Below, one piece after another: positions 1-51,198 of a stretch of DNA of 51,198 bases (position 1 is its first letter; the number at the start of each line of letters is the position of its first letter). The notes beneath the pieces are model-generated. The model did not search any database. It saw nothing but the letters and a program-made list of their open reading frames with translations, and was not told the origin of the DNA. A program made the position numbers and the translations under genes. The DNA is from a virus. The DNA is taken from positions 1 to 51,198 of IMG/VR virus record IMGVR_UViG_3300035162_002988; one strand, given 5' to 3'.

Positions 1-141
1 AATGAATCTTTTCCCATACGTTGGAAGTTATTTAAAGCTTATGTACATAAACACTTACCGAGCGTTACGTTATACAAACCTCAAAATCAAAAGGAATGCG
101 AAGAAACCGTGAACTTAATTCTTTCGAAAAGAAAGATGTAG
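1..141 (+). CDS. 3' end of an unidentified gene (partial)
   Basis: The frame is open from the first base and stops at TAG 139-141, giving 46 residues that start NESFPIRWKLF and end ILSKRKM. It is the C-terminal end of a gene whose body lies outside the window. The next small gene starts inside it at 96, a long overlap, which is common in this phage. Too little remains to name a family. It is basic with no membrane segment. By strand and position it belongs to the operon that carries the ribonucleotide reductase. Confidence 0.45.
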   Translation, partial: NESFPIRWKLFKAYVHKHLPSVTLYKPQNQKECEETVNLILSKRKM

Positions 142-269
142 CAAGAAGAAAATATGCTGAACGACAATTGCAAAAATTTATTGATTGGAGTGTAGCATCT
201 AAAGGATATTTAAAATATAAAGAATTAATAGAATATGAAAGAAAGTACTCTGCTAGAAATGCAGAATAA
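96..269 (+). CDS. Small basic hypothetical protein, 57 aa
   Basis: An ATG at 96 opens a 57-residue frame ending at TAA 267-269. The product begins MRRNRELNSFEKKD and is rich in Lys, Arg and Tyr, with a predicted helical stretch (ARRKYAERQLQKFIDW). It overlaps the gene before it by 46 nt and the next gene by 11 to 35 nt, depending on that gene's start. The tight overlap on both sides is the main reason to accept it. No family recognised. Translational coupling within a small nucleotide-metabolism operon is likely. Confidence 0.5.
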   Translation: MRRNRELNSFEKKDVARRKYAERQLQKFIDWSVASKGYLKYKELIEYERKYSARNAE

Positions 270-456
270 AATAAAAGCGTTGACCAACGTAGTTCAACAT
301 ATACTAAATGACCAAACTCAGCTAAATGATTTAGCTATAGGAACATTAGAAACTTTAAAGCTAATGCCTGGTTATGATAAGGCTATAGAGTTTTTAAAAA
401 AAGAAATAACAAATAAAGAAAATAAAGATGGAGTTAAGCAACAAGATACTAAGTGA
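235..456 (+). CDS. Small helical hypothetical protein, 73 aa
   Basis: A 73-residue frame directly before, and overlapping by 29 nt, the ribonucleotide reductase gene. The product is almost entirely helical (LLEMQNKIKALTNVVQ, then AIEFLKKEITNK) with a charged C-terminal tail. A second ATG at 259 would give 65 residues and cut the overlap with the preceding gene to 11 nt, so that start is a real alternative. No catalytic motif is visible. Its place next to the reductase suggests a related role, but nothing in the sequence proves it. Confidence 0.55.
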   Translation: MKESTLLEMQNKIKALTNVVQHILNDQTQLNDLAIGTLETLKLMPGYDKAIEFLKKEITNKENKDGVKQQDTK

Positions 457-2290
457 TATAACTGTATATATGAAATACGCTAAGTTTGTTCCTGAACTAA
501 ATCGTAGAGAAACCTGGATAGAACTAGTAGATAGAAATAAAGCGATGCATATTAAAAAATATCCAGAGCTTTCAGAAAGAATAAATGAAGCTTATAAATT
601 AGTATATGATAAAAAGATTTTACCAAGCATGCGTTCGTTACAATTCGGAGGTAAACCGATTGAGATTAGCCCTAATCGTGTGTATAATTGCGCTTATTTA
701 CCAATTGACCACATTGATAGTTTCCACGAAACAATGTTCCTCTTGCTTGGAGGTACAGGAGTTGGATACTCTGTACAAAACCACCATGTAAAGCAAATGC
801 CGCCAGTTAATCAACCTTATTCTAAAAGAACTAGAAGGTTTTTAATTGGTGATAGTATTGAAGGTTGGGCAGATGCAATTAAAGTTCTTATGAAGTCTTA
901 TATGGGCGACAAAAGAAGTTCTACTGTAGAGTTTGACTATTCAGATATTAGAGCTAAAGGCGCACAGCTAGTAACATCAGGTGGTAAAGCACCAGGACCT
1001 CAGCCATTAAAAGAATGTATATTAAAGATTAAAGGTATATTTGATGCTAAAGACGATGGTATGCCTTTGACAACAGTTGAAGCTCATGATATAGTGTGTC
1101 ACATAGCTGACTCAGTACTAGCTGGTGGAATACGTAGAGCAGCTTTAATTAGTTTGTTTTCTGCTGAAGACAGCGAAATGATTAGTTGCAAGTCTGGAAG
1201 TTGGTGGGAAACAAATCCACAAAGAGGTAGAGCTAATAACTCCGCTGTTCTTATGAGACACAAAGTAACGCAAGGTTTTTTTATGGATCTTTGGAAACGT
1301 GTAGAGCTATCAGGATCAGGTGAGCCTGGTATATATCTTAATAACGATAAAGACTGGGGTACAAACCCTTGTTGTGAAATAGCATTAAGACCTTTTCAGT
1401 TTTGTAACTTATGTGAAGTAAATGCTAGTGATATAGAATCACAAGATGATTTAAACGAAAGAGTTAAGCATGCTAGCTTTATAGGTACACTACAGGCTGG
1501 TTATACTGACTTTCATTATTTAAGAGATGTATGGAAAGATACGACAGAGAAGGACGCGCTTATCGGTGTATCAATGACAGGGATCGCGAGTGCCGCTGTG
1601 CTGCCGTTGGATATGAAGGCCGCTGCAAGTATAGTAAAAAGAGAGAATACAAAAACAGCTAAAGCTATTGGTATTAATCCAGCTGCAAGATGTACAACCG
1701 TGAAGCCTGCTGGGACAACATCTCTGGCATTAGGAACTTCATCTGGTATTCATGCGTGGCATGCTGATTATTATACGCGTAGAATCAGAGTTGGTAAAAA
1801 TGAGTCTATGTATAAATATTTATCTACTAACCACCCTGAGCTTATTGAAGATGAGTTTTTTAGACCTCATGACACTGCTGTAATTAGTATACCACAGAAA
1901 GCACCTGAAGGTTCTATACTAAGAGATGAATCACCTTTTGACTTGCTTGAACGTATAAAGAAAGTTGCTACTGAGTGGGTTAAGCCTGGTCACAGAAAAG
2001 GATCTAACACTCACAATGTTTCAGCTACTGTTAGCTTGAAACAAGAAGAGTGGGATCAAGCAGGGAGATGGATGTGGGAAAACAGAGACCACTATAATGG
2101 TTTGTCTGTACTACCTTATGACGGTGGGACTTATACTCAAGCACCATTTGAAGACATAAGCAAAGTACAATACGATATGGCTATGAATCATCTAAAAGAT
2201 ATTGATCTTAGTAAAATTGTAGAAACAGAAGACGAAACAGACCTTGCAGGAGAATTAGCTTGTGCAGGCGATAATTGTGAAATAAAATAA
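428..2290 (+). CDS. Adenosylcobalamin-dependent (class II) ribonucleotide reductase
   Basis: Converts ribonucleotides to deoxyribonucleotides using a cobalamin-derived thiyl radical, supplying DNA precursors for phage replication. At 620 residues it is shorter than the roughly 740-residue Lactobacillus RTPR. The redox set is complete: Cys88 in NCAYLP, Cys315 in NPCCE (thiyl radical position, with Asn313 and Glu317), Cys326 eleven residues on, and the C-terminal pair Cys612/Cys617 spaced CxxxxC for re-reduction. Further family stretches are GGTGVGYS near 108-114 and KPAGTTS in the second half. No second subunit is needed in this class, and none is seen. It overlaps the upstream small gene by 29 nt and is followed by a CxxC micropeptide. 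A short stretch near 1555-1625 is unusually GC-rich compared with the rest of the gene. Confidence 0.95.
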   Translation: MELSNKILSDITVYMKYAKFVPELNRRETWIELVDRNKAMHIKKYPELSERINEAYKLVYDKKILPSMRSLQFGGKPIEISPNRVYNCAYLPIDHIDSFHETMFLLLGGTGVGYSVQNHHVKQMPPVNQPYSKRTRRFLIGDSIEGWADAIKVLMKSYMGDKRSSTVEFDYSDIRAKGAQLVTSGGKAPGPQPLKECILKIKGIFDAKDDGMPLTTVEAHDIVCHIADSVLAGGIRRAALISLFSAEDSEMISCKSGSWWETNPQRGRANNSAVLMRHKVTQGFFMDLWKRVELSGSGEPGIYLNNDKDWGTNPCCEIALRPFQFCNLCEVNASDIESQDDLNERVKHASFIGTLQAGYTDFHYLRDVWKDTTEKDALIGVSMTGIASAAVLPLDMKAAASIVKRENTKTAKAIGINPAARCTTVKPAGTTSLALGTSSGIHAWHADYYTRRIRVGKNESMYKYLSTNHPELIEDEFFRPHDTAVISIPQKAPEGSILRDESPFDLLERIKKVATEWVKPGHRKGSNTHNVSATVSLKQEEWDQAGRWMWENRDHYNGLSVLPYDGGTYTQAPFEDISKVQYDMAMNHLKDIDLSKIVETEDETDLAGELACAGDNCEIK

Positions 2291-2299
2291 AATAAAAAT

Positions 2300-2347
2300 A
2301 TGTGTGGATTATGTCTAGGCGGTATTTGCGAATACTGTAACAGTTAA
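2300..2347 (+). CDS. 15-residue CxxC/CxxC micropeptide after RNR
   Basis: A tiny frame, MCGLCLGGICEYCNS, lies nine bases after the reductase stop. The cysteines at 2, 5, 10 and 13 form two CxxC pairs (CGLC and CEYC). The start codon is preceded by an unbroken A-rich leader (AAAATAAAATAAAAAT) like those of confirmed genes in this phage, and a terminator follows directly. It could be a metal-binding or redox peptide; a role in reducing the reductase would be speculative. It may instead be a chance frame, since 15 codons are too few for a statistical case. The main support is four cysteines in fifteen residues plus a proper leader. Confidence 0.4.
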   Translation: MCGLCLGGICEYCNS

Positions 2348-2353
2348 AATATA

Positions 2354-2386
2354 AAAAGGGGAAGTCGTAATGACCTCCCCTTTTTT
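2354..2386. terminator. Bidirectional terminator between converging operons
   Basis: Stem AAAAGGGGAAGTC / GACCTCCCCTTTT with one mismatch and a five-base loop. A T-run follows on the + strand (2381-2386), and an A-run before the stem gives a T-run on the - strand. It sits after the reductase/micropeptide operon (+) and after the 3306-residue gene (-), so it can stop transcription from both sides. Confidence 0.85.
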
Positions 2387-2429
2387 GGTTACAGGAACTT
2401 TGGGTATGGTGCCCAGTTTTTTTTTGTTC

Positions 2430-5400
2430 CTATTTTATAGCAAATGGATTATTATCTTTCTTTTTTGTTATAGCAAATGGATTATTACTTTTATTTTTAT
2501 TTACAGCAAAAGGACCTTTCTTTTTATCTTTTTTACTATCATCACCTTTATCTTGTAGTTGCCACTCTGGCCAACCTAATATCATTGCTACAGACATCCA
2601 AGCTTCTGTGTCTTCATCAAAAGCAGATATTAAATTATTAGTTTTACTTATAACCCTATCTAAAGGAACATTAGTAACTGCAGTTATAACTTTAGCACCT
2701 GACTCATATGCTGGATTATTCAAAGCAAAACCTTTTTCAAATACCTCTTCTCTTTTCTTTTTATTATCAAAAGGATAAGCAGCAGATTTAAATCTTCCTA
2801 ATTTACTTTTTATAGCTGGTGAAAATTCTAATAATTTAATCCAAGCATCTACATATTCAGGTCTATCTTTTTGAGATCTTCTATATATATCTATACCTAA
2901 ATTTTTAAGAACTTGAATAGTAACACCACCCACACCTAAACCTCTTAAACTAGAGTCTAACATACCATTAGCCGCATTAACTATTTTCTTTTGTTCATCG
3001 TCAGATATATCTGAATCTCCAAAACCTAAAGAAAACAAACCTTGTTGTAATGCATTAAACACCATATTTTGTATTGCCGCATAGTATATTATTCTTGATA
3101 CTCTAACTCTATTACTTTGAGCTAAAGTTTTACCTGGCATAGCTCTTTTGTTTGCAATGTCTTGAACATCTCTCTTTTGCATACGAGCATATTGCATTGG
3201 AGTATTTACATATTGTAATATAACTCTACCTAAATCACTAGATTGCTGTGCTGATATTTTACTAGGGTCAGAAGATTGTTGTGATTTTTCTGATTCAGCT
3301 CTCCAGTCTATCAAAGCTTGTTTATTAGCTTCAGCTTCAGACATACCTTTGTTTCTCATTAAGTCTTTAACTCTATTTCTATAATAAGAAGCACCACCAA
3401 AAGCTATAGCAAAACTATCCGCGTATTTAGTAGGTGCATAACCTTTTTCAAGTATGTAACTTAAAACAGCTTTAGCTTTATTCTTAGATGTTTTAGCAGC
3501 GTTAGCTATTTCAGACTCTGATATATTAAGCTTTAACCCGTTACGTCTATCTTTTAAATAATCAGAATTAATTAATTGTTTAAAATCTTTCCAAAACTGA
3601 GGTTGATTAGCAAAAGCTTTACCTGCTTGAAAAGGATTATTAAAACTCCAGTTAACAAAGTTAGCTGCTGATATAGTTTGTAATAATGCTGATCTAGCAT
3701 TTATAAACATAGTAACACCAGTAGAGTTGTTTATATAATCAAGAACTTGATTGCTTAATCTATTTCCTCCCGCTACTCTATTACTACCTTTTTTCATCCT
3801 AGATAAAGAGTTTTCTACAGCTTCTCTATACTTCTTACCATAAGCAGCTTCTAGTTTATTTAAATTGTCTTTACTAAAAACAACATCTACATTTTCGTTC
3901 CAAGTCTCTAAATACTTACCTCGCTTAGTAGTGTTAAGTATATCTACTAGATCTGTTGTTATAGTTCCATTAGCCCAACCTTCACCTGGTTTAGAATAAC
4001 CATCACCTTTAGTTATAGATAATATTTCATCAGCAAATACTTTTAACTTAGGATCTTTTTCTACTATATCAGAAAGTTCTTTTAAATCTGTTTTAGAAAG
4101 CCCTGGTATTTTCTCTCCAACTTTGTTCCATAAATAAACTCTTACCGCTTGTTCATTAGTAAAGCCTGATTCTGTCTCTTTTTTTAAATCTTTAGGTACA
4201 TCTAACTGTTTTTTCAAAGCTTTAAAATCAGACATAAGATTTACTCTCGATGTAGATAAGTTAGTCATTGCTCTAGTATAAGGATCAAGTAAAGCATCTT
4301 GATAAAACTTCATAGCTTTTTCACCTTTTCTGCCTTTAGGTAATGTAGTATAAAGTAAACCTAAAAAGTCTTCAGCTGAAGGTGGTATAAAGAATTTCTG
4401 CCCTTTCTTCTTGCCGCCTCTTACTTGAGCTTTAACATCTGAAAATATTTTTACAGCATCTATACCTGTTGACTGTTCTATTATCTCGTTAAATGTAGTG
4501 TTCATTTTCTCGCTAGTATTTAATCTAGCTTTTTGAACTTTTGATTTAACATCTATAACGTTTAGTGCTTTTTCAACTGGAGCTACTTGCTTTTTTCTAG
4601 GTTTAGTTATTTCAAAATCATAACTGCTTTTATCTGGTGTTATAAAATCATTGCTTTCCCATATATCTGTTTCCCAACCTAGTTTTTTAGCAACTCTATC
4701 CATTAACGTAGTGTATAGCTTAACTCTACTTGTTTCTGATTTAAGAGAAGAAAACTCAAGTCTTTTTATTTTAGGTGTTTTACCTACTACATCTAACAAG
4801 CCATTATAAACAGTTCTAATAACTTTAACAGCATCACCTGTTCCAGTCATATCTATTCTACCACCTAAGTTAAATTCCACATCAAAACTTCCTTTGCTGT
4901 CTCTAGCGTCTAAATTGAAATTATATTTTTTCTTACCTATATTAAAAGTAGTTTTTATGTTACCAGCTTTATCTGTTTTCCAATCTAACTCTTTTGTTTT
5001 CTTTTCACTAAAATTAATTTTATTTTCTTTAGCTAACTGAACTTTAGATTTAACATCAAGTTGTGACATTGCTGTTTTAACTGCTTTAACATTTTGAGGC
5101 GCATCATCTGCAAAATAGAAATCATTATAACCTTCTGCAGCTTTGTCTATTATCCAGTTAGCTTTAGCTTCACCATCAGACTTACCTAATCCAGTTATGT
5201 TCTCTAAAGGTATTTCAACACCCATAGCTTTCATAAATTCAAATATGGCTTGTTGAGATTCTGGTGCACGAGCAGTTAATATAAACAAATCTCTTTCACC
5301 TGGTGCTTCTTTAAGTTTCTTTATTAAATCAAATAACGGACCTTTTTTACCTTCAACAACTTTATTAAAGTCTGTAAAATCCATTTCATAACCTTGATCT

Positions 5401-8400
5401 ATAAGTTCCATACCTTTTTCAGCAAACTCTTCTGCTGTGAGTTCTATTCTTTTACCTTCTCTTTCTGCAAATACTTTGCTATTTGTTTTAGCTACAGTAT
5501 CGTCAAAATCAAATATTCTAATCTTTTTCTTAGGCATATTAGGACGATCAGCCATTTGCAAAGCTTTGTCTATAGTTCTAGCTTTTTTAACTAGCTCTTC
5601 AGTAGTCATCTTTTCACTAGTGTTCATGACACCTGGCTCATCAAGTATTTCTATGTTATTTTTTTTGACTCTTTTAAACTCTTTTTCGTACTCTATTTTT
5701 TGTATAGATCTTATTACATCTTCGGTAACTTTGTTTTTAGGAATATCTTTAAGAGCTTCTAATACTATTTTATTTCCATATTGATTTTGTAATAATTCTA
5801 AAACTGTTTTACCTTTATTAGGACCTCCTAAAATTATTTGATTAATAGCTGATCCATCTGCAAATGTATTAGCTAAGTAATTTTCTGAAGACATTTTACC
5901 TGCACCACCTCTAGCTGGATCATCTTTAAACCTTTGTGTCTCTCTTGATATTAAAGCTTGTTTAAATTGATCTGTTAAATTTCTTAATTGCTCTTTAAAA
6001 CCTGTTTTGTTTTTACCTTTATATTTTTTTAATAAACCTATAAAATTTTGATTAGCAGCTAAAAGATCTGTTTGATGCTCATTGTGAGTTCTTCCTTTTA
6101 CTTCTTGCTCAGTTGGTCTAGTTGTAGCACTTTCCATACTAGCCATTCCTTTAAATAAACCAGTAGCTGCGTTTGTTTGTTGTTGGAGAAAATTTGATAT
6201 ATCTTTTAAAGCAAGAGTTTTATCTTTAGATTTGAAATAATAATCTGACAAGCTTTCATAGGCCACATTTAACAGCTCGCTATTAGCTTCCATTGTTTTC
6301 TCATAACCATCAACAGAATTTCTAAGTTCTGGATGTGTTAAGTCATTTCTTATATCTCTAACAAAATTTTCTATATTGTAATTAGAATCTTTATTTAATT
6401 TATCTGCATATTCTTCTCCTAATTTTTTTATACCTTTTGTAGAGTAATCCCATTTAGGTTGCCAAGCGTATTTAATTTTTTCAAATCTTTTAGTAGGCTT
6501 AATAGCATCTTTAGCTTCTCTTTCTAAAAGTCTTTCTATTGCTTGAACATCACTGATAGATCTCGCTATTTTGCTTTGTTCACTTTTTGTGTAATTAAAA
6601 TCAGGCTTATATTTTATAGGAACCTCAACTTTTACATTCTTACCATTAACATTTCTATCTTTTTTTACAGTTAAAGCCTCTACCTCAGCTTTAGTTGCTA
6701 ATTGAGTTTTAGCTAAGACACTAGGAGTAATATTACCTTTAGAGTTCATTCTAGGTATACTAGTCATAGCATTACCAAAACCTAAGGTAGCAGCCAAAGA
6801 AGAAGTAATATCTTTAGATAAATTTTCTAATCCACCTAATTTTTTAACTATATTATCTACAAATTTATTTCCAAAATTTCTATAATTAGCTATATTTTCT
6901 GATGATAATTTTTCTTGAAGAGGAATATTCTCTATTTTATTAACTTTAGACCAGTTTCTCCACTTAAGTCCAGAATCTTCTATGTCTTTTAGTATTTCTT
7001 CTTTACTTAAATCAGGATTGTTTTCTACTATTTCATCAGCTAAAGCTTCGGTAGCTTTTTTATCTGATTTAATTATATTGTCAATAACTTTTTTATTAGA
7101 TAAATCTATAGAATAAGCTTTACTTATTTCTTCTACAGCTTCTTTAGGTAATTTAAATATTGATTTAACAACTTCATTTTCTTTTTTATCAAGTTTTAAA
7201 TCTTTTATATTTTTAGAATTAAATTCTAAATCAAAATTACTTCTTTTTAATTCAGTAGCTTTAGCTATCTTTTCAGACATAGATAACTTACTAGAAGAAG
7301 ATTTAATATCTGCTATTAATTGTTTCTCAGCAGCTGTTTCTGCAGGAAGCTTAGTTCTTTTAGCTTGATTAGATACTGCCATAGTTTCTACTAGTGACAT
7401 ACCTTTAACAAGCTGAGCTATATTTCTATTGTACTTGCTTGGTAAATCATCAGTCTTTACATCTGCTAATATATCTTTTAAAACTTTATCTATAACCTCA
7501 TTAGTTGGTTTTCTAAACTCTGGCTTTATCTTATAAACTTTTTGAACTTGACTTGTTTTACCTTTACCTCTACCGCTAGGGCTAGTCATTACTCCAGTAG
7601 GATCTACAAACTGCTCATAGAAATAATCATATATTCTGTCTGGTAATCTTATTCCTCTACCAACAACATCTGGAGACACTTGTATGTTCTCTCCTTTTAC
7701 GTTTATAATTGATTGTGGAGTATTAACATTGTATTCAGGTAAAGATGCATTTAAAAATCTTCTTAAATTGTTTTTATCTTTAAAGTAATCTCTTAAAGAT
7801 ACAAAGTCTTTTGCATCTACAATACCTTTTTTACCTGCATCTAATTGTTTCGGAGTAATCTTTTTACCTTTTAAATCAATTATTTTTATTGTAGGTAGAA
7901 CGTTTTTAGAAGGGTTACTAACTTTAGTTCCATCAGGTATATTAAACAATAATTCAGCTACTTTACCTAACTGTTCTTTAGGCGTACCGCCAAAACCTTT
8001 AATTCTAGCTTTTTCTAATTTCTCAGGATTAGATCTTAAGTCTTCAAATACCTCTATAATTTCTTTTTGTTTGGCTTTAGCTTCTTTACCTTCAAATACA
8101 CTTACTAGTCTTTCTGTTTCTTTAATTTCAGATTCTTTATCAACTAAATCAGTCTCAGGAGTTTTTGTATCAGCTACCTCTACTGTTAAATCATCTATTC
8201 TAACATTTTCGTTAGGTTTAAATTTTTCTACATACTTAGGTAATATACGCTCTGCTATTTTATTCATGTAAGTACTAACTTCTGCTTTAGCAGGGTCATA
8301 GTTTCTAGTAAAACTGTCAAACTCTAAAACTAAAAGATCAGCTATACCTTCGGTAATTTTAGGATTTTTAGTATCAACAGGTACTTTTCTTTTACCTATA

Positions 8401-11400
8401 CTAGCTATTCTTTTTAAAGCTGCTATACCACTAGCCGTGTACTGTTGTATTAACTTTCCAAGATCTTCTCTTGATATTTTATTTTCTTTATATTCTTTAG
8501 TTAAATCTTTCAAATTTTTTTCTGAAAGATTAATAGGAGTATCTCCTTCTTTTACAAGCTCTTTGTAGTTATCTAAAGCTTCTTTAACTTTGGCTTTACC
8601 TTCAGGTGTTTGTTCTACGCCTTTAGCAAAATAATCTACAACATCAGCGCCATTGTTTAATTTAGTAACTACATCTGCGTTCACGTTCTTAAACTCAACA
8701 CCTTCTATTAAGCTGTTTAATTTACCTTCATTTTGTAGTTCTAAATATTCATTTATAAATTCTTTTTCTATTTGAATATTTCTCCCGCCTCTCTTTTTAA
8801 GCTCTATATAGTCAGGTCTTAACTTCATTTCAGCTTCAACCCTATTGTATATACCTACATCCTTAAGTCTTTGTATAAATGAATCTATATATTCTATATC
8901 TTGTCTCTTAATAGTCTCTCTAGCTGCATATAAATCACCCTCAGCACCTGCTAATTCTCTAGCTCTAGCCTCAACAGATCTTGCATCAAATTTATTTTCA
9001 AAAACCCCATGGAAAACTTCATGTTTCTCAGTAGAACCTTTAAATCCTTGGCCTATTTTATATGTTTTTCCTCCTGACTCAAATCTAAACACACCACCTT
9101 CTAACATGGCGTCTTTGTTTATTACAAAAGTAGGTTTACCATCTATAGTAGTTTGAAAACCATAACCTATTGAAGTAGACTTTTGTTCTTCGCCTAGCTC
9201 TGATTTTAATTCTACATATTTTTTATTTGATAATCTTTTTATATCAAAACCTTCTCCTACAACTTGATCTACGTAATCAGATGTCTCTTTAATTCTTTGC
9301 TTTGCATCTCCTCTTGATAGATCAATTAAAATTCTTTGTTTTTCTTGCTGTATTTTTATTTGTTTTTCTGCTTGCTCAGTTTTAAATTTAAAAGCTGTTT
9401 CACTTAAGTTTTTACTATCGTACTGTTTCTTTAAATTTTCTTTTATGCCATTGTTTTGCATTTCTACAATACCACTTTCTATGTAAGATTCAAAGTTTTT
9501 ACTATCTGTTGCAAAAAATTCTTGAGCTTCGTTGTATGAAGTTTCAGCATGCTTAACTAAATTGGTTGCAGTTACCTCATCAAAGCCTAAGCCTTGAAGT
9601 TCTAATATAGGAGTAGCTCCACCATTAGCAAATCCAGCGTCTGTTAAGTTTTTAATATCTTTTGCATCTACACTATTACCAGCTTTTATAGAATTTAAAG
9701 TTAACTGTAAGTTCTTGTAAGTTTGGTTCCAATTTAATTTACCATCAGCACTTGCAAGTTCAGAGTCTAAAACTCTTTTTATACCTAATCTTTTGCCTAA
9801 AGCCTTTGTTTGAGCTATCTGATCTCTAGCTTGTTCTGGCGTTAATTCCGCATTAGTAGATATTTCATTAAGCTTTTTGTCAACAGCTTCTCTTATTTCA
9901 AAGAAAGACCAACTAGTTCTTCCGCCTTTTTTAGAACCTCTAGCTTCTAGTCCTATTTCCGATGCTAGTCTATTCCATTCAGGCATGTTTGTTTTGAGTT
10001 TAAGCATATCATACTCAAAATTCTTAACAGCATTAACCTTCATCTGACTTGGATGAGCAGCTGACATAAACATTAAAGCACCATATGTCTCTAAAAAGCT
10101 ATCGGCATCTGTTATATGGTGCCAAAGCTCACTCATATCCATATCAGCCTTACCAAATCCTAAATTCTCTTTTACTATATCAGCAACACCTGAGGTAAAT
10201 TCTCCTGACTTTATAGCACCAGCACTAAGAGCTGGTCTAGCAACAAACTTAACTGCTCCACCAAGTGTAGATCCACCAGGCATTCTATTAAAGAAGTTAA
10301 CAACATTACCAAGATATTTATTATTTTTAGCTGTAATAGCTAATCCTCCTTTTATTACTTCACCTAACCAATTAGTACCTAAATGACCTAGTTGAGAACC
10401 TACAGCAAAAGGTATTACAGGCATTTTTTCAGATCCTGTAAGATTGCTACCTATAGTATTACTACCTACTAAACCAGCTGACTCTTGAAAAGTACCAACT
10501 GAAAATTGCGCAAATCTAGTAGCAGCTCCTTCACTCATACCTAGTCTAGTAGTATTTGCAACTATTAAATCTGCTGCTCCAGCTGTTATTTTAGGTAGAT
10601 TAAGTACTCCACCTATTATACCCATACTAAAATAAACTTCAGCACCCATTTTAGCAAAACCAGGCATTTGAGCTAAAAGCTTTTCTTCAGAAAAATACTC
10701 TTCATTAGGCTGCTTTACATAGATCTCACCTGGCAAACCCATTTTTGCAATTTCTTTTTCTTTAGCTTCTATACCTAAATCATCTTGAAAAGCATATAGC
10801 AAAGTGTTTTGCATTTCATTTATACCTAAAGTTTCAAATCCAAAAACATTTTTAGTTTCTTTACCTAGTATGTCAAAACCTTCTTGCCTTTTGACCTTAG
10901 TTAAATCTGTGTTTAAACCTATAGCTGTCTGTATTGTTTGTAATTTTTTTAAAGCTTTATTATAGTCGTTAACTAATTTATTTCCACCTCTAGGTAGAAA
11001 ACTTAAATCTTCAGGGATAACACCTGTATTAGCTATTTGCTCTAAGTTTTTAAAATCATCTTTCAAAGACTTGTCACCATCTTCAGCCGGAATGCCTATG
11101 TTCATTAAAAACTCATTAGCTTTTTGAGTAGGTAAAGCTTGATCCATTATACCTTCTGACCCTTTAGCATACAGTAATTTTGCAAAAGAAGCTACGTCAT
11201 TGGCAGCAGAGTTATAAAGTTCAAATAGTTGATCAATACCAGTATTAGTATAAGCCTCTAACTCTTGCTTAGTTTCATCAATAACTTTTTTAACTTCTTC
11301 AGGTTTCAGACTTGATGGTAAGAATTGATTTAAAAACGAGTTGTTATTGTATTCTGATTTTTTAGTTCTTATAAGATTACCATCTTCATCTATTAAGTTT

Positions 11401-12350
11401 TTTACATTACCAAACTTTTCTTTTAATATTTTATTTTTTTCTTCTTGAGTAGAAGCTAATGACCATCTATTGTAAAGTTCTTCTCCTAAAAAATTTTTAG
11501 CTTGAGCATCAGAAGTTTTAATCATGTTTTCAACTTCTAAACCTCTCACTTTGTTTTCTAATTCTTCTGGTTTTAAATTGTTATTATCTTGCTTTACTAT
11601 ATTACTAAAAAAATTAAATCTATTTTGTTCAACTTCTTCTGTTTGCGCTTTAGCAAAAAGTGGTATTATTTTTTCATCATCATTTAAAGCTTCATCAACA
11701 AGGTCATTGTAGCTAGTTATAGGACTATAATTACCAGCGCTAGTAAATGGATTATTAGCCGCCTGATCTGACAGTAAACCAGTTGCTCCTTCTGGAAACT
11801 CAGGTAAATTTTTTACACCTAGATTTCTTAATTGATTAACATTTTCTACTGTAAAATTGTTAGTAACTAAAGCATTACTTATATCTGGTTGGTTTAAAAC
11901 ATCTAAAGTTTTTTCTTCTTCAATAGATCTTTCTTTTTGAGTTTCACTATTTATCCAACTTTGAAAATTAGGTGAATTAATAACTGACATTGTAGGTAAA
12001 TCTACTAACTTGTTATCTTCAACAATGCTTTTCATTAAATCAGCATTAATATCATCAAAAGATATAGGCTCAGGTTCATCTACTATTATTGTCTCGTCTA
12101 ACTTAAAGTTCTTAGCACTTTCGGCTATTTTATTAATTTTATTTACTTCAGCTTGTTTTTTAAAGTTATTTGGAGTTAAAGGTTCTTTTTCTTCTACTTC
12201 AATAGTCTCTTCTACTTCACCACCTTTTAGTTTCATACCTTTAGAAGAAATAAATTCTTCAAAAGTTACTTTATCTCTAGTTGCTGCTGCGTTTATTTCA
12301 GCAACAGAGTATTCATATAGACCATCTGCTGATAAATATATTTCTTCCAT
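2430..12350 (-). CDS. Giant multidomain virion (polyvalent, gp16-type ejection) protein, 3306 aa
   Basis: Last gene of the virion block and nearly a fifth of the window. Its place after a gp14-like and a gp15-like gene fits a T7 gp16-type protein ejected with the DNA. Visible parts in order: acidic N-terminal third; Gly-rich hydrophobic region about 565-730 (membrane-active candidate); zincin-type HEVFH near 1109; a sigma-region-2-like stretch near 1340-1375; a long coiled, Lys/Glu-rich centre; a HAD-fold phosphatase at about 2275-2440 with DFDDT, LTAR and FADD motifs; a beta-rich domain after it; and a long C-terminal region (about 2700-3230, NRLSNQVLDYINNS and TPMQYARMQK) that I recognise from giant proteins of marine phages. 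The C-terminus ends in three NPFAI-type repeats. The leader is A-rich (TAAATTAAATATG). Enzyme activities are inferred from motifs only. It is not an N4-type virion RNA polymerase as far as I can see. Confidence 0.85.
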   Translation of the reverse strand: MEEIYLSADGLYEYSVAEINAAATRDKVTFEEFISSKGMKLKGGEVEETIEVEEKEPLTPNNFKKQAEVNKINKIAESAKNFKLDETIIVDEPEPISFDDINADLMKSIVEDNKLVDLPTMSVINSPNFQSWINSETQKERSIEEEKTLDVLNQPDISNALVTNNFTVENVNQLRNLGVKNLPEFPEGATGLLSDQAANNPFTSAGNYSPITSYNDLVDEALNDDEKIIPLFAKAQTEEVEQNRFNFFSNIVKQDNNNLKPEELENKVRGLEVENMIKTSDAQAKNFLGEELYNRWSLASTQEEKNKILKEKFGNVKNLIDEDGNLIRTKKSEYNNNSFLNQFLPSSLKPEEVKKVIDETKQELEAYTNTGIDQLFELYNSAANDVASFAKLLYAKGSEGIMDQALPTQKANEFLMNIGIPAEDGDKSLKDDFKNLEQIANTGVIPEDLSFLPRGGNKLVNDYNKALKKLQTIQTAIGLNTDLTKVKRQEGFDILGKETKNVFGFETLGINEMQNTLLYAFQDDLGIEAKEKEIAKMGLPGEIYVKQPNEEYFSEEKLLAQMPGFAKMGAEVYFSMGIIGGVLNLPKITAGAADLIVANTTRLGMSEGAATRFAQFSVGTFQESAGLVGSNTIGSNLTGSEKMPVIPFAVGSQLGHLGTNWLGEVIKGGLAITAKNNKYLGNVVNFFNRMPGGSTLGGAVKFVARPALSAGAIKSGEFTSGVADIVKENLGFGKADMDMSELWHHITDADSFLETYGALMFMSAAHPSQMKVNAVKNFEYDMLKLKTNMPEWNRLASEIGLEARGSKKGGRTSWSFFEIREAVDKKLNEISTNAELTPEQARDQIAQTKALGKRLGIKRVLDSELASADGKLNWNQTYKNLQLTLNSIKAGNSVDAKDIKNLTDAGFANGGATPILELQGLGFDEVTATNLVKHAETSYNEAQEFFATDSKNFESYIESGIVEMQNNGIKENLKKQYDSKNLSETAFKFKTEQAEKQIKIQQEKQRILIDLSRGDAKQRIKETSDYVDQVVGEGFDIKRLSNKKYVELKSELGEEQKSTSIGYGFQTTIDGKPTFVINKDAMLEGGVFRFESGGKTYKIGQGFKGSTEKHEVFHGVFENKFDARSVEARARELAGAEGDLYAARETIKRQDIEYIDSFIQRLKDVGIYNRVEAEMKLRPDYIELKKRGGRNIQIEKEFINEYLELQNEGKLNSLIEGVEFKNVNADVVTKLNNGADVVDYFAKGVEQTPEGKAKVKEALDNYKELVKEGDTPINLSEKNLKDLTKEYKENKISREDLGKLIQQYTASGIAALKRIASIGKRKVPVDTKNPKITEGIADLLVLEFDSFTRNYDPAKAEVSTYMNKIAERILPKYVEKFKPNENVRIDDLTVEVADTKTPETDLVDKESEIKETERLVSVFEGKEAKAKQKEIIEVFEDLRSNPEKLEKARIKGFGGTPKEQLGKVAELLFNIPDGTKVSNPSKNVLPTIKIIDLKGKKITPKQLDAGKKGIVDAKDFVSLRDYFKDKNNLRRFLNASLPEYNVNTPQSIINVKGENIQVSPDVVGRGIRLPDRIYDYFYEQFVDPTGVMTSPSGRGKGKTSQVQKVYKIKPEFRKPTNEVIDKVLKDILADVKTDDLPSKYNRNIAQLVKGMSLVETMAVSNQAKRTKLPAETAAEKQLIADIKSSSSKLSMSEKIAKATELKRSNFDLEFNSKNIKDLKLDKKENEVVKSIFKLPKEAVEEISKAYSIDLSNKKVIDNIIKSDKKATEALADEIVENNPDLSKEEILKDIEDSGLKWRNWSKVNKIENIPLQEKLSSENIANYRNFGNKFVDNIVKKLGGLENLSKDITSSLAATLGFGNAMTSIPRMNSKGNITPSVLAKTQLATKAEVEALTVKKDRNVNGKNVKVEVPIKYKPDFNYTKSEQSKIARSISDVQAIERLLEREAKDAIKPTKRFEKIKYAWQPKWDYSTKGIKKLGEEYADKLNKDSNYNIENFVRDIRNDLTHPELRNSVDGYEKTMEANSELLNVAYESLSDYYFKSKDKTLALKDISNFLQQQTNAATGLFKGMASMESATTRPTEQEVKGRTHNEHQTDLLAANQNFIGLLKKYKGKNKTGFKEQLRNLTDQFKQALISRETQRFKDDPARGGAGKMSSENYLANTFADGSAINQIILGGPNKGKTVLELLQNQYGNKIVLEALKDIPKNKVTEDVIRSIQKIEYEKEFKRVKKNNIEILDEPGVMNTSEKMTTEELVKKARTIDKALQMADRPNMPKKKIRIFDFDDTVAKTNSKVFAEREGKRIELTAEEFAEKGMELIDQGYEMDFTDFNKVVEGKKGPLFDLIKKLKEAPGERDLFILTARAPESQQAIFEFMKAMGVEIPLENITGLGKSDGEAKANWIIDKAAEGYNDFYFADDAPQNVKAVKTAMSQLDVKSKVQLAKENKINFSEKKTKELDWKTDKAGNIKTTFNIGKKKYNFNLDARDSKGSFDVEFNLGGRIDMTGTGDAVKVIRTVYNGLLDVVGKTPKIKRLEFSSLKSETSRVKLYTTLMDRVAKKLGWETDIWESNDFITPDKSSYDFEITKPRKKQVAPVEKALNVIDVKSKVQKARLNTSEKMNTTFNEIIEQSTGIDAVKIFSDVKAQVRGGKKKGQKFFIPPSAEDFLGLLYTTLPKGRKGEKAMKFYQDALLDPYTRAMTNLSTSRVNLMSDFKALKKQLDVPKDLKKETESGFTNEQAVRVYLWNKVGEKIPGLSKTDLKELSDIVEKDPKLKVFADEILSITKGDGYSKPGEGWANGTITTDLVDILNTTKRGKYLETWNENVDVVFSKDNLNKLEAAYGKKYREAVENSLSRMKKGSNRVAGGNRLSNQVLDYINNSTGVTMFINARSALLQTISAANFVNWSFNNPFQAGKAFANQPQFWKDFKQLINSDYLKDRRNGLKLNISESEIANAAKTSKNKAKAVLSYILEKGYAPTKYADSFAIAFGGASYYRNRVKDLMRNKGMSEAEANKQALIDWRAESEKSQQSSDPSKISAQQSSDLGRVILQYVNTPMQYARMQKRDVQDIANKRAMPGKTLAQSNRVRVSRIIYYAAIQNMVFNALQQGLFSLGFGDSDISDDEQKKIVNAANGMLDSSLRGLGVGGVTIQVLKNLGIDIYRRSQKDRPEYVDAWIKLLEFSPAIKSKLGRFKSAAYPFDNKKKREEVFEKGFALNNPAYESGAKVITAVTNVPLDRVISKTNNLISAFDEDTEAWMSVAMILGWPEWQLQDKGDDSKKDKKKGPFAVNKNKSNNPFAITKKKDNNPFAIK

Positions 12351-12361
12351 ATTTAATTTAA

Positions 12362-14059
12362 TTAAAGACTAGGTTTTAAATTTAACGCTTTCATTTCAGT
12401 AGAACTATTAAATATACCTTGCTCATAATCATCTACACCTAGCAAATTCCACATTGTTTGTTTGCCATAATCGTCTAACCCTCCATTAGGATTAAATTCA
12501 AAATATTCTGGCTTAGTTACTATATCATAGTTTTGAGGATTTTTCTTATTAAATTCATAAACAAATTCATCTTGCATATTACCGAAAGAAGTACCTGGAA
12601 ATAACTCTTTTATTTCTTTACCAGTCATTACATCAAAACCACCTTTAGTATTTATTCCAAAAGCTTCAGGGCTATTTTTTATTGTTGCAACTACGCCATT
12701 AAAACCATTATATTGACCACCTACTATTGATTGATTAATTTTATTATCCCATAAATTTTTATAATCTTTTTTTAATTGTGTTCTACCACTAGGAGTATAG
12801 TCTGATTTACCAGTTGTCTTGTTAGTTACTTTATAATAATCATCTAGTTCTTTAATACTAACAACTGTTTCACTTTTATTACCAATTATTCTTTCGGCTA
12901 ATTTGGCCATGCCATCCGCGGCAAGATTTCTCATTTCACCTTGAACTTTTTTATAGTCATCAACTGTAAACTTACCATCATTAGGTGTTGGGTCAAGAGC
13001 GCCTTCTGTATCCTGATAAGTAGCATTTAATTTTTTTAAAGCAACATCAACGTTTTTATTGTTAAAAGTACTCCAACTTATATCTTTAAGTGGACTATCT
13101 CCTAAATAACCATTTATTTCTAGTTGATCCCACGTTTTATTAAAATTACTAGCTGTAGTTTTACCTACTAATATTTGTTTATTATTAGGATCGCTAGTTA
13201 AATTTTCATATATATTTACTGGTCCTTCTGATTGTACAATAGTTTTTTTGTTTTCTCCTCTGTTGTATTTACTTTCTACTTTTTTCACACCCTCCGTAAG
13301 TCCAGGTATTTTTGTTAATTCAGATTCAAATGATTTAAACCAATCACTACCTCTTTCATTTATAACTTCACTTTGTTGTATGACTTGCTGCTCTGAAGTT
13401 TCACCAGTTCTTAATAAAGCATTGTTAAATGCAGATGCATTTATGTCAACTTCTTTATCAAATTCGTTTAGACCCTTAGCGCTAATATTAACTTGGCCAT
13501 TATCGTCATTGCTTATTTTTAAATCTTTAAACTGTCCAGTTCCTAATACAGATTGAAAATTCCAATATTTAGTCTGCTGTTGAGCTTCTCTAGTTAGTCT
13601 GTTTACTGCAGAGCCACTTGCAACTGCATTAGTGTGTCGCGCAGGTATATTCGTGTTGTTACCAACTTGAAGTACGGTTGTAGCTATAGAATTTATATTT
13701 TCTTTTCCTCTAACTAAAGCAGCTGTATATAAATCTCTATCTTCTTGAGTAGCGCCAGGTTTTATTGAATTACCATATAAAATACCTATTTCTCTAGCTT
13801 GTTCACTTACATAAGCAGTAGACTGAACTTTCATTTGACCTGCAGCGTTTTGCGTTTGGGTAGCATAACTTTCTATAAGTTCATTTGCTTTTGCTGAACC
13901 TAACATTAAAGCTTTTTCAGTTTCTTTTCTTTGCTGAGTTTGAATTTTAGCAATATTTGCTAAATTTGACAAAGAAGATTGTGTTACTATATTTATATTT
14001 TGAACAGCTCTATTTGTGAAAGATTGATCTGGTTTTAAATTTACTTGTCTTTGACTCAT
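12362..14059 (-). CDS. Internal virion / ejection protein, gp15-like, 565 aa
   Basis: No family name can be given from sequence alone. The N-terminal 170 residues are Ala/Gln-rich and helical (SNLANIAKIQTQQRKETEKA). The rest is mixed, Asn/Lys/Asp-rich, with no signal peptide or membrane segment. It lies between a small helical gp14-like gene and the giant gp16-like gene, the order of internal core proteins in T7-like and crAss-like phages. The probable role is therefore part of the ejected DNA-translocation tube. The next gene starts 11 nt after its stop, so all three are probably made from one transcript. The role is inferred from position and composition. Confidence 0.6.
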   Translation of the reverse strand: MSQRQVNLKPDQSFTNRAVQNINIVTQSSLSNLANIAKIQTQQRKETEKALMLGSAKANELIESYATQTQNAAGQMKVQSTAYVSEQAREIGILYGNSIKPGATQEDRDLYTAALVRGKENINSIATTVLQVGNNTNIPARHTNAVASGSAVNRLTREAQQQTKYWNFQSVLGTGQFKDLKISNDDNGQVNISAKGLNEFDKEVDINASAFNNALLRTGETSEQQVIQQSEVINERGSDWFKSFESELTKIPGLTEGVKKVESKYNRGENKKTIVQSEGPVNIYENLTSDPNNKQILVGKTTASNFNKTWDQLEINGYLGDSPLKDISWSTFNNKNVDVALKKLNATYQDTEGALDPTPNDGKFTVDDYKKVQGEMRNLAADGMAKLAERIIGNKSETVVSIKELDDYYKVTNKTTGKSDYTPSGRTQLKKDYKNLWDNKINQSIVGGQYNGFNGVVATIKNSPEAFGINTKGGFDVMTGKEIKELFPGTSFGNMQDEFVYEFNKKNPQNYDIVTKPEYFEFNPNGGLDDYGKQTMWNLLGVDDYEQGIFNSSTEMKALNLKPSL

Positions 14060-14074
14060 GTTTTTATTTTTAAT

Positions 14075-14755
14075 TTATTTTCCATAACCACCATCGGCTG
14101 TAAAAGCACCACCTGAACTTAAACCAGAACCCAAAGCGCTAGTAGTTCCACTTATTCCAGCCATTAATGCCGCATCACCAGCATCTTCTAATCCTAACTG
14201 TCTAGATCTTAAAAAGTCAACCTCACCATAAGCTCTATCTAATTCTGCTTGTGTTCTAGCATCTTCACCTGCTGCAGCTCTTTCTTCGGCTGAAATTGCT
14301 TGTGATTCTATATTCATTAAAGCTTGAGATTTTTGTTGCTCACCTTGAGCTCTTAATTTTTGGTTTTGAGCTTCTTGTTGTTCTATGTTAGCTGATACAC
14401 CTTGCTTAGATTTTAATGCAGCTTGAGCTAAAGCTGTAGCACCACCAGCTCCAGCACCACTAGCTCTTATAGTGTCTAAAGTATTTGCTAAAGCTATATC
14501 AGCTTCTTCGGCTTGCATCTCTGCAGCTTGTGTAGCAACGCCTAAATTAGCATATGGATTACTAACTAAATCTTTCATAGCTCTTATTTTATCAGAGCCA
14601 TCATAAACATCAGCTCTATTATTCATAATAGATGTTACAACTCCATTAGCAGACGAAATGTCATTTTCCATTGAGTTTGCTTTGTTGTCCATGACTGCTT
14701 TTTGTATTCCTCCAATTATAAGAGGAGCTGCTACTATTAATAGTGGTACTGGCAT
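14075..14755 (-). CDS. Small internal virion protein, gp14-like, 226 aa
   Basis: The N-terminus is strongly hydrophobic (VPLLIVAAPLIIGGI), followed by a long Ala/Gln/Glu-rich coiled-coil region (residues about 80-185) and a Gly/Ser-rich tail. This resembles the first ejected internal protein of short-tailed phages, which inserts in the outer membrane. It precedes the gp15-like and giant gp16-like genes with 15-nt spacing. The segment RASGAGAGGATALAQAAL recalls conserved proteins of marine podoviruses. The function is inferred from gene order, the hydrophobic N-terminus and size. Confidence 0.6.
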   Translation of the reverse strand: MPVPLLIVAAPLIIGGIQKAVMDNKANSMENDISSANGVVTSIMNNRADVYDGSDKIRAMKDLVSNPYANLGVATQAAEMQAEEADIALANTLDTIRASGAGAGGATALAQAALKSKQGVSANIEQQEAQNQKLRAQGEQQKSQALMNIESQAISAEERAAAGEDARTQAELDRAYGEVDFLRSRQLGLEDAGDAALMAGISGTTSALGSGLSSGGAFTADGGYGK

Positions 14756-14781
14756 ATTTTTCTTATTTAATTGTTAATATT

Positions 14782-16407
14782 TTAAGATGATTTTACAACT
14801 CTACTGCCTACAGAGAAAAGCTCTTTAGGACCATTTATATCTGTTGTGTCATCTGTTTCTAGTGTAACGGTTAAAAAATAACCTTTAACACCACTAATCT
14901 TGTTGCCAAAAATTACTTCTCTAGGCATAACGCTGCTATTATTTATTAAATTAGCTACGTATAAATTTTCTTTTCTACTAAAACCAGCTCTTTGTGGCTG
15001 CCCTGTTAAAGGGTCTGTGTATAGACCTTCGTCATAACTTTTTATTAAATTTGTACTGTCGTTATAGAAAGCATTATTATCAGATCCTGTCTCGTCTGAA
15101 ATTATTGCACTAGCCTTCCAACCACTATAACCTTCATAGTTTATAGTTGAAAAAACTTTTTGTAAAGAAGGATTTGCATTAAAAACAAACTCTACCTTAC
15201 TAGATGATTGAACATTATAAAAAGTATTTCTAGCTTGATTATTGTAATGCCTATAAAGATCTAAATTATTAAAAGTATAATATATATTTTTTAAACTATT
15301 TATTTGAGTTGGTTTGTAAGTAAAGAAACTTACCCATCCTTTTGTTGAATCATCAAAATTTAAAGTTTCATAGCCGTAATCTGTACTTGGATTAGGGTTT
15401 GCTCTTTGTATTGATAATACATAGTTTTTATTATGAGAATCCCAACCACCTAAAATTTTATCTTTAACAGCCATTGAAGCAGTTATAGAAGTTGTAGGAG
15501 TATTTATAGTATTATTGCAAGTTATAGTACTAGTGCTTGAGTTTATATTTGTTAAATAAAGAACTTGAGCTGTGTTAAAAACTAATTGCATACCTAATGT
15601 TAAATTAGAAACATCACTTACAACTGCTGTTGATCCGCTAACGCTTGTAACATTTATTAACACAGTAAAAGTAGTAGGTTTATTATTTACTTGTCCTAAT
15701 TTATCTCTAAAAAAATCAGACATACCAAAGCTTGATATTTCACTTAAACCATCTCTTGACAGTCTCATTATTGCGCCCCTGTTTACATCTGAAAAATATC
15801 TTCTAAAGCCATAATAAGCAAAAGACTCTGGCTGATCACTTATGCCATAGTCACCTTCATAAGGTACTATTGTTCCTATAACGGTATTTACAGCTACAAC
15901 ACTAGAAGTTCCTGTCTGAGTATATAAAGCATCTTTATCAATTAAAGCTCTGCTTACTCTACTCTGTTGAAAAACTGTTAAGTCAGTATCTCTAGCATGT
16001 ATAAACTGTATGTTGCCATATCTAGGATCTAAGCTTCTTGTAATATTATCAGCTACTGAAAAAACATTAGTATTATTAACATCTGTACTTGAATTAAATA
16101 ATCCTGAATATATTAAACTACTTTGTAAAACTTTTTCGTCATCATTACTTTCAGATAAATAAGCTCTAGGACCTAACTCAGTTGAAGTGTTATTAAAGCC
16201 GCCTCTTATTCTAGATTCTTCTACATACCACTCATAAGGAAAAGAATTTATACTACTTGCTAACAAAGGGAAAGTTGGAAAACCACTTGGATTCCAAGGC
16301 AGCGAAGGCCACAAACCATTAGATTCATAACTTGTGCTACTTTGTAGCTTACCTACGTCTTTTAATAAAAAAGAATTAAAATAACTTACTTCAATTACTG
16401 CTCCCAT
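14782..16407 (-). CDS. Tail nozzle / tail tube protein (crAss-like type), 541 aa
   Basis: The N-terminal half carries stretches I associate with the tail nozzle protein of crAss-like phages: EVSYFNSFLLK at 6-16, EESRIRGGFNNT near 63-74, SLIYSGLFNSSTDVN, and FQQSRVSRALIDKDALY. The rest is beta-rich. It would form the distal tail tube through which DNA leaves. It is preceded by the large tail protein gene and followed by the ejection proteins. A CAAGTGATTATA motif ends two bases before the start codon, leaving almost no leader. The family assignment is from memory of conserved motifs and has not been searched. Confidence 0.65.
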   Translation of the reverse strand: MGAVIEVSYFNSFLLKDVGKLQSSTSYESNGLWPSLPWNPSGFPTFPLLASSINSFPYEWYVEESRIRGGFNNTSTELGPRAYLSESNDDEKVLQSSLIYSGLFNSSTDVNNTNVFSVADNITRSLDPRYGNIQFIHARDTDLTVFQQSRVSRALIDKDALYTQTGTSSVVAVNTVIGTIVPYEGDYGISDQPESFAYYGFRRYFSDVNRGAIMRLSRDGLSEISSFGMSDFFRDKLGQVNNKPTTFTVLINVTSVSGSTAVVSDVSNLTLGMQLVFNTAQVLYLTNINSSTSTITCNNTINTPTTSITASMAVKDKILGGWDSHNKNYVLSIQRANPNPSTDYGYETLNFDDSTKGWVSFFTYKPTQINSLKNIYYTFNNLDLYRHYNNQARNTFYNVQSSSKVEFVFNANPSLQKVFSTINYEGYSGWKASAIISDETGSDNNAFYNDSTNLIKSYDEGLYTDPLTGQPQRAGFSRKENLYVANLINNSSVMPREVIFGNKISGVKGYFLTVTLETDDTTDINGPKELFSVGSRVVKSS

Positions 16408-16409
16408 AA

Positions 16410-16421
16410 TATAATCACTTG
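16410..16421 (-). promoter_or_regulatory. CAAGTGATTATA motif, copy 1 (candidate late promoter or operator)
   Basis: Lies in the 55-nt gap before the nozzle gene. On the - strand it reads CAAGTGATTATA, identical to the copy at 23271-23282 and similar to those at 38851 and 42276. If it is a promoter, the downstream message would have almost no leader, since the ATG is two bases on; this copy might instead be a regulatory site. Confidence 0.4.
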
Positions 16422-16462
16422 TTTTTTATAATATTTATATAACACAAAATAAATACGGACAT

Positions 16463-19400
16463 TTATACTGGTGCTATTATTTTTTCGTTTTGTACTGTAG
16501 AATTACTAACGTAAAAGTATATATACAATGTATTACTCAATGAATTAGACAAACCTCCAGCATCTGATACTTTCATTGTAGCTCTATATAAAGTATGGTT
16601 TATATTAGTAGGAAGAGATGCTGCCGGTGGCGTTACATTACCTAAATAAGGTCTTGGTGGTGAAAATACATTAGCCACTGCTGCATAATAAGTTTGTCCA
16701 CTACCCGGGAATTGAGTTCTTTGATAATCATATGTATTAACTCCTTGTGGCATCAATGGAGCTGTTGAACCTGAACCTTGACCTAGAGCGGTCATATTAT
16801 ATATAGGGTTATTGGTGTTAGAACTTGATTGGTTAATATTAGCTGGATAAGCAGCGTAAACATTATTTAATTCAGAATACCAATGTGCTAAACCTCTTAA
16901 TCTATGTATAAGAGTTTCTTGTATAGAATTATTTTCTTGACCAGGTATACTACTTAGTGGACTCGCTGTACCTAGAGATAAGTCACTAGCTTTTACTAAT
17001 CTTAAAAATCCATTGTCGCTTATTATATTTGCAGGAGTGCTTGGTGTTCCTGATACAAATATTTGTCCAGAAATAAGTACGTTTTGACCCCAAGTAGCAC
17101 CACCACCACCATTAGTAGGTATTTCTGCTTTTGCAAGACTATTAGAACCATAAGGTTGAGTTTGGTTTTTTAATTGACCTTGCCAAGCTGTAGGTGATGC
17201 GTATAAACCGCTGTTAGGTGCTAAGTTCTTTAAAGACTCCCAAGCAGGCTCACTTTGATTTGTGCCATTTATTCTACCTGTCCACCAAAATTCTAAATCT
17301 AAAGGTTCCCAAACTGTTTCTTGTTTTATTAAATAAGCTGTTCCACCTGCTCCAGTAGCATAACTACCATTAAAAGCATTTAAAGAAACAACATAGTTCC
17401 ATCCACCGCCTGCACCACCGCTAGATATAAATGTATAAGCTTCCATAGATGGTAACGGATCTAGATATGTTCCTCTATGTGTAGATCTATTTATATCTAA
17501 TGATTGACCTGGAAAAGCAGCATTAAAAGGTGATTGCCTAGATGGATCGTTCGCAGGTACTGGATTAGCAGTTACGTCAGTTTGCCAATCTGAAAAAGGC
17601 CAACCAACGCTAACTCCTCCATAATATGCGCCTCCTGTACTAGCTGGTGGACCTAACGAACCACCATTATCTGACCAACCTGGAGCTGTATTAATCATTA
17701 AGTTTGGTGGATTAACAGTTATATTAGATGAAATAGTGTTACTACTTCCATCTACGTTGCTAACCACAAAGTTGAAAGTATAATTATCTACAGTAGGACT
17801 ATTATTCACAAATACGTTATACTTATCTGCTTTTACTTTTAATCTAAAACTATTATTAGCATTATCTCTTTCAACTTCAAATAAATCTACATTAGCTCCA
17901 TTACCATCAACAACACTAGATATTGAAACTAAAGTATTAGGGTTATTTAATATAGTTGGTCCATTTGATAATGGCCTAAAACTATTGCTAACAAATTGCA
18001 AAGGAGGAGAAGACTCGTTGTAATTAAAAAACAAATCTTGTAAACCAATAGGAGTTGTTATATCTCCATTTAATATAGCTGTATTTAATGATGATATTTT
18101 GCCTGAAGTAGAAGTTTCAAAGTATATATCTAAATTAGAAGAAACAGGAGAAGTTTCATATACACTTAAAGGAGGTTTTTTATACCATAAAACATTAGCT
18201 GCACCAGTTCCCCACGGCGTACCGTCGTTACCAGTTAAGCTTAAACCACCACCTCCGGGTAAACCTATAGCTTTACTTGTAGATATTCTACCTATTAATG
18301 TATCTCCACCGCCTCCAAAAGGAACTAACAGTGATGGTTCTGCTGCTCCATCGCTTTTTCCATTGCCAGGGACATTGTAAAAAGGACTTAAAGAATTAGG
18401 GTTTATAATTGTGCTTGTTGCACTTGTATTAATAAAGCTTATCCATTCAATACCTGCTGTGTCTCCTCCATCAACACCTGGATTTGTTTTGTTATAATTT
18501 AAATCATTATACGTGCCAATTAGGTTAACAGTGTCGGCTTGTTTATTAGGGTAAAATTGAGAAGAAGCTCCATATATGTCACTATTTACTCTTCCAAATA
18601 AATCTACATCAGAAGCAAATTGTCTTTGTTCAGGCCCTACATCTTGCAATTCTCTAGGAACTTTATTTATATTGTCTCCTAGTAGAACAACATTAGCCAC
18701 TGCCTGTGAAGTTACATTATTATTAACTACATCTATTTGAGGATAATTATTTAAAATACCAGGTAAATAAACATTATAATAATCTTGTTCTTGTTGTTTG
18801 ACAACTATTTTGAAAGTGTACCAACCTAATGGATTTGATTGATCACTCTTATATAAGCCTAAATAGCCTAATGAAGAATCGGTTTCTGGTATTACATTTG
18901 TAAATAAACATTTTATAGAATCACCTGGCCATATTGCACTTATTGAAGGTCTAAGTGGTTGTCCGCTCGTTCTGTAATTGTGAAAAACTGTAGAACCTTG
19001 AAAACCTACTGTTCCGTTAAAAACATCATTAGATGATAATATAACATCTGATTGTCTACCATATCTATCTACTAATATTATACCAACTTGATAAGTTCTA
19101 TTTTGCTTTACAGTATGGTTAGGATATTCTTGTCTGTATACTGCAGGAGTAAATATTTCTAAACCACCTCCACCTGTTTGATTTTCATATTTTTCATCAA
19201 TAGAAACGTTGTAAGGTAATACTTCTGGTCTTCCAGCTGTTTGAACTATATTACCATATATTATTCTATTACCTGAAGTTTCTTGCGTTTTAGCTCTTAA
19301 AGGGACTTTGTCAGATACTCTAGTTATGTCTGACTCTGGTAAAGTTCTTATAGGTTTTCTAGAAACATACTTGTAAGGAAATACACTAACATTTAAAGAT

Positions 19401-20971
19401 CCAAAATCAGCTATAGTTAAAACATCTAATACTTTAAAAGAAGTTTGAGACGCAGATTTCCACAATAATTCTACAGATCTTATTTTTAATAAATTATTAA
19501 CCTCACTCCAGTTCATCTGCGTTTGATCTACTTTATCTGGAGCTGGTATTTGAAATTCTATTTGATTTACTAAATTCTCCATTATAACTGCTAAAGTACT
19601 TTGGTAAGTATCTATAAAATCAGAACCTAAAAAATAACCCCATTGAACTGGTATAAAAGCAGATTGAGTAAAAGGACTTATTAAAGAGTATTCATTATCA
19701 TCAAATTGAAATCTATAAGCGAATTTAACAAATTCTTCTCTTAAAACATCTTGATCACCTTGATAGTTAGGATCAAAATGAGGATTTGCACCTATGACTA
19801 TTTGAGTTGAAGTGCTAGCTAAACTAACAGTATTACTAAGGCTTATGTAGTTTGCACTAGCGCTAGTTACAACAGTATTATCAGGTACGTTAGAACCAAA
19901 ACCAGTTGGATCTATAACTCTTATAGTAGCTCCAGTCCATTTTTGATTTAAAGTTCCAACTACATTCGCAAGTAGTATACTAGTTCCAGGAGAGTAAGAC
20001 CCAATAGCAGCAGGATTAGCAGTTACTGTAGCTGGTAAATCTTGAGTAACAACGTCTTTCATAGTTCCGACTATGCCACCTGTTAATTTTATAGTAGCAT
20101 TAGATCCAGCTGATTCATTTTCAACTTCAAGAATATCTCCAACTTGATAACCACTTCCTTGAGTAGTAATTACAACATCAGCTAAACTGCCTGCAACACC
20201 AACAGTGCCATCACTCACATAAGCACTAACTATCATACCGGTTCCACTACCTTGTAGAGTGTCTAAATTAGTTATGAGCGTCCAAGGAGTAGTAACAGGT
20301 GCCCAACCAGTTCCTCCAGATATAATAATAGCTGAGAAAGCTTCATTTTTATACAAGTCTATAGATTTGTAAGGGTAATATTTTGCTACAGATATTTGAT
20401 CTTCATTAGTATAATAAGGGTTGTTATAATTTCCAACACTCAAGTCATAAGGTGCTGCTATTGCTCTATCAATGTTTATTTTTCTAGGTTGATTTCTATT
20501 ATCTGTCCAAAAAAATTGATTTTCAATTAAGTTTATTCCACTAACAGGGTGAGTTTTAGAAAGGTTTAACCAAGTTCCAAAAAGCAATATACTAGTACTG
20601 TTAGTAGGAAGATCATATTGAACTAAAGCACAACACACTCCTTGGCCGGTAGAAACGCTATAAGTAGGATAAGCAGCGCAATTATTAGTAAGTCTAGTTA
20701 AAGAGCTGTCGTGATAATTAGTTATAAAAGCATATATTTTTTCATTATTATTATCGTAATAACTTCCGATAACTTCACCACCTGAACTTAACAATCCAAA
20801 ATCGGTGATTTTAGTATTGCCTAATATGTTTTCAATAGCACCAACGTCGTCGCCTTCCGATTTGTTAATATTAATATTTTGAGCTTCTCTATACTCACCG
20901 TTAGGCAAAAGTCTAGCATCTAGATCTTTGTTCATTCTAGACTTTAAAAAAGTATTTTTAATCTCTGCCAT
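16463..20971 (-). CDS. Large tail tubular B-like / stabilisation protein, 1502 aa
   Basis: The N-terminus (KSRMNKDLDARLLPNGEYRE, then GAIENILGNTKI) matches a conserved opening I know from tail stabilisation proteins of crAss-like and marine podoviruses, placed like T7 gp12. Around residues 200-300 it carries an inserted Gly-rich module with GSGYQVGD, shared with three other virion proteins here. The C-terminal third has Ig or cadherin-like strands (YTFNFVVSNVDGS; YRATMKVSDAGGLSN), typical of receptor-contacting extensions. Twice the size of T7 gp12, so it probably combines a tail tube role with surface adhesion. It begins three bases after the tail ring gene stops. Confidence 0.7.
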   Translation of the reverse strand: MAEIKNTFLKSRMNKDLDARLLPNGEYREAQNININKSEGDDVGAIENILGNTKITDFGLLSSGGEVIGSYYDNNNEKIYAFITNYHDSSLTRLTNNCAAYPTYSVSTGQGVCCALVQYDLPTNSTSILLFGTWLNLSKTHPVSGINLIENQFFWTDNRNQPRKINIDRAIAAPYDLSVGNYNNPYYTNEDQISVAKYYPYKSIDLYKNEAFSAIIISGGTGWAPVTTPWTLITNLDTLQGSGTGMIVSAYVSDGTVGVAGSLADVVITTQGSGYQVGDILEVENESAGSNATIKLTGGIVGTMKDVVTQDLPATVTANPAAIGSYSPGTSILLANVVGTLNQKWTGATIRVIDPTGFGSNVPDNTVVTSASANYISLSNTVSLASTSTQIVIGANPHFDPNYQGDQDVLREEFVKFAYRFQFDDNEYSLISPFTQSAFIPVQWGYFLGSDFIDTYQSTLAVIMENLVNQIEFQIPAPDKVDQTQMNWSEVNNLLKIRSVELLWKSASQTSFKVLDVLTIADFGSLNVSVFPYKYVSRKPIRTLPESDITRVSDKVPLRAKTQETSGNRIIYGNIVQTAGRPEVLPYNVSIDEKYENQTGGGGLEIFTPAVYRQEYPNHTVKQNRTYQVGIILVDRYGRQSDVILSSNDVFNGTVGFQGSTVFHNYRTSGQPLRPSISAIWPGDSIKCLFTNVIPETDSSLGYLGLYKSDQSNPLGWYTFKIVVKQQEQDYYNVYLPGILNNYPQIDVVNNNVTSQAVANVVLLGDNINKVPRELQDVGPEQRQFASDVDLFGRVNSDIYGASSQFYPNKQADTVNLIGTYNDLNYNKTNPGVDGGDTAGIEWISFINTSATSTIINPNSLSPFYNVPGNGKSDGAAEPSLLVPFGGGGDTLIGRISTSKAIGLPGGGGLSLTGNDGTPWGTGAANVLWYKKPPLSVYETSPVSSNLDIYFETSTSGKISSLNTAILNGDITTPIGLQDLFFNYNESSPPLQFVSNSFRPLSNGPTILNNPNTLVSISSVVDGNGANVDLFEVERDNANNSFRLKVKADKYNVFVNNSPTVDNYTFNFVVSNVDGSSNTISSNITVNPPNLMINTAPGWSDNGGSLGPPASTGGAYYGGVSVGWPFSDWQTDVTANPVPANDPSRQSPFNAAFPGQSLDINRSTHRGTYLDPLPSMEAYTFISSGGAGGGWNYVVSLNAFNGSYATGAGGTAYLIKQETVWEPLDLEFWWTGRINGTNQSEPAWESLKNLAPNSGLYASPTAWQGQLKNQTQPYGSNSLAKAEIPTNGGGGATWGQNVLISGQIFVSGTPSTPANIISDNGFLRLVKASDLSLGTASPLSSIPGQENNSIQETLIHRLRGLAHWYSELNNVYAAYPANINQSSSNTNNPIYNMTALGQGSGSTAPLMPQGVNTYDYQRTQFPGSGQTYYAAVANVFSPPRPYLGNVTPPAASLPTNINHTLYRATMKVSDAGGLSNSLSNTLYIYFYVSNSTVQNEKIIAPV

Positions 20972-20973
20972 AA

Positions 20974-22203
20974 TTAATGTTTAATCCATTTAGATTTTCC
21001 ACGCATTACTTGTGTGAATTCTGATAGTTTAATATTTGATAATCTTATTTTAGCATTTCTTAGCTTTGTAGCTCTGTCTTTTTTGTATCTTTGAACAACA
21101 TATTCTGGGATGTTATTTCTTGTGGCAGTTATAGAGTATAACATGTGAGAATATAACGCATCCTCGGCCATCTTAGGTACCTTAGTATCATCACCATAAG
21201 CTAATCCATCTGATATATATTCTAAAGTTATTAATTTACCTTGTAGATCGCCACTAAAAGCAAAAGCGCCTCTTCTGTCGTCTATAGTAAACCAACCGTT
21301 TTGTTGAGATATTTCTGGCTGCATACCATATCTTTGTCCATATGCTGTTTTCCACCAATTCCAATTATATACGTTCGCGTCAGTGGATTCAAAATTAGTG
21401 CCTGTTAAATTTCTTTGGTTTGCATTTCTCCAATTTTCATTAGTTATAGACTGCTGAGATTCTAAGTTATTACCAAAGTCATCTTGAGTTGGTATACCTT
21501 GATTATCTTGAATTAAAGGTGCAGTTGGATTTGTAGTAAGAGTAGTTGGGTATATAATATGTTTTATACCCATATTGTCTATGTGTGACAACTGTACGTA
21601 GTTTACGTAGTCTTGAGGTAGAGGTAAAGATAAATTAGCAGGTATTGTTAATTCTTGTATGTTTACAGATTTTAAAGTGTCGTAACTAAATTCTTGTAAC
21701 CCTCTCTTTGCATGAAATATAACTTCTGATCTTTTAGCTCTTAATATAGTTCTATCAGTACCTACATAAGATAACATAAAATTAGCTACTATGTCTTTTA
21801 AGGTGTTGTATTGATAACTTTGATAATTATCCCATATTGTAGTTTGTTGTAGTCTTATAGTAAGTAAAGAACCAACTGTTACAGGAGCTGCATAATTAAC
21901 AGTTACAGTTTGAGCAGCTGTAGCTGGATCATTAGAATTAGTTAAAGTAGTAGTCACAGAATCACTAGTATATCCGCCAACAGTTGGAACCATTAAAACA
22001 TTGTCTATATATACGTCATAATTATTAATAGCTTGAGGAGTAGCTGCAACAGGTGCATCTGTCCATATTAAAGGAGCTAGTTCAGTAGGCCAAGGATAAG
22101 TTGCTCCACTAGCACCTAGAACGTAAGATTTTTCTCCTGTGTAATATTCAGAATTATTTTGAGTAACAAGCCCTGGGCTCTCGTAATTAGTTGATGTTGC
22201 CAT
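20974..22203 (-). CDS. Tail ring / tail tubular A-like protein, 409 aa
   Basis: Contains IFHAKRGLQEFSYDTLKSV, then PLPQDYVNYVQLSHID and HIIYPTTLTTNPTAPL, a pattern seen in crAss-like and marine phage neck and tail ring proteins at the position of T7 gp11. The N-terminal 130 residues look like an added beta domain. The C-terminus is basic (KKDRATKLRNAKIRL). It lies between a second neck ring gene and the large tail protein, with gaps of three nt each. Probable role: a dodecameric ring joining portal and tail. Assignment rests on motifs and gene order. Confidence 0.65.
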   Translation of the reverse strand: MATSTNYESPGLVTQNNSEYYTGEKSYVLGASGATYPWPTELAPLIWTDAPVAATPQAINNYDVYIDNVLMVPTVGGYTSDSVTTTLTNSNDPATAAQTVTVNYAAPVTVGSLLTIRLQQTTIWDNYQSYQYNTLKDIVANFMLSYVGTDRTILRAKRSEVIFHAKRGLQEFSYDTLKSVNIQELTIPANLSLPLPQDYVNYVQLSHIDNMGIKHIIYPTTLTTNPTAPLIQDNQGIPTQDDFGNNLESQQSITNENWRNANQRNLTGTNFESTDANVYNWNWWKTAYGQRYGMQPEISQQNGWFTIDDRRGAFAFSGDLQGKLITLEYISDGLAYGDDTKVPKMAEDALYSHMLYSITATRNNIPEYVVQRYKKDRATKLRNAKIRLSNIKLSEFTQVMRGKSKWIKH

Positions 22204-22206
22204 GTT

Positions 22207-23226
22207 TTATCTTTTTTCGTTAGCTTCGTTTTGAACTAGTTCTTGTTGAGCCGCTTGTACTATTTGAGGATCTCTTATTATTATTCCAGAATATTTTAAT
22301 ATTTCTAAAATAACAGTTGTTTGATTAGACGAATCTATTTCAAACTGAGTAGAACCAGCTGTAGCTTCGTCAGTATTACTAGGATAAGTTGGTGGATCAT
22401 AAGCTTTGCTATCATACAAATATTGTCCTAAGTTTCCTATATTAAAACCCCATCTAACATCTTTTGGTTTTCTTATATAGTTAAACTTAACATCGTTATT
22501 GTTAACTGCTCTTGCTGGGTTAAATGTAGTTACTTTTGGATATACTTCAACTTTGTCATTTTTCAATATACCTATTGGAAAGCTTTTGCTAGGTTGAGTA
22601 AGTGGAGACATTAGTTGTTGTTTGTATTCTTTTCTACCAACTAATTCTATTTGAGGAGTTCCTGGAACAGCATTGAAATATACAGAACCTAATCTATAAA
22701 CTCCCGAAGTTAAAGAGTTTACTGTAATTTTAGCATCTCCACCACCGCCTGATATTGTTATCTCATCACCAACCTTATAGCCTGACCCAGTAGATCCAAT
22801 TGTAAAACTTGTAACAGCACCGCCAGTAACTGTAGTATTAACTTTACATCCTGTGCCTGAACCACCAGTTGTAGCTTGAGCTACAGTAGACGTACTATAC
22901 CCAGTGCCACCAGTACTTACAGTTCCAGTTAAAACTCCACCTTGTAATGGTACTGTATAAATGTTGTCAGTAACAGAGCTTGATGCAGATTCGTACTCTT
23001 CAAACACTTGTATCTCTTCTTCTATGTGAGCTATTCTACTAGCAAATTCTTCATCTGTTTTTGGCATTCGTAAATACTGGTTAAGATCTTGAAAAAATCC
23101 CTCAAATATTTCTAGTTGTACTTGTGTAGCAACTTTATTAAATTCATCTGGTGTCATATATCCTCTTTGTTCTTTATTAAGAATACTTAACACTGTAGTA
23201 TAAACTGTATTTACGTTTAATTCCAT
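22207..23226 (-). CDS. Neck/ring protein with an inserted Gly-rich module, 339 aa
   Basis: Opens with NTVYTTVLSILNKEQRGYMT and DEFNKVATQVQLEIFEG, recognisable from conserved neck-region proteins of marine podoviruses and crAss-like phages. It continues with SFPIGILKNDKVEVYP and VKFNYIRKPKDVRWGF. Between them (about residues 95-172) is an insertion with GSGYKVGDEI, the module found in three other virion proteins here. The flanks (NIYTVPLQGG and YRLGSVYFN) look like one domain split by it. Upstream is a terminator hairpin and a candidate promoter, so expression may be set apart from the capsid genes. Confidence 0.65.
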   Translation of the reverse strand: MELNVNTVYTTVLSILNKEQRGYMTPDEFNKVATQVQLEIFEGFFQDLNQYLRMPKTDEEFASRIAHIEEEIQVFEEYESASSSVTDNIYTVPLQGGVLTGTVSTGGTGYSTSTVAQATTGGSGTGCKVNTTVTGGAVTSFTIGSTGSGYKVGDEITISGGGGDAKITVNSLTSGVYRLGSVYFNAVPGTPQIELVGRKEYKQQLMSPLTQPSKSFPIGILKNDKVEVYPKVTTFNPARAVNNNDVKFNYIRKPKDVRWGFNIGNLGQYLYDSKAYDPPTYPSNTDEATAGSTQFEIDSSNQTTVILEILKYSGIIIRDPQIVQAAQQELVQNEANEKR

Positions 23227-23245
23227 ATTTGTTTATTTAAAAAAA

Positions 23246-23267
23246 AAAGGTGGCGTAAACCACCCTT
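23246..23267 (-). terminator. Terminator hairpin before the neck genes
   Basis: On the - strand AAGGGTGG pairs with CCACCTTT (one G-U pair) around the loop TTTACG, followed by a run of ten T. It lies in the 56-nt gap between two virion genes and directly after a CAAGTGATTATA motif. It may attenuate read-through, or form a protective 5' hairpin if the motif is a promoter. Confidence 0.7.
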
Positions 23268-23270
23268 ATT

Positions 23271-23282
23271 TATAATCACTTG
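23271..23282 (-). promoter_or_regulatory. CAAGTGATTATA motif, copy 2
   Basis: On the - strand CAAGTGATTATA, identical over 12 bases to the copy at 16410. It starts directly after the stop codon of the preceding gene and lies 44 nt before the next ATG, with a hairpin between. A late promoter is the likeliest reading; an RNA-processing or binding site is possible. Confidence 0.45.
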
Positions 23283-24044
23283 TTATTTTAGTTTTTTCTG
23301 TATAGACTTATATATCTCAAGTCCTTCATCAGTTTTAAACCAAGCAGCCATTGCTGAATAAGCGTTTTCTTCAAATGGAGCAGTCATTAGCTTTTTGCCA
23401 TTGCTTTTCCATTTAACAGTTCTGCCATCATTAGCTATTTCTATAATACCGGCTTCAGTTGCTTTTATAGCAAAATTTCTAAGCTCTACATTTTCGTCAT
23501 TAGCTAACTCTATAAGAAGTTTAGGATTTCTTTTAGCAAATAATAAAAGATCTCTTTTGAGTTCTTTAGAACTCATTGTAGTAACACTAGAACCAACTTC
23601 AACTCTTAGTATAGCTTCAGCTTTATCTACGTCCATTTCATAAGCAGTATTCATAGCAGCTATTTCCATTTCTAAATAATCATATTGATCTTCTGCTTCT
23701 ACAACTTGGTCATACTCTTCAAATATTAAATTGTTGTGAGGATGCTTGCTTAAAAACTCTTGTAAATTCTTTTTTTCTTTAGGTACAAATAAAGCACCTT
23801 CTTCAAATACAATATGTTTTAATGTAACTGAACCTTGTTGTTCGTCTACAAATATTGATTTTTGATTAGTAGCATATCTTAATTCTCTTTCATAACCTTT
23901 TTCTGGATCAAACCATACTAAAGAGTATCTATTTGAATGTCTACTAGGTAATGTATAAGTTAAAGGTTGTTTACCTTTTAAATAGTAAGTTCTATTTTTA
24001 TACTCCCACTTTACTTCAGGAGTCTTTTTTTCTTTTGTTTCCAT
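23283..24044 (-). CDS. Conserved marine-phage virion-region protein, 253 aa
   Basis: No known fold can be assigned, but the sequence looks strongly conserved in marine phages: PLTYTLPSRHSNRYSLVWFD, RELRYATNQKSIFVDEQ and MSSKELKRDLLLFAKRNP. The middle is acidic and helical. The C-terminus (FEENAYSAMAAWFKTDEG) is compact. It lies between head decoration and neck genes and has its own leader (a TATAATATAATATAAT repeat) after a strong terminator. A head-completion or neck role is likely by position only. No membrane segment. Confidence 0.55.
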   Translation of the reverse strand: METKEKKTPEVKWEYKNRTYYLKGKQPLTYTLPSRHSNRYSLVWFDPEKGYERELRYATNQKSIFVDEQQGSVTLKHIVFEEGALFVPKEKKNLQEFLSKHPHNNLIFEEYDQVVEAEDQYDYLEMEIAAMNTAYEMDVDKAEAILRVEVGSSVTTMSSKELKRDLLLFAKRNPKLLIELANDENVELRNFAIKATEAGIIEIANDGRTVKWKSNGKKLMTAPFEENAYSAMAAWFKTDEGLEIYKSIQKKLK

Positions 24045-24066
24045 AATATAATATAATATAATAATT

Positions 24067-24096
24067 AAAAAAGATCCTGCCGAAACAGGATCTTAT
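24067..24096 (-). terminator. Strong terminator after the head accessory genes
   Basis: A perfect 9-bp stem AAGATCCTG / CAGGATCTT with a six-base loop, followed on the - strand by a T-run (TTTTTT). It lies in the 59-nt gap after the 218-residue head gene. It should reduce transcription of neck and tail genes relative to capsid genes. Confidence 0.85.
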
Positions 24097-24103
24097 TATT
24101 GTT

Positions 24104-24760
24104 TTAACTTAATTGAACGCTAAGTATTTTAGCATCGCCTATAAATTTAACCGCTGGAACAGAGTTTTCTGCTTCAGAAGCTTTGGCAACTGCTTGTGCA
24201 ATACCTGCAACAATTCTTTGTGAGCTAAGCGCCACAGTGTCATCTAGTGTTACTAAAAACTTAGTAACTACACCTGCACCTACGCCGGTAGTAGCATTAA
24301 CTTGCTTCAACTGAATTTCACAAGTACCATTAGTACCTATTGCCGCTGCAGTACCTTTTTTAATAACTCCTACATTATCAATAGGAATCATCATAAAAGG
24401 TCTAGTTATAGTACCACCTAGTAAATCATCAGCTAATAAAGTATAGACAATATCAGCACTCCATCTTGAAGTAGCACCAGTTGTAACTGCTGCAAGTGTA
24501 ATAGTGTCTCCTACTTTGTAGTCGTCACCACCATCAACAGTAGTTAGTATAACACCACCTATTGTTGTTTGGCCATTGTTATTCACACTTATAGTTGCTC
24601 CTAATCCACTACCACTACTAGAGGCAATAGAAACAGTAGTAACACCTGTTTGTGATAGTGTTCCACCACCAGTTGCAGTTCCGTTAAGATTACCTGAAGG
24701 ATCTAAAGGCACACCAACAACAGCATTGTCAACTAATGGGAATTTTATAAAATTACTCAT
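24104..24760 (-). CDS. Head-associated beta-rich protein, 218 aa
   Basis: Small Gly/Thr/Val-rich protein with no Lys clusters and a probable all-beta fold. Residues about 45-90 carry the module ending DDYKVGDTITL that recurs in three other virion proteins. The first residues (MSNFIKFPLV) echo the start of the next upstream gene product (MPNMIKLPLAG), so the two share an N-terminal segment. It lies two genes after the major capsid gene, which suggests a head decoration or fibre role. Followed by a strong terminator. Confidence 0.55.
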   Translation of the reverse strand: MSNFIKFPLVDNAVVGVPLDPSGNLNGTATGGGTLSQTGVTTVSIASSSGSGLGATISVNNNGQTTIGGVILTTVDGGDDYKVGDTITLAAVTTGATSRWSADIVYTLLADDLLGGTITRPFMMIPIDNVGVIKKGTAAAIGTNGTCEIQLKQVNATTGVGAGVVTKFLVTLDDTVALSSQRIVAGIAQAVAKASEAENSVPAVKFIGDAKILSVQLS

Positions 24761-24766
24761 ATCTTC

Positions 24767-25168
24767 TTAGTTTTCGTTATCAGCTGCGTTCTGTGATTTC
24801 ATTTGAACGTCAGTTACTTGATAGTTAATTAAAGTTGCGAGGCTTGCGTCTCGAGCACCTATCAAAGCAAACTCAGGTGTTGAACTTGGGTTTTGATTTG
24901 CACTTATTATCATGTTTCTTAAGTTTTCTATATCTTGATCTGTAACAACAGAAGCCGCATCTTGGGTTCTGTAATCTATAGACGCTCTTAAAAAATCTGT
25001 AGCAACAGCACCTTCAATAGTGTAATACAAATGTATTACAGTATAAGTTGCTCCTGATCCAATAGCTTTTTCCACTTCGTAAATATCTTCCGCGTTTATA
25101 ACTGTAAACAGAGGTTGAACATTACTTACTCCTGATCCTGCTAAGGGGAGTTTAATCATATTTGGCAT
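24767..25168 (-). CDS. Head accessory protein, 133 aa
   Basis: Begins MPNMIKLPLAGSG, similar to the start of the following gene. It continues with beta strands (YTVIHLYYTIEG) and a helical segment (DQDIENLRNMIISANQNP). The first gene after the major capsid gene, from which a hairpin separates it. It resembles small head proteins of marine podoviruses in size and position. No enzymatic motif. A shared N-terminus with its neighbour suggests both bind the same capsid surface (inference). Confidence 0.5.
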   Translation of the reverse strand: MPNMIKLPLAGSGVSNVQPLFTVINAEDIYEVEKAIGSGATYTVIHLYYTIEGAVATDFLRASIDYRTQDAASVVTDQDIENLRNMIISANQNPSSTPEFALIGARDASLATLINYQVTDVQMKSQNAADNEN

Positions 25169-25193
25169 AATTTTTATTATTTAAAGATTAATA

Positions 25194-25217
25194 AAGAGAG
25201 TGACAAAAGCCACTCTC
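25194..25217 (-). terminator. Hairpin after the major capsid gene
   Basis: A 7-bp stem GAGAGTG / CACTCTC with an 8-base loop, 13 nt past the capsid stop on the - strand and followed by a short T-rich run (TTTATTAAT). The U-tract is weak, so partial termination or transcript stabilisation after the most abundant gene is more likely than a full stop. Confidence 0.6.
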
Positions 25218-25229
25218 ATTATATAATTA

Positions 25230-26750
25230 TTAAGCTCCTTTAAACAATACAAAATTGTTTGCAGCTTGTGTTACTAAACATCTTTCAGATAAGAAACTTA
25301 CAGTCATTGCGTCTAAAGTGTCAGTGTAAGCACCACCTACAGAACCTGTAATCCAAGACTTATATCTTCGATCTTCAGTTTCAGAAGCTCTATATCTTAC
25401 ATGCAAGAAAGGACGTCTGATGTTCTGACCTAACATTTGGTCATAAACTGTAGTTGTTCCAGCAGGAACCATTACACCATCAATTTCCTTATCCATACCT
25501 CTAGTTGAAGCATCATTTAGATATTTCCAATCAGTTTTGTAGAAGTCATAAGAACCTCTTCTAAAACCTGAAAATCCAAAGTTTAATGCCATGTCTCCGT
25601 CGTTATCGAATAAACCATAACCAGCAGACTGAGTAGAAGCATAACTTGATCCAGCCATAGCACCAACCATATCATCAAAGTCAAGAGCCGTAGATCTTGA
25701 TAAGAATAACATGTTTTCTTCAATAGCACCTTGCTTGTCTAAGTTTTTAAGGATTTCATCAAAATCACCTAAAGCACCTGAACCAGGAGCAGCAGCACCA
25801 GCAAAGCCAGAATATACATTACCTCTTGATTCAATAGCAGCGAATAAACCTTCAGAACCTTTAACTTCTTGAGTCGTGCTAGCAGGACCAAAATCGTAAG
25901 GTACATTAGAATCAGTAGGATTGCTTGGCCTCATAAACTCAGCTTCAACCATACTCATTTCTAAGTAATCATCAAATCTTAATCTTGTTTCAGATTCAGA
26001 CTTTAGGTACCATAAGTATCCAGATTGCCCTTCTTCTGTAGAAACTTCAACCCAACCAATCTGAGCAGTGTCAGAACCGTTAATTTTAAAGTTATCTTTT
26101 AAGATCATTGGAGAATTAGAAAACTGAGTAAAAGATGGCTCAATAGAACCTTCCATACCAACTGTCCCTTTTCCAAAGTCAGAACCGTAAACAAATACAT
26201 TACAATTTCCAACTCCTAAAAGTCCAGCAGGTACACCTTGTCCAGCTCCATTAAAAATTCCTCCATAAACAGCTAAACTACAAGTAGTTTTAGCAGTGTT
26301 AACAGCTTGTACAAGAGCTTTAGCAACGATTAATCCAGTAGCTTTGTCAGACATTAAAACTGTTTGACCAACTCTAATAGCATGTTGAGTTTGATTAACT
26401 CCACCAGACCCAGTTCCAGTAAGATTTGGAGTAAGTGTAGCATTTACAGAACTGTCAGAAACATCGTTCTTTACTTCACTATTTTTATAAGCTACGTGTA
26501 ATCTATTTTGTTCAGACCAAATAACTTGATCAGATGTCATAGGCATTTCAGCGCCTACCATTCTCAAGAAACCACCAATTGTTCGGTTTCCGTATCTTTC
26601 TACTTCTGCTTCGTAAAGCTCAGGTAGATATTGTTGTGCGAAATCGTTACCACCACCATTAGAAAAGTCAAGATAATTTTCTCTTAACGTCATTCTTTTT
26701 TGAGCAGGCACGATGCTTGCAGGAAAACTCCCGCCAGTTACAAAACTCAT
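25230..26750 (-). CDS. Major capsid protein, 506 aa
   Basis: Probably the HK97-fold shell protein. It follows the scaffold-like gene, which follows the portal, the standard order. The N-terminal region has LPELYEAEVERYGNRTIGGF and VGAEMPMTSDQVIWSEQNRL, a block I recognise from capsid proteins of marine podoviruses. The length is normal for the fold. The leader is CTAAAAATAAATAAATATG. The hairpin after the stop fits a highly expressed gene. No fused decoration domain is obvious. The assignment rests on motif memory plus order. Confidence 0.8.
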   Translation of the reverse strand: MSFVTGGSFPASIVPAQKRMTLRENYLDFSNGGGNDFAQQYLPELYEAEVERYGNRTIGGFLRMVGAEMPMTSDQVIWSEQNRLHVAYKNSEVKNDVSDSSVNATLTPNLTGTGSGGVNQTQHAIRVGQTVLMSDKATGLIVAKALVQAVNTAKTTCSLAVYGGIFNGAGQGVPAGLLGVGNCNVFVYGSDFGKGTVGMEGSIEPSFTQFSNSPMILKDNFKINGSDTAQIGWVEVSTEEGQSGYLWYLKSESETRLRFDDYLEMSMVEAEFMRPSNPTDSNVPYDFGPASTTQEVKGSEGLFAAIESRGNVYSGFAGAAAPGSGALGDFDEILKNLDKQGAIEENMLFLSRSTALDFDDMVGAMAGSSYASTQSAGYGLFDNDGDMALNFGFSGFRRGSYDFYKTDWKYLNDASTRGMDKEIDGVMVPAGTTTVYDQMLGQNIRRPFLHVRYRASETEDRRYKSWITGSVGGAYTDTLDAMTVSFLSERCLVTQAANNFVLFKGA

Positions 26751-26766
26751 ATTTATTTATTTTTAG

Positions 26767-27930
26767 TTATTGTTGTTTTTTACTTTTAATTTTCAACCTA
26801 GAACTATCAACACCACTTATTGCTTTTACTTTAAATCCATTTATAAATACATCACCTGAAGCTTGTGGCCTAGGATCATTATTTATATTTTTAGATTTAG
26901 CTATTACATCCTTAACAGCATCGGCTTTACCTTGCTCATAAAAATGATTAGCTATTGTATCAACGTTTTCAGCAGCATAAAAAGCCTTGTGATAACCAAC
27001 AGCATCAATAACTTCTCCTTTTTCATTTAAGAACTTCTTAACGAATTCGTTTAAGTCTGACTGTTTCTCGGCAGTTGCGGAAGGATTAGAGATATTATAA
27101 TTAAACTTTTTTTCACCAACTTTAATTTCAAAACCTTTGAAATCTCCATTGAAAAGCTCATTAGTAGTATCTTTAAATTGTTCCCTACGCTCTGCAGCTA
27201 TTTGTTGTTCTTTGTTGTATCTATTGAAAAAATCCATAGCTTTCTGCTGTTCTTGAGTTACGCCCGGTCTCAACTTGATCTCGTCGTAATATTTGCTCTT
27301 TGAACTTTCTAAAAAGTTTTTGGCTTTTGCAATTTCTTCTTTGAAGAGTAATTGTCTTTTTCTGACAACTTTATCTTCATCCACTTCTTCATCATAAGAA
27401 AAATTATCTTCCATTAGAAAACTTATTTCTTCTTGATTTAAGTGTGGTTTAGTCTTTTTGTAATACTCATTAAGTATTTGTTTTTCGTCATACTTAGAGT
27501 AGTCTTTATTTAGTGAAACATAATCTTCCACAGTTCCACCTGTCTCTTCCATAAATGAAACTAGTTTTTCGATGTTTTCTGGTAACTGCTTACCAATAAC
27601 TTTTTCATCTCTTATAGCTTCTTTTAATTGTTGCTTTGTTTCTACTACTTCTTCTTTTTCTTCTTTTATTTCAGTTATAGTAGCAACTTCTTCAACTTTT
27701 TCTTCTTTTACTTCTTCTTTAATTTCAGCATTTACTTGTTCAACTTTTTCAGTTGGTATTTCTACTTTAGTAGTAGCTGCTTCTTGAAGATCTTTTTTAG
27801 GATCTTTGCTTAAATCAATATGAGTTATATTGTTTGGCATATTATCAACAAGTTTTTTTGGCTTGCTTTTTAATTTTAAACCCTGCTTAGTATCGTCTAC
27901 TATAGGTTTCTCTTTTGTTTCTTCTGACAT
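26767..27930 (-). CDS. Scaffold / capsid assembly protein, 387 aa
   Basis: Very acidic and Lys/Glu-rich, with a low-complexity N-terminal third (EEVKEEKVEEV) and a central helical region (KYNKEQQIAAERREQFKD), then a compact C-terminal segment (FINGFKVKAISGVDSSRLKI) typical of the capsid-binding end of scaffolds. It lies between portal and major capsid genes, spaced by 25 and 16 nt. No protease motif is seen. The role is inferred from composition and order, which together are strongly characteristic. Confidence 0.75.
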   Translation of the reverse strand: MSEETKEKPIVDDTKQGLKLKSKPKKLVDNMPNNITHIDLSKDPKKDLQEAATTKVEIPTEKVEQVNAEIKEEVKEEKVEEVATITEIKEEKEEVVETKQQLKEAIRDEKVIGKQLPENIEKLVSFMEETGGTVEDYVSLNKDYSKYDEKQILNEYYKKTKPHLNQEEISFLMEDNFSYDEEVDEDKVVRKRQLLFKEEIAKAKNFLESSKSKYYDEIKLRPGVTQEQQKAMDFFNRYNKEQQIAAERREQFKDTTNELFNGDFKGFEIKVGEKKFNYNISNPSATAEKQSDLNEFVKKFLNEKGEVIDAVGYHKAFYAAENVDTIANHFYEQGKADAVKDVIAKSKNINNDPRPQASGDVFINGFKVKAISGVDSSRLKIKSKKQQ

Positions 27931-27955
27931 AATATAATATAATAATTAATAATTG

Positions 27956-30361
27956 TTACATAGGCATATTGTCTGCGCCTAAGCTTTGTGGGTTACTTTG
28001 GGTTTCAAAATCAGTTGGTAATAACTCTTGCTGTCTTTGCTGTATCATAGAACTTTGTTGCGTAGCTTGTAGTTTAGTTCTATTATCTTTTCTATCTTCT
28101 ATAAATTGTTCTCTTTCTTTAACTCTAGATACATCCATTTGTTTTAACTGCATATCAAACTGATACCTTATTTCTAAAGCCTTCATATCTAACTGAGCTT
28201 TCATCTCCATTCTTTGTATTTCAAATTGAGACTTAGCTTGTTCTATTTGTACAGTGCTTTCAGTTAATGCTTGTTGTTTTTGCATTTCAGCTAAAATAGC
28301 TTTCTCAGCAGTTTGTTGATTAGCTTGAGCTTGAGCTTGTATATTCGCTTGAGCAGCAGCTTGGTCAGCTTTAGCTTTTTGCTTTCTTCTAAACTTTAGC
28401 ATTTGATTAGCTAGTTTTAAGTTTTTAACTTCTCTAATATCTATTGCATCTGCTAAATCTATTTGACCAGACTTTAAAGCTATTTGTATATTTTGTTCTA
28501 ATTGAGCTTTTTCTTCTTCATCTGGTTCTAGCTTTATAAATATGCCAAAGTCATGAATTTGCAAATTCATTAATTCATCTAAAGTAGCAGTGTTAAAAGA
28601 AGATATACTATTTTTTAATGCTTCTCTAGTGAAAGGAAACTCTAATGAGTCAGCAACTCTTAAAGATATATTTTCACAAGCTCTAGCTGTTAAATATAAA
28701 CTAGACTGTAATATGTGTCTAGTAGCAGTATTAGAATTAGCAGCTGCTAGTTTCTGTAAACCTACTAATGAGTTTTTGTCTGGATTACTTCCGTCTCTAG
28801 CTTCATTAAGTCCCGTTACGTCTCTAATAAGCTGTAAGTAATACTGATAAGTTTGTATTAAAGCGTTTATTTTTCCACCACCAGATCCTGTTTGAAGTTC
28901 TTGAATAGGAACTTTGCCCGGGTTCATACCACCTTCTTGTGTCATAGACCTACCTACTACAGATCCAGTTTGGAAATACATATTTAAAGCTTCAGCTGGA
29001 TTATAATTAGTTCCATTACCTAAATCAACTTCTGCTAAACCGTCCATATCTAAGAATACACCATCTGGAACTACTCTAGCTAACACTTGTTGTATCTTAA
29101 GATGAGTTAACTGAATCATATCAGCAAAACCTGTTATTCTACTAACTAAAGATTCTATACGACCTTTGTAAATTCTAGGAGCAGTTATAGCGTAACTAAA
29201 ATTAACTTTAGTAGTATCAGCAACTGGTCTTGTCATATGCTCTGCCATTCTCCAGTCTAACATTGTTGGATGCCCTAGTATTTTTGCTCCACTATATAAT
29301 GTTTCTATAGTTCTTGAAACTCTTTCAAAACCATCATTTGGTGGTGGCATAAAAGTATCAGGCTTTTCTAAAACTTTTTCTAATCCAGCATCCGTATATT
29401 TTATTTTATAAACTTGATCTGAATAACTTTTATATTCAAAATACAAAACCTGCACTGTTTGATCGTCTTGTTTTCCGTTCCAGTTTGTTAAATATTCTTG
29501 ATTACCAGGATATTTCTGTATAGTTTCTAACTCTTCATTTGTTAATTGTGGAAATTGTTTTTTAACATCTGCAAGATAAATAGATTTAACTTCACCTACA
29601 TAATATAAATCTTCAAAATTAGGATCATCAGAGTATGAATAAACTAAATGAGCTGGATCAACATAATCTACAGTAACACCTTCAGCTCTATTCCAAGAGG
29701 TTTTAACAGATCCTATACCTAAAACAGTTAAATCATAATTAAACCTCTGTCTAACTAAGTCATATCTATTTTTGTCTAATATCTGGTTTATTACTTCTTC
29801 TTCAGCTACTTCAACTGATTGTTTAAAATCCATTTGTAAGTGAACAGCTAGCTCTTCTTCATCTTGTGGAGCTTTAGACTGGTCTTGAGAGAAAGCATTT
29901 ATATTTAAAATATTTTTAGCTTCTTGCAAGTACTCTCTAGCATGTATATCTATTAGTAATTTTTCTGCAAAATCTGTTCTTATTTTTGAACAAACAGGAT
30001 CTTGAGCATAAGCATTTATATCATAGCTTCTTTGAGACATTCCATTCACAACAATATCAACAAATTTAGATATTACAGGTACAGGCTTCCAGTCTAAGTT
30101 TAAGTAAGATAAATCGCCATTAATAGCTAATTCATCTTTATACTTTTGAACTGGTTGTTCTCCTCTAGCATATAGCCTTAATAAATTATAATTATTAAAG
30201 TTAACAGCATAACCAGGAGCGTTAGTTCCATATCTATAACCTCTGAACCACTCACCTTCTATTGCTCTACCAACAGCTAAACCGTACTCCATAGTAGCTT
30301 TTTCCGCGTCTGGTACTACCTGATCTGGAAAAGAACTTGTTTGATTGTAAGAAATTTGCAT
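27956..30361 (-). CDS. Portal protein (crAss-like type), 801 aa
   Basis: Forms the ring at the DNA entry vertex. The core resembles crAss-like and marine podovirus portals: IQTYQYYLQLIRDVTGLNEA, then NSLVGLQKLAAANSNTATRH, and an acidic clip-like stretch. The C-terminal 170 residues form a long Gln/Ala/Lys coiled coil (a barrel-like extension). It lies directly after the large terminase (4-nt gap) and before the scaffold. The leader is TAATAAAATAAATAAATG. Confidence 0.88.
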   Translation of the reverse strand: MQISYNQTSSFPDQVVPDAEKATMEYGLAVGRAIEGEWFRGYRYGTNAPGYAVNFNNYNLLRLYARGEQPVQKYKDELAINGDLSYLNLDWKPVPVISKFVDIVVNGMSQRSYDINAYAQDPVCSKIRTDFAEKLLIDIHAREYLQEAKNILNINAFSQDQSKAPQDEEELAVHLQMDFKQSVEVAEEEVINQILDKNRYDLVRQRFNYDLTVLGIGSVKTSWNRAEGVTVDYVDPAHLVYSYSDDPNFEDLYYVGEVKSIYLADVKKQFPQLTNEELETIQKYPGNQEYLTNWNGKQDDQTVQVLYFEYKSYSDQVYKIKYTDAGLEKVLEKPDTFMPPPNDGFERVSRTIETLYSGAKILGHPTMLDWRMAEHMTRPVADTTKVNFSYAITAPRIYKGRIESLVSRITGFADMIQLTHLKIQQVLARVVPDGVFLDMDGLAEVDLGNGTNYNPAEALNMYFQTGSVVGRSMTQEGGMNPGKVPIQELQTGSGGGKINALIQTYQYYLQLIRDVTGLNEARDGSNPDKNSLVGLQKLAAANSNTATRHILQSSLYLTARACENISLRVADSLEFPFTREALKNSISSFNTATLDELMNLQIHDFGIFIKLEPDEEEKAQLEQNIQIALKSGQIDLADAIDIREVKNLKLANQMLKFRRKQKAKADQAAAQANIQAQAQANQQTAEKAILAEMQKQQALTESTVQIEQAKSQFEIQRMEMKAQLDMKALEIRYQFDMQLKQMDVSRVKEREQFIEDRKDNRTKLQATQQSSMIQQRQQELLPTDFETQSNPQSLGADNMPM

Positions 30362-30365
30362 TTAT

Positions 30366-32591
30366 TTATTTTATTATTTTTGAAATAATTCCGTCATTGT
30401 CGTATCTTTTTATTCCTATAGATATAGGTTGATGCTTTCTCTGTGGGTTTGGTCTATACATGTTCTTATTGCAAGCCATAATAGCTAAGCCAGAACTAAT
30501 AGATGCATCATGCTTTGTCCTATTGTTTATATCAAACTGACTCCAGTCTTCTAAAGTTTTTTGAAAATACATATTACCATAACCTTGACTTGTTTCACCA
30601 ATATAGGTTTCTATATAACTTTCAATTGCAGCAGCATGTGCTTGTTTAATGTCTTCGCTTGAATTAGGTATTCCACCTATTTCTCTTTCTGTAGTTGACA
30701 GCTTGTTCCAAATTTTATCAGGACGATTTATTGAGAATCCTCTATAACCTCTTCTTTTAAAATAGTATAAAAGTCTTGGTTTATTGTTTTCAGCTAATAT
30801 TGGCATACCATAAAAAACACAAGCCATAAGTACATCTTCAAAAAACATTTCTGCTGTTTGTGGTCTTGCTATATATTCTAAAAAAAACTGATTAGGTGGT
30901 GCATCTTCCATACTAAACTTAGTTAATCCATGTAACGCTCCATTAGAACCTTTACCATCTACAGTACCACTTATGTCGTAACTATCACAACCAAAAGCTC
31001 CTACATGTTCATTACCAGGATGTTTTAATCCATTTTTAATAACTACATTATTTTGTAAGCTACTAGGTGGTGCCCATGATATTAAAAATCTTCCATCTTT
31101 ATTAGGATAAAACATAACTTTAGTATCTTTAACACCACTAACCCATTGAAAACTTCCTTGAGTTACAGAAACTTCATTATTTAATTCACTATTATAATCT
31201 ATTTGTTGATATATTTTTGTTAAATTAAATAAAGTGTTTTTAGCTTCATCTCTAAAAGCATGCTGCTCTGTTCTTGGAAATTGCCTGTAATATTCGTTTA
31301 AACTATCTTGATCTGATTTTAAACCATCAACCTCGTTTTGCCAGTGTTCAATAACGCCTGTTGTAATTTCGTAACCGTCAACTCCTTTGATTGGATTTTT
31401 TTCTCTAATGAAAACAGGTAATCCGTAAGAATCCATGAATCCTTCGTAGTTCCATTCCATAGGGATGAACATAGAATAGAGTCCAGAAGAAGTTTGTCCA
31501 TTTCTATTTCTTTTTGTAACGTCCGAATTATAGTATAATTTTTTGAAGTTTTCACCACCTTTATCTAAAGAATTTGACGTTGAGCCCATCATACATTTTC
31601 CTACAATCTTTGATCCTAGCCTTAATGTAGTTTTTGTAACTCTCCAGTTATTTAATATATTATCAGGTCTTTCCCATTTACCACTTTCATCATGAGCTAG
31701 TAATTTTAGCTTTTCACCATCATAAGAGTTGTCACCTGTATTCTTCCAGTCAATAGTTGTATCAAGACCTTGTAATTCTTTTAGTTTTATTTTATCATCT
31801 ATTTTACGTCTTGTTAACTTACTAGCTGGTACTCTATAAGCTAGTTCTGTCTTGGGACGATCCATACCGTCTTGAATCGGCTTGAAGAAAAACGGATAAT
31901 TGATAGATATTGGAACCACTTTATCTGTAAACATTTTCTTTGCATCAGATCCTGATTTAGATAATATACCAAATCTTGCATCTGAAGATATTGTTGCTTG
32001 GTTAACGAGCTCCGCAGAAGACATGAATGAAAATCCAGACCTTCTGTTTTTAAGGTAGCACATTCCGTAACATCTATTATCTGCTTTACATGCTTCCCAG
32101 AATATAAAGAATAATCTATTTGCTTCTCTATAATCAGGTGCTCCAACGTCAATCTTTGACCATTGTAAGTACATGTAGTGAGTACCAGTGATATATGTAG
32201 GATTACCTTTATTATAAAACCAATAACCTTGTTCTCTTCTAGTAAATTCTTTATCGATATAATCATACCACTTTTCTTTAAATTCAGTGTCATAATCTTC
32301 CCAATCAAACCTAGATTTAATTCTACTTAATTCTTTTGGATACTCGGCTTTTTGCCACTGCTGTTCCTCTTTTTTTTCGCTTCGCTTAAACGGTTCATTT
32401 GTTGCTGGTAAAGCAATCCTGAGATTCTGTATTTCAATGATTTGTCCAATTTGTCCAGTTTTACTTATTACAATAAAATCATAATCAGAGTTATAACCGT
32501 ACTCCCATTTTTTAAAACGATTTTGTTTTTTGAATATTTTAGGATTAATTAAATCCTTAACTTCTTTCCAAAGTGTTTGCTCGTATATCAC
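30366..32591 (-). CDS. Terminase large subunit, 741 aa
   Basis: ATP-driven DNA packaging motor and headful or end nuclease. Walker-A-like KNRRSGFS at 181-188 and Walker-B LLAHDES (Asp301, Glu302) form the ATPase. The nuclease half starts at about 530 with GAFGCDSYD and includes PILAENNKPRLLYYFKRRGY, then IPNSSEDIKQAHAAAIESYI, stretches I recall from crAss-like and marine phage terminases. The start overlaps the small-subunit candidate by 4 nt. Long for a terminase: about 100 extra N-terminal residues precede the ATPase core. Confidence 0.92.
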   Translation of the reverse strand: MIYEQTLWKEVKDLINPKIFKKQNRFKKWEYGYNSDYDFIVISKTGQIGQIIEIQNLRIALPATNEPFKRSEKKEEQQWQKAEYPKELSRIKSRFDWEDYDTEFKEKWYDYIDKEFTRREQGYWFYNKGNPTYITGTHYMYLQWSKIDVGAPDYREANRLFFIFWEACKADNRCYGMCYLKNRRSGFSFMSSAELVNQATISSDARFGILSKSGSDAKKMFTDKVVPISINYPFFFKPIQDGMDRPKTELAYRVPASKLTRRKIDDKIKLKELQGLDTTIDWKNTGDNSYDGEKLKLLAHDESGKWERPDNILNNWRVTKTTLRLGSKIVGKCMMGSTSNSLDKGGENFKKLYYNSDVTKRNRNGQTSSGLYSMFIPMEWNYEGFMDSYGLPVFIREKNPIKGVDGYEITTGVIEHWQNEVDGLKSDQDSLNEYYRQFPRTEQHAFRDEAKNTLFNLTKIYQQIDYNSELNNEVSVTQGSFQWVSGVKDTKVMFYPNKDGRFLISWAPPSSLQNNVVIKNGLKHPGNEHVGAFGCDSYDISGTVDGKGSNGALHGLTKFSMEDAPPNQFFLEYIARPQTAEMFFEDVLMACVFYGMPILAENNKPRLLYYFKRRGYRGFSINRPDKIWNKLSTTEREIGGIPNSSEDIKQAHAAAIESYIETYIGETSQGYGNMYFQKTLEDWSQFDINNRTKHDASISSGLAIMACNKNMYRPNPQRKHQPISIGIKRYDNDGIISKIIK

Positions 32592-32863
32592 TTACTTCTC
32601 CCTTCTGCAAAACCTTTAAAAGTTTTTTCTTCTTTTAATTCTTTAGGCTTTTCATTTAACAAATCTTCTTCTAATTGTATTTTTGTTAAAATCTCAAAAG
32701 CGTCCATTATGGCTAATTTTTTTGTTGCAGCAGCATTTTTTAATCTGTCAGCGCTTACGTCGTCGTCTGAGTCTACAATCTTTTCTTTTGCTACTTTAAT
32801 TAGTTCTTCAATGGCTTGCTGCCCAGCTTGGATTATTTTCTTTTTCGTTTCCTTGGTATTCAT
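32588..32863 (-). CDS. Probable terminase small subunit, 91 aa
   Basis: All-helical, charged, and directly before the large terminase with an ATGA-type overlap. The segment SADRLKNAAATKKLAIMDAF recurs at this spot in marine phages. It shows no clear HTH, so DNA binding is assumed from position. It overlaps the upstream gene by 56 nt in another frame, which is long; no closer ATG exists until residue 53, so the start given is the only sensible one. Partner: the 741-residue large subunit. Confidence 0.6.
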   Translation of the reverse strand: MNTKETKKKIIQAGQQAIEELIKVAKEKIVDSDDDVSADRLKNAAATKKLAIMDAFEILTKIQLEEDLLNEKPKELKEEKTFKGFAEGRSK

Positions 32864-33401
32864 GCGTTAAAGCTATATCATTTGATTTCATACAATAGAG
32901 TCGCTCACCATCTATAATAAACTCAAATTCAGAGTTTGGGGTAAACGTAATAAGTGTTCCAGGTATTATTCCTGTGGCTTCTAAGAGCTTGTTAGAATAT
33001 TTTACTATACCAACATTAGGTTCTTCTTTTCTGTTGTATAGTAAACTTTGGTTGTTTAATGGTTTTATAAAACAATAATCTAAATGACAGTTTAAATTAT
33101 ACATATATATTTGCTCTGGATAAACAAAATATAAGTCGTCTTTAAAATAAGTAGCACTATTTTTTTCTCTACCTTTAACGTCATAAAATCTTCTAAATAT
33201 ATTATGATGTATATAAAGCTTGTCACCTATTTTAATGTCAGTAGTATAAGCTGCCGGAGTCGAAACAACGACAGCTTTTTTACTCACGAATATATGGTTT
33301 TCAATACTAGTATTTATTATTAGATTTTTATCATCTACTTTTCTAATATTGTCATACCTTGTCTCTAAAGGTTTGACTATAAAGCTATATAAACTTTTCA
33401 C
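32808..33401 (-). CDS. Conserved beta-rich protein upstream of terminase, 197 aa
   Basis: Unnamed, but it looks like a conserved marine-phage protein: IKIGDKLYIHHNIFRRFYDV and YFKDDLYFVYPEQIYMYN. The strand-rich pattern with a GDKLYIHHN turn and a second half FTPNSEFEFIIDGERLY is reminiscent of a GroES-type or small beta-barrel fold, which would be interesting beside the phage chaperonins, but I cannot confirm it. The C-terminal end overlaps the small terminase gene by 56 nt. Confidence 0.5.
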   Translation of the reverse strand: MKSLYSFIVKPLETRYDNIRKVDDKNLIINTSIENHIFVSKKAVVVSTPAAYTTDIKIGDKLYIHHNIFRRFYDVKGREKNSATYFKDDLYFVYPEQIYMYNLNCHLDYCFIKPLNNQSLLYNRKEEPNVGIVKYSNKLLEATGIIPGTLITFTPNSEFEFIIDGERLYCMKSNDIALTHEYQGNEKENNPSWAASH

Positions 33402-33649
33402 TAATACTTTAAATCGTATTCAACAGATACAGCCATATTAGAATTAAACTTTTTCCAAGGTAATACTTCGTCATTTTTAGTTATAAAAATATTGTAAGAA
33501 TTATCTTGCTTTTCAAAAAGAATATCACTAATAATATGTCCACCATAAACCTCTTGACCTGTTGAATAATGCATAGCATCATTCTTGTAATCAGAGCCTA
33601 TACTAATCTTTCTTATCTTCTGCACTTTCTTCGTATTCTCCAGTTGCAA
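33401..33649 (-). CDS. Small conserved hypothetical protein, 82 aa
   Basis: The core ISIGSDYKNDAMHYSTGQEV and VLPWKKFNSNMAVSVEYDL looks conserved; fold and role are unknown. It shares one base with the next gene and overlaps the previous one by 47 nt if the first ATG is used. The next in-frame ATG, at residue 26, would cut into the apparently conserved part. Beta-rich, without membrane segments. Probably a packaging or head-related accessory by position. Confidence 0.5.
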   Translation of the reverse strand: MQLENTKKVQKIRKISIGSDYKNDAMHYSTGQEVYGGHIISDILFEKQDNSYNIFITKNDEVLPWKKFNSNMAVSVEYDLKY

Positions 33650-33851
33650 GATCTATATTAACATTTCCATAAGATTCTTGAAGTTCTTTTTTCATATCTT
33701 CAATATTAGATCTTATTTCTGATGCTTTTAATAAAAAGTCTTGTTTTTGGAATTCTACATTACCTATAGCTTGTATAATATTATTATACTCTTGAGAAAC
33801 TTTAGTTGCTTTTTCTAATTCTTCTTTTGTTATTTTTTTTGCTTTTTTCAT
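33603..33851 (-). CDS. Small coiled-coil protein, 82 aa
   Basis: The N-terminal AKKITKEELEKATKVSQEYN and the following residues are a continuous coiled coil of about 60 residues with an acidic tail. The leader is AAATAAAATCAAATAAAATG. The pattern (K-rich start, heptads, acidic end) fits a small scaffolding or chaperone-like partner, but nothing specific can be claimed. The end overlaps the following gene by 47 nt. Confidence 0.5.
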   Translation of the reverse strand: MKKAKKITKEELEKATKVSQEYNNIIQAIGNVEFQKQDFLLKASEIRSNIEDMKKELQESYGNVNIDLATGEYEESAEDKKD

Positions 33852-33885
33852 TTTATTTGATTTTATTTGATTGTTTGTTTTTGTT

Positions 33886-34479
33886 TTAGTATACCGCTAT
33901 CAAATTTGATCCCGATATAACACCTTTTGCTAAAATAGGAACTTTATCACCTACGACTGTTCCTGGTTGCACTAATGGAAATATTACTGCATTACCTGCC
34001 TCTGTTATTATTTCAACACTTTGTTGTGCGTTTCCATTATATATAACAGCTCCTCTATCTTCGACTGATAATCCTGGTAAAGTTAAGCCATTAGCTAAAA
34101 CTTTTATTTTAAGGCCACTTCCGCCGCCTGCTGAATTAGCCAAAGTAATTACGTTACCTATATCATAATCACTACCAGCTGCCAATATTTCAACAGAACC
34201 TACGCCATATACGTAAGGATCTGGAGTTGTACCAGCTCCACTTATAATTGTTAAACTAGCTATTTTAACTGTCATAGAAGTTCCACCTGCAGGTGCTGTA
34301 GCTCCTGACTGAGCTAAGGTTTCACCTATATCTGATGTAATATAATCTGTTCCAACAGCAGTTATTTCAACAGCTTGTGTAGCTGGTATTATATTATTTA
34401 TCGCTCCAGCTATAACTGTTGCAGCGTCATGCCCAAACACTCTTGGTTGAGCCATCATATTTCCTTCTAAACCTCTCAT
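33886..34479 (-). CDS. Beta-rich virion protein with GSDYDIGN module, 197 aa
   Basis: Gly/Thr/Val/Ile-rich, low in charge, probably all-beta. Residues about 95-130 (AAGSDYDIGNVITLANSAGG) match the module found in three tail and head proteins here, and an earlier GTDYITSD may be a degenerate second copy. The end (VGDKVPILAKGVISGSNLIA) looks like a decoration-type barrel. It is preceded by the holin and followed by the terminase-side genes. A head or tail surface protein is likely. The leader is AAATAAATAAATAAACATG. Confidence 0.5.
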   Translation of the reverse strand: MRGLEGNMMAQPRVFGHDAATVIAGAINNIIPATQAVEITAVGTDYITSDIGETLAQSGATAPAGGTSMTVKIASLTIISGAGTTPDPYVYGVGSVEILAAGSDYDIGNVITLANSAGGGSGLKIKVLANGLTLPGLSVEDRGAVIYNGNAQQSVEIITEAGNAVIFPLVQPGTVVGDKVPILAKGVISGSNLIAVY

Positions 34480-34481
34480 GT

Positions 34482-34928
34482 TTATTTATTTATTTTTGTT
34501 ATTTTTTCAGCACCACGACTTCCGAAGTATGCTACGTAAACTGTTACCAGCAATGTTTTTAATAAGTTTATCCAAGCTTCATCGACTTGAAATTGTAAGT
34601 GAAAAGAATCTACAGCCATCATAAACACAGCTGATGCTGTTAAAAATATGAGTGCTAATGGTCTAGTGTTTTTAGAAAGCCAAGAGTCAGATTTCATATC
34701 GCTTCTCCATCTGCTAGATACTTCTTTCATTTCAGCTATGTCTTGTTCAATTAACTTCATAGCTTGCTCTTTGTCAACTGCCTTAATCTTATTATCACTT
34801 GATATAAGATTTTTTACTAAACCTAAAGTACCTTGATCAGGAAGTGCGTCTCCTAATAATGCTAAAACCTTTGGAGCTTTATTAGCCAAGAAAGCACCTA
34901 TTTTAGTTTCGTTAAATTTCTTTTTCAT
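34482..34928 (-). CDS. Holin of the three-TM (GTA-holin) type, 148 aa
   Basis: Makes lesions in the inner membrane at the time of lysis so the amidase can reach the wall. The block SSRWRSDMKSDSWLSKNTRP at 71-90, followed by two membrane segments (about 90-107 and 119-135) and YFGSRGAEKITK, is the signature of the GTA-type 3TM holin family. An N-terminal amphipathic stretch (KVLALLGDALPD) may give the third segment. It overlaps the upstream gene by 4 nt. The amidase is about 3 kb upstream in the same operon. Confidence 0.75.
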   Translation of the reverse strand: MKKKFNETKIGAFLANKAPKVLALLGDALPDQGTLGLVKNLISSDNKIKAVDKEQAMKLIEQDIAEMKEVSSRWRSDMKSDSWLSKNTRPLALIFLTASAVFMMAVDSFHLQFQVDEAWINLLKTLLVTVYVAYFGSRGAEKITKINK

Positions 34929-35176
34929 TTTAATGGTATTTCCTTTACATAGTCAGCACCTGGAAAATCATAATCTTTACCAGGTTCCATCACTACAGCT
35001 GTTCCATTGTTAGGTATTCCTAAAACTTTAAAGTCTACTCCTTTCATAGTAATAGACCCGCCAGCTATATAGTTGACGGGTTTATTAACATCGGGGCTGT
35101 TTCTTAAATATCCAGTTTTAGAAAAATTCAATTTATCGTCTGCTAATATTATTACTTGGTTGAGCTCTGTCGTCAA
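34925..35176 (-). CDS. Small beta-rich hypothetical protein, 83 aa
   Basis: Contains GSITMKGVDFKVLGIPNNGT and VVMEPGKDYDFPGADYVKEI, a small barrel-like pattern, perhaps a decoration protein. No family recognised. It overlaps the upstream gene by 44 nt in another frame, with the holin start 4 nt inside its end. A virion role is assumed only from location. Confidence 0.45.
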   Translation of the reverse strand: MTTELNQVIILADDKLNFSKTGYLRNSPDVNKPVNYIAGGSITMKGVDFKVLGIPNNGTAVVMEPGKDYDFPGADYVKEIPLK

Positions 35177-35525
35177 AACCTTTAATAAATTTACCTGCAG
35201 CTTTTAAACCCCTAGTAACCATATTTCCATCCTTGTTTTTGTCATCAAAAACTGTATCTCCATCTTTGTCAATATCAATAACTTCATTAACAGCTGATTT
35301 AATACCATCAGTAATTCTATTACTTGATCCACCTTTTCTTTCAAAAGTTTCTTTCATTTGAGCCATTTTAGCATCCATTGCTTGATAATGTTGAGCAACT
35401 CTACCTTGTGGTAATTTACCTTCTGTTCTATCTTGGTAGATTCCAGATTTTTTGTCTTGCATTGTCTGCAGTGTATCTTGACCATCTACAGGTCTGTCTT
35501 GATTCATGTGTTTCATTCCAGGCAT
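35133..35525 (-). CDS. Polar hypothetical protein, 130 aa
   Basis: Met/Gln/Asp/Lys-rich and probably partly disordered (MPGMKHMNQDRPVDGQDTLQ; IDKDGDTVFDDKNKDGN). The second half is mixed helix, with a possible Asp-rich metal-binding loop DKDGDTVFDDKNKDG reminiscent of a calcium-binding repeat. Spacing to neighbours is tight. Not recognised; a minor virion component is possible. Confidence 0.45.
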   Translation of the reverse strand: MPGMKHMNQDRPVDGQDTLQTMQDKKSGIYQDRTEGKLPQGRVAQHYQAMDAKMAQMKETFERKGGSSNRITDGIKSAVNEVIDIDKDGDTVFDDKNKDGNMVTRGLKAAGKFIKGFDDRAQPSNNISRR

Positions 35526-35535
35526 AATATATTTT

Positions 35536-35871
35536 TTATCGTCTGTGTTTTTTGTGTTTTTCTTTTTTATAAGCTTCTACTTCCCACGGAGCAGATTTTC
35601 TTTTCTGCGCAGTGTTAAAGCTGTTTATTGGATATTTTTTCCCTTTCCAAATATAATGTTCATCATCAAACTCAAGATCTCCACGCATGATTTGATCAAC
35701 GTGTACTTTCTCGTGGCTAATAGTGTTTTCTAGTTGATACGGATTACTAATGTCATCCGCTATTATTATAGCACCGTTTGTTTTAGTTTCACCATTTATT
35801 TCACGATCCTTTCCAGTTCTATAAATAGGCGTGTTATCTATCGTGTATGGTGGCTTTAACTTAAACGCCAT
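35536..35871 (-). CDS. Zincin-like HExxH protein, 111 aa
   Basis: The frame extends further upstream, but the ATG at 35871 (MAFKLKPPYT) directly follows the previous stop and is the better start. HEKVH at residues 53-57 sits in SHEKVHVDQIMRGD, and a downstream WKGKKYP and PWEVEAY pattern is shared with small HExxH proteins of phages. This suggests a single-domain metallopeptidase, with His53 and His57 as zinc ligands and Glu54 catalytic. Substrate unknown: virion maturation or wall processing would fit its place beside the lysis genes. Lys/His-rich tail. Confidence 0.6.
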   Translation of the reverse strand: MAFKLKPPYTIDNTPIYRTGKDREINGETKTNGAIIIADDISNPYQLENTISHEKVHVDQIMRGDLEFDDEHYIWKGKKYPINSFNTAQKRKSAPWEVEAYKKEKHKKHRR

Positions 35872-35872
35872 A

Positions 35873-36055
35873 TTAACTTCTTCCTTTACCGTGCTTGTGT
35901 ACTTTACTAGCAGAGGCAAAATAACCGTGCGATTCTCCAGCGGCTACTTCTAATTCTTTTTTCTTTTCGTAATTAGCTTCGCTTTTATGACCAGTTTCAT
36001 AATCATGTATAGCATTTCTAGCATAATCTTTTTCTACTCTTTGTTTTGATTTCAT
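35873..36055 (-). CDS. Small basic hypothetical protein, 60 aa
   Basis: Highly charged (Lys/Glu/His/Tyr): KQRVEKDYARNAIHDYETGH, ending KVHKHGKGRS. First of the tiny basic proteins from the left, and spaced one nt from the zincin-like gene. No Cys motif. Probably a minor virion or DNA-associated protein; not recognised. Confidence 0.5.
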   Translation of the reverse strand: MKSKQRVEKDYARNAIHDYETGHKSEANYEKKKELEVAAGESHGYFASASKVHKHGKGRS

Positions 36056-36058
36056 AAT

Positions 36059-36250
36059 TTATTTTTTCTTACAACCGAAGTTATTAGCATAATTAGCCAT
36101 CTTAACAACAGCTGGTTTATATTTTTTAGTGCTTTTCATTATTTTACTAGCAGCAGCACAAGTAGATTTACCTGGCATGTTTTTCTTTACCCATGCAGTG
36201 AATTTACCTTCGTTTTTTTCTTTAATTTCTGGAAATTCTTTTTTAGCCAT
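36059..36250 (-). CDS. Small Lys-rich virion-type protein, 63 aa
   Basis: Contains GKFTAWVKKNMPGKSTCAAA and KPAVVKMANYANNFGCKKK. The Cys-Ala-Ala-Ala turn and the NFGC end recur in small basic proteins of marine phages. Strongly basic. It is separated from its neighbours by two or three bases. DNA-binding or packaging in the virion is a fair guess, not shown. Confidence 0.55.
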   Translation of the reverse strand: MAKKEFPEIKEKNEGKFTAWVKKNMPGKSTCAAASKIMKSTKKYKPAVVKMANYANNFGCKKK

Positions 36251-36252
36251 AG

Positions 36253-36399
36253 TTATTGTTTTTTATAAGGAAAGTTCTTATTGAACCAATCTTTTCTAGG
36301 ATCACAGTTACAACCACCTGGCATTGAATCTACAAATTTTTTAATACCTGTTATTTTTGTAAACTTTTCTATAGTATCGCCTAAGCCTATTGATTTCAT
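36253..36399 (-). CDS. GLGDTIEK-type small phage protein, 48 aa
   Basis: Short frame with ATGA overlap to its upstream neighbour and a stop two nt before the next ATG region. It begins MKSIGLGDTIEKFTKITG and carries GGCNCDPRKDWFNKNFPY. A GLGD start with a CxC/CxCD element and a final NPY-like end is a small family I associate with marine phages. The Cys pair could bind metal. Function unknown. Confidence 0.6.
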   Translation of the reverse strand: MKSIGLGDTIEKFTKITGIKKFVDSMPGGCNCDPRKDWFNKNFPYKKQ

Positions 36400-36656
36400 T
36401 TTTCTTTATTTGAGTTACAAAATTTTCTAGCAGCACCTACACTTCCAAATCCCCATTTCTTTAAAGCTATAGCTTTTCTAGTAGGTTCACCATTTGGTTT
36501 CTTCATAGGTCCTTTCATACCAGCAAACCTACAAGCAAATGAGACTCTTCGTTTTCCTTTACCACTTGTTTGTCTTGATCCTAAAGATTTACCTGTTTCT
36601 TTTTTATAGTCAGAACGCATTTTACGATTAGACTTTTCATAGCTAGCGTCTGTCAT
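36396..36656 (-). CDS. DUF6321-like small protein, 86 aa
   Basis: A longer frame uses a TTG start at 36680, but the ATG at 36656 forms an ATGA overlap with the upstream gene and is preferred. The core SFACRFAGMKGPMKKPNGEP followed by TRKAIALKKWGFGS is the conserved part of DUF6321 as I remember it, common in phages; the function is unknown. Very basic. Confidence 0.65.
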   Translation of the reverse strand: MTDASYEKSNRKMRSDYKKETGKSLGSRQTSGKGKRRVSFACRFAGMKGPMKKPNGEPTRKAIALKKWGFGSVGAARKFCNSNKEK

Positions 36657-36772
36657 TTTTTCTTTTTTATAGGTACGCAATTATTAACCATACGATTACC
36701 TTTTTTCTTCATGCCTTTTTTAACATAGCCATCCCAGCAAGGTTTTTTCTTTTTAGATCTTTTAGTAGCCAT
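36653..36772 (-). CDS. 39-residue basic CxW/NNC microprotein
   Basis: MATKRSKKKKPCWDG at the start and NRMVNNCVPIKKKK at the end, with two cysteines in a Lys/Gly-rich chain. Start and stop overlap both neighbours (TAATG before, ATGA after), which makes the frame convincing despite its size. It may bind a metal through the Cys pair or coat DNA; unknown. Confidence 0.6.
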   Translation of the reverse strand: MATKRSKKKKPCWDGYVKKGMKKKGNRMVNNCVPIKKKK

Positions 36773-37047
36773 TACTTTTTCTTTTTACGAGTCCTGCTTG
36801 ATGCGCCGCATGGAGCTCCAGTTTCTACATTAATCCAATTTTCTTTTTCAAACCAATCTCTAAGTGTAGCGCCTTTTTTTCTTGCTCCTTTAACATTAGA
36901 TTTACTAGATCTTTTGTATTTTCCAGAAGCTGCAGCTGATTTTTTAGCATTAACTACTTTTTTCTTTTCAGCAGCTGACATTGATCTTACTTTACTAGCA
37001 GGTAAACAAACTTTAGTGGTTCCACCGCCTTTAGTTTTTTTAGCCAT
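36772..37047 (-). CDS. DUF5872-like basic protein, 91 aa
   Basis: Lys/Ala-rich, histone-like N-terminal two thirds (AAEKKKVVNAKKSAAASGKY) and a C-terminal ATLRDWFEKENWINVETGAP-CG element, similar to DUF5872. The usual terminal YPxCRP element seems to be missing, replaced by a basic tail. Overlaps of one base on both sides. Possibly a virion DNA-binding protein by composition. Confidence 0.6.
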   Translation of the reverse strand: MAKKTKGGGTTKVCLPASKVRSMSAAEKKKVVNAKKSAAASGKYKRSSKSNVKGARKKGATLRDWFEKENWINVETGAPCGASSRTRKKKK

Positions 37048-37184
37048 TATTTTTTCTTCTCACAAGAAGGATCTTTTTTGTGATCATATCCTTTTGCTGC
37101 TAACTTATCATGCTCTTCTTTTTTAAAAGCCATTTTAACTTTACAGTCTTTATACATTGGGTGTGGTTTGAATTTTTTTGCCAT
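37047..37184 (-). CDS. 45-residue basic microprotein
   Basis: MAKKFKPHPMYKDCKVKMA at the start and DHKKDPSCEKKK at the end; about a third of residues are Lys. It is joined to both neighbours by TAATG overlaps and shares the junction sequence AAAAAATAATGGC with them. Two cysteines far apart. Not recognised outside this kind of phage cassette. Confidence 0.6.
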   Translation of the reverse strand: MAKKFKPHPMYKDCKVKMAFKKEEHDKLAAKGYDHKKDPSCEKKK

Positions 37185-37330
37185 TATTTTTTCTTTTTCT
37201 TTGTTCTACCAAATTTGCTAGGTCCACCGGCTTTAGTACATCTTACACCCCAACCACTAGCATAAGCACTTGGCCATACTTTAAATTTCTTTTTTGCCGC
37301 GGTTTTGCATGCTGTACTAATTTTACCCAT
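37184..37330 (-). CDS. 48-residue basic protein with PSAYASGWG core
   Basis: The core KFKVWPSAYASGWGVRCTKA is a conserved short-protein motif in many phages (some annotated near DUF5872). The N-terminal Cys8 and the Cys in RCTKAGG may pair. The tail is KKKKK. TAATG overlap with the spanin-like gene before it. Probably a small virion component; role unknown. Confidence 0.65.
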   Translation of the reverse strand: MGKISTACKTAAKKKFKVWPSAYASGWGVRCTKAGGPSKFGRTKKKKK

Positions 37331-37722
37331 TACCTTTTCTTTTTAATTAACACTTCTTTAACTATGATAGTTGGTTTTCTTTTGTTTAATTCTTCTAATC
37401 TTTTTTGAAGTTCTTGTAATTTACCATCGCTTTCAGTTCCATCTTTAATCAAACTAGACAAAACATTTATTTCTTCAAATATAACATCGTCAACCTGCTC
37501 AAGCATATTGACTCTCTCAAGTATGTCTTCAATATTTTCATGATTCCACTCTTCTTTTAAATCATACTCCAGTCTACCTATTTCTACTGGTGGTAATTCT
37601 TTAGCTAAAGCTATGTCTTCTTGTAATGTATAATACATACCAACTAAAGTTGTTGTTAACATTATTATTCCAATTACAGTTTTTATATCAATTTTAAACT
37701 CAGTGTTTTCAGATATTTTCAT
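37330..37722 (-). CDS. Membrane-anchored coiled-coil protein (i-spanin-like), 130 aa
   Basis: The longest frame starts at 37791, but the ATG at 37722 (MKISENTEFKID) leaves a short overlap with the amidase and is more sensible. One N-terminal membrane segment (VIGIIMLTTTLVGMYYTL, about 16-33) is followed by an acidic coiled coil (NVLSSLIKDGTESDGKLQEL and on) and a basic tail. This topology and the position directly after the amidase are those of an inner-membrane spanin or Rz-like lysis protein. No partner lipoprotein is visible. Confidence 0.55.
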   Translation of the reverse strand: MKISENTEFKIDIKTVIGIIMLTTTLVGMYYTLQEDIALAKELPPVEIGRLEYDLKEEWNHENIEDILERVNMLEQVDDVIFEEINVLSSLIKDGTESDGKLQELQKRLEELNKRKPTIIVKEVLIKKKR

Positions 37723-38122
37723 ACTCCTCTGTTGCATCAAATGACGGGCATGCTTTATTAGCAAACTCATTGTGTGAATAAATAATAGCATCTGGATACA
37801 TAGCCTTTAATGTTTTAAGGACTTGTAACAGACTTTCTTTTTGTATTTGTGTTCTAGTATCCTTCGGAGTCTTACCATCTACCTCAACGCCACCACAATA
37901 GCATATGCCTATTGAATTACGATTATGTCCCTTGCAGTGAGCTCCGACACGATCTATATCTCTACCTTTTTTAATAGTTCCATCTAATTCGACGTAGAAA
38001 TGATAGCCAATGTCACTCCACCCTCGAGAGTTGACATGCCAGTCTCTTATAGTTTCAACTGGTACATCTTGTCCTTCTCTAGTAGCTGAGCAATGTATTA
38101 TAATTTCTTTTACAACTCTCAT
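37709..38122 (-). CDS. N-acetylmuramoyl-L-alanine amidase (T7 lysozyme-like endolysin)
   Basis: Cuts the amide bond between muramic acid and the peptide in the cell wall. The start at 38122 gives an ATGA overlap and 137 residues (an upstream ATG would add four). Zinc ligands His10, His117 and Cys125 are in place, with Tyr40 (GYHF) and Lys123 as catalytic partners. The usual block GAHCKGHNRNSIGICYCGG is present. No signal peptide, so it needs the holin for export. In T7 this family also binds the phage RNA polymerase; whether that holds here is unknown. Confidence 0.92.
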   Translation of the reverse strand: MRVVKEIIIHCSATREGQDVPVETIRDWHVNSRGWSDIGYHFYVELDGTIKKGRDIDRVGAHCKGHNRNSIGICYCGGVEVDGKTPKDTRTQIQKESLLQVLKTLKAMYPDAIIYSHNEFANKACPSFDATEEYENI

Positions 38123-38460
38123 GACTGTTGCCATGTAAAGTATAAATCTTCATTTACTGGAGTTACTTGTGATTGAATATCAGCATCTATACCGGCTTTT
38201 ATAGCATCCATATCTAATGCACCTTCTAACCAACCTATAACTATAGCTTCAAAAGCTTCAGTATTTTCATAAGGTATAAAAGACTCTCCAGCTTCGTAGT
38301 TAAAGTTTTCAGCACCTACTCTACCTGATGTGTAGGTTTTTCCTCCAACTTCTTCTGATCCAGAATAGTTCCAATGCACTGTGTAAATAACATTATCCTG
38401 GCCGTCAGCCTGTATGTGTGCATTCATTTGGACAATAGTCCATTTATAATCAATTGCCAT
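38119..38460 (-). CDS. DUF7936-like small protein, 113 aa
   Basis: Begins MAIDYKWTIVQMNAHIQADG, followed by VIYTVHWNYSG, a small beta-rich phage family I associate with DUF7936. An acidic second half (EAFEAIVIGWLEGALDMDAI) follows. ATGA overlap with the amidase and a one-base overlap with the TM gene. A virion role is usually assumed for the family; its function is unknown. Confidence 0.6.
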   Translation of the reverse strand: MAIDYKWTIVQMNAHIQADGQDNVIYTVHWNYSGSEEVGGKTYTSGRVGAENFNYEAGESFIPYENTEAFEAIVIGWLEGALDMDAIKAGIDADIQSQVTPVNEDLYFTWQQS

Positions 38461-38621
38461 TATTTTTTATTTTTATTTTTTAATTTAATCCATTTATTAG
38501 CTGTATATCCAATAGTCATTAATAATAATACTATTTCTAACATAGGCTCCATCCAATTTAAACTAGCAATTGTGAAAGAGGTTATATTTAAACAATATAA
38601 CTTTAGATCTTCTAAACCCAT
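38460..38621 (-). CDS. 53-residue single-TM protein (possible second holin)
   Basis: The frame is exactly fitted between neighbours, with one-base TAATG overlaps at both ends. The sequence MEPMLEIVLLLMTIGYTANK contains one membrane segment with a short basic tail (KLKNKNKK). A small GYT-motif membrane protein recurs next to lysis genes in marine phages. Directly upstream of the DUF7936 and amidase genes, it is a candidate pinholin or antiholin for the three-TM holin. Confidence 0.65.
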   Translation of the reverse strand: MGLEDLKLYCLNITSFTIASLNWMEPMLEIVLLLMTIGYTANKWIKLKNKNKK

Positions 38622-38812
38622 TATCTGTTAGCGTTGAGTACAGCGTTTCCTTTATATTCAATATTAGATATTCCACCGAGCGTAGGTGTTATAACAGCAT
38701 TGTTTGATTTCATTATTCTTGTACCAGGAAGTGGTTTAACCATACATCTTGGATTTTTAATACCAGCGGTATATGCAGCTGGATCTATATCTTGTCCTTC
38801 GTAATTTGGCAT
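38621..38812 (-). CDS. Small virion-region protein, 63 aa
   Basis: MPNYEGQDIDPAAYTAGIKN and TPTLGGISNIEYKGNAVLN; no family recognised, neutral and soluble. First gene after a candidate promoter (motif 38851-38862, 38 nt before the ATG), so it may begin a lysis and accessory transcript. TAATG overlap with the TM gene. Confidence 0.5.
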   Translation of the reverse strand: MPNYEGQDIDPAAYTAGIKNPRCMVKPLPGTRIMKSNNAVITPTLGGISNIEYKGNAVLNANR

Positions 38813-38850
38813 AATTTTTGTTTTAATGTTTGTAATATTCGTGTACTATA

Positions 38851-38862
38851 TATAATCACGTG
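38851..38862 (-). promoter_or_regulatory. CACGTGATTATA motif, copy 3
   Basis: On the - strand CACGTGATTATATATAG, one base different from the copies at 16410 and 23271 over the 12-base core. It lies in a 53-nt gap and 38 nt before the ATG of the gene at 38812. It is well placed as a promoter for the lysis cassette. Confidence 0.5.
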
Positions 38863-38865
38863 TTT

Positions 38866-39684
38866 TTATCTCTTTTTTACACGCATATACTTAGTGCTAC
38901 GTCTAGATTGATTAATTTCTGGAGTCATTCTTTCTGAAAACTCAACAGCTTTAGGATTATTTTCTAAATTATAATTATAACTCTTGTTCATATCAAGTTT
39001 ATATTTAGGATTTATTCCAGCTTTAAACTTAGTTGAATCTGATGTAAAAGTAGAGTCGTCAATAGTAGCTTTTTGCATATCTCCTCTAAAATCTTTATAG
39101 CTACTATACGTTTCACTTGGATTTAATTTTACTAATGGCTTCATGGTTCTCATCATTTTCTTCTCTTGAGCTACTGTGAATTTTTTAGCACGATTTTCTT
39201 CCCAGTCTTCAGTAACACCGTTGCCGTTTACATCTGCTAGTTCTGCGTTATACTTCTCTTGAGCAAGCATAGCAGTTGTTGGTAAATTAGAATTAGCCAT
39301 ACCACCAATAAAGTTTGGATTCATATTAGCTTGTCCACCTTGTGTAATAGGCATACCTGTCATTGGATCAACCTGTGGATTATTCATAGCTGTCATTGGT
39401 CTAGAACCACCTGCTGTCATAGCTGCATTTTGTGCAGGATTTAAAGCATCTTGTAAAAATCTAGGGTTTTTGCTTGATCCCTCAGCAGCTAGCTCTTCTG
39501 TTGCTTTTTCATTTTTACGAGTTTCTATTTTATCTTTTACATTGCTAACTATATCTCCAGCTTTTCTTTTCACATTGTTAGAAATTCTTTTGACTGTGTT
39601 TATAAATTTACCAGTTCCAGGTCCTCCAGTACTACCTGGTTTAAAACCTCCATATAGTCCTTTTCTTTGCTCTAATTTTGCCAT
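38866..39684 (-). CDS. Hypothetical protein, 272 aa
   Basis: Gly-rich N-terminus (GLYGGFKPGSTGGPGTGKF), a basic helical stretch (RISNNVKRKAGDIVSNVKDK) and a Met/Asn/Gln-rich middle; the C-terminal half is charged. An Asp-rich NGNGVTEDWEENRAK looks like a possible EF-hand-type loop. Not a known family. Possibly a minor virion or internal protein. One-base overlap with the winged-helix-like gene. Confidence 0.45.
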   Translation of the reverse strand: MAKLEQRKGLYGGFKPGSTGGPGTGKFINTVKRISNNVKRKAGDIVSNVKDKIETRKNEKATEELAAEGSSKNPRFLQDALNPAQNAAMTAGGSRPMTAMNNPQVDPMTGMPITQGGQANMNPNFIGGMANSNLPTTAMLAQEKYNAELADVNGNGVTEDWEENRAKKFTVAQEKKMMRTMKPLVKLNPSETYSSYKDFRGDMQKATIDDSTFTSDSTKFKAGINPKYKLDMNKSYNYNLENNPKAVEFSERMTPEINQSRRSTKYMRVKKR

Positions 39685-40118
39685 TATCTTGTTTTATCTT
39701 TGTTAACATATTCAATAGCTTTAGTTGTTACTTTAAAGCTGTATCTATTACTTTTTTCTAGTTTAGTTGTAGGCATATCTTCTTCGCCTAACATGATTCG
39801 GTACATACGACTTATTAGCTGCTTGCACTTATACGAAACTTTATATATATGATATTTTTGAGTAGTGTGATTTCTTTTTCTCCACACCTTTATCCACTCT
39901 TGTTTCAATAGTCTGTTCCAGCGCCTGTTATCCCAGCTGTATGAGTACGTACCTTTTTTAAAATCATCTTTAATGAACATATCTAAAGCATCTAAATAAA
40001 TTAGTAGCTCTAGATCTGCATCATTTAATTTGTTAGTTTTGCAAGCCCACTTCCTTATAATTCTATAATGTTTAAGTAAACCTAGTTCTTTTAAATCACT
40101 AGAAGTTAACTTTCTCAT
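39684..40118 (-). CDS. Winged-helix-like protein, 144 aa
   Basis: LTSSDLKELGLLKHYRIIRK, then DADLELLIYLDALDMF, and RWNRLLKQEWIKVWRKRNHT followed by two strands (YHIYKVSYK): this helix and wing order looks like a MarR-type winged helix. It resembles conserved marine phage proteins with LGEED near the end. A transcription regulator of late genes is plausible. ATGA overlap with GroES; no regulatory target is known. Confidence 0.55.
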   Translation of the reverse strand: MRKLTSSDLKELGLLKHYRIIRKWACKTNKLNDADLELLIYLDALDMFIKDDFKKGTYSYSWDNRRWNRLLKQEWIKVWRKRNHTTQKYHIYKVSYKCKQLISRMYRIMLGEEDMPTTKLEKSNRYSFKVTTKAIEYVNKDKTR

Positions 40119-40375
40119 AGAATTACAACTACATCGAACTCTTTAATAACCTTGTATTCTTCTTTATTTATTTCAATACTAAATCCAGATGCTTTATCGT
40201 AATAAACTTCATCACCTTTTTTTAGTACAGACACTTCAGAGCCAGGTTCTATAACCTTAGCTCTTCTGTATCTAACATCTTCTCTTTGCTTTTCAGCTAG
40301 AATTAATCCGCCTTTTGTAGTCGTATCAACTTCTTTGATAGGATCTATAACTATATATTTACCTACTGCTTTCAT
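40115..40375 (-). CDS. groES: GroES co-chaperonin, 86 aa
   Basis: Caps the GroEL chamber. The GroES core is visible: KYIVIDPIKEVDTTTKGGLI (mobile loop with GGLIL), VIEPGSEVSVLKKGDEVYYD, and the end KEFDVVVIL. It is 11 residues shorter than E. coli GroES, mostly in the roof loop. It comes after groEL with an ATGA overlap, the reverse of the bacterial order, which suggests coupled translation. Probably assists capsid or tail protein folding. Confidence 0.92.
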   Translation of the reverse strand: MKAVGKYIVIDPIKEVDTTTKGGLILAEKQREDVRYRRAKVIEPGSEVSVLKKGDEVYYDKASGFSIEINKEEYKVIKEFDVVVIL

Positions 40376-41916
40376 GCTCTTAAATTATTAATTACACAAT
40401 CAGTTGATAATATAGTTGTAGCTACTGAAGCTGCATTAATCAAAGCACTTTTAGTAACTAACAAAGGATCTATAATTCCGGCTTTTACCATATCAACCGT
40501 ATTTCCTGTAACCACGTCTAATCCTTTACCTTCTTCAAGCTTTTCCACTTTGTTAATACCTGCGTTTTTTAATATCAACTCATGTGGTCTTCTTATAGCA
40601 CTGTAAAGTACTTCTTCACCTATACAAGTTGGTTTTAAATTAAAACTAGCATTTAGTAAAGCTATACCGCCTCCTGGTACTATGCCTTCTTTAATTGCAG
40701 CTTTTGTAGCACAAATAGCATCTTCAACCCTATCTCTTTTTTCTTTTAGTTCTAATTCAGAATTAGCACCAACTTTAACTGTAGCAACTTTAGCTTTTAA
40801 TTTAGCTAGTCTTCTTTCAAGCCTAATTACTACATTAGGGTTTTTAGTTTCTTTTATATTACTTTCTAGTAAATTAATAGTATTTTTAACGTCTTCATTG
40901 TCAGTTAAATCAACTTGTAATATTGTTTCTTCGTGGTTAGTTACAGACTTAATACATGAACCCAAATGTTCAGGTTGTATAACATCCATATCATCTCCTA
41001 AGTCTTCATTGACTAAAGTAGCTCCAGTAACAGCACATAAATCAGATAGTACATCTTTTTTACTAATGCCATATACGGGTGCATCTACAATGTTAACTTT
41101 TATATTTCCTTTTTTCTTATTCATAGCTAATGCGGAAACTACTTGTGGATCTACATCTGCTATAATTAAAAGACTTTTGTTACTTTTTATTACATATTCT
41201 AATATAGATTGTATCTTTCTTACATTAGTTATTTGAGATTCAACAATTAGAATTAAAGGATTATCAAGTTCTGATGTACCTTTTTCTAAGTTAGTAATAA
41301 AATGATTGTTTTTAAGAGGTTGGTCATATTGTACGCCTTCTATCAACTCTACTACTGTTTCAGGTTGTTCATTTGTTTCCATCATTACAATACCTGTTTC
41401 ATCTACTAGTTTAAATGCCTCACCTATAACTTTACCTAAATCTTTATCGTTGTTAGCAGATATAGTAGCTACTTGGTAAATCTTTTTGCCTTTTACTTTC
41501 TTTGCTGTTTTTTCTAAATAAGCTAATACTTTTTTAACGCCTGAATCAATACCTTTTTTCATTTCTCTTGGATCATCAAGAAGAGAATGTTCTGTAGCTT
41601 GATCTAGTATAGCTTTAGCTAGCACTGTAGCTGTAGTTGTGCCATCGCCAGCATCTGATACTGTTCTTTGAGCTGCTTGCTTTATAAGCGTTGCTCCAAT
41701 ATTTTCTAAAGGATCTTGTAATGTTATGGCATTAGCCACTGTTACTCCATCTTTTGTTATCTGAGGTTGTCCGTTACCATCTTCTAGTATTACACATTTA
41801 CCACTTGCTCCTAAAGTAGACCCAACAGCGTTGGTTAATTTTTCTACTCCAGTTAATATCTGACTTCTGGCAACATCACCAAAAGCCAGATTTTTAACTA
41901 ACTTTATTTCTTGCAT
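40372..41916 (-). CDS. groEL: GroEL chaperonin, 514 aa
   Basis: Group I chaperonin subunit. Nucleotide site motifs: TKDGVTVANAI (Asp56), AGDGTTTATVLA near 89-100, and VEDAICATKAAIKEGIVPGG with the ATPase aspartate; GIIDPLLVTKSAL near the end. About 30 residues shorter than E. coli GroEL, without the GGM repeat tail. Odd point: the residue at the position of E. coli Asp87 seems to be Ser, with Asp next to it. It has its own A-rich leader (TTAAATTAAATTAAATG). The gene lies inside the virion block, so it is made late, along with capsid and tail proteins. A host-acquired but diverged copy. Confidence 0.95.
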   Translation of the reverse strand: MQEIKLVKNLAFGDVARSQILTGVEKLTNAVGSTLGASGKCVILEDGNGQPQITKDGVTVANAITLQDPLENIGATLIKQAAQRTVSDAGDGTTTATVLAKAILDQATEHSLLDDPREMKKGIDSGVKKVLAYLEKTAKKVKGKKIYQVATISANNDKDLGKVIGEAFKLVDETGIVMMETNEQPETVVELIEGVQYDQPLKNNHFITNLEKGTSELDNPLILIVESQITNVRKIQSILEYVIKSNKSLLIIADVDPQVVSALAMNKKKGNIKVNIVDAPVYGISKKDVLSDLCAVTGATLVNEDLGDDMDVIQPEHLGSCIKSVTNHEETILQVDLTDNEDVKNTINLLESNIKETKNPNVVIRLERRLAKLKAKVATVKVGANSELELKEKRDRVEDAICATKAAIKEGIVPGGGIALLNASFNLKPTCIGEEVLYSAIRRPHELILKNAGINKVEKLEEGKGLDVVTGNTVDMVKAGIIDPLLVTKSALINAASVATTILSTDCVINNLRA

Positions 41917-41949
41917 TTAATTTAATTTAATTTGATTTGTTTTGAATAT

Positions 41950-42240
41950 TTACTCGAAGGTTTTAACTACTTTCGGTCCTTTGGTAAACTCTAGCTTATT
42001 AGCATAATGTTCAATAGAAGCATCTATTGCTTGCTCTGCTCCAGCTATTGTTTCTCTTCTGGTAACATCGATCCAATCATCTGAGTCGATAGATTTATAT
42101 TCGGTTTGTAAAAACCCATTAGGTAATTGAACTATTCTCCAGTTTTTCTTCTGTGAAATATGTTTCCAGTACTTAATGGTATCTTCTGTTGGTTGTGGTG
42201 CACTAGACCACGTATTAGTGCGGGTATATAAAAACGTCAT
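41950..42240 (-). CDS. Small conserved marine-phage protein, 96 aa
   Basis: Contains NWRIVQLPNGFLQTEYKSID, DDWIDVTRRETIAGAEQAID and EFTKGPKVVKTFE. These stretches look conserved in marine phages, with unknown role. No membrane or enzyme motif. It lies just after a palindromic motif in a 69-nt gap and before groEL, so it may start a chaperonin transcript. Confidence 0.55.
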   Translation of the reverse strand: MTFLYTRTNTWSSAPQPTEDTIKYWKHISQKKNWRIVQLPNGFLQTEYKSIDSDDWIDVTRRETIAGAEQAIDASIEHYANKLEFTKGPKVVKTFE

Positions 42241-42275
42241 TGTATTTGGTTTTAAGTTAAACGTTGGTTATTATA

Positions 42276-42287
42276 TACTATCACTTG
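42276..42287 (-). promoter_or_regulatory. CAAGTGAT-type motif, copy 4, with palindrome
   Basis: On the - strand CAAGTGATAGTA, with two mismatches to the other copies. It is centred in an inverted repeat ACTATCA-AG-TGATAGT at 42277-42292, which looks like an operator. It lies in a 69-nt gap between fibre and chaperonin genes and 36 nt before the next ATG. The palindrome is an extra feature not seen in the other copies. Confidence 0.5.
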
Positions 42288-42309
42288 ATAGTTCGGTTAT
42301 TTAATTTTT

Positions 42310-45096
42310 TTATTCGTCGTAAAAATGTAACGCCAATACTCTGTCACCCGTTGTTAAAGGTGCACTTATACTACTTGCAGGTGTAGAACTATAAGCAAGT
42401 TCTTGCCTAATCATATAAGCATTGTTTAATACGCTTTGTCCAGCAATTGTAGAAGAGCCTTCACCTCCTTCTTGAGATGTATATATTATTATATTATCAC
42501 CAGCTGAAAAGGTATATGAAGTAGCAAATGTTACTGTGTTAATACCTGTGACTAAAGCTGAGCTCGTGCCTATTAATACTCTACTAGCTGAAGTCATGTA
42601 CCCAACATAAACTGCAACTGTTAAATCAACAGCGTTAGTTACAGAAGTTACGAAAAAATCAACTTTATCTATAGTGCAATCTGTTTCAACCACTGAAGCT
42701 CTCCATACGCTTCTTCCTGTATCTTCTGATGTTACTTCATGAGTAGCTTGATAAATAGACGAAGGTGAGAAGCCTAGTTTGCTACTGCCACCGCTTGTAG
42801 GTGTTTCCCATTGAGTTGTAACTTTAGTTCCTACAATAGTATCAATGCCTAATATTTGAGTATTACTGGTAGGTAAAGAATCTGGTAATAATATTTCTTG
42901 TGTTACCCCTGACACTGGTCCTTGAAGTTTTACACTAGCAGCTGCTCCACCAGATTTACCAGATGCTGATTGAAATTCTATAGTTCCAGCTGCGCCTCCT
43001 TGACCATCACCTAATAATCTTAATATTCCTTCTTGATATTGAGGAGCTGAATCTTTACCAAGTATAAGTTTATTTAAACTAGAATCCCAGTTAAAATTTA
43101 CATCAGCTGAAAAACTAGTTCCGTCATTAAATTGAACATTTTTAGCTACTCCAGCTGGAGATCCAGTTCCTCCACCTACCCATGGCACGTTTACAACAGC
43201 TTGGTTAGCGGCATTTAATTGTATACCATAAGTTCTACTAGCTGTAGTTGTAACAGAGTTAGCTGCAGTAGTTTGCGTGTTATTGCTAAACAATTCAATA
43301 CCACCTCTAGTGGATGAAGTAGCTAGATCTAAATTAACCTGGAAAGTTCCTGATGTAAACTGTGTCATAGATATACCGTTACTTCCACCGACGGTTACAG
43401 TTTGCGAAGTTGTAGGATTACTACCAGTTAATATTATTTGTCCAGCTGTTGATCCTGTTCCTAAAGAATAAGTGCTATTAGTATCTGTTGGTGTTGCCCA
43501 TTGACCATTATAAGCTAGGAATTCACCAGCAGTTCCACCAGTTACACCAAGCGATATATTACCACTACCAGTTATAGGACTATTACCTACTGAAAAAGCA
43601 GGTGGAGCTGAGAGACCTACGCTGGTAACCGTACCACCGCCACCACCACCACCACTAGGTGTTGGTATCCATGATAAAACACCTAAAGCGTTTGCTTCAA
43701 GTATTTGATTAGATACGCTCGGTAAAGAGTTAGGTAACTTAAGCGAATAAGATGATCCACCAGAATGATCTGGACCTACAATCTCTACACTATGAGTATT
43801 AGCGGAACAATTAAGTCTTAACTTACCAGCATTTGTAGATCCATCTCCATTTATATCAACACGGCCTAGATTAGTAATATTTAATCTTTCACTACCTCCA
43901 GTAACTAAAGCTAACCCTCCAATAGAGCCAAATTCTTTAATACCAAGTACTTGAGAGTTGTCAGTACGTCTTTTTTGTATTAAATAATTGTTATATTGAT
44001 TATTTGTAACACGTATTGCAGTTTGATTAACAGTGTCTAATATATCTAACTTAGCAGCTGGAGCTGTCGTACCAATACCTACGTTACTTGCAAAATATGC
44101 TGTTTTATTAGTGCTTATTAAATTGTTATTAATTATAAATGCTTGAGTAGAACCTCCATTTGCTCTAAAACGAAGATCTCCAGTACTAGATATGTTATAT
44201 ACATTACCACTGCTGTCTCCAGAAATAGAATAATTACTATTAGAATCTACTATATTAAGCTTACTAGTAGGACTTGCAGTTCCAATACCTACGCTGCCAC
44301 TACTAGTTATTCTAAATAGCTCAATAGCATTGTACCCATAAGCTACATCTCCTAAAGAAGGTCTATAAAAACCTCCTGTTGATGCTGGAGCACTAGCTGT
44401 ATTAGTTCTGAACCAAAAAGAATTTCCTCTAACGTCTCCATCTATATCTAGTTTATATCCAGGAGCAGTCGTTCCAATACCTACATTACCTGCAGAAGTA
44501 ACTCTAAGTCTTTCATTTCCTCCTGTAGATAAACCTAAAACATCTAAACCAGGTAAAAACATACCTGTGTTTGTATCACTTGAATTAGAAAAGCTAGGGA
44601 AAAGAGCGCTTGATACACCTGATCTTAAAGAAACTCCATTTGGACCAAGTCCTTCTAATACGTTTATACCTGTTACGAATTTATTTCCTGAACCAAAAGT
44701 AACATCACCTTCAACATCTAGTAACTTAACAGGATTAGTAGTTCCGATACCTATGTTAAGTGCGTTTTGAGTTACATTACTATTACCTATAGTGTTAGAG
44801 TCAGTCCAGAGTGGTAATTTTCCCGCAGTTCCTGATCCATCAACATTACCAACAGAATAGTCAGGTATATTTAATATATTTGTATTAACATCAAAAGTAG
44901 CAGCACCAGAAGTAAAGTTTGTTGTTAATTGTAATGTAGCTGCACCGCCACCAATAAAACTTTTTAAATTAGATAGTGTAAGACTTTTTGTAGTACCATG
45001 AACAACACCTTGATCATCTGGCTGCATATCAGATAAAATTAATCTATCAGGACCGTAGTAATTATTTTTTAAAGGATATGTTTTTATTATTGCCAT
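42310..45096 (-). CDS. Tail fibre with GIGT repeats, 928 aa
   Basis: Probable receptor-binding fibre. The N-terminal 45 residues (MAIIKTYPLKNNYYGPDRLI and on) resemble the start of the 120-residue gene at 48116 and so mark a virion attachment segment. Four copies of a VGIGTTAP..KLDI repeat occupy residues about 110-350. A Gly/Ser linker (GGGGGG near 490) precedes a second beta-rich half and a distinct C-terminal domain. A 163-nt block (44480-44642) is copied in the gene at 45522. No peptidase domain is seen at the end. Confidence 0.8.
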   Translation of the reverse strand: MAIIKTYPLKNNYYGPDRLILSDMQPDDQGVVHGTTKSLTLSNLKSFIGGGAATLQLTTNFTSGAATFDVNTNILNIPDYSVGNVDGSGTAGKLPLWTDSNTIGNSNVTQNALNIGIGTTNPVKLLDVEGDVTFGSGNKFVTGINVLEGLGPNGVSLRSGVSSALFPSFSNSSDTNTGMFLPGLDVLGLSTGGNERLRVTSAGNVGIGTTAPGYKLDIDGDVRGNSFWFRTNTASAPASTGGFYRPSLGDVAYGYNAIELFRITSSGSVGIGTASPTSKLNIVDSNSNYSISGDSSGNVYNISSTGDLRFRANGGSTQAFIINNNLISTNKTAYFASNVGIGTTAPAAKLDILDTVNQTAIRVTNNQYNNYLIQKRRTDNSQVLGIKEFGSIGGLALVTGGSERLNITNLGRVDINGDGSTNAGKLRLNCSANTHSVEIVGPDHSGGSSYSLKLPNSLPSVSNQILEANALGVLSWIPTPSGGGGGGGTVTSVGLSAPPAFSVGNSPITGSGNISLGVTGGTAGEFLAYNGQWATPTDTNSTYSLGTGSTAGQIILTGSNPTTSQTVTVGGSNGISMTQFTSGTFQVNLDLATSSTRGGIELFSNNTQTTAANSVTTTASRTYGIQLNAANQAVVNVPWVGGGTGSPAGVAKNVQFNDGTSFSADVNFNWDSSLNKLILGKDSAPQYQEGILRLLGDGQGGAAGTIEFQSASGKSGGAAASVKLQGPVSGVTQEILLPDSLPTSNTQILGIDTIVGTKVTTQWETPTSGGSSKLGFSPSSIYQATHEVTSEDTGRSVWRASVVETDCTIDKVDFFVTSVTNAVDLTVAVYVGYMTSASRVLIGTSSALVTGINTVTFATSYTFSAGDNIIIYTSQEGGEGSSTIAGQSVLNNAYMIRQELAYSSTPASSISAPLTTGDRVLALHFYDE
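44480..44642 (-). repeat. Fibre gene repeat, copy A
   Basis: A 163-nt stretch nearly identical, without gaps, to 45925-46087. Both encode a segment ending NVGIGTT and running through DTNTGMFLPG and DVLGLST. It marks duplication or exchange between the two fibre genes. Confidence 0.8.
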
Positions 45097-45097
45097 T

Positions 45098-45520
45098 TTA
45101 ATATTTTTTATTTTTAAAAGCTTTAGTTTGTTCTTTGTTGCCTGTATAATATTCGTTAGTTATTAAGGAATATTTAGGTAGATCATAAGTTTCATCAAAC
45201 TGTTTCCAATTGTTAGATTTGATTTTTGTAGCTAAATGAAAAGTAATATCCATAACAAACCAATTGCCAAGTTCGTTTTCTGGATGGTATATGCCATTTA
45301 CATAACTAGTAATTTCAGCTGGTTGTAGTTGACAACATGGACATCTTTTAATTTCATTAACATAAATACCTACATCAATATCAGACTTAACTGTAAAATC
45401 ACCACTAACTCTACTACCGTATACAACTATGTCTATGTATTCTTTATCACCTAATACTTCTAGTATTCTATCTAGTAGTTTAGTTTTGTCTTGGCTACTC
45501 CAGTTCTGTATTAGATCCAT
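45098..45520 (-). CDS. MNT-type nucleotidyltransferase, 140 aa
   Basis: The motif VVYGSRVSGDFTVKSDIDVG (Gly35-Ser36, then Asp47 and Asp49) with a third Asp91 in FVMDITFH is the pol-beta-type minimal nucleotidyltransferase site. It would transfer a nucleotide (typically AMP) to a protein or small molecule using two metals. A CPCC cluster (60-63) is unusual. It lies exactly between two fibre genes with 1-nt gaps, and no HEPN toxin partner is near. Target unknown: host takeover or virion modification are both possible. Confidence 0.75.
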   Translation of the reverse strand: MDLIQNWSSQDKTKLLDRILEVLGDKEYIDIVVYGSRVSGDFTVKSDIDVGIYVNEIKRCPCCQLQPAEITSYVNGIYHPENELGNWFVMDITFHLATKIKSNNWKQFDETYDLPKYSLITNEYYTGNKEQTKAFKNKKY

Positions 45521-45521
45521 A

Positions 45522-46487
45522 TTAGTTACTTAACCTCTTAAACTCTACGTCTATTAAAGAGTAGTCAACCATATCATAGCCATGTTCATCTACACTGACC
45601 GCTTCCGCTGGAACTTCATCTGACATAACACCTTGAAATAATCCAACTCCAGCTAAACTGAACTTGTATTTATATTCATACGTGTATATATTAATACCAC
45701 TGTCTGAGGTACCTACTAAAGTTATATTTTCTTTTAATCTTCTATCACTAGTAACTGAAGTAACAATACCATTTTTTATTACAAATGTTAAAGAAGCAGA
45801 GTTGTTACCATTTCTAACTGTAAAGGTAGATGTTATACCTGCTGAACCATCTGATGACTTGTAACTTGTTGCTCTAACGGCTCCGTTGACTTGTAACTTC
45901 TCAGCAGGAACAGTTGTCCCTATTCCTACATTGCCTGCAGAAGTAATTCTAAGTCTTTCTGATCCAGCTGTGGATAAGCCTAAAACGTCTGAGCCAGGTA
46001 AAAACATACCTGTATTTGTATCATCTGAATTAGAGAAACTTGGGTTACCGGCGCTTGATATTGCTGATCTTAAATAAACTCCATTTGCGCCAACTCCTTC
46101 GAATGCATTTGTAGTTGTTTGAAATTTATTTCCTGTGCCAAAAGTAACATCACCGTTAACATCAAGTTTTTTAGTAGGAGCAGTCGTTCCAATACCAACA
46201 TTTCCTGCATTTGGCTGTACAACCATTGTGGTGTCATTGTATGCATCACCTATAAAGTAGTAACTTATATTATTTCCATTACCAAGCGCTCCAATACCAC
46301 CTCTAAACGTTCCACTAGAACCAGTGAAAAAATAGCCAGTAGCCCATCCACCAGCGCTTCCTTTTATAGCAACACTTCCAACTGCACCTCCTGTAATTGT
46401 TACAGGCCTAGTACCCTCAGCAATAATAGTTGCAGCAGAACCACTTCCACTATTAATTGTTATACCATCTAGAAATTTTACTGCCAT
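45522..46487 (-). CDS. Tail fibre with S74-type chaperone end, 321 aa
   Basis: Short fibre with two GIGTT repeats and a C-terminal element SDRRLKENITLVGT starting near residue 247, the mark of the peptidase S74 intramolecular chaperone that folds fibre trimers and then cuts itself off. The domain here is only about 75 residues, so it may be minimal or truncated. The N-terminus MAVKFLDG resembles the next upstream fibre (MAINFLDN). Confidence 0.8.
   Translation of the reverse strand: MAVKFLDGITINSGSGSAATIIAEGTRPVTITGGAVGSVAIKGSAGGWATGYFFTGSSGTFRGGIGALGNGNNISYYFIGDAYNDTTMVVQPNAGNVGIGTTAPTKKLDVNGDVTFGTGNKFQTTTNAFEGVGANGVYLRSAISSAGNPSFSNSDDTNTGMFLPGSDVLGLSTAGSERLRITSAGNVGIGTTVPAEKLQVNGAVRATSYKSSDGSAGITSTFTVRNGNNSASLTFVIKNGIVTSVTSDRRLKENITLVGTSDSGINIYTYEYKYKFSLAGVGLFQGVMSDEVPAEAVSVDEHGYDMVDYSLIDVEFKRLSN
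45925..46087 (-). repeat. Fibre gene repeat, copy B
   Basis: Partner of 44480-44642, same length and no gaps. The differences are scattered, so the copying event is not brand new but is more recent than the divergence of the rest of the two genes. Confidence 0.8.
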
Positions 46488-46505
46488 TTAATTTAATTTT
46501 ATTTA

Positions 46506-48107
46506 TTATACTCCCTGAACATCTACATTATAAGCCATCCATCTTATTGAATTAGTAGGTGTGGATGAAAAACCAATAGTTGCTGTGTTGGTAGTAGGTC
46601 TGCTTACGCTTCCATAAACTGTGTCATATGTTGAGGTATCATAGAGTTGTACTATAATGTTTCTAGTTCCTAAATTGTGTGTTATAGTATTGGATGCACC
46701 TGATATTACACCACTTGCAGAAGCTGATATGCCTTGTTGTATTTGCTGTAAGGTTATTCTTTCATTTGCGGATGAATCATCGTTGTAAAGTGCAAACTCA
46801 ATATTTTGTGGATCTAGAGTACTAACTGCTCCAGAATTTGGAAGAGAACCAATAGCCAAACCTACTGTAGCTGTTCCACCAGAATACGAAAGTGATAAAC
46901 CTTTCCTATTGGCTGTAGCATTGGAGTTAACATTACCAATACCAATAGTTGTTAGTGTTGCTAAGTCTGTGTCAGATTGTATTACTGCAAAATCGTTTAT
47001 TGTAGAAGCTCCTGTAGCAGCAGCTGTTTGAACTAATACTGAATCACCAGGTGTTAAAGGAGTAGAAGCATTACCAAAGAAATTACCAGAAGTAGTCACT
47101 ATATAGTAATCACCTATTGCTATAGCAACTCTAGATGCACCGACTGTTAAGTTACCACCAGTAGCAATAGCACCAGTAGCAGCATTAAATCCACCTTTTA
47201 CATTTAGACCTCCTGCAACAGAAGAGTCAACATAAGCTTTTGAAGCTGCATCTGTAGAAGCGGTAACTGTATCTACACCTTGAATACGACCCGTACCGCC
47301 TAAAGTTATATCACCACCACTAACAGTTAAGTCTCCAGATATTGTAACGTTTGTTGGTAAACCTATATTAATAGCGTTAGTTCCAATACCAGCTGGAGAT
47401 ACTTCTACTTCATTAGCTGTACCGTCTAAATAAAAATCACTATTAGTTCCAGGATTACAGGTTAAAAGAACTTGAGAATCATGCCCAACGACCGAAGCTT
47501 GACTAGCAGCGATTGTATAGGTAGATGCGTTTATTGTAATTGTATCAGTAGCTGTTGCCTCTGTAGTTATATTAGTACCACCGGCAACTAAAACAGTATT
47601 ACCATCTTCAATATCTTGACTACCTGTATCACCAGTTAATACCCACTTAGTATAACTAACTGGAGCATCTATCCAGTCAATACCGTTACCAGAACCAAGA
47701 GAGGATAGTAATTGTCCAGTAGTACCTGTTTGGTCATTAACATCTTTTAAATCTCCTTGTACATGTAATGTTTTTAATACTGTGAATGGATAACCAATAT
47801 CTAAAGTTGCAGATCCTCCTGTACCAGAAACTGTAAGATTTGAATCACCAAGAGTAGTTGTGTTAGTTACAAAAATAGGTATCGTTCCAATTGTACCACT
47901 ACCAGATACTCCACCTAGCGCTGGATCTATCCAACCTGATGCATTGAAAGGATTAGTTCCATCATAATATTTAAATTTACCAGTAGTACTATTAAATATT
48001 ATATCTCCTCCACTTGCTGAGGTAGGATCTGATGTTACGTTTTCTAATCTAGCTCCTAAAAGCTGGTTTTGATTAAACTGGACGTTGTCTAAAAAATTTA
48101 TTGCCAT
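46506..48107 (-). CDS. Tail fibre protein, 533 aa
   Basis: The N-terminus MAINFLDNVQFNQNQLLGAR, then DIIFNSTTGKFKYYDGTNPF, is a frequent opening for fibres of marine phages; the rest is Thr/Ser/Gly-rich beta structure. The end (TNTATIGFSSTPTNSIRWMA) looks like a C-terminal knob. It is followed, after an 18-nt gap, by the S74 fibre. Probably the main adhesin or its shaft. Confidence 0.75.
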   Translation of the reverse strand: MAINFLDNVQFNQNQLLGARLENVTSDPTSASGGDIIFNSTTGKFKYYDGTNPFNASGWIDPALGGVSGSGTIGTIPIFVTNTTTLGDSNLTVSGTGGSATLDIGYPFTVLKTLHVQGDLKDVNDQTGTTGQLLSSLGSGNGIDWIDAPVSYTKWVLTGDTGSQDIEDGNTVLVAGGTNITTEATATDTITINASTYTIAASQASVVGHDSQVLLTCNPGTNSDFYLDGTANEVEVSPAGIGTNAINIGLPTNVTISGDLTVSGGDITLGGTGRIQGVDTVTASTDAASKAYVDSSVAGGLNVKGGFNAATGAIATGGNLTVGASRVAIAIGDYYIVTTSGNFFGNASTPLTPGDSVLVQTAAATGASTINDFAVIQSDTDLATLTTIGIGNVNSNATANRKGLSLSYSGGTATVGLAIGSLPNSGAVSTLDPQNIEFALYNDDSSANERITLQQIQQGISASASGVISGASNTITHNLGTRNIIVQLYDTSTYDTVYGSVSRPTTNTATIGFSSTPTNSIRWMAYNVDVQGV

Positions 48108-48115
48108 TTTGTTTG

Positions 48116-48478
48116 TTAATTGAAATAAGCTTTACCTGAAAAGGCTGCGCTAAATGTTAGTTGAACTTTGTTTGCGTTTATATACTTAACATTACCTATC
48201 ATTACTTGATTTTGATCGCTAACTACTGTTACCGATGCAAATTTATTAAGGCCATGCGTCACATATCTAATTCCTTCGGGCGTTAATGGGTTTCCCCACA
48301 CTGTTTGTGGTATTCCTTGAGTAAAAATAAAAGTTTTATCTAACCCTATATCTGATAAACTCTCTAAGGTTGCAGATCTAGTAGCATTAATAGGATTACT
48401 AGAGTCGCTATCGCTTATTATAATTAGATCTTCTTTTTTAGGTACTGGCTTTCTTGGATAAGTATGTATTATAGCCAT
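48116..48478 (-). CDS. Short tail fibre or adaptor protein, 120 aa
   Basis: First gene of the leftward late block. The N-terminus MAIIHTYPRKPVPKKEDLII is a homologue of the start of the 928-residue fibre; the rest is a small beta domain (FASVTVVSDQNQVMIGNVKY). It may be the adaptor that carries the longer fibres. The leader is a long A/T run with no Shine-Dalgarno. The transcript must start within the divergent spacer upstream. Confidence 0.65.
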   Translation of the reverse strand: MAIIHTYPRKPVPKKEDLIIISDSDSSNPINATRSATLESLSDIGLDKTFIFTQGIPQTVWGNPLTPEGIRYVTHGLNKFASVTVVSDQNQVMIGNVKYINANKVQLTFSAAFSGKAYFN

Positions 48479-48565
48479 GTAATTCTATTATTTTTTAATA
48501 TTTTTGTCTTAATATAGTAATTTACACGAAAATAAGCAAATTTACATTATTTATAAAGAATAAAA

Positions 48566-48611
48566 GGTGACAAATGCCCCTTATTAGTAGCTCTAAGAGG
48601 CTAATGTCACC
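48566..48611. other. Large hairpin with internal loop
   Basis: GGTGACA pairs with TGTCACC (7 bp), then a 3x3 internal loop, then GCCCCTTA with TAAGAGGC (one mismatch) around a 10-base loop. A second stem CCTATA/TATAGG follows at 48611-48629. On the - strand it would sit in the leader of the late operon and is followed by TTTTATTCTTT, so it could also attenuate there. Confidence 0.65.
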
Positions 48612-48782
48612 CTATAAAAGAAATATAGGAGTATAGTGCTGCCCCCTACCTATTCTATTTACGTACTTAAAACAAAACCAATTTTTAATTTACGGGCCCC
48701 CTTTGGTTCCCTCATCGTTTTGGGTTTACATTTACCTTTTTTTATGACGTACTAATATTAATTCAACTTTTTATACAATACT

Positions 48783-48805
48783 AATACGGACATGCATAGA
48801 TAATA
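48783..48805 (+). promoter_or_regulatory. AATACG-N9-AGATAATA motif, copy 1
   Basis: First of five exact copies of AATACG, nine variable bases, AGATAATA. It lies 29 nt before a 21-residue membrane micropeptide. Spacing is identical in every copy. Candidate phage promoter. Confidence 0.6.
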
Positions 48806-48833
48806 ATAACATAACAATTAAACTAATAACAAT

Positions 48834-48899
48834 ATGATAACTATTCTCTTTATTCTCACTACAGTAACAATTGTAAATGGGTTAACTAAGCATCTATAG
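48834..48899 (+). CDS. 21-residue hydrophobic micropeptide
   Basis: ATG 48834 opens MITILFILTTVTIVNGLTK and two more residues before TAG. Nearly all of it could span a membrane. It is the first frame after motif copy 1, with an AATAACAAT leader. Three other tiny membrane frames follow in this region. Size alone makes it uncertain. Confidence 0.35.
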   Translation: MITILFILTTVTIVNGLTKHL

Positions 48900-48932
48900 T
48901 AAATTACTTAGGGAGTATGCGATACACTTAAC

Positions 48933-48952
48933 AACTAATAATAACTAATAAA
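48933..48952 (+). repeat. 20-nt direct repeat, copy A
   Basis: Identical to 49618-49637 (AACTAATAATAACTAATAAA). It lies in the spacer before motif copy 2. The second copy directly leads a gene, so it may be a leader element. Confidence 0.6.
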
Positions 48953-48975
48953 TAATACTACACTCTTACAAACTA

Positions 48976-48998
48976 AATACGACTATGCTTAGATAATA
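48976..48998 (+). promoter_or_regulatory. AATACG-N9-AGATAATA motif, copy 2
   Basis: Exact match with the same 9-base spacing; preceded by ACAAACT as in two other copies. It lies 26 nt before the ATG at 49025. Confidence 0.65.
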
Positions 48999-49024
48999 TA
49001 TATAACTAAACTAAAATATATACT

Positions 49025-49249
49025 ATGCAATTTAAAATAACTAACATAACATTAAAAACTTTTACATCAAATAATAAAAACTATAATAATATTAACTATA
49101 CTATTTTTATTAAAAACTTAAATACAACTATAAATATTACTAAACAATATATAAACTTTAATATTAAAAATTATCTAATTGACGACAAAGACTTTTTAAC
49201 AAACAAATTAAATAATCAACTAATAAACTTTATAAATAACAAATATTAA
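49025..49249 (+). CDS. Asn/Ile-rich small protein, 74 aa
   Basis: Extremely Asn-, Ile- and Thr-rich (FTSNNKNYNNINYTIFIKNL), probably beta structure, with an end FLTNKLNNQLINF that may be helical. Codon use follows the very high A content of this region. First mid-size gene of the right-end set. Not recognised. Its start follows motif copy 2. Confidence 0.5.
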   Translation: MQFKITNITLKTFTSNNKNYNNINYTIFIKNLNTTINITKQYINFNIKNYLIDDKDFLTNKLNNQLINFINNKY

Positions 49250-49259
49250 ATACAAAATA

Positions 49260-49282
49260 AATACGACAACAACAAGATAATA
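49260..49282 (+). promoter_or_regulatory. AATACG-N9-AGATAATA motif, copy 3
   Basis: Exact match, 28 nt before the ATG at 49311, in a 61-nt gap. Confidence 0.65.
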
Positions 49283-49310
49283 ATAATAACTAAATAAATA
49301 AATATAAACT

Positions 49311-49547
49311 ATGAATAATAATAAACTAACAACTAAAAGATTTGTAATAAGAAAATCTTTACTCGGTACTAATACAATAGTAACATTTACTAACAAAAAA
49401 GATATTACTTTCACTTATGATCATGACGAGATTTACTCAACATATCAAGAAAAGTTTGAAACTATGAATTGCTTTCAACAGTACAAATCTTATACAAATA
49501 GTAATACTGTTCCAAAATTCTGTAGAGAATTAAGTGAAATATCTTAA
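49311..49547 (+). CDS. Small hypothetical protein, 78 aa
   Basis: LTTKRFVIRKSLLGTNTIVT, then a Tyr/Asp/Glu-rich segment and FQQYKSYTNSN, with two cysteines. Mixed alpha/beta, soluble. No family. It follows motif copy 3; the leader ends TAAATATAAACT before the ATG. Probably an early or host-takeover gene by size and location (inference). Confidence 0.55.
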   Translation: MNNNKLTTKRFVIRKSLLGTNTIVTFTNKKDITFTYDHDEIYSTYQEKFETMNCFQQYKSYTNSNTVPKFCRELSEIS

Positions 49548-49617
49548 ATAACTAAAAGTCGAAGTTGATAGTAATACTTTAACGACTATAAATAACACGA
49601 ACATATTACTCAGCACA

Positions 49618-49637
49618 AACTAATAATAACTAATAAA
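49618..49637 (+). repeat. 20-nt direct repeat, copy B
   Basis: Identical to 48933-48952; lies directly before the start of the gene at 49647. The 99-nt gap upstream also contains inverted repeats AGTAATA/TATTACT and AGTCG/CGACT but no copy of the AATACG motif. Confidence 0.6.
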
Positions 49638-49646
49638 ATAAATAAT

Positions 49647-49838
49647 ATGTATAATCCAAATAATCCTTCAAACTGGTCTTGGTCAAAAGCTTTCGACGAA
49701 ATGGAGAAGTATGTCAATCAAACTGAAATGACTCAACAATGTATAATGATACTCGGTAACTCTGAAACTACTATGTATAAAAATCTATCAAAGTCTGATC
49801 AAGACGAAGTGTATAACCTTTTAAATCAAATACTATGA
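49647..49838 (+). CDS. Small acidic helical protein, 63 aa
   Basis: MYNPNNPSNWSWSKAFDEME and a helical end (KSDQDEVYNLLNQIL). Not recognised. It is followed by a 26-residue membrane frame with an ATGA overlap, and preceded by the second copy of the 20-nt repeat. Confidence 0.6.
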   Translation: MYNPNNPSNWSWSKAFDEMEKYVNQTEMTQQCIMILGNSETTMYKNLSKSDQDEVYNLLNQIL

Positions 49839-49915
49839 ACAAAGAACAGAAACTATTTATAGCAATATTAATTTGCTCAATACTAATAATAATAACAGAT
49901 GTCGTTACAAACTGA
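49835..49915 (+). CDS. 26-residue membrane micropeptide
   Basis: MNKEQKLFIAILICSILIII, then TDVVTN. A single membrane span with a charged start, and ATGA overlap with the gene before, which supports translation. Its stop codon TGA lies inside the conserved ACAAACTGAATACG stretch of motif copy 4. Confidence 0.5.
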   Translation: MNKEQKLFIAILICSILIIITDVVTN

Positions 49916-49937
49916 ATACGATACTAATAAGATAATA
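49915..49937 (+). promoter_or_regulatory. AATACG-N9-AGATAATA motif, copy 4
   Basis: Exact match; five bases after its end is the ATG at 49943, so AGATAATAATAAT also acts as the A-rich leader. Confidence 0.65.
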
Positions 49938-49942
49938 ATAAT

Positions 49943-50161
49943 ATGAATATAAAACAACATAAGCTAAAGCTTAACAAAGAATACAATCAAGCGATTGTCG
50001 ATAAAGTCCTCAACTCAATGTGGAATAAACTAAATAACGAACTAGATAATGTAATGATGGAATCAGGTGATTACTCTGAAACTAACAATGAAATGTTTGA
50101 CGATCAAGATTGCTACATGGGAATTATCTGTAACACTATGAAACTACAGTGTGACGAATAA
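49943..50161 (+). CDS. Small Asn/Met-rich hypothetical protein, 72 aa
   Basis: MNIKQHKLKLNKEYNQAIVD, helical, then an acidic middle and a Cys-containing end (DCYMGIICNTMKLQCDE). Soluble. Unrecognised. The hammerhead ribozyme starts at the next base after its stop, so cleavage would give its transcript a defined 3' end 44 nt past the stop. Confidence 0.6.
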   Translation: MNIKQHKLKLNKEYNQAIVDKVLNSMWNKLNNELDNVMMESGDYSETNNEMFDDQDCYMGIICNTMKLQCDE

Positions 50162-50211
50162 GTTTAACTGACGAGAGTTTAATACTCGAAACTACGCAAG
50201 TAGTCTTAAAC
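50162..50211 (+). ncRNA. Hammerhead ribozyme, type I topology
   Basis: Complete core. Stem I GTTTAA 50162-50167 / TTAAAC 50206-50211; core CTGACGA 50168-50174; stem II GAGT 50175-50178 / ACTC 50184-50187 with loop TTAAT; core GAA 50188-50190; stem III ACTAC 50191-50195 / GTAGT 50200-50204 with a GCAA tetraloop; cleavage base C 50205 (GTC triplet). All invariant bases of the family are present, including A-U 15.1-16.1 and C-G 15.2-16.2. Predicted cut: between 50205 and 50206, 16 nt before the next ATG. It would separate the upstream message from the downstream TM gene and leave a 5'-OH leader. Confidence 0.9.
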
Positions 50212-50221
50212 AATAATAACT

Positions 50222-50386
50222 ATGATTAAAACAATTAAACTAATAGCGATAAAAGCAGTCGAAGAAAAAATGCTAAAAGTATATGCAATAGTAACTACTA
50301 GTATATTCTTTGCAATATGGATACCAACTATGATCTTGGTATTAAAAGAAATTATAAACCAAGTATTAATACCTTTACTAAAATGA
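50222..50386 (+). CDS. 54-residue single-TM protein
   Basis: MIKTIKLIAIKAVEEKMLKV, then a membrane segment AIVTTSIFFAIWIPTMILVL, then LKEIINQVLIPLLK. The AAUAAUAACU leader begins right after the predicted hammerhead cut. Its stop overlaps the next start (ATGA). A small inner-membrane effector or antiholin-like protein is possible; unknown. Confidence 0.6.
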   Translation: MIKTIKLIAIKAVEEKMLKVYAIVTTSIFFAIWIPTMILVLKEIINQVLIPLLK

Positions 50387-50553
50387 GTGAACAACAAAAG
50401 ATAGAAGCAATCGCTCATGATATACAGAATGGTATCTACGGTTGGACACAGAAATGTGGAACAGAGTGGCAGAAGTGGACATACTCACTAATGCAAGCTA
50501 AGAAAATATATGAAGGTGATTTAATAATAAATTTAAAAATAGAAAATGAATAG
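50383..50553 (+). CDS. Small hypothetical protein, 56 aa
   Basis: The longer frame from 50317 overlaps the TM gene by 70 nt; the ATG at 50383 makes a clean ATGA overlap and is preferred. MSEQQKIEAIAHDIQNGIYG, then WQKWTYSLMQAKKIYEGDLI. Trp/Tyr-rich helical protein, not recognised. Confidence 0.55.
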   Translation: MSEQQKIEAIAHDIQNGIYGWTQKCGTEWQKWTYSLMQAKKIYEGDLIINLKIENE

Positions 50554-50731
50554 AGAAAAAGAGTGGGAATTTGTTGATGAAGCACATCATAAATTATCAG
50601 ATGAAAAAACTTTACTAGCAACTTTTGCAATAGTAGTTAAAGAACTAGCTATAAAGTGTCCTAATAACATGGAACTAGGTGCAGAAGTAAGAAAACTAAT
50701 ACAAGATTACAAACTAAATGAAAATAATTAA
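50546..50731 (+). CDS. Small helical hypothetical protein, 61 aa
   Basis: MNREKEWEFVDEAHHKLSDE and FAIVVKELAIKCPNNMELGA. Helical, acidic start. Overlaps of 8 and 14 nt with its neighbours. No family recognised. Confidence 0.55.
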   Translation: MNREKEWEFVDEAHHKLSDEKTLLATFAIVVKELAIKCPNNMELGAEVRKLIQDYKLNENN

Positions 50732-50819
50732 ATATATAGCTATATGGGTAATATGTTTCTGTATAGCTGACTACTTCAACGTTCCAGAATATGTATGCTT
50801 AATAGCAAAAACAAACTAA
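50718..50819 (+). CDS. 33-residue membrane micropeptide
   Basis: MKIIKYIAIWVICFCIADYF, then NVPEYVCLIAKTN. One short hydrophobic segment with several Cys. Its stop codon TAA forms the start of motif copy 5, in the same way as the 26-residue frame and motif copy 4. Confidence 0.45.
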   Translation: MKIIKYIAIWVICFCIADYFNVPEYVCLIAKTN

Positions 50820-50841
50820 ATACGAATAACTAAAGATAATA
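50819..50841 (+). promoter_or_regulatory. AATACG-N9-AGATAATA motif, copy 5
   Basis: Exact match; five bases before the ATG at 50847, the same distance as copy 4. Confidence 0.65.
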
Positions 50842-50846
50842 ATAAT

Positions 50847-50990
50847 ATGAAAACAATTAAATTTTACCCAAGTGACAGATCACTAATGAACTTAGACGGC
50901 AAATTGCTAAGAGGTTACACTATAGATAGTATACCAGACAACATAAACTCATGGTTTAACTATAAAGGTCTAACTTACGTAACAAGTTAA
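50847..50990 (+). CDS. Small hypothetical protein, 47 aa
   Basis: MKTIKFYPSDRSLMNLDGKL, then GYTIDSIPDNINSWFNYKGL and TYVTS. A small beta-type fold is likely. It has a proper leader and a downstream structured RNA. No family. Confidence 0.5.
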   Translation: MKTIKFYPSDRSLMNLDGKLLRGYTIDSIPDNINSWFNYKGLTYVTS

Positions 50991-50999
50991 TCTAATAAC

Positions 51000-51088
51000 T
51001 CACGAAATGTAGTGAACTGGTGAGGGATCGTTATGAACTCAGGATGTACTACAATAGCTCATACTTAATCAGTATGGGCTTTTCGTGG
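51000..51088 (+). ncRNA. Three-way-junction leader RNA before a zinc-finger-like gene
   Basis: Outer stem CACGAAA 51001-51007 / TTTCGTG 51081-51087 (extendable by a G-U pair), second stem TGTAGT 51008-51013 / ACTACA 51048-51053, third stem AGCTCATAC 51056-51064 / GTATGGGCT 51072-51080 (9 bp, one G-U). Only two junction bases are unpaired. It ends two bases before the ATG at 51090. Not a tRNA and not a hammerhead. A cis-regulatory leader (translation switch) is the best guess. Confidence 0.6.
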
Positions 51089-51089
51089 T

Positions 51090-51198
51090 ATGAAATGTAA
51101 CCACAATATTCCACAAGCTAGATTAGATCTTGGCTATACTGTCTGTGTAAACTGTTCAACTGAAGAAAAACTAGGTTGTATCGACACTATTCATCACA
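51090..51198 (+). CDS. Zinc-finger-like small protein (partial, runs off window)
   Basis: MKCNHNIPQARLDLGYTVCV, then NCSTEEKLGCIDTIHH, still open at the window edge. CxH at 3-5 and CVNC at 19-22 suggest a treble-clef or ribbon zinc site. The HNIP and VCVNCST pieces recur in a small conserved protein of marine phages. Its start abuts the three-way-junction RNA. Confidence 0.65.
   Translation, partial: MKCNHNIPQARLDLGYTVCVNCSTEEKLGCIDTIHH

Follow-up and report, generated by a model that had tools for sequence, protein, structure and literature searches.

The marine phage sequence analyzed here (51,198 nt, hereafter the window) contains on its plus strand, at 50160-50213, a complete type I hammerhead ribozyme positioned between two tiny genes, and patterns of conservation across phages suggest that it probably serves as a cis-cleaving divider punctuating a polycistronic phage transcript. 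By its sequence the element is classed as a hammerhead ribozyme, a variant of a known phage kind proposed to process transcripts, and comparison places it as one member of an abundant phage subfamily. Hammerheads flanking single phage genes have been in print since 2011; what appears to be new, relative to the open-licence papers searched, is the compact subfamily, the embedding of a stop codon, and the scale on which the arrangement occurs.

Anatomy and surroundings of the ribozyme

The hammerhead proper (50162-50211), read directly and set out strand by strand in Table 1, has stems I, II and III of 6, 4 and 5 bp, with loops closing stems II and III and stem I left open, which is the type I topology. 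The core positions C3, U4, G5, A6, N7, G8 and A9, then G12, A13 and A14, the A15.1-U16.1 pair and H17 were all present on reading and in alignments to the Rfam model RF00163 and our own model R3, and three helices with covariation support surround them. The preliminary description had reported every core base and three stems, and with this an independent model agrees; its placement of the element right after a stop codon, with a 16-nt leader to the next ATG, is also borne out. Hammerhead chemistry cuts after H17 and leaves 2',3'-cyclic phosphate and 5'-OH ends.

Table 1. Parts of the ribozyme and its flanking genes, in order along the window
Feature	Position	Strand	Basis and remarks
Upstream small gene, 72 aa	49943-50161	+	ORF list; TAA stop at 50159-50161, directly before stem I
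Flanking A at -1 of stem I	50161	+	Last base of the TAA stop; A in 266/270 family places
Stem I, 5' strand GTTTAA	50162-50167	+	Pairs with 50206-50211; two-sided changes at 6/6 pairs in the family
Catalytic core CTGACGA	50168-50174	+	Direct reading
Stem II hairpin GAGT-TTAAT-ACTC	50175-50187	+	4 pairs; two-sided changes in the family and among Elemovirus strains
Core G12 A13 A14 (GAA)	50188-50190	+	Direct reading, model alignment
Stem III hairpin ACTAC-GCAA-GTAGT, including A15.1-U16.1	50191-50204	+	5 pairs, strong covariation
H17 = C, predicted cleavage 50205/50206	50205	+	Hammerhead geometry; in the family C in 251/270, A in 15/270
Stem I, 3' strand TTAAAC	50206-50211	+	Two-sided changes at 6/6 pairs in the family
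Flanking AA after stem I	50212-50213	+	A at +1 in 265/270 family places
Leader of downstream message after predicted cut, 16 nt	50206-50221	+	Direct reading; 10 bases from end of stem I to ATG at 50222
Downstream small gene, 54 aa, hydrophobic	50222-50386	+	ORF list; no Pfam match

No second hammerhead was found in the window, nor any of types II and III, leaving one copy. There was no terminator-like site at the locus, and its reading as an intrinsic terminator was rejected. An antisense gene was also considered, as a 25-aa minus-strand ORF does lie over the element, but what is conserved is the RNA structure. The upstream 72-aa gene had no Pfam match, and a PHROGs scan assigned no function to the genes flanking the ribozyme.

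Between two small genes of the same operon lies a second conserved RNA element (49556-49612, plus strand), a hairpin (AGTCG/CGACT) whose loop, AGTAAT, pairs with a downstream ATTACT as an H-type pseudoknot; eight distinct copies in relatives showed 97.3% pairing and two-sided changes at 4 pairs, one relative (L005) has two copies in tandem, and no Rfam match was found. The phage also encodes a GroEL-like chaperonin (40372-41916, minus strand) and a ribonucleotide reductase with an insertion domain of the B12-dependent type (428-2290, plus strand). Its terminase shares 65% identity with the enzyme of a spring podovirus (MW202828), 46% with that of Elemovirus and 31-42% with those of Maribacter, Cellulophaga and Tenacibaculum phages. 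This search and the PHROGs scan place the phage near Elemovirus and the Cellulophaga podoviruses, and the terminase relatives taken with a match to a crAss-type muzzle protein make a Bacteroidota host likely.

Detection, covariation and distribution

The preliminary description had looked to the Rfam hammerhead models for confirmation, and there the type I model stayed below its threshold: RF00163 (Hammerhead_1) aligned over its full length (1-45 of 45) at 25.8 bits against a gathering score of 34. RF03152 (RAGATH-1-hammerhead) scored 17.8 bits against a cut-off of 56.3, with further sub-threshold matches at locus L103 (31.9 bits) and in Elemovirus (L044, 27.8 bits), and a scan of the whole window at gathering thresholds listed nothing. 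Twelve other loci with clear family members were likewise without a gathering-level match, so the cut-off missed by the window reflects a gap in Rfam. The covariance model R3, built from 102 matches in other phages with the window and its near relatives left out, had a single match in the window, at this position, with 65.8 bits and an E value of 1.4e-14, and gave 53-67 bits for the window's relatives, 56.2 for the Elemovirus copy and 40.1 for the copy in Cellulophaga phage phi19:3. An earlier score of 73 bits is not independent because the window was then in the training set. When both strands of 200 dinucleotide-shuffled versions of the window were scanned for hammerheads, loose 3-bp stems gave 27 type I or III matches, and stems of at least 5/4/5 bp gave no type I match.

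The local minimum-energy fold is exactly the hammerhead, at an energy ordinary for its composition (z -0.65). In thermodynamic folding with tertiary contacts left out, the hammerhead with 60-nt flanks lay 2.7 kcal/mol above the minimum, and the mean pair probability of stem I ranged from 0.03 to 0.5 depending on the flanks. Stem I in the window is weak and AT-rich, with one G-C pair only, and competing folds with the upstream coding sequence are predicted; the alternative pairing favored by the flanks may be real regulation.

The family was collected with DNA patterns in which stem III was unconstrained; some scans relaxed stem I or the inner portion of stem II as well. These yielded about 30 viral contigs at first and more than 120 contigs in each of the later scans. 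One pattern matched 22 stretches in viral contigs versus 1, a MAG contig, in the genomes of about 85,000 cellular species; among 145 genomes of that MAG's phylum the model found 1. In the 20 first members pairing was complete (100%) at all 15 pairs, and 64 cells had two-sided changes. Alignments of 61 and 98 distinct rows were 99.1% and 99.5% paired, the larger with two-sided changes at 13/15 pairs; both were fitted to the models and lean to structure by construction, and some of their stem columns were fixed by the search patterns. Stem III past its first two pairs was never fixed in this way, and most of stem I was free in three of the scans. Such diversity of stem sequence with pairing retained argues for RNA function rather than DNA homology. 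Aeromonas phage matches from a short-query search lacked the CUGANGA core and were rejected.

Among near relatives, the 72-aa upstream gene matched five IMG/VR contigs, with four longer relatives at 85-90% protein identity. In L004 and L005 the ribozyme stands right after the same stop codon as in the window, and each copy differs from the window's at two positions, N7 and one tetraloop base, the sole core change being at N7 (50172, C to T); for comparison, the gene adjacent to the ribozyme is 86% identical between the window and L004. Where the ribozyme is lacking (L002 and L003), the next gene overlaps the stop (GATGAGTGA), suggesting that the ribozyme occupies a junction that is otherwise translation-coupled. 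Operon alignment showed nearly the same ribozyme after gene family 2 in the window, L098 and L101, after an orphan gene in L100 and after family 14 in L099, and a form with a longer stem III after family 0 in L102, while the genes downstream varied as well (family 5, family 21 or an orphan). A fixed partner gene is ruled out by this variation. The differing junctions and the absence from some relatives indicate a ribozyme that is not tied to one gene and can be absent. Within the window's phage group it occurs as a single copy per genome and is missing from relatives G001 and G002, so it is dispensable, which counts against the divider reading.

Cultured phages carry the element too. It is present in all 68 Elemovirus records (host Flavobacterium sp. 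BAL314) and in phi19:3, where gp051 as annotated stops (at 21812) within stem I. Stem II in Elemovirus is GACU/AGUC or GGUU/AACC, depending on strain; elemoD and elemoF (L111 and L045) have GACU/AACC with two mismatches, which by sequence is an apparent surviving intermediate between the two compensated forms and offers a natural test of partial loss of function. Minus-strand CDSs annotated over the Elemovirus ribozyme (L044 2962-3069, L108 78-185) are probably false genes. Elemovirus also has a match to a type III hammerhead (L044 1205-1261; MT497017.1 19083-19139, minus strand; RF00008 36.3 bits versus a cut-off of 48.5) 13 nt before the first gene of a small-gene operon, and this together with the type I copy (L044 2995-3056; in elemoA, MT497017 17288-17349, minus strand) would free a message carrying ribozymes at both of its ends. 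In Maribacter phage Panino a type II match was weak (PP540027.1 36736-36802, minus strand, 18.6 bits versus a cut-off of 37). A paper on Baltic Flavobacterium phages, which may or may not cover Elemovirus, does not mention ribozymes.

Gene context and the proposed role

The anatomy of the family is nearly fixed. Across the 270 distinct places examined, stem I consisted of exactly six perfect pairs in 263, and with A on both sides of it almost throughout (Table 1) a seventh pair hardly ever forms. Loop II keeps certain letters and is partly conserved, and there is no stem I loop in the family. The extended, fast hammerhead is defined by a tertiary contact from stem I to loop II. Given the lack of a stem I loop, a contact conferring high speed would have to involve the flanking A's, which suggests that they may stand in for that loop in docking to loop II.

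Placement relative to genes is similarly constrained, although context was scored by a mechanical rule and contigs that are related do not count as independent, which makes the following proportions descriptive. Both neighbors, an upstream stop and a downstream ATG, were found at 232 of the 270 places, compared with 5.1% of random same-strand places. In 248 of them an upstream reading frame terminates in the interval from -12 to +24 of stem I. The stop codon overlaps the ribozyme or sits within it in 164, among them 61 with a TAA at stem I positions 4-6, 40 with the TGA of the CUGA core and 34 with a TAG whose G is the first base of stem I. With respect to the ribozyme, stops fall in every one of the three frames. 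A frame-opening ATG was present 5-45 nt past the cut in 254, with a median leader from cut to ATG of 23 nt (10-90% range 19-36). Multi-copy loci numbered 73, and in every one of them all copies were on one strand, at a median spacing of 547 nt (60 of 131 spacings were at most 500 nt); in one contig, L077, six copies follow one another at intervals of about 300-440 nt. Some members carry long stem III insertions (L077 1650-1770, L102 3030-3118), which are possible sites of control by a ligand or protein.

Under the proposed mechanism, once the 3' strand of stem I is transcribed the RNA would fold and cut itself after C50205, presumably during transcription. The upstream message would then end shortly after its stop codon, in a compact 3' structure made of stems II and III that terminates in the 2',3'-cyclic phosphate, and the downstream message would start with a 5'-OH and the 16-nt leader before its ATG. 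The likely benefit would be that small neighboring genes are carried on individual messages, each with a stability and translation of its own, free of translational coupling. Since the stop codon abuts the ribozyme or falls inside it, a ribosome terminating on the upstream gene would probably cover stem I and part of the core, and that ribosome may need to leave before cleavage can occur. The preliminary description had held such a divider to be worth describing. Comparison, through the core, the compensatory changes in all three stems, the stop/start placement and the same-strand arrays, strongly supports a real type I hammerhead placed where it could divide messages, the cut itself and its effect on expression being predicted. 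The case for novelty of the role is weaker than supposed there, because transcript processing had already been proposed (PMC3088659); the large compact subfamily with its built-in stop codon lay beyond what that description could see.

An alternative explanation, possible but clearly the less probable, could be that an active ribozyme mainly provides a defined and protected 3' end for the upstream message, with any downstream effect incidental. The type I topology does leave the ribozyme body on the upstream RNA, the stop overlaps the ribozyme in more than half of the places and no terminator-like site is nearby, but this would not readily account for a leader to the next ATG that is also tightly set or for a next gene that is nearly always on the same strand. 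Somewhat more doubtful is that the element is primarily a modular linker, with stops in several frames and a ready leader, used in recombination to shuffle small genes and with cleavage secondary. Near-identical copies at different junctions in close relatives and stops in all three frames would be consistent with shuffling, while the preservation of pairing in diverse stems points instead to function as RNA. It is unlikely that the ribozyme is chiefly a regulated switch, in which ribosomes on the upstream gene or pairing with upstream RNA hold off cleavage so that upstream translation controls the next gene; the stop abuts or sits inside stem I or the core in most copies and the competing folds described above would suit such control, but the overlap may reflect genome compaction alone. 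A chance resemblance or a decayed, inactive hammerhead is highly improbable despite the sub-gathering Rfam score and weak AT-rich stem I, given the independent E value, fixed core positions unchanged among relatives and the covariation, and chance by itself is excluded by that E value and the shuffles without a strict match.

Beyond the divider reading preferred here, a broader picture may be drawn in which many environmental tailed phages share one module (embedded stop, hammerhead with 6-bp stem I, short leader), repeated between small genes, that would turn polycistronic transcripts into single-gene messages by ribosome-gated cleavage and would also act as an interchangeable joint for gene shuffling; that all of these parts hold jointly we regard as doubtful.

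Relation to known ribozymes and significance

The closest precedent is the work of Perreault et al. 2011 (PMC3088659), in which clustered prophage hammerheads flank single genes or short gene blocks. Transcript processing was proposed there and cleavage was demonstrated for arrays in vitro and for one hammerhead in E. coli, while 4 of 18 consensus-matching hammerheads were inactive in vitro. As in those prophages, copies in the present family flank individual genes on one strand, a family-wide feature, the window itself having one copy. The prophage hammerheads are reported as types I, II and III, many of them near integrase genes, whereas this family has one compact type I form with a 6-bp stem I and fixed A flanks, and occurs in viral contigs and isolated phages. 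The embedded stop codon is a feature of this family, and a term search of the PMC3088659 text found no mention of one. HHphage of haloviruses HF1/HF2 (PMC3088659, PMC7230728) is set 13 nt ahead of a start codon within a polycistronic unit of the virus, with a mapped 5' end at most 3 nt from the cut. It resembles the present element in standing just before a start codon in such a unit, but it is reported as a single element, of an archaeal virus, with a variant core, carrying a two-base insertion linked to high salt.

Among Rfam families, RF00163 has type I topology and a core identical to that of the window, even though its cut-off is missed by the window and other members. RF03152 is similar in core context and in having an open stem I that is short (5 pairs in its model), but that model includes an extra 5' hairpin, whereas in this family the 5' side belongs to the coding regions of genes that differ. 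The theta ribozymes found in gut phages (PMC10879173) are likewise small, self-cleaving and very abundant, with one typical genomic position, but they have an HDV-like fold beside tRNAs rather than a hammerhead between protein genes. The role of phage hammerheads was called an open question in a 2017 review (PMC6155905), and the reason for ribozyme associations with phage genes was said to be unknown in a 2023 paper (PMC10085705). The open-licence literature searched contained no account of the compact subfamily, of the stop codon embedded in it or of how frequent it is, and prior description elsewhere is possible.

Because cultured phages of Flavobacterium and Cellulophaga carry the family, the divider hypothesis can be tested directly, and the family combines a uniform geometry with many natural replicates and with phage-host pairs in culture (Elemovirus with Flavobacterium sp. 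BAL314, and phi19:3). The findings would also mean that a common phage RNA escapes annotation based on Rfam and that false genes can be called over the ribozyme.

Follow-up and report, generated by a model that had tools for sequence, protein, structure and literature searches.

The RNA at positions 51000 to 51088 of virus record IMGVR_UViG_3300035162_002988 is best explained as a composite phage RNA, in which a constant carrier (S1) bears exchangeable arms, the loops being putative docking sites and the scaffolds handles. We put the probability of this reading at about 0.55. S1 recurs at several sites in these genomes, mostly just before a start codon, and offers two graft sites (the junction and the loop of stem 3) which hold different arms or none, depending on the relative. 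The loop of the window's arm, present once per genome, was found on several unrelated scaffolds with flanking stems that differ and yet stay complementary, and other domains and scaffolds were exchanged likewise, nesting included. An earlier note, made from the sequence alone, had proposed a regulated leader of a zinc-finger gene; this is half the story at best, and a combinatorial domain-grafting RNA reads better. In what follows, the window denotes the whole stretch of DNA that was analysed, i.e. the complete virus record of 51,198 bases.

A three-way junction in front of a start codon

The three-way junction claimed for this site was confirmed (all features of the window described in this section are on the plus strand). 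The RNA at 51000 to 51088 folded with an MFE of -29.1 kcal/mol compared with a shuffle mean of -17.4 (sd 2.6; z -4.44), and none of 200 shuffles was as stable; homologues of the whole RNA were found in L001 and L002. The MFE structure reproduced the compact junction of three stems with two free bases, which are located at 51054 and 51055. The outer stem, which belongs to S1, pairs its 5' strand CACGAAA (51001 to 51007) with the 3' strand UUUCGUG (51081 to 51087) over 7 bp, or over 8 bp if a possible U-G pair between 51000 and 51088 is counted. It is followed by the grafted arm (51008 to 51053), which consists of a 7-bp stem 2 (51008-51014/51047-51053), an internal loop and a conserved terminal loop of 20 nt, GUGAGGGAUCGUUAUGAACU (51020 to 51039), closed by an inner 3-bp stem CUG/CAG (51017-51019/51040-51042, i.e. 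within 51017 to 51042). The stem 3 hairpin of S1, AGCUCAUACU-UAAUC-AGUAUGGGCU (51056 to 51080), has 10 bp in the MFE structure (51056-51065/51071-51080) and not 9 as stated before. It leads into a terminator-like UUUU tract (51080 to 51083) whose last three U are paired in the outer stem.

The last base of the outer stem is 51087 (or 51088) and the first base of the ATG is 51090, in agreement with the spacing of two bases given before. This ATG opens a zinc-finger-like gene of 36 codons (51090 to 51198) which runs off the end of the record. It has CxxC pairs and 384 relatives in IMG/VR, but two relatives run against Pfam gave no match. A 47-aa ORF (50847 to 50990), preceded by a promoter-like motif at 50820, stops 10 nt 5' of the RNA; given this arrangement, the RNA probably belongs to an mRNA and would be transcribed together with the upstream ORF. 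A coding explanation for 51000 to 51088 was rejected, as the ORF listing showed nothing of at least 60 aa spanning the RNA. The promoter-like motif, ATACGA-N-GATAAT, occurs at 49916 and 50820 of the window (plus strand), in both cases shortly 5' of an ATG (two occurrences compared with none in shuffles). Its closeness to the ATG suggests that the mRNAs of this phage have very short leaders or none.

The S1 scaffold and its arms

S1, which comprises the outer stem, the stem 3 hairpin and UUUU, was present in 46 contexts including the window. A scan with the 3' strand of the scaffold alone contributed 42 stretches, and three of 49 (L186, L212 and L218) were dropped as chance. ATG followed S1 directly in 34 of the 46 contexts and TAGATG in four, and eight had no start codon nearby; the genes 3' of S1 differed among contexts. 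The MFE fold contained S1 in 32 of 34 S1 RNAs. With the S1 descriptor, one of 35 matches (L210) was dropped, and shuffled loci gave three. When 18 chosen records were searched whole, 11 of them held one to four copies of S1. Three tandem S1 RNAs with different arms lie at 11660-11940 of L219 (minus strand).

The 5' strand of the outer stem varied among relatives (CCACGAA, ACACGAA, TCGCGAA, CTACGAA), and a compensatory change from CCACGAA/UUCGUGG to CUACGAA/UUCGUAG was seen in L183 and L196. In a 14-row alignment one pair of stem 3 showed a double change from G-C to A-U, and a U-G pair of the same stem was conserved in 13 rows. This alignment was built with a descriptor that demands pairing, so that its paired percentage is biased and the covariation which it also shows carries a selection bias.

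Relatives of the zinc-finger protein were fetched from IMG/VR blind to the RNA (80 of the 384 were kept), and arms were compared at 26 of the 80 loci; in the closest relatives the outer stem and stem 3 were kept and stem 2 was exchanged. S1 preceded zinc-finger orthologues in seven loci: with the window's arm in L100, with a second arm, GUGCCUUACAAUUUAAAAUAAGGUC, in L101 and L112, with a third arm, CAUGAGUGUGAUG...AACUCGA, in L105 and L108, and with no arm in L102 and L103. L104 was cut, L106 carried S1 one gene further upstream, and in L107 and L109 to L111 S1 was not at that place. Many arms of S1 are inserted at the junction, the loop of stem 3 holds others, and some are nested: the UUUCCCUU..AUAGGUGACGG arm of L196 encloses a near-copy of the arm that L183 carries directly on stem 3. 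Taken alone, the arms exceeded shuffles in stability by only a small margin (mean z -1.08 for 36 arms).

One rival explanation is a cis-regulatory leader: the junction would govern how the gene two bases downstream is translated or transcribed, and the arm would serve as a riboswitch-like or protein-responsive sensor. The frequent ATG immediately 3' of the S1 stem, the recurrence of S1 before zinc-finger orthologues and the attenuator-like UUUU after stem 3 agree with it, and to this extent the proposal of a regulated leader stood. However, the whole junction is not a conserved unit. A riboswitch or gene-specific leader is recognised by a conserved aptamer before functionally related genes; here the arm was swapped or absent before orthologues, even in close relatives, the downstream genes varied, and eight of the 46 contexts had no start codon within a few bases. 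Further, the loop of stem 2 also occurs in tRNA-like RNAs and hairpin arrays, which do not evidently lead any gene. Because arms are swapped and the genes downstream vary, a zinc-finger-specific leader was ruled out as the sole reading, and we regard a cis-regulatory leader in general as unlikely.

It is similarly improbable that S1 is no more than a hairpin which terminates, processes or stabilises transcripts at the borders of genes, with palindromic insertions, neutral or selfish, as its arms in harmless places. As in intrinsic terminators, a G+C-rich hairpin is followed by UUUU; in addition, arm-free versions of S1 exist and the arms are highly variable among close relatives. In contrast to intrinsic terminators, the tract comprises just four U, three of which are paired in a conserved outer stem that continues beyond the tract and reaches the start codon. 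Passenger insertions also fit poorly with loops that are strongly conserved across unrelated flanks while their stems change by compensation, with arms that lack the fixed ends expected of a mobile DNA element, and with a single copy per record, i.e. no proliferation.

A conserved loop on different scaffolds

When parts of stem 2 were searched for in IMG/VR by exact match, GYGAGGGATCGTTATGAACT was found in 32 other records, i.e. in 33 with the window. The loop that ends the window's arm (GYGAGGGAUCGUUAUGAACU) was present in all 33; as the records had been chosen for having it, the informative part is the copy number, which was one per record save for one record with copies near both ends. The near-invariance of the loop is in part an effect of exact-match searching. 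When both loop halves were fixed and 0 to 12 free bases were allowed between them, the gap was CGTT in 21 of 21 real matches, with four of 25 stretches (L043, L044, L047 and L052) judged unrelated by their flanks and dropped. The first half alone gave 27 matches, 15 with the exact continuation and 12 unrelated. In a further loop search five of 38 stretches (L053, L054, L061, L064 and L067) were judged unrelated from their flanks and dropped; L056 and L058 come from a single record. Among the 80 loci fetched by the zinc-finger protein, the core was found within five mismatches in one, which indicates that the loop domain is rare and patchy.

The flanks of the loop were wholly different between contexts yet complementary, as determined with 11 non-redundant contexts. 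Native flanks paired with a mean of -9.24 kcal/mol compared with -4.95 kcal/mol when the right flanks were permuted, and none of 20,000 permutations was as good. A context's own flank ranked first in six and second in three of the 11 cases; the weakest contexts were L045, where it ranked sixth, and L015, where it ranked tenth of 21. The inner 3-bp stem occurred in nine distinct sequences, with variants such as CUG/CAG, GUG/CAU, UUG/CAA, CGG/CCG, GCG/CGU and UAG/CUA. All 27 cells were paired, G-U cells included, and ten had changed on both sides (covariation score 1.000 compared with 0.176 shuffled). Homologues devoid of covariation or of the stems had been named in the earlier note as the outcome that would refute its claim; the strong covariation of flanks and inner stem points the other way.

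The arm with this loop was found on at least six scaffolds, among them tRNA-like RNAs, hairpins and junctions. Besides S1 (window, L001 and L002), it was carried by a tRNA-like RNA at the position of the anticodon arm (L006, L014 and L069), a second tRNA-like type (L049), simple hairpins (L007, L009, L012 and L022), a junction with GACGAGTA..TTAATTAG/ACATAA..GAAT.GCTA (L055 and L059) and a scaffold with GCATGCACGGTGGAAGTCCGA (L045, L056 and L062).

That the conserved element acts as DNA (a cruciform, recombination or packaging site) and not as RNA is very improbable. Inverted repeats flanking a fixed core and the hypervariable segment location are in line with such a site, but the U-G pair of stem 3, the G-U cells of the inner stem and the presence of the domain within tRNA-like RNAs bearing T-arms argue for RNA. 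Antisense pairing of the loop with the phage's own genes was likewise considered and rejected, the longest match in the phage being 9 nt, on par with shuffled loops (mostly 9-11 nt). The loop may be complementary to 23S rRNA; the family search returned no host rRNA locus.

Domain exchange, in some cases nested, is general in these loci. With nine hand-written scaffold descriptors, three to 13 distinct inserts were found for eight scaffolds and a single insert for one; since the inserts were found by hand-written descriptors, these numbers of scaffolds and inserts are minimum values. Domains of 41-51 nt recurred almost unchanged, between new flanks, on two scaffolds or three. Domain H was found on L062 (tRNA-like), L135 and L137; L167 and L059 share domain I, and L136, L161 and L175 share domain J. 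A scan for domain H, in which three of the 11 contexts shown were unrelated (L223, L224 and L227), added the tRNA-like L229 (CUAU/AUAG versus CUGU/ACAG in L062), L226 (GAAGU/ACUUC versus GGAGU/ACUCC in L137), L228 and, as another junction, L233. Flank permutation tests gave 1 of 24 for A1, 1 of 6 and then 4 of 24 for H, 2 of 6 for D and 3 of 6 for J, and those with half motifs 539 of 720 for C and 12,490 of 20,000 for S9; for these other domains the tests are individually non-significant and, the sets being small, weak or uninformative.

Further observations concern the architecture of individual scaffolds. The tRNA-like RNAs of L006, L014, L015, L059, L062, L063, L069 and L229 have a 7-bp acceptor stem and a T-arm, the D-stem being slight or missing, and varied conserved domains replace their anticodon arm. 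By eye, several of them show a pair resembling G3-U70 and have an acceptor stem that is followed by an A, as is the case in alanine tRNA and tmRNA. Matches of 81-82 nt to the full tmRNA model near the core, at 9564-9644 of L051 (minus strand) and 374-455 of L057 (plus strand), correspond to a tRNA-like domain with an mRNA part of almost nil. Finally, the scaffold CGAGGU..GUGGU..GGCAGG..ACCAC..CCUGCC..ACCUCG would form crossing helices, a putative pseudoknot-like frame with arms in its loops; it was seen in L135, L136, L137, L141, L152, L153, L162, L163 and L175.

Carrier phages, proposed role and known RNA families

Relatives of the window's terminase were found in 39 of the 40 records tested (67-86% identical, best stretch each), and the carriers form one phage clade; the one record without such a relative is a 6-kb fragment. 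The records behind L105, L108 and L112 have a terminase 86% identical to that of the window and other arms at the equivalent site, whereas those behind L001 and L002 have a terminase 82-83% identical and the window's arm. Exchange is therefore fast relative to protein change. The terminase matches of the records behind L015 and L019 (G009 and G011) contained several stop codons of different kinds, which are probably due to frameshifts or poor assembly.

The nearest named phage by terminase was MW202828.1 (65%), followed by Flavobacterium and Cellulophaga phages (46% for those listed). Apart from matches with 2-3 mismatches, judged to be chance, MW202828.1 contained none of the motifs. In 50,697 phage records the window region had no match, and the core gave partial, chance-level matches only (four records). 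Core and S1 were absent, as exact matches, from the species genomes searched, and a plasmid search gave one partial match, in Nostoc (E 0.06), which was judged chance. In named phages, the array of L066 matched only the tmRNA of Maribacter phage Panino.

In the composite RNA which we favour, S1 would be a stable hairpin that serves as carrier or as boundary between genes transcribed together. At each conserved loop a different trans partner may dock (a protein, RNA or small molecule of the host or the phage), and the scaffolds would be interchangeable handles that fold, protect and present the loops. As the loops are conserved and the stems and scaffolds are free to vary, the loops are likely the binding parts and the scaffolds the handles. 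New RNAs may be born by recombination that exchanges whole helical arms. That the RNA acts as a decoy against host factors is a guess by analogy, for which one parallel is known: the pseudo-ToxI RNA of phage PhiTE, which imitates an RNA of host defence and changes through expansion and recombination (PMC3475682). This recombination-evolved phage RNA could serve as a model for the role of the arms; it differs in being made of tandem antitoxin repeats with no interchangeable scaffolds, and the likeness is one of description.

More broadly, we tentatively propose, at less than even odds, that these flavobacterial-type phages keep a shared, recombining repertoire of RNA domains that acts as a fast-evolving combinatorial ligand library against host factors, e.g. 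defence systems or the translation machinery. The scaffolds of this putative library would be leader hairpins, junctions, pseudoknot-like frames and tRNA- or tmRNA-like bodies, with recombination from helix to helix. Shuffling of protein domains is a basic rule of evolution. Exchangeable RNA domains of this kind were not described in the literature (mostly outside subscription papers) and families searched; judged by this literature, ongoing RNA domain shuffling among phages with terminases 67-86% identical to that of the window would be new. It would provide a natural system for studying how structured RNAs acquire parts, along with conserved RNA loops for which specific partners probably exist in flavobacteria-type hosts. 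Covariance models built for a single family may overlook such RNAs or divide them.

The earlier note had assigned the RNA to an unknown class and had named an Infernal search of Rfam as a check. In this search no family matched 51000 to 51088 at gathering score, in keeping with that assignment. When matches up to E<=10 were admitted, trpB alone covered the full RNA, scoring 18.1 bits compared with a cut-off of 59. ARAGORN detected no tRNA or tmRNA in 51000 to 51088, the 22 distinct related loci gave nothing but tRNA and tmRNA matches with Rfam, and the covariance models of GOLLD and ROOL matched neither the window RNA nor the related loci searched. That the RNA has diverged from a known family such as a riboswitch, ribozyme, tmRNA, GOLLD or ROOL, as the position of related loci near tRNAs and short tmRNA-like RNAs might suggest, is on these results extremely improbable and, for the families of Rfam 15, largely refuted.

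PMC12286853 describes GOLLD and ROOL as structured phage RNAs of undetermined function, often near tRNA islands. The RNAs studied here are structured phage RNAs too; they differ in being short and having exchangeable domains and no Rfam match, whereas GOLLD and ROOL are single long RNAs with a family-specific architecture. With tmRNA and tRNA (RF00023 and RF00005) the scaffolds of L006, L014 and L069 share the 7-bp acceptor-like stem and the T-arm; the window RNA has neither, and in the relatives a grafted domain takes the place of the anticodon arm. A set of 104 structured RNA candidates is described in PMC2864571.

A ribozyme-like RNA, the other possibility raised before, was not borne out: 51000 to 51088 showed no ribozyme signature, the hammerhead core (CUGANGA and GAAA joining three stems) is absent from it, and the descriptor matched the window at 50168 only. 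The stretch CUGGUGAG..CUC looks similar by eye; its core bases differ, and a hammerhead reading of 51000 to 51088 was rejected. One phage hammerhead reported by Perreault et al. 2011 (PMC3088659) lies 13 nt before a start codon, and phage hammerheads resemble the RNA at 51000 to 51088 as small three-stem RNAs between phage genes. A separate, complete type I hammerhead motif (CUGACGA, GAAA and three stems; plus strand) is located at 50162 to 50211 of the window, between two small genes. Its cleavage site is GUC, and its predicted fold is as expected. The motif was missed by Rfam at E<=5; the descriptor gave no matches in shuffled loci, and an extra match in L101 looks like chance. The hammerhead motif is conserved in L105, L109, L110, L191 and L203, with a compensatory change in stem II of L110.
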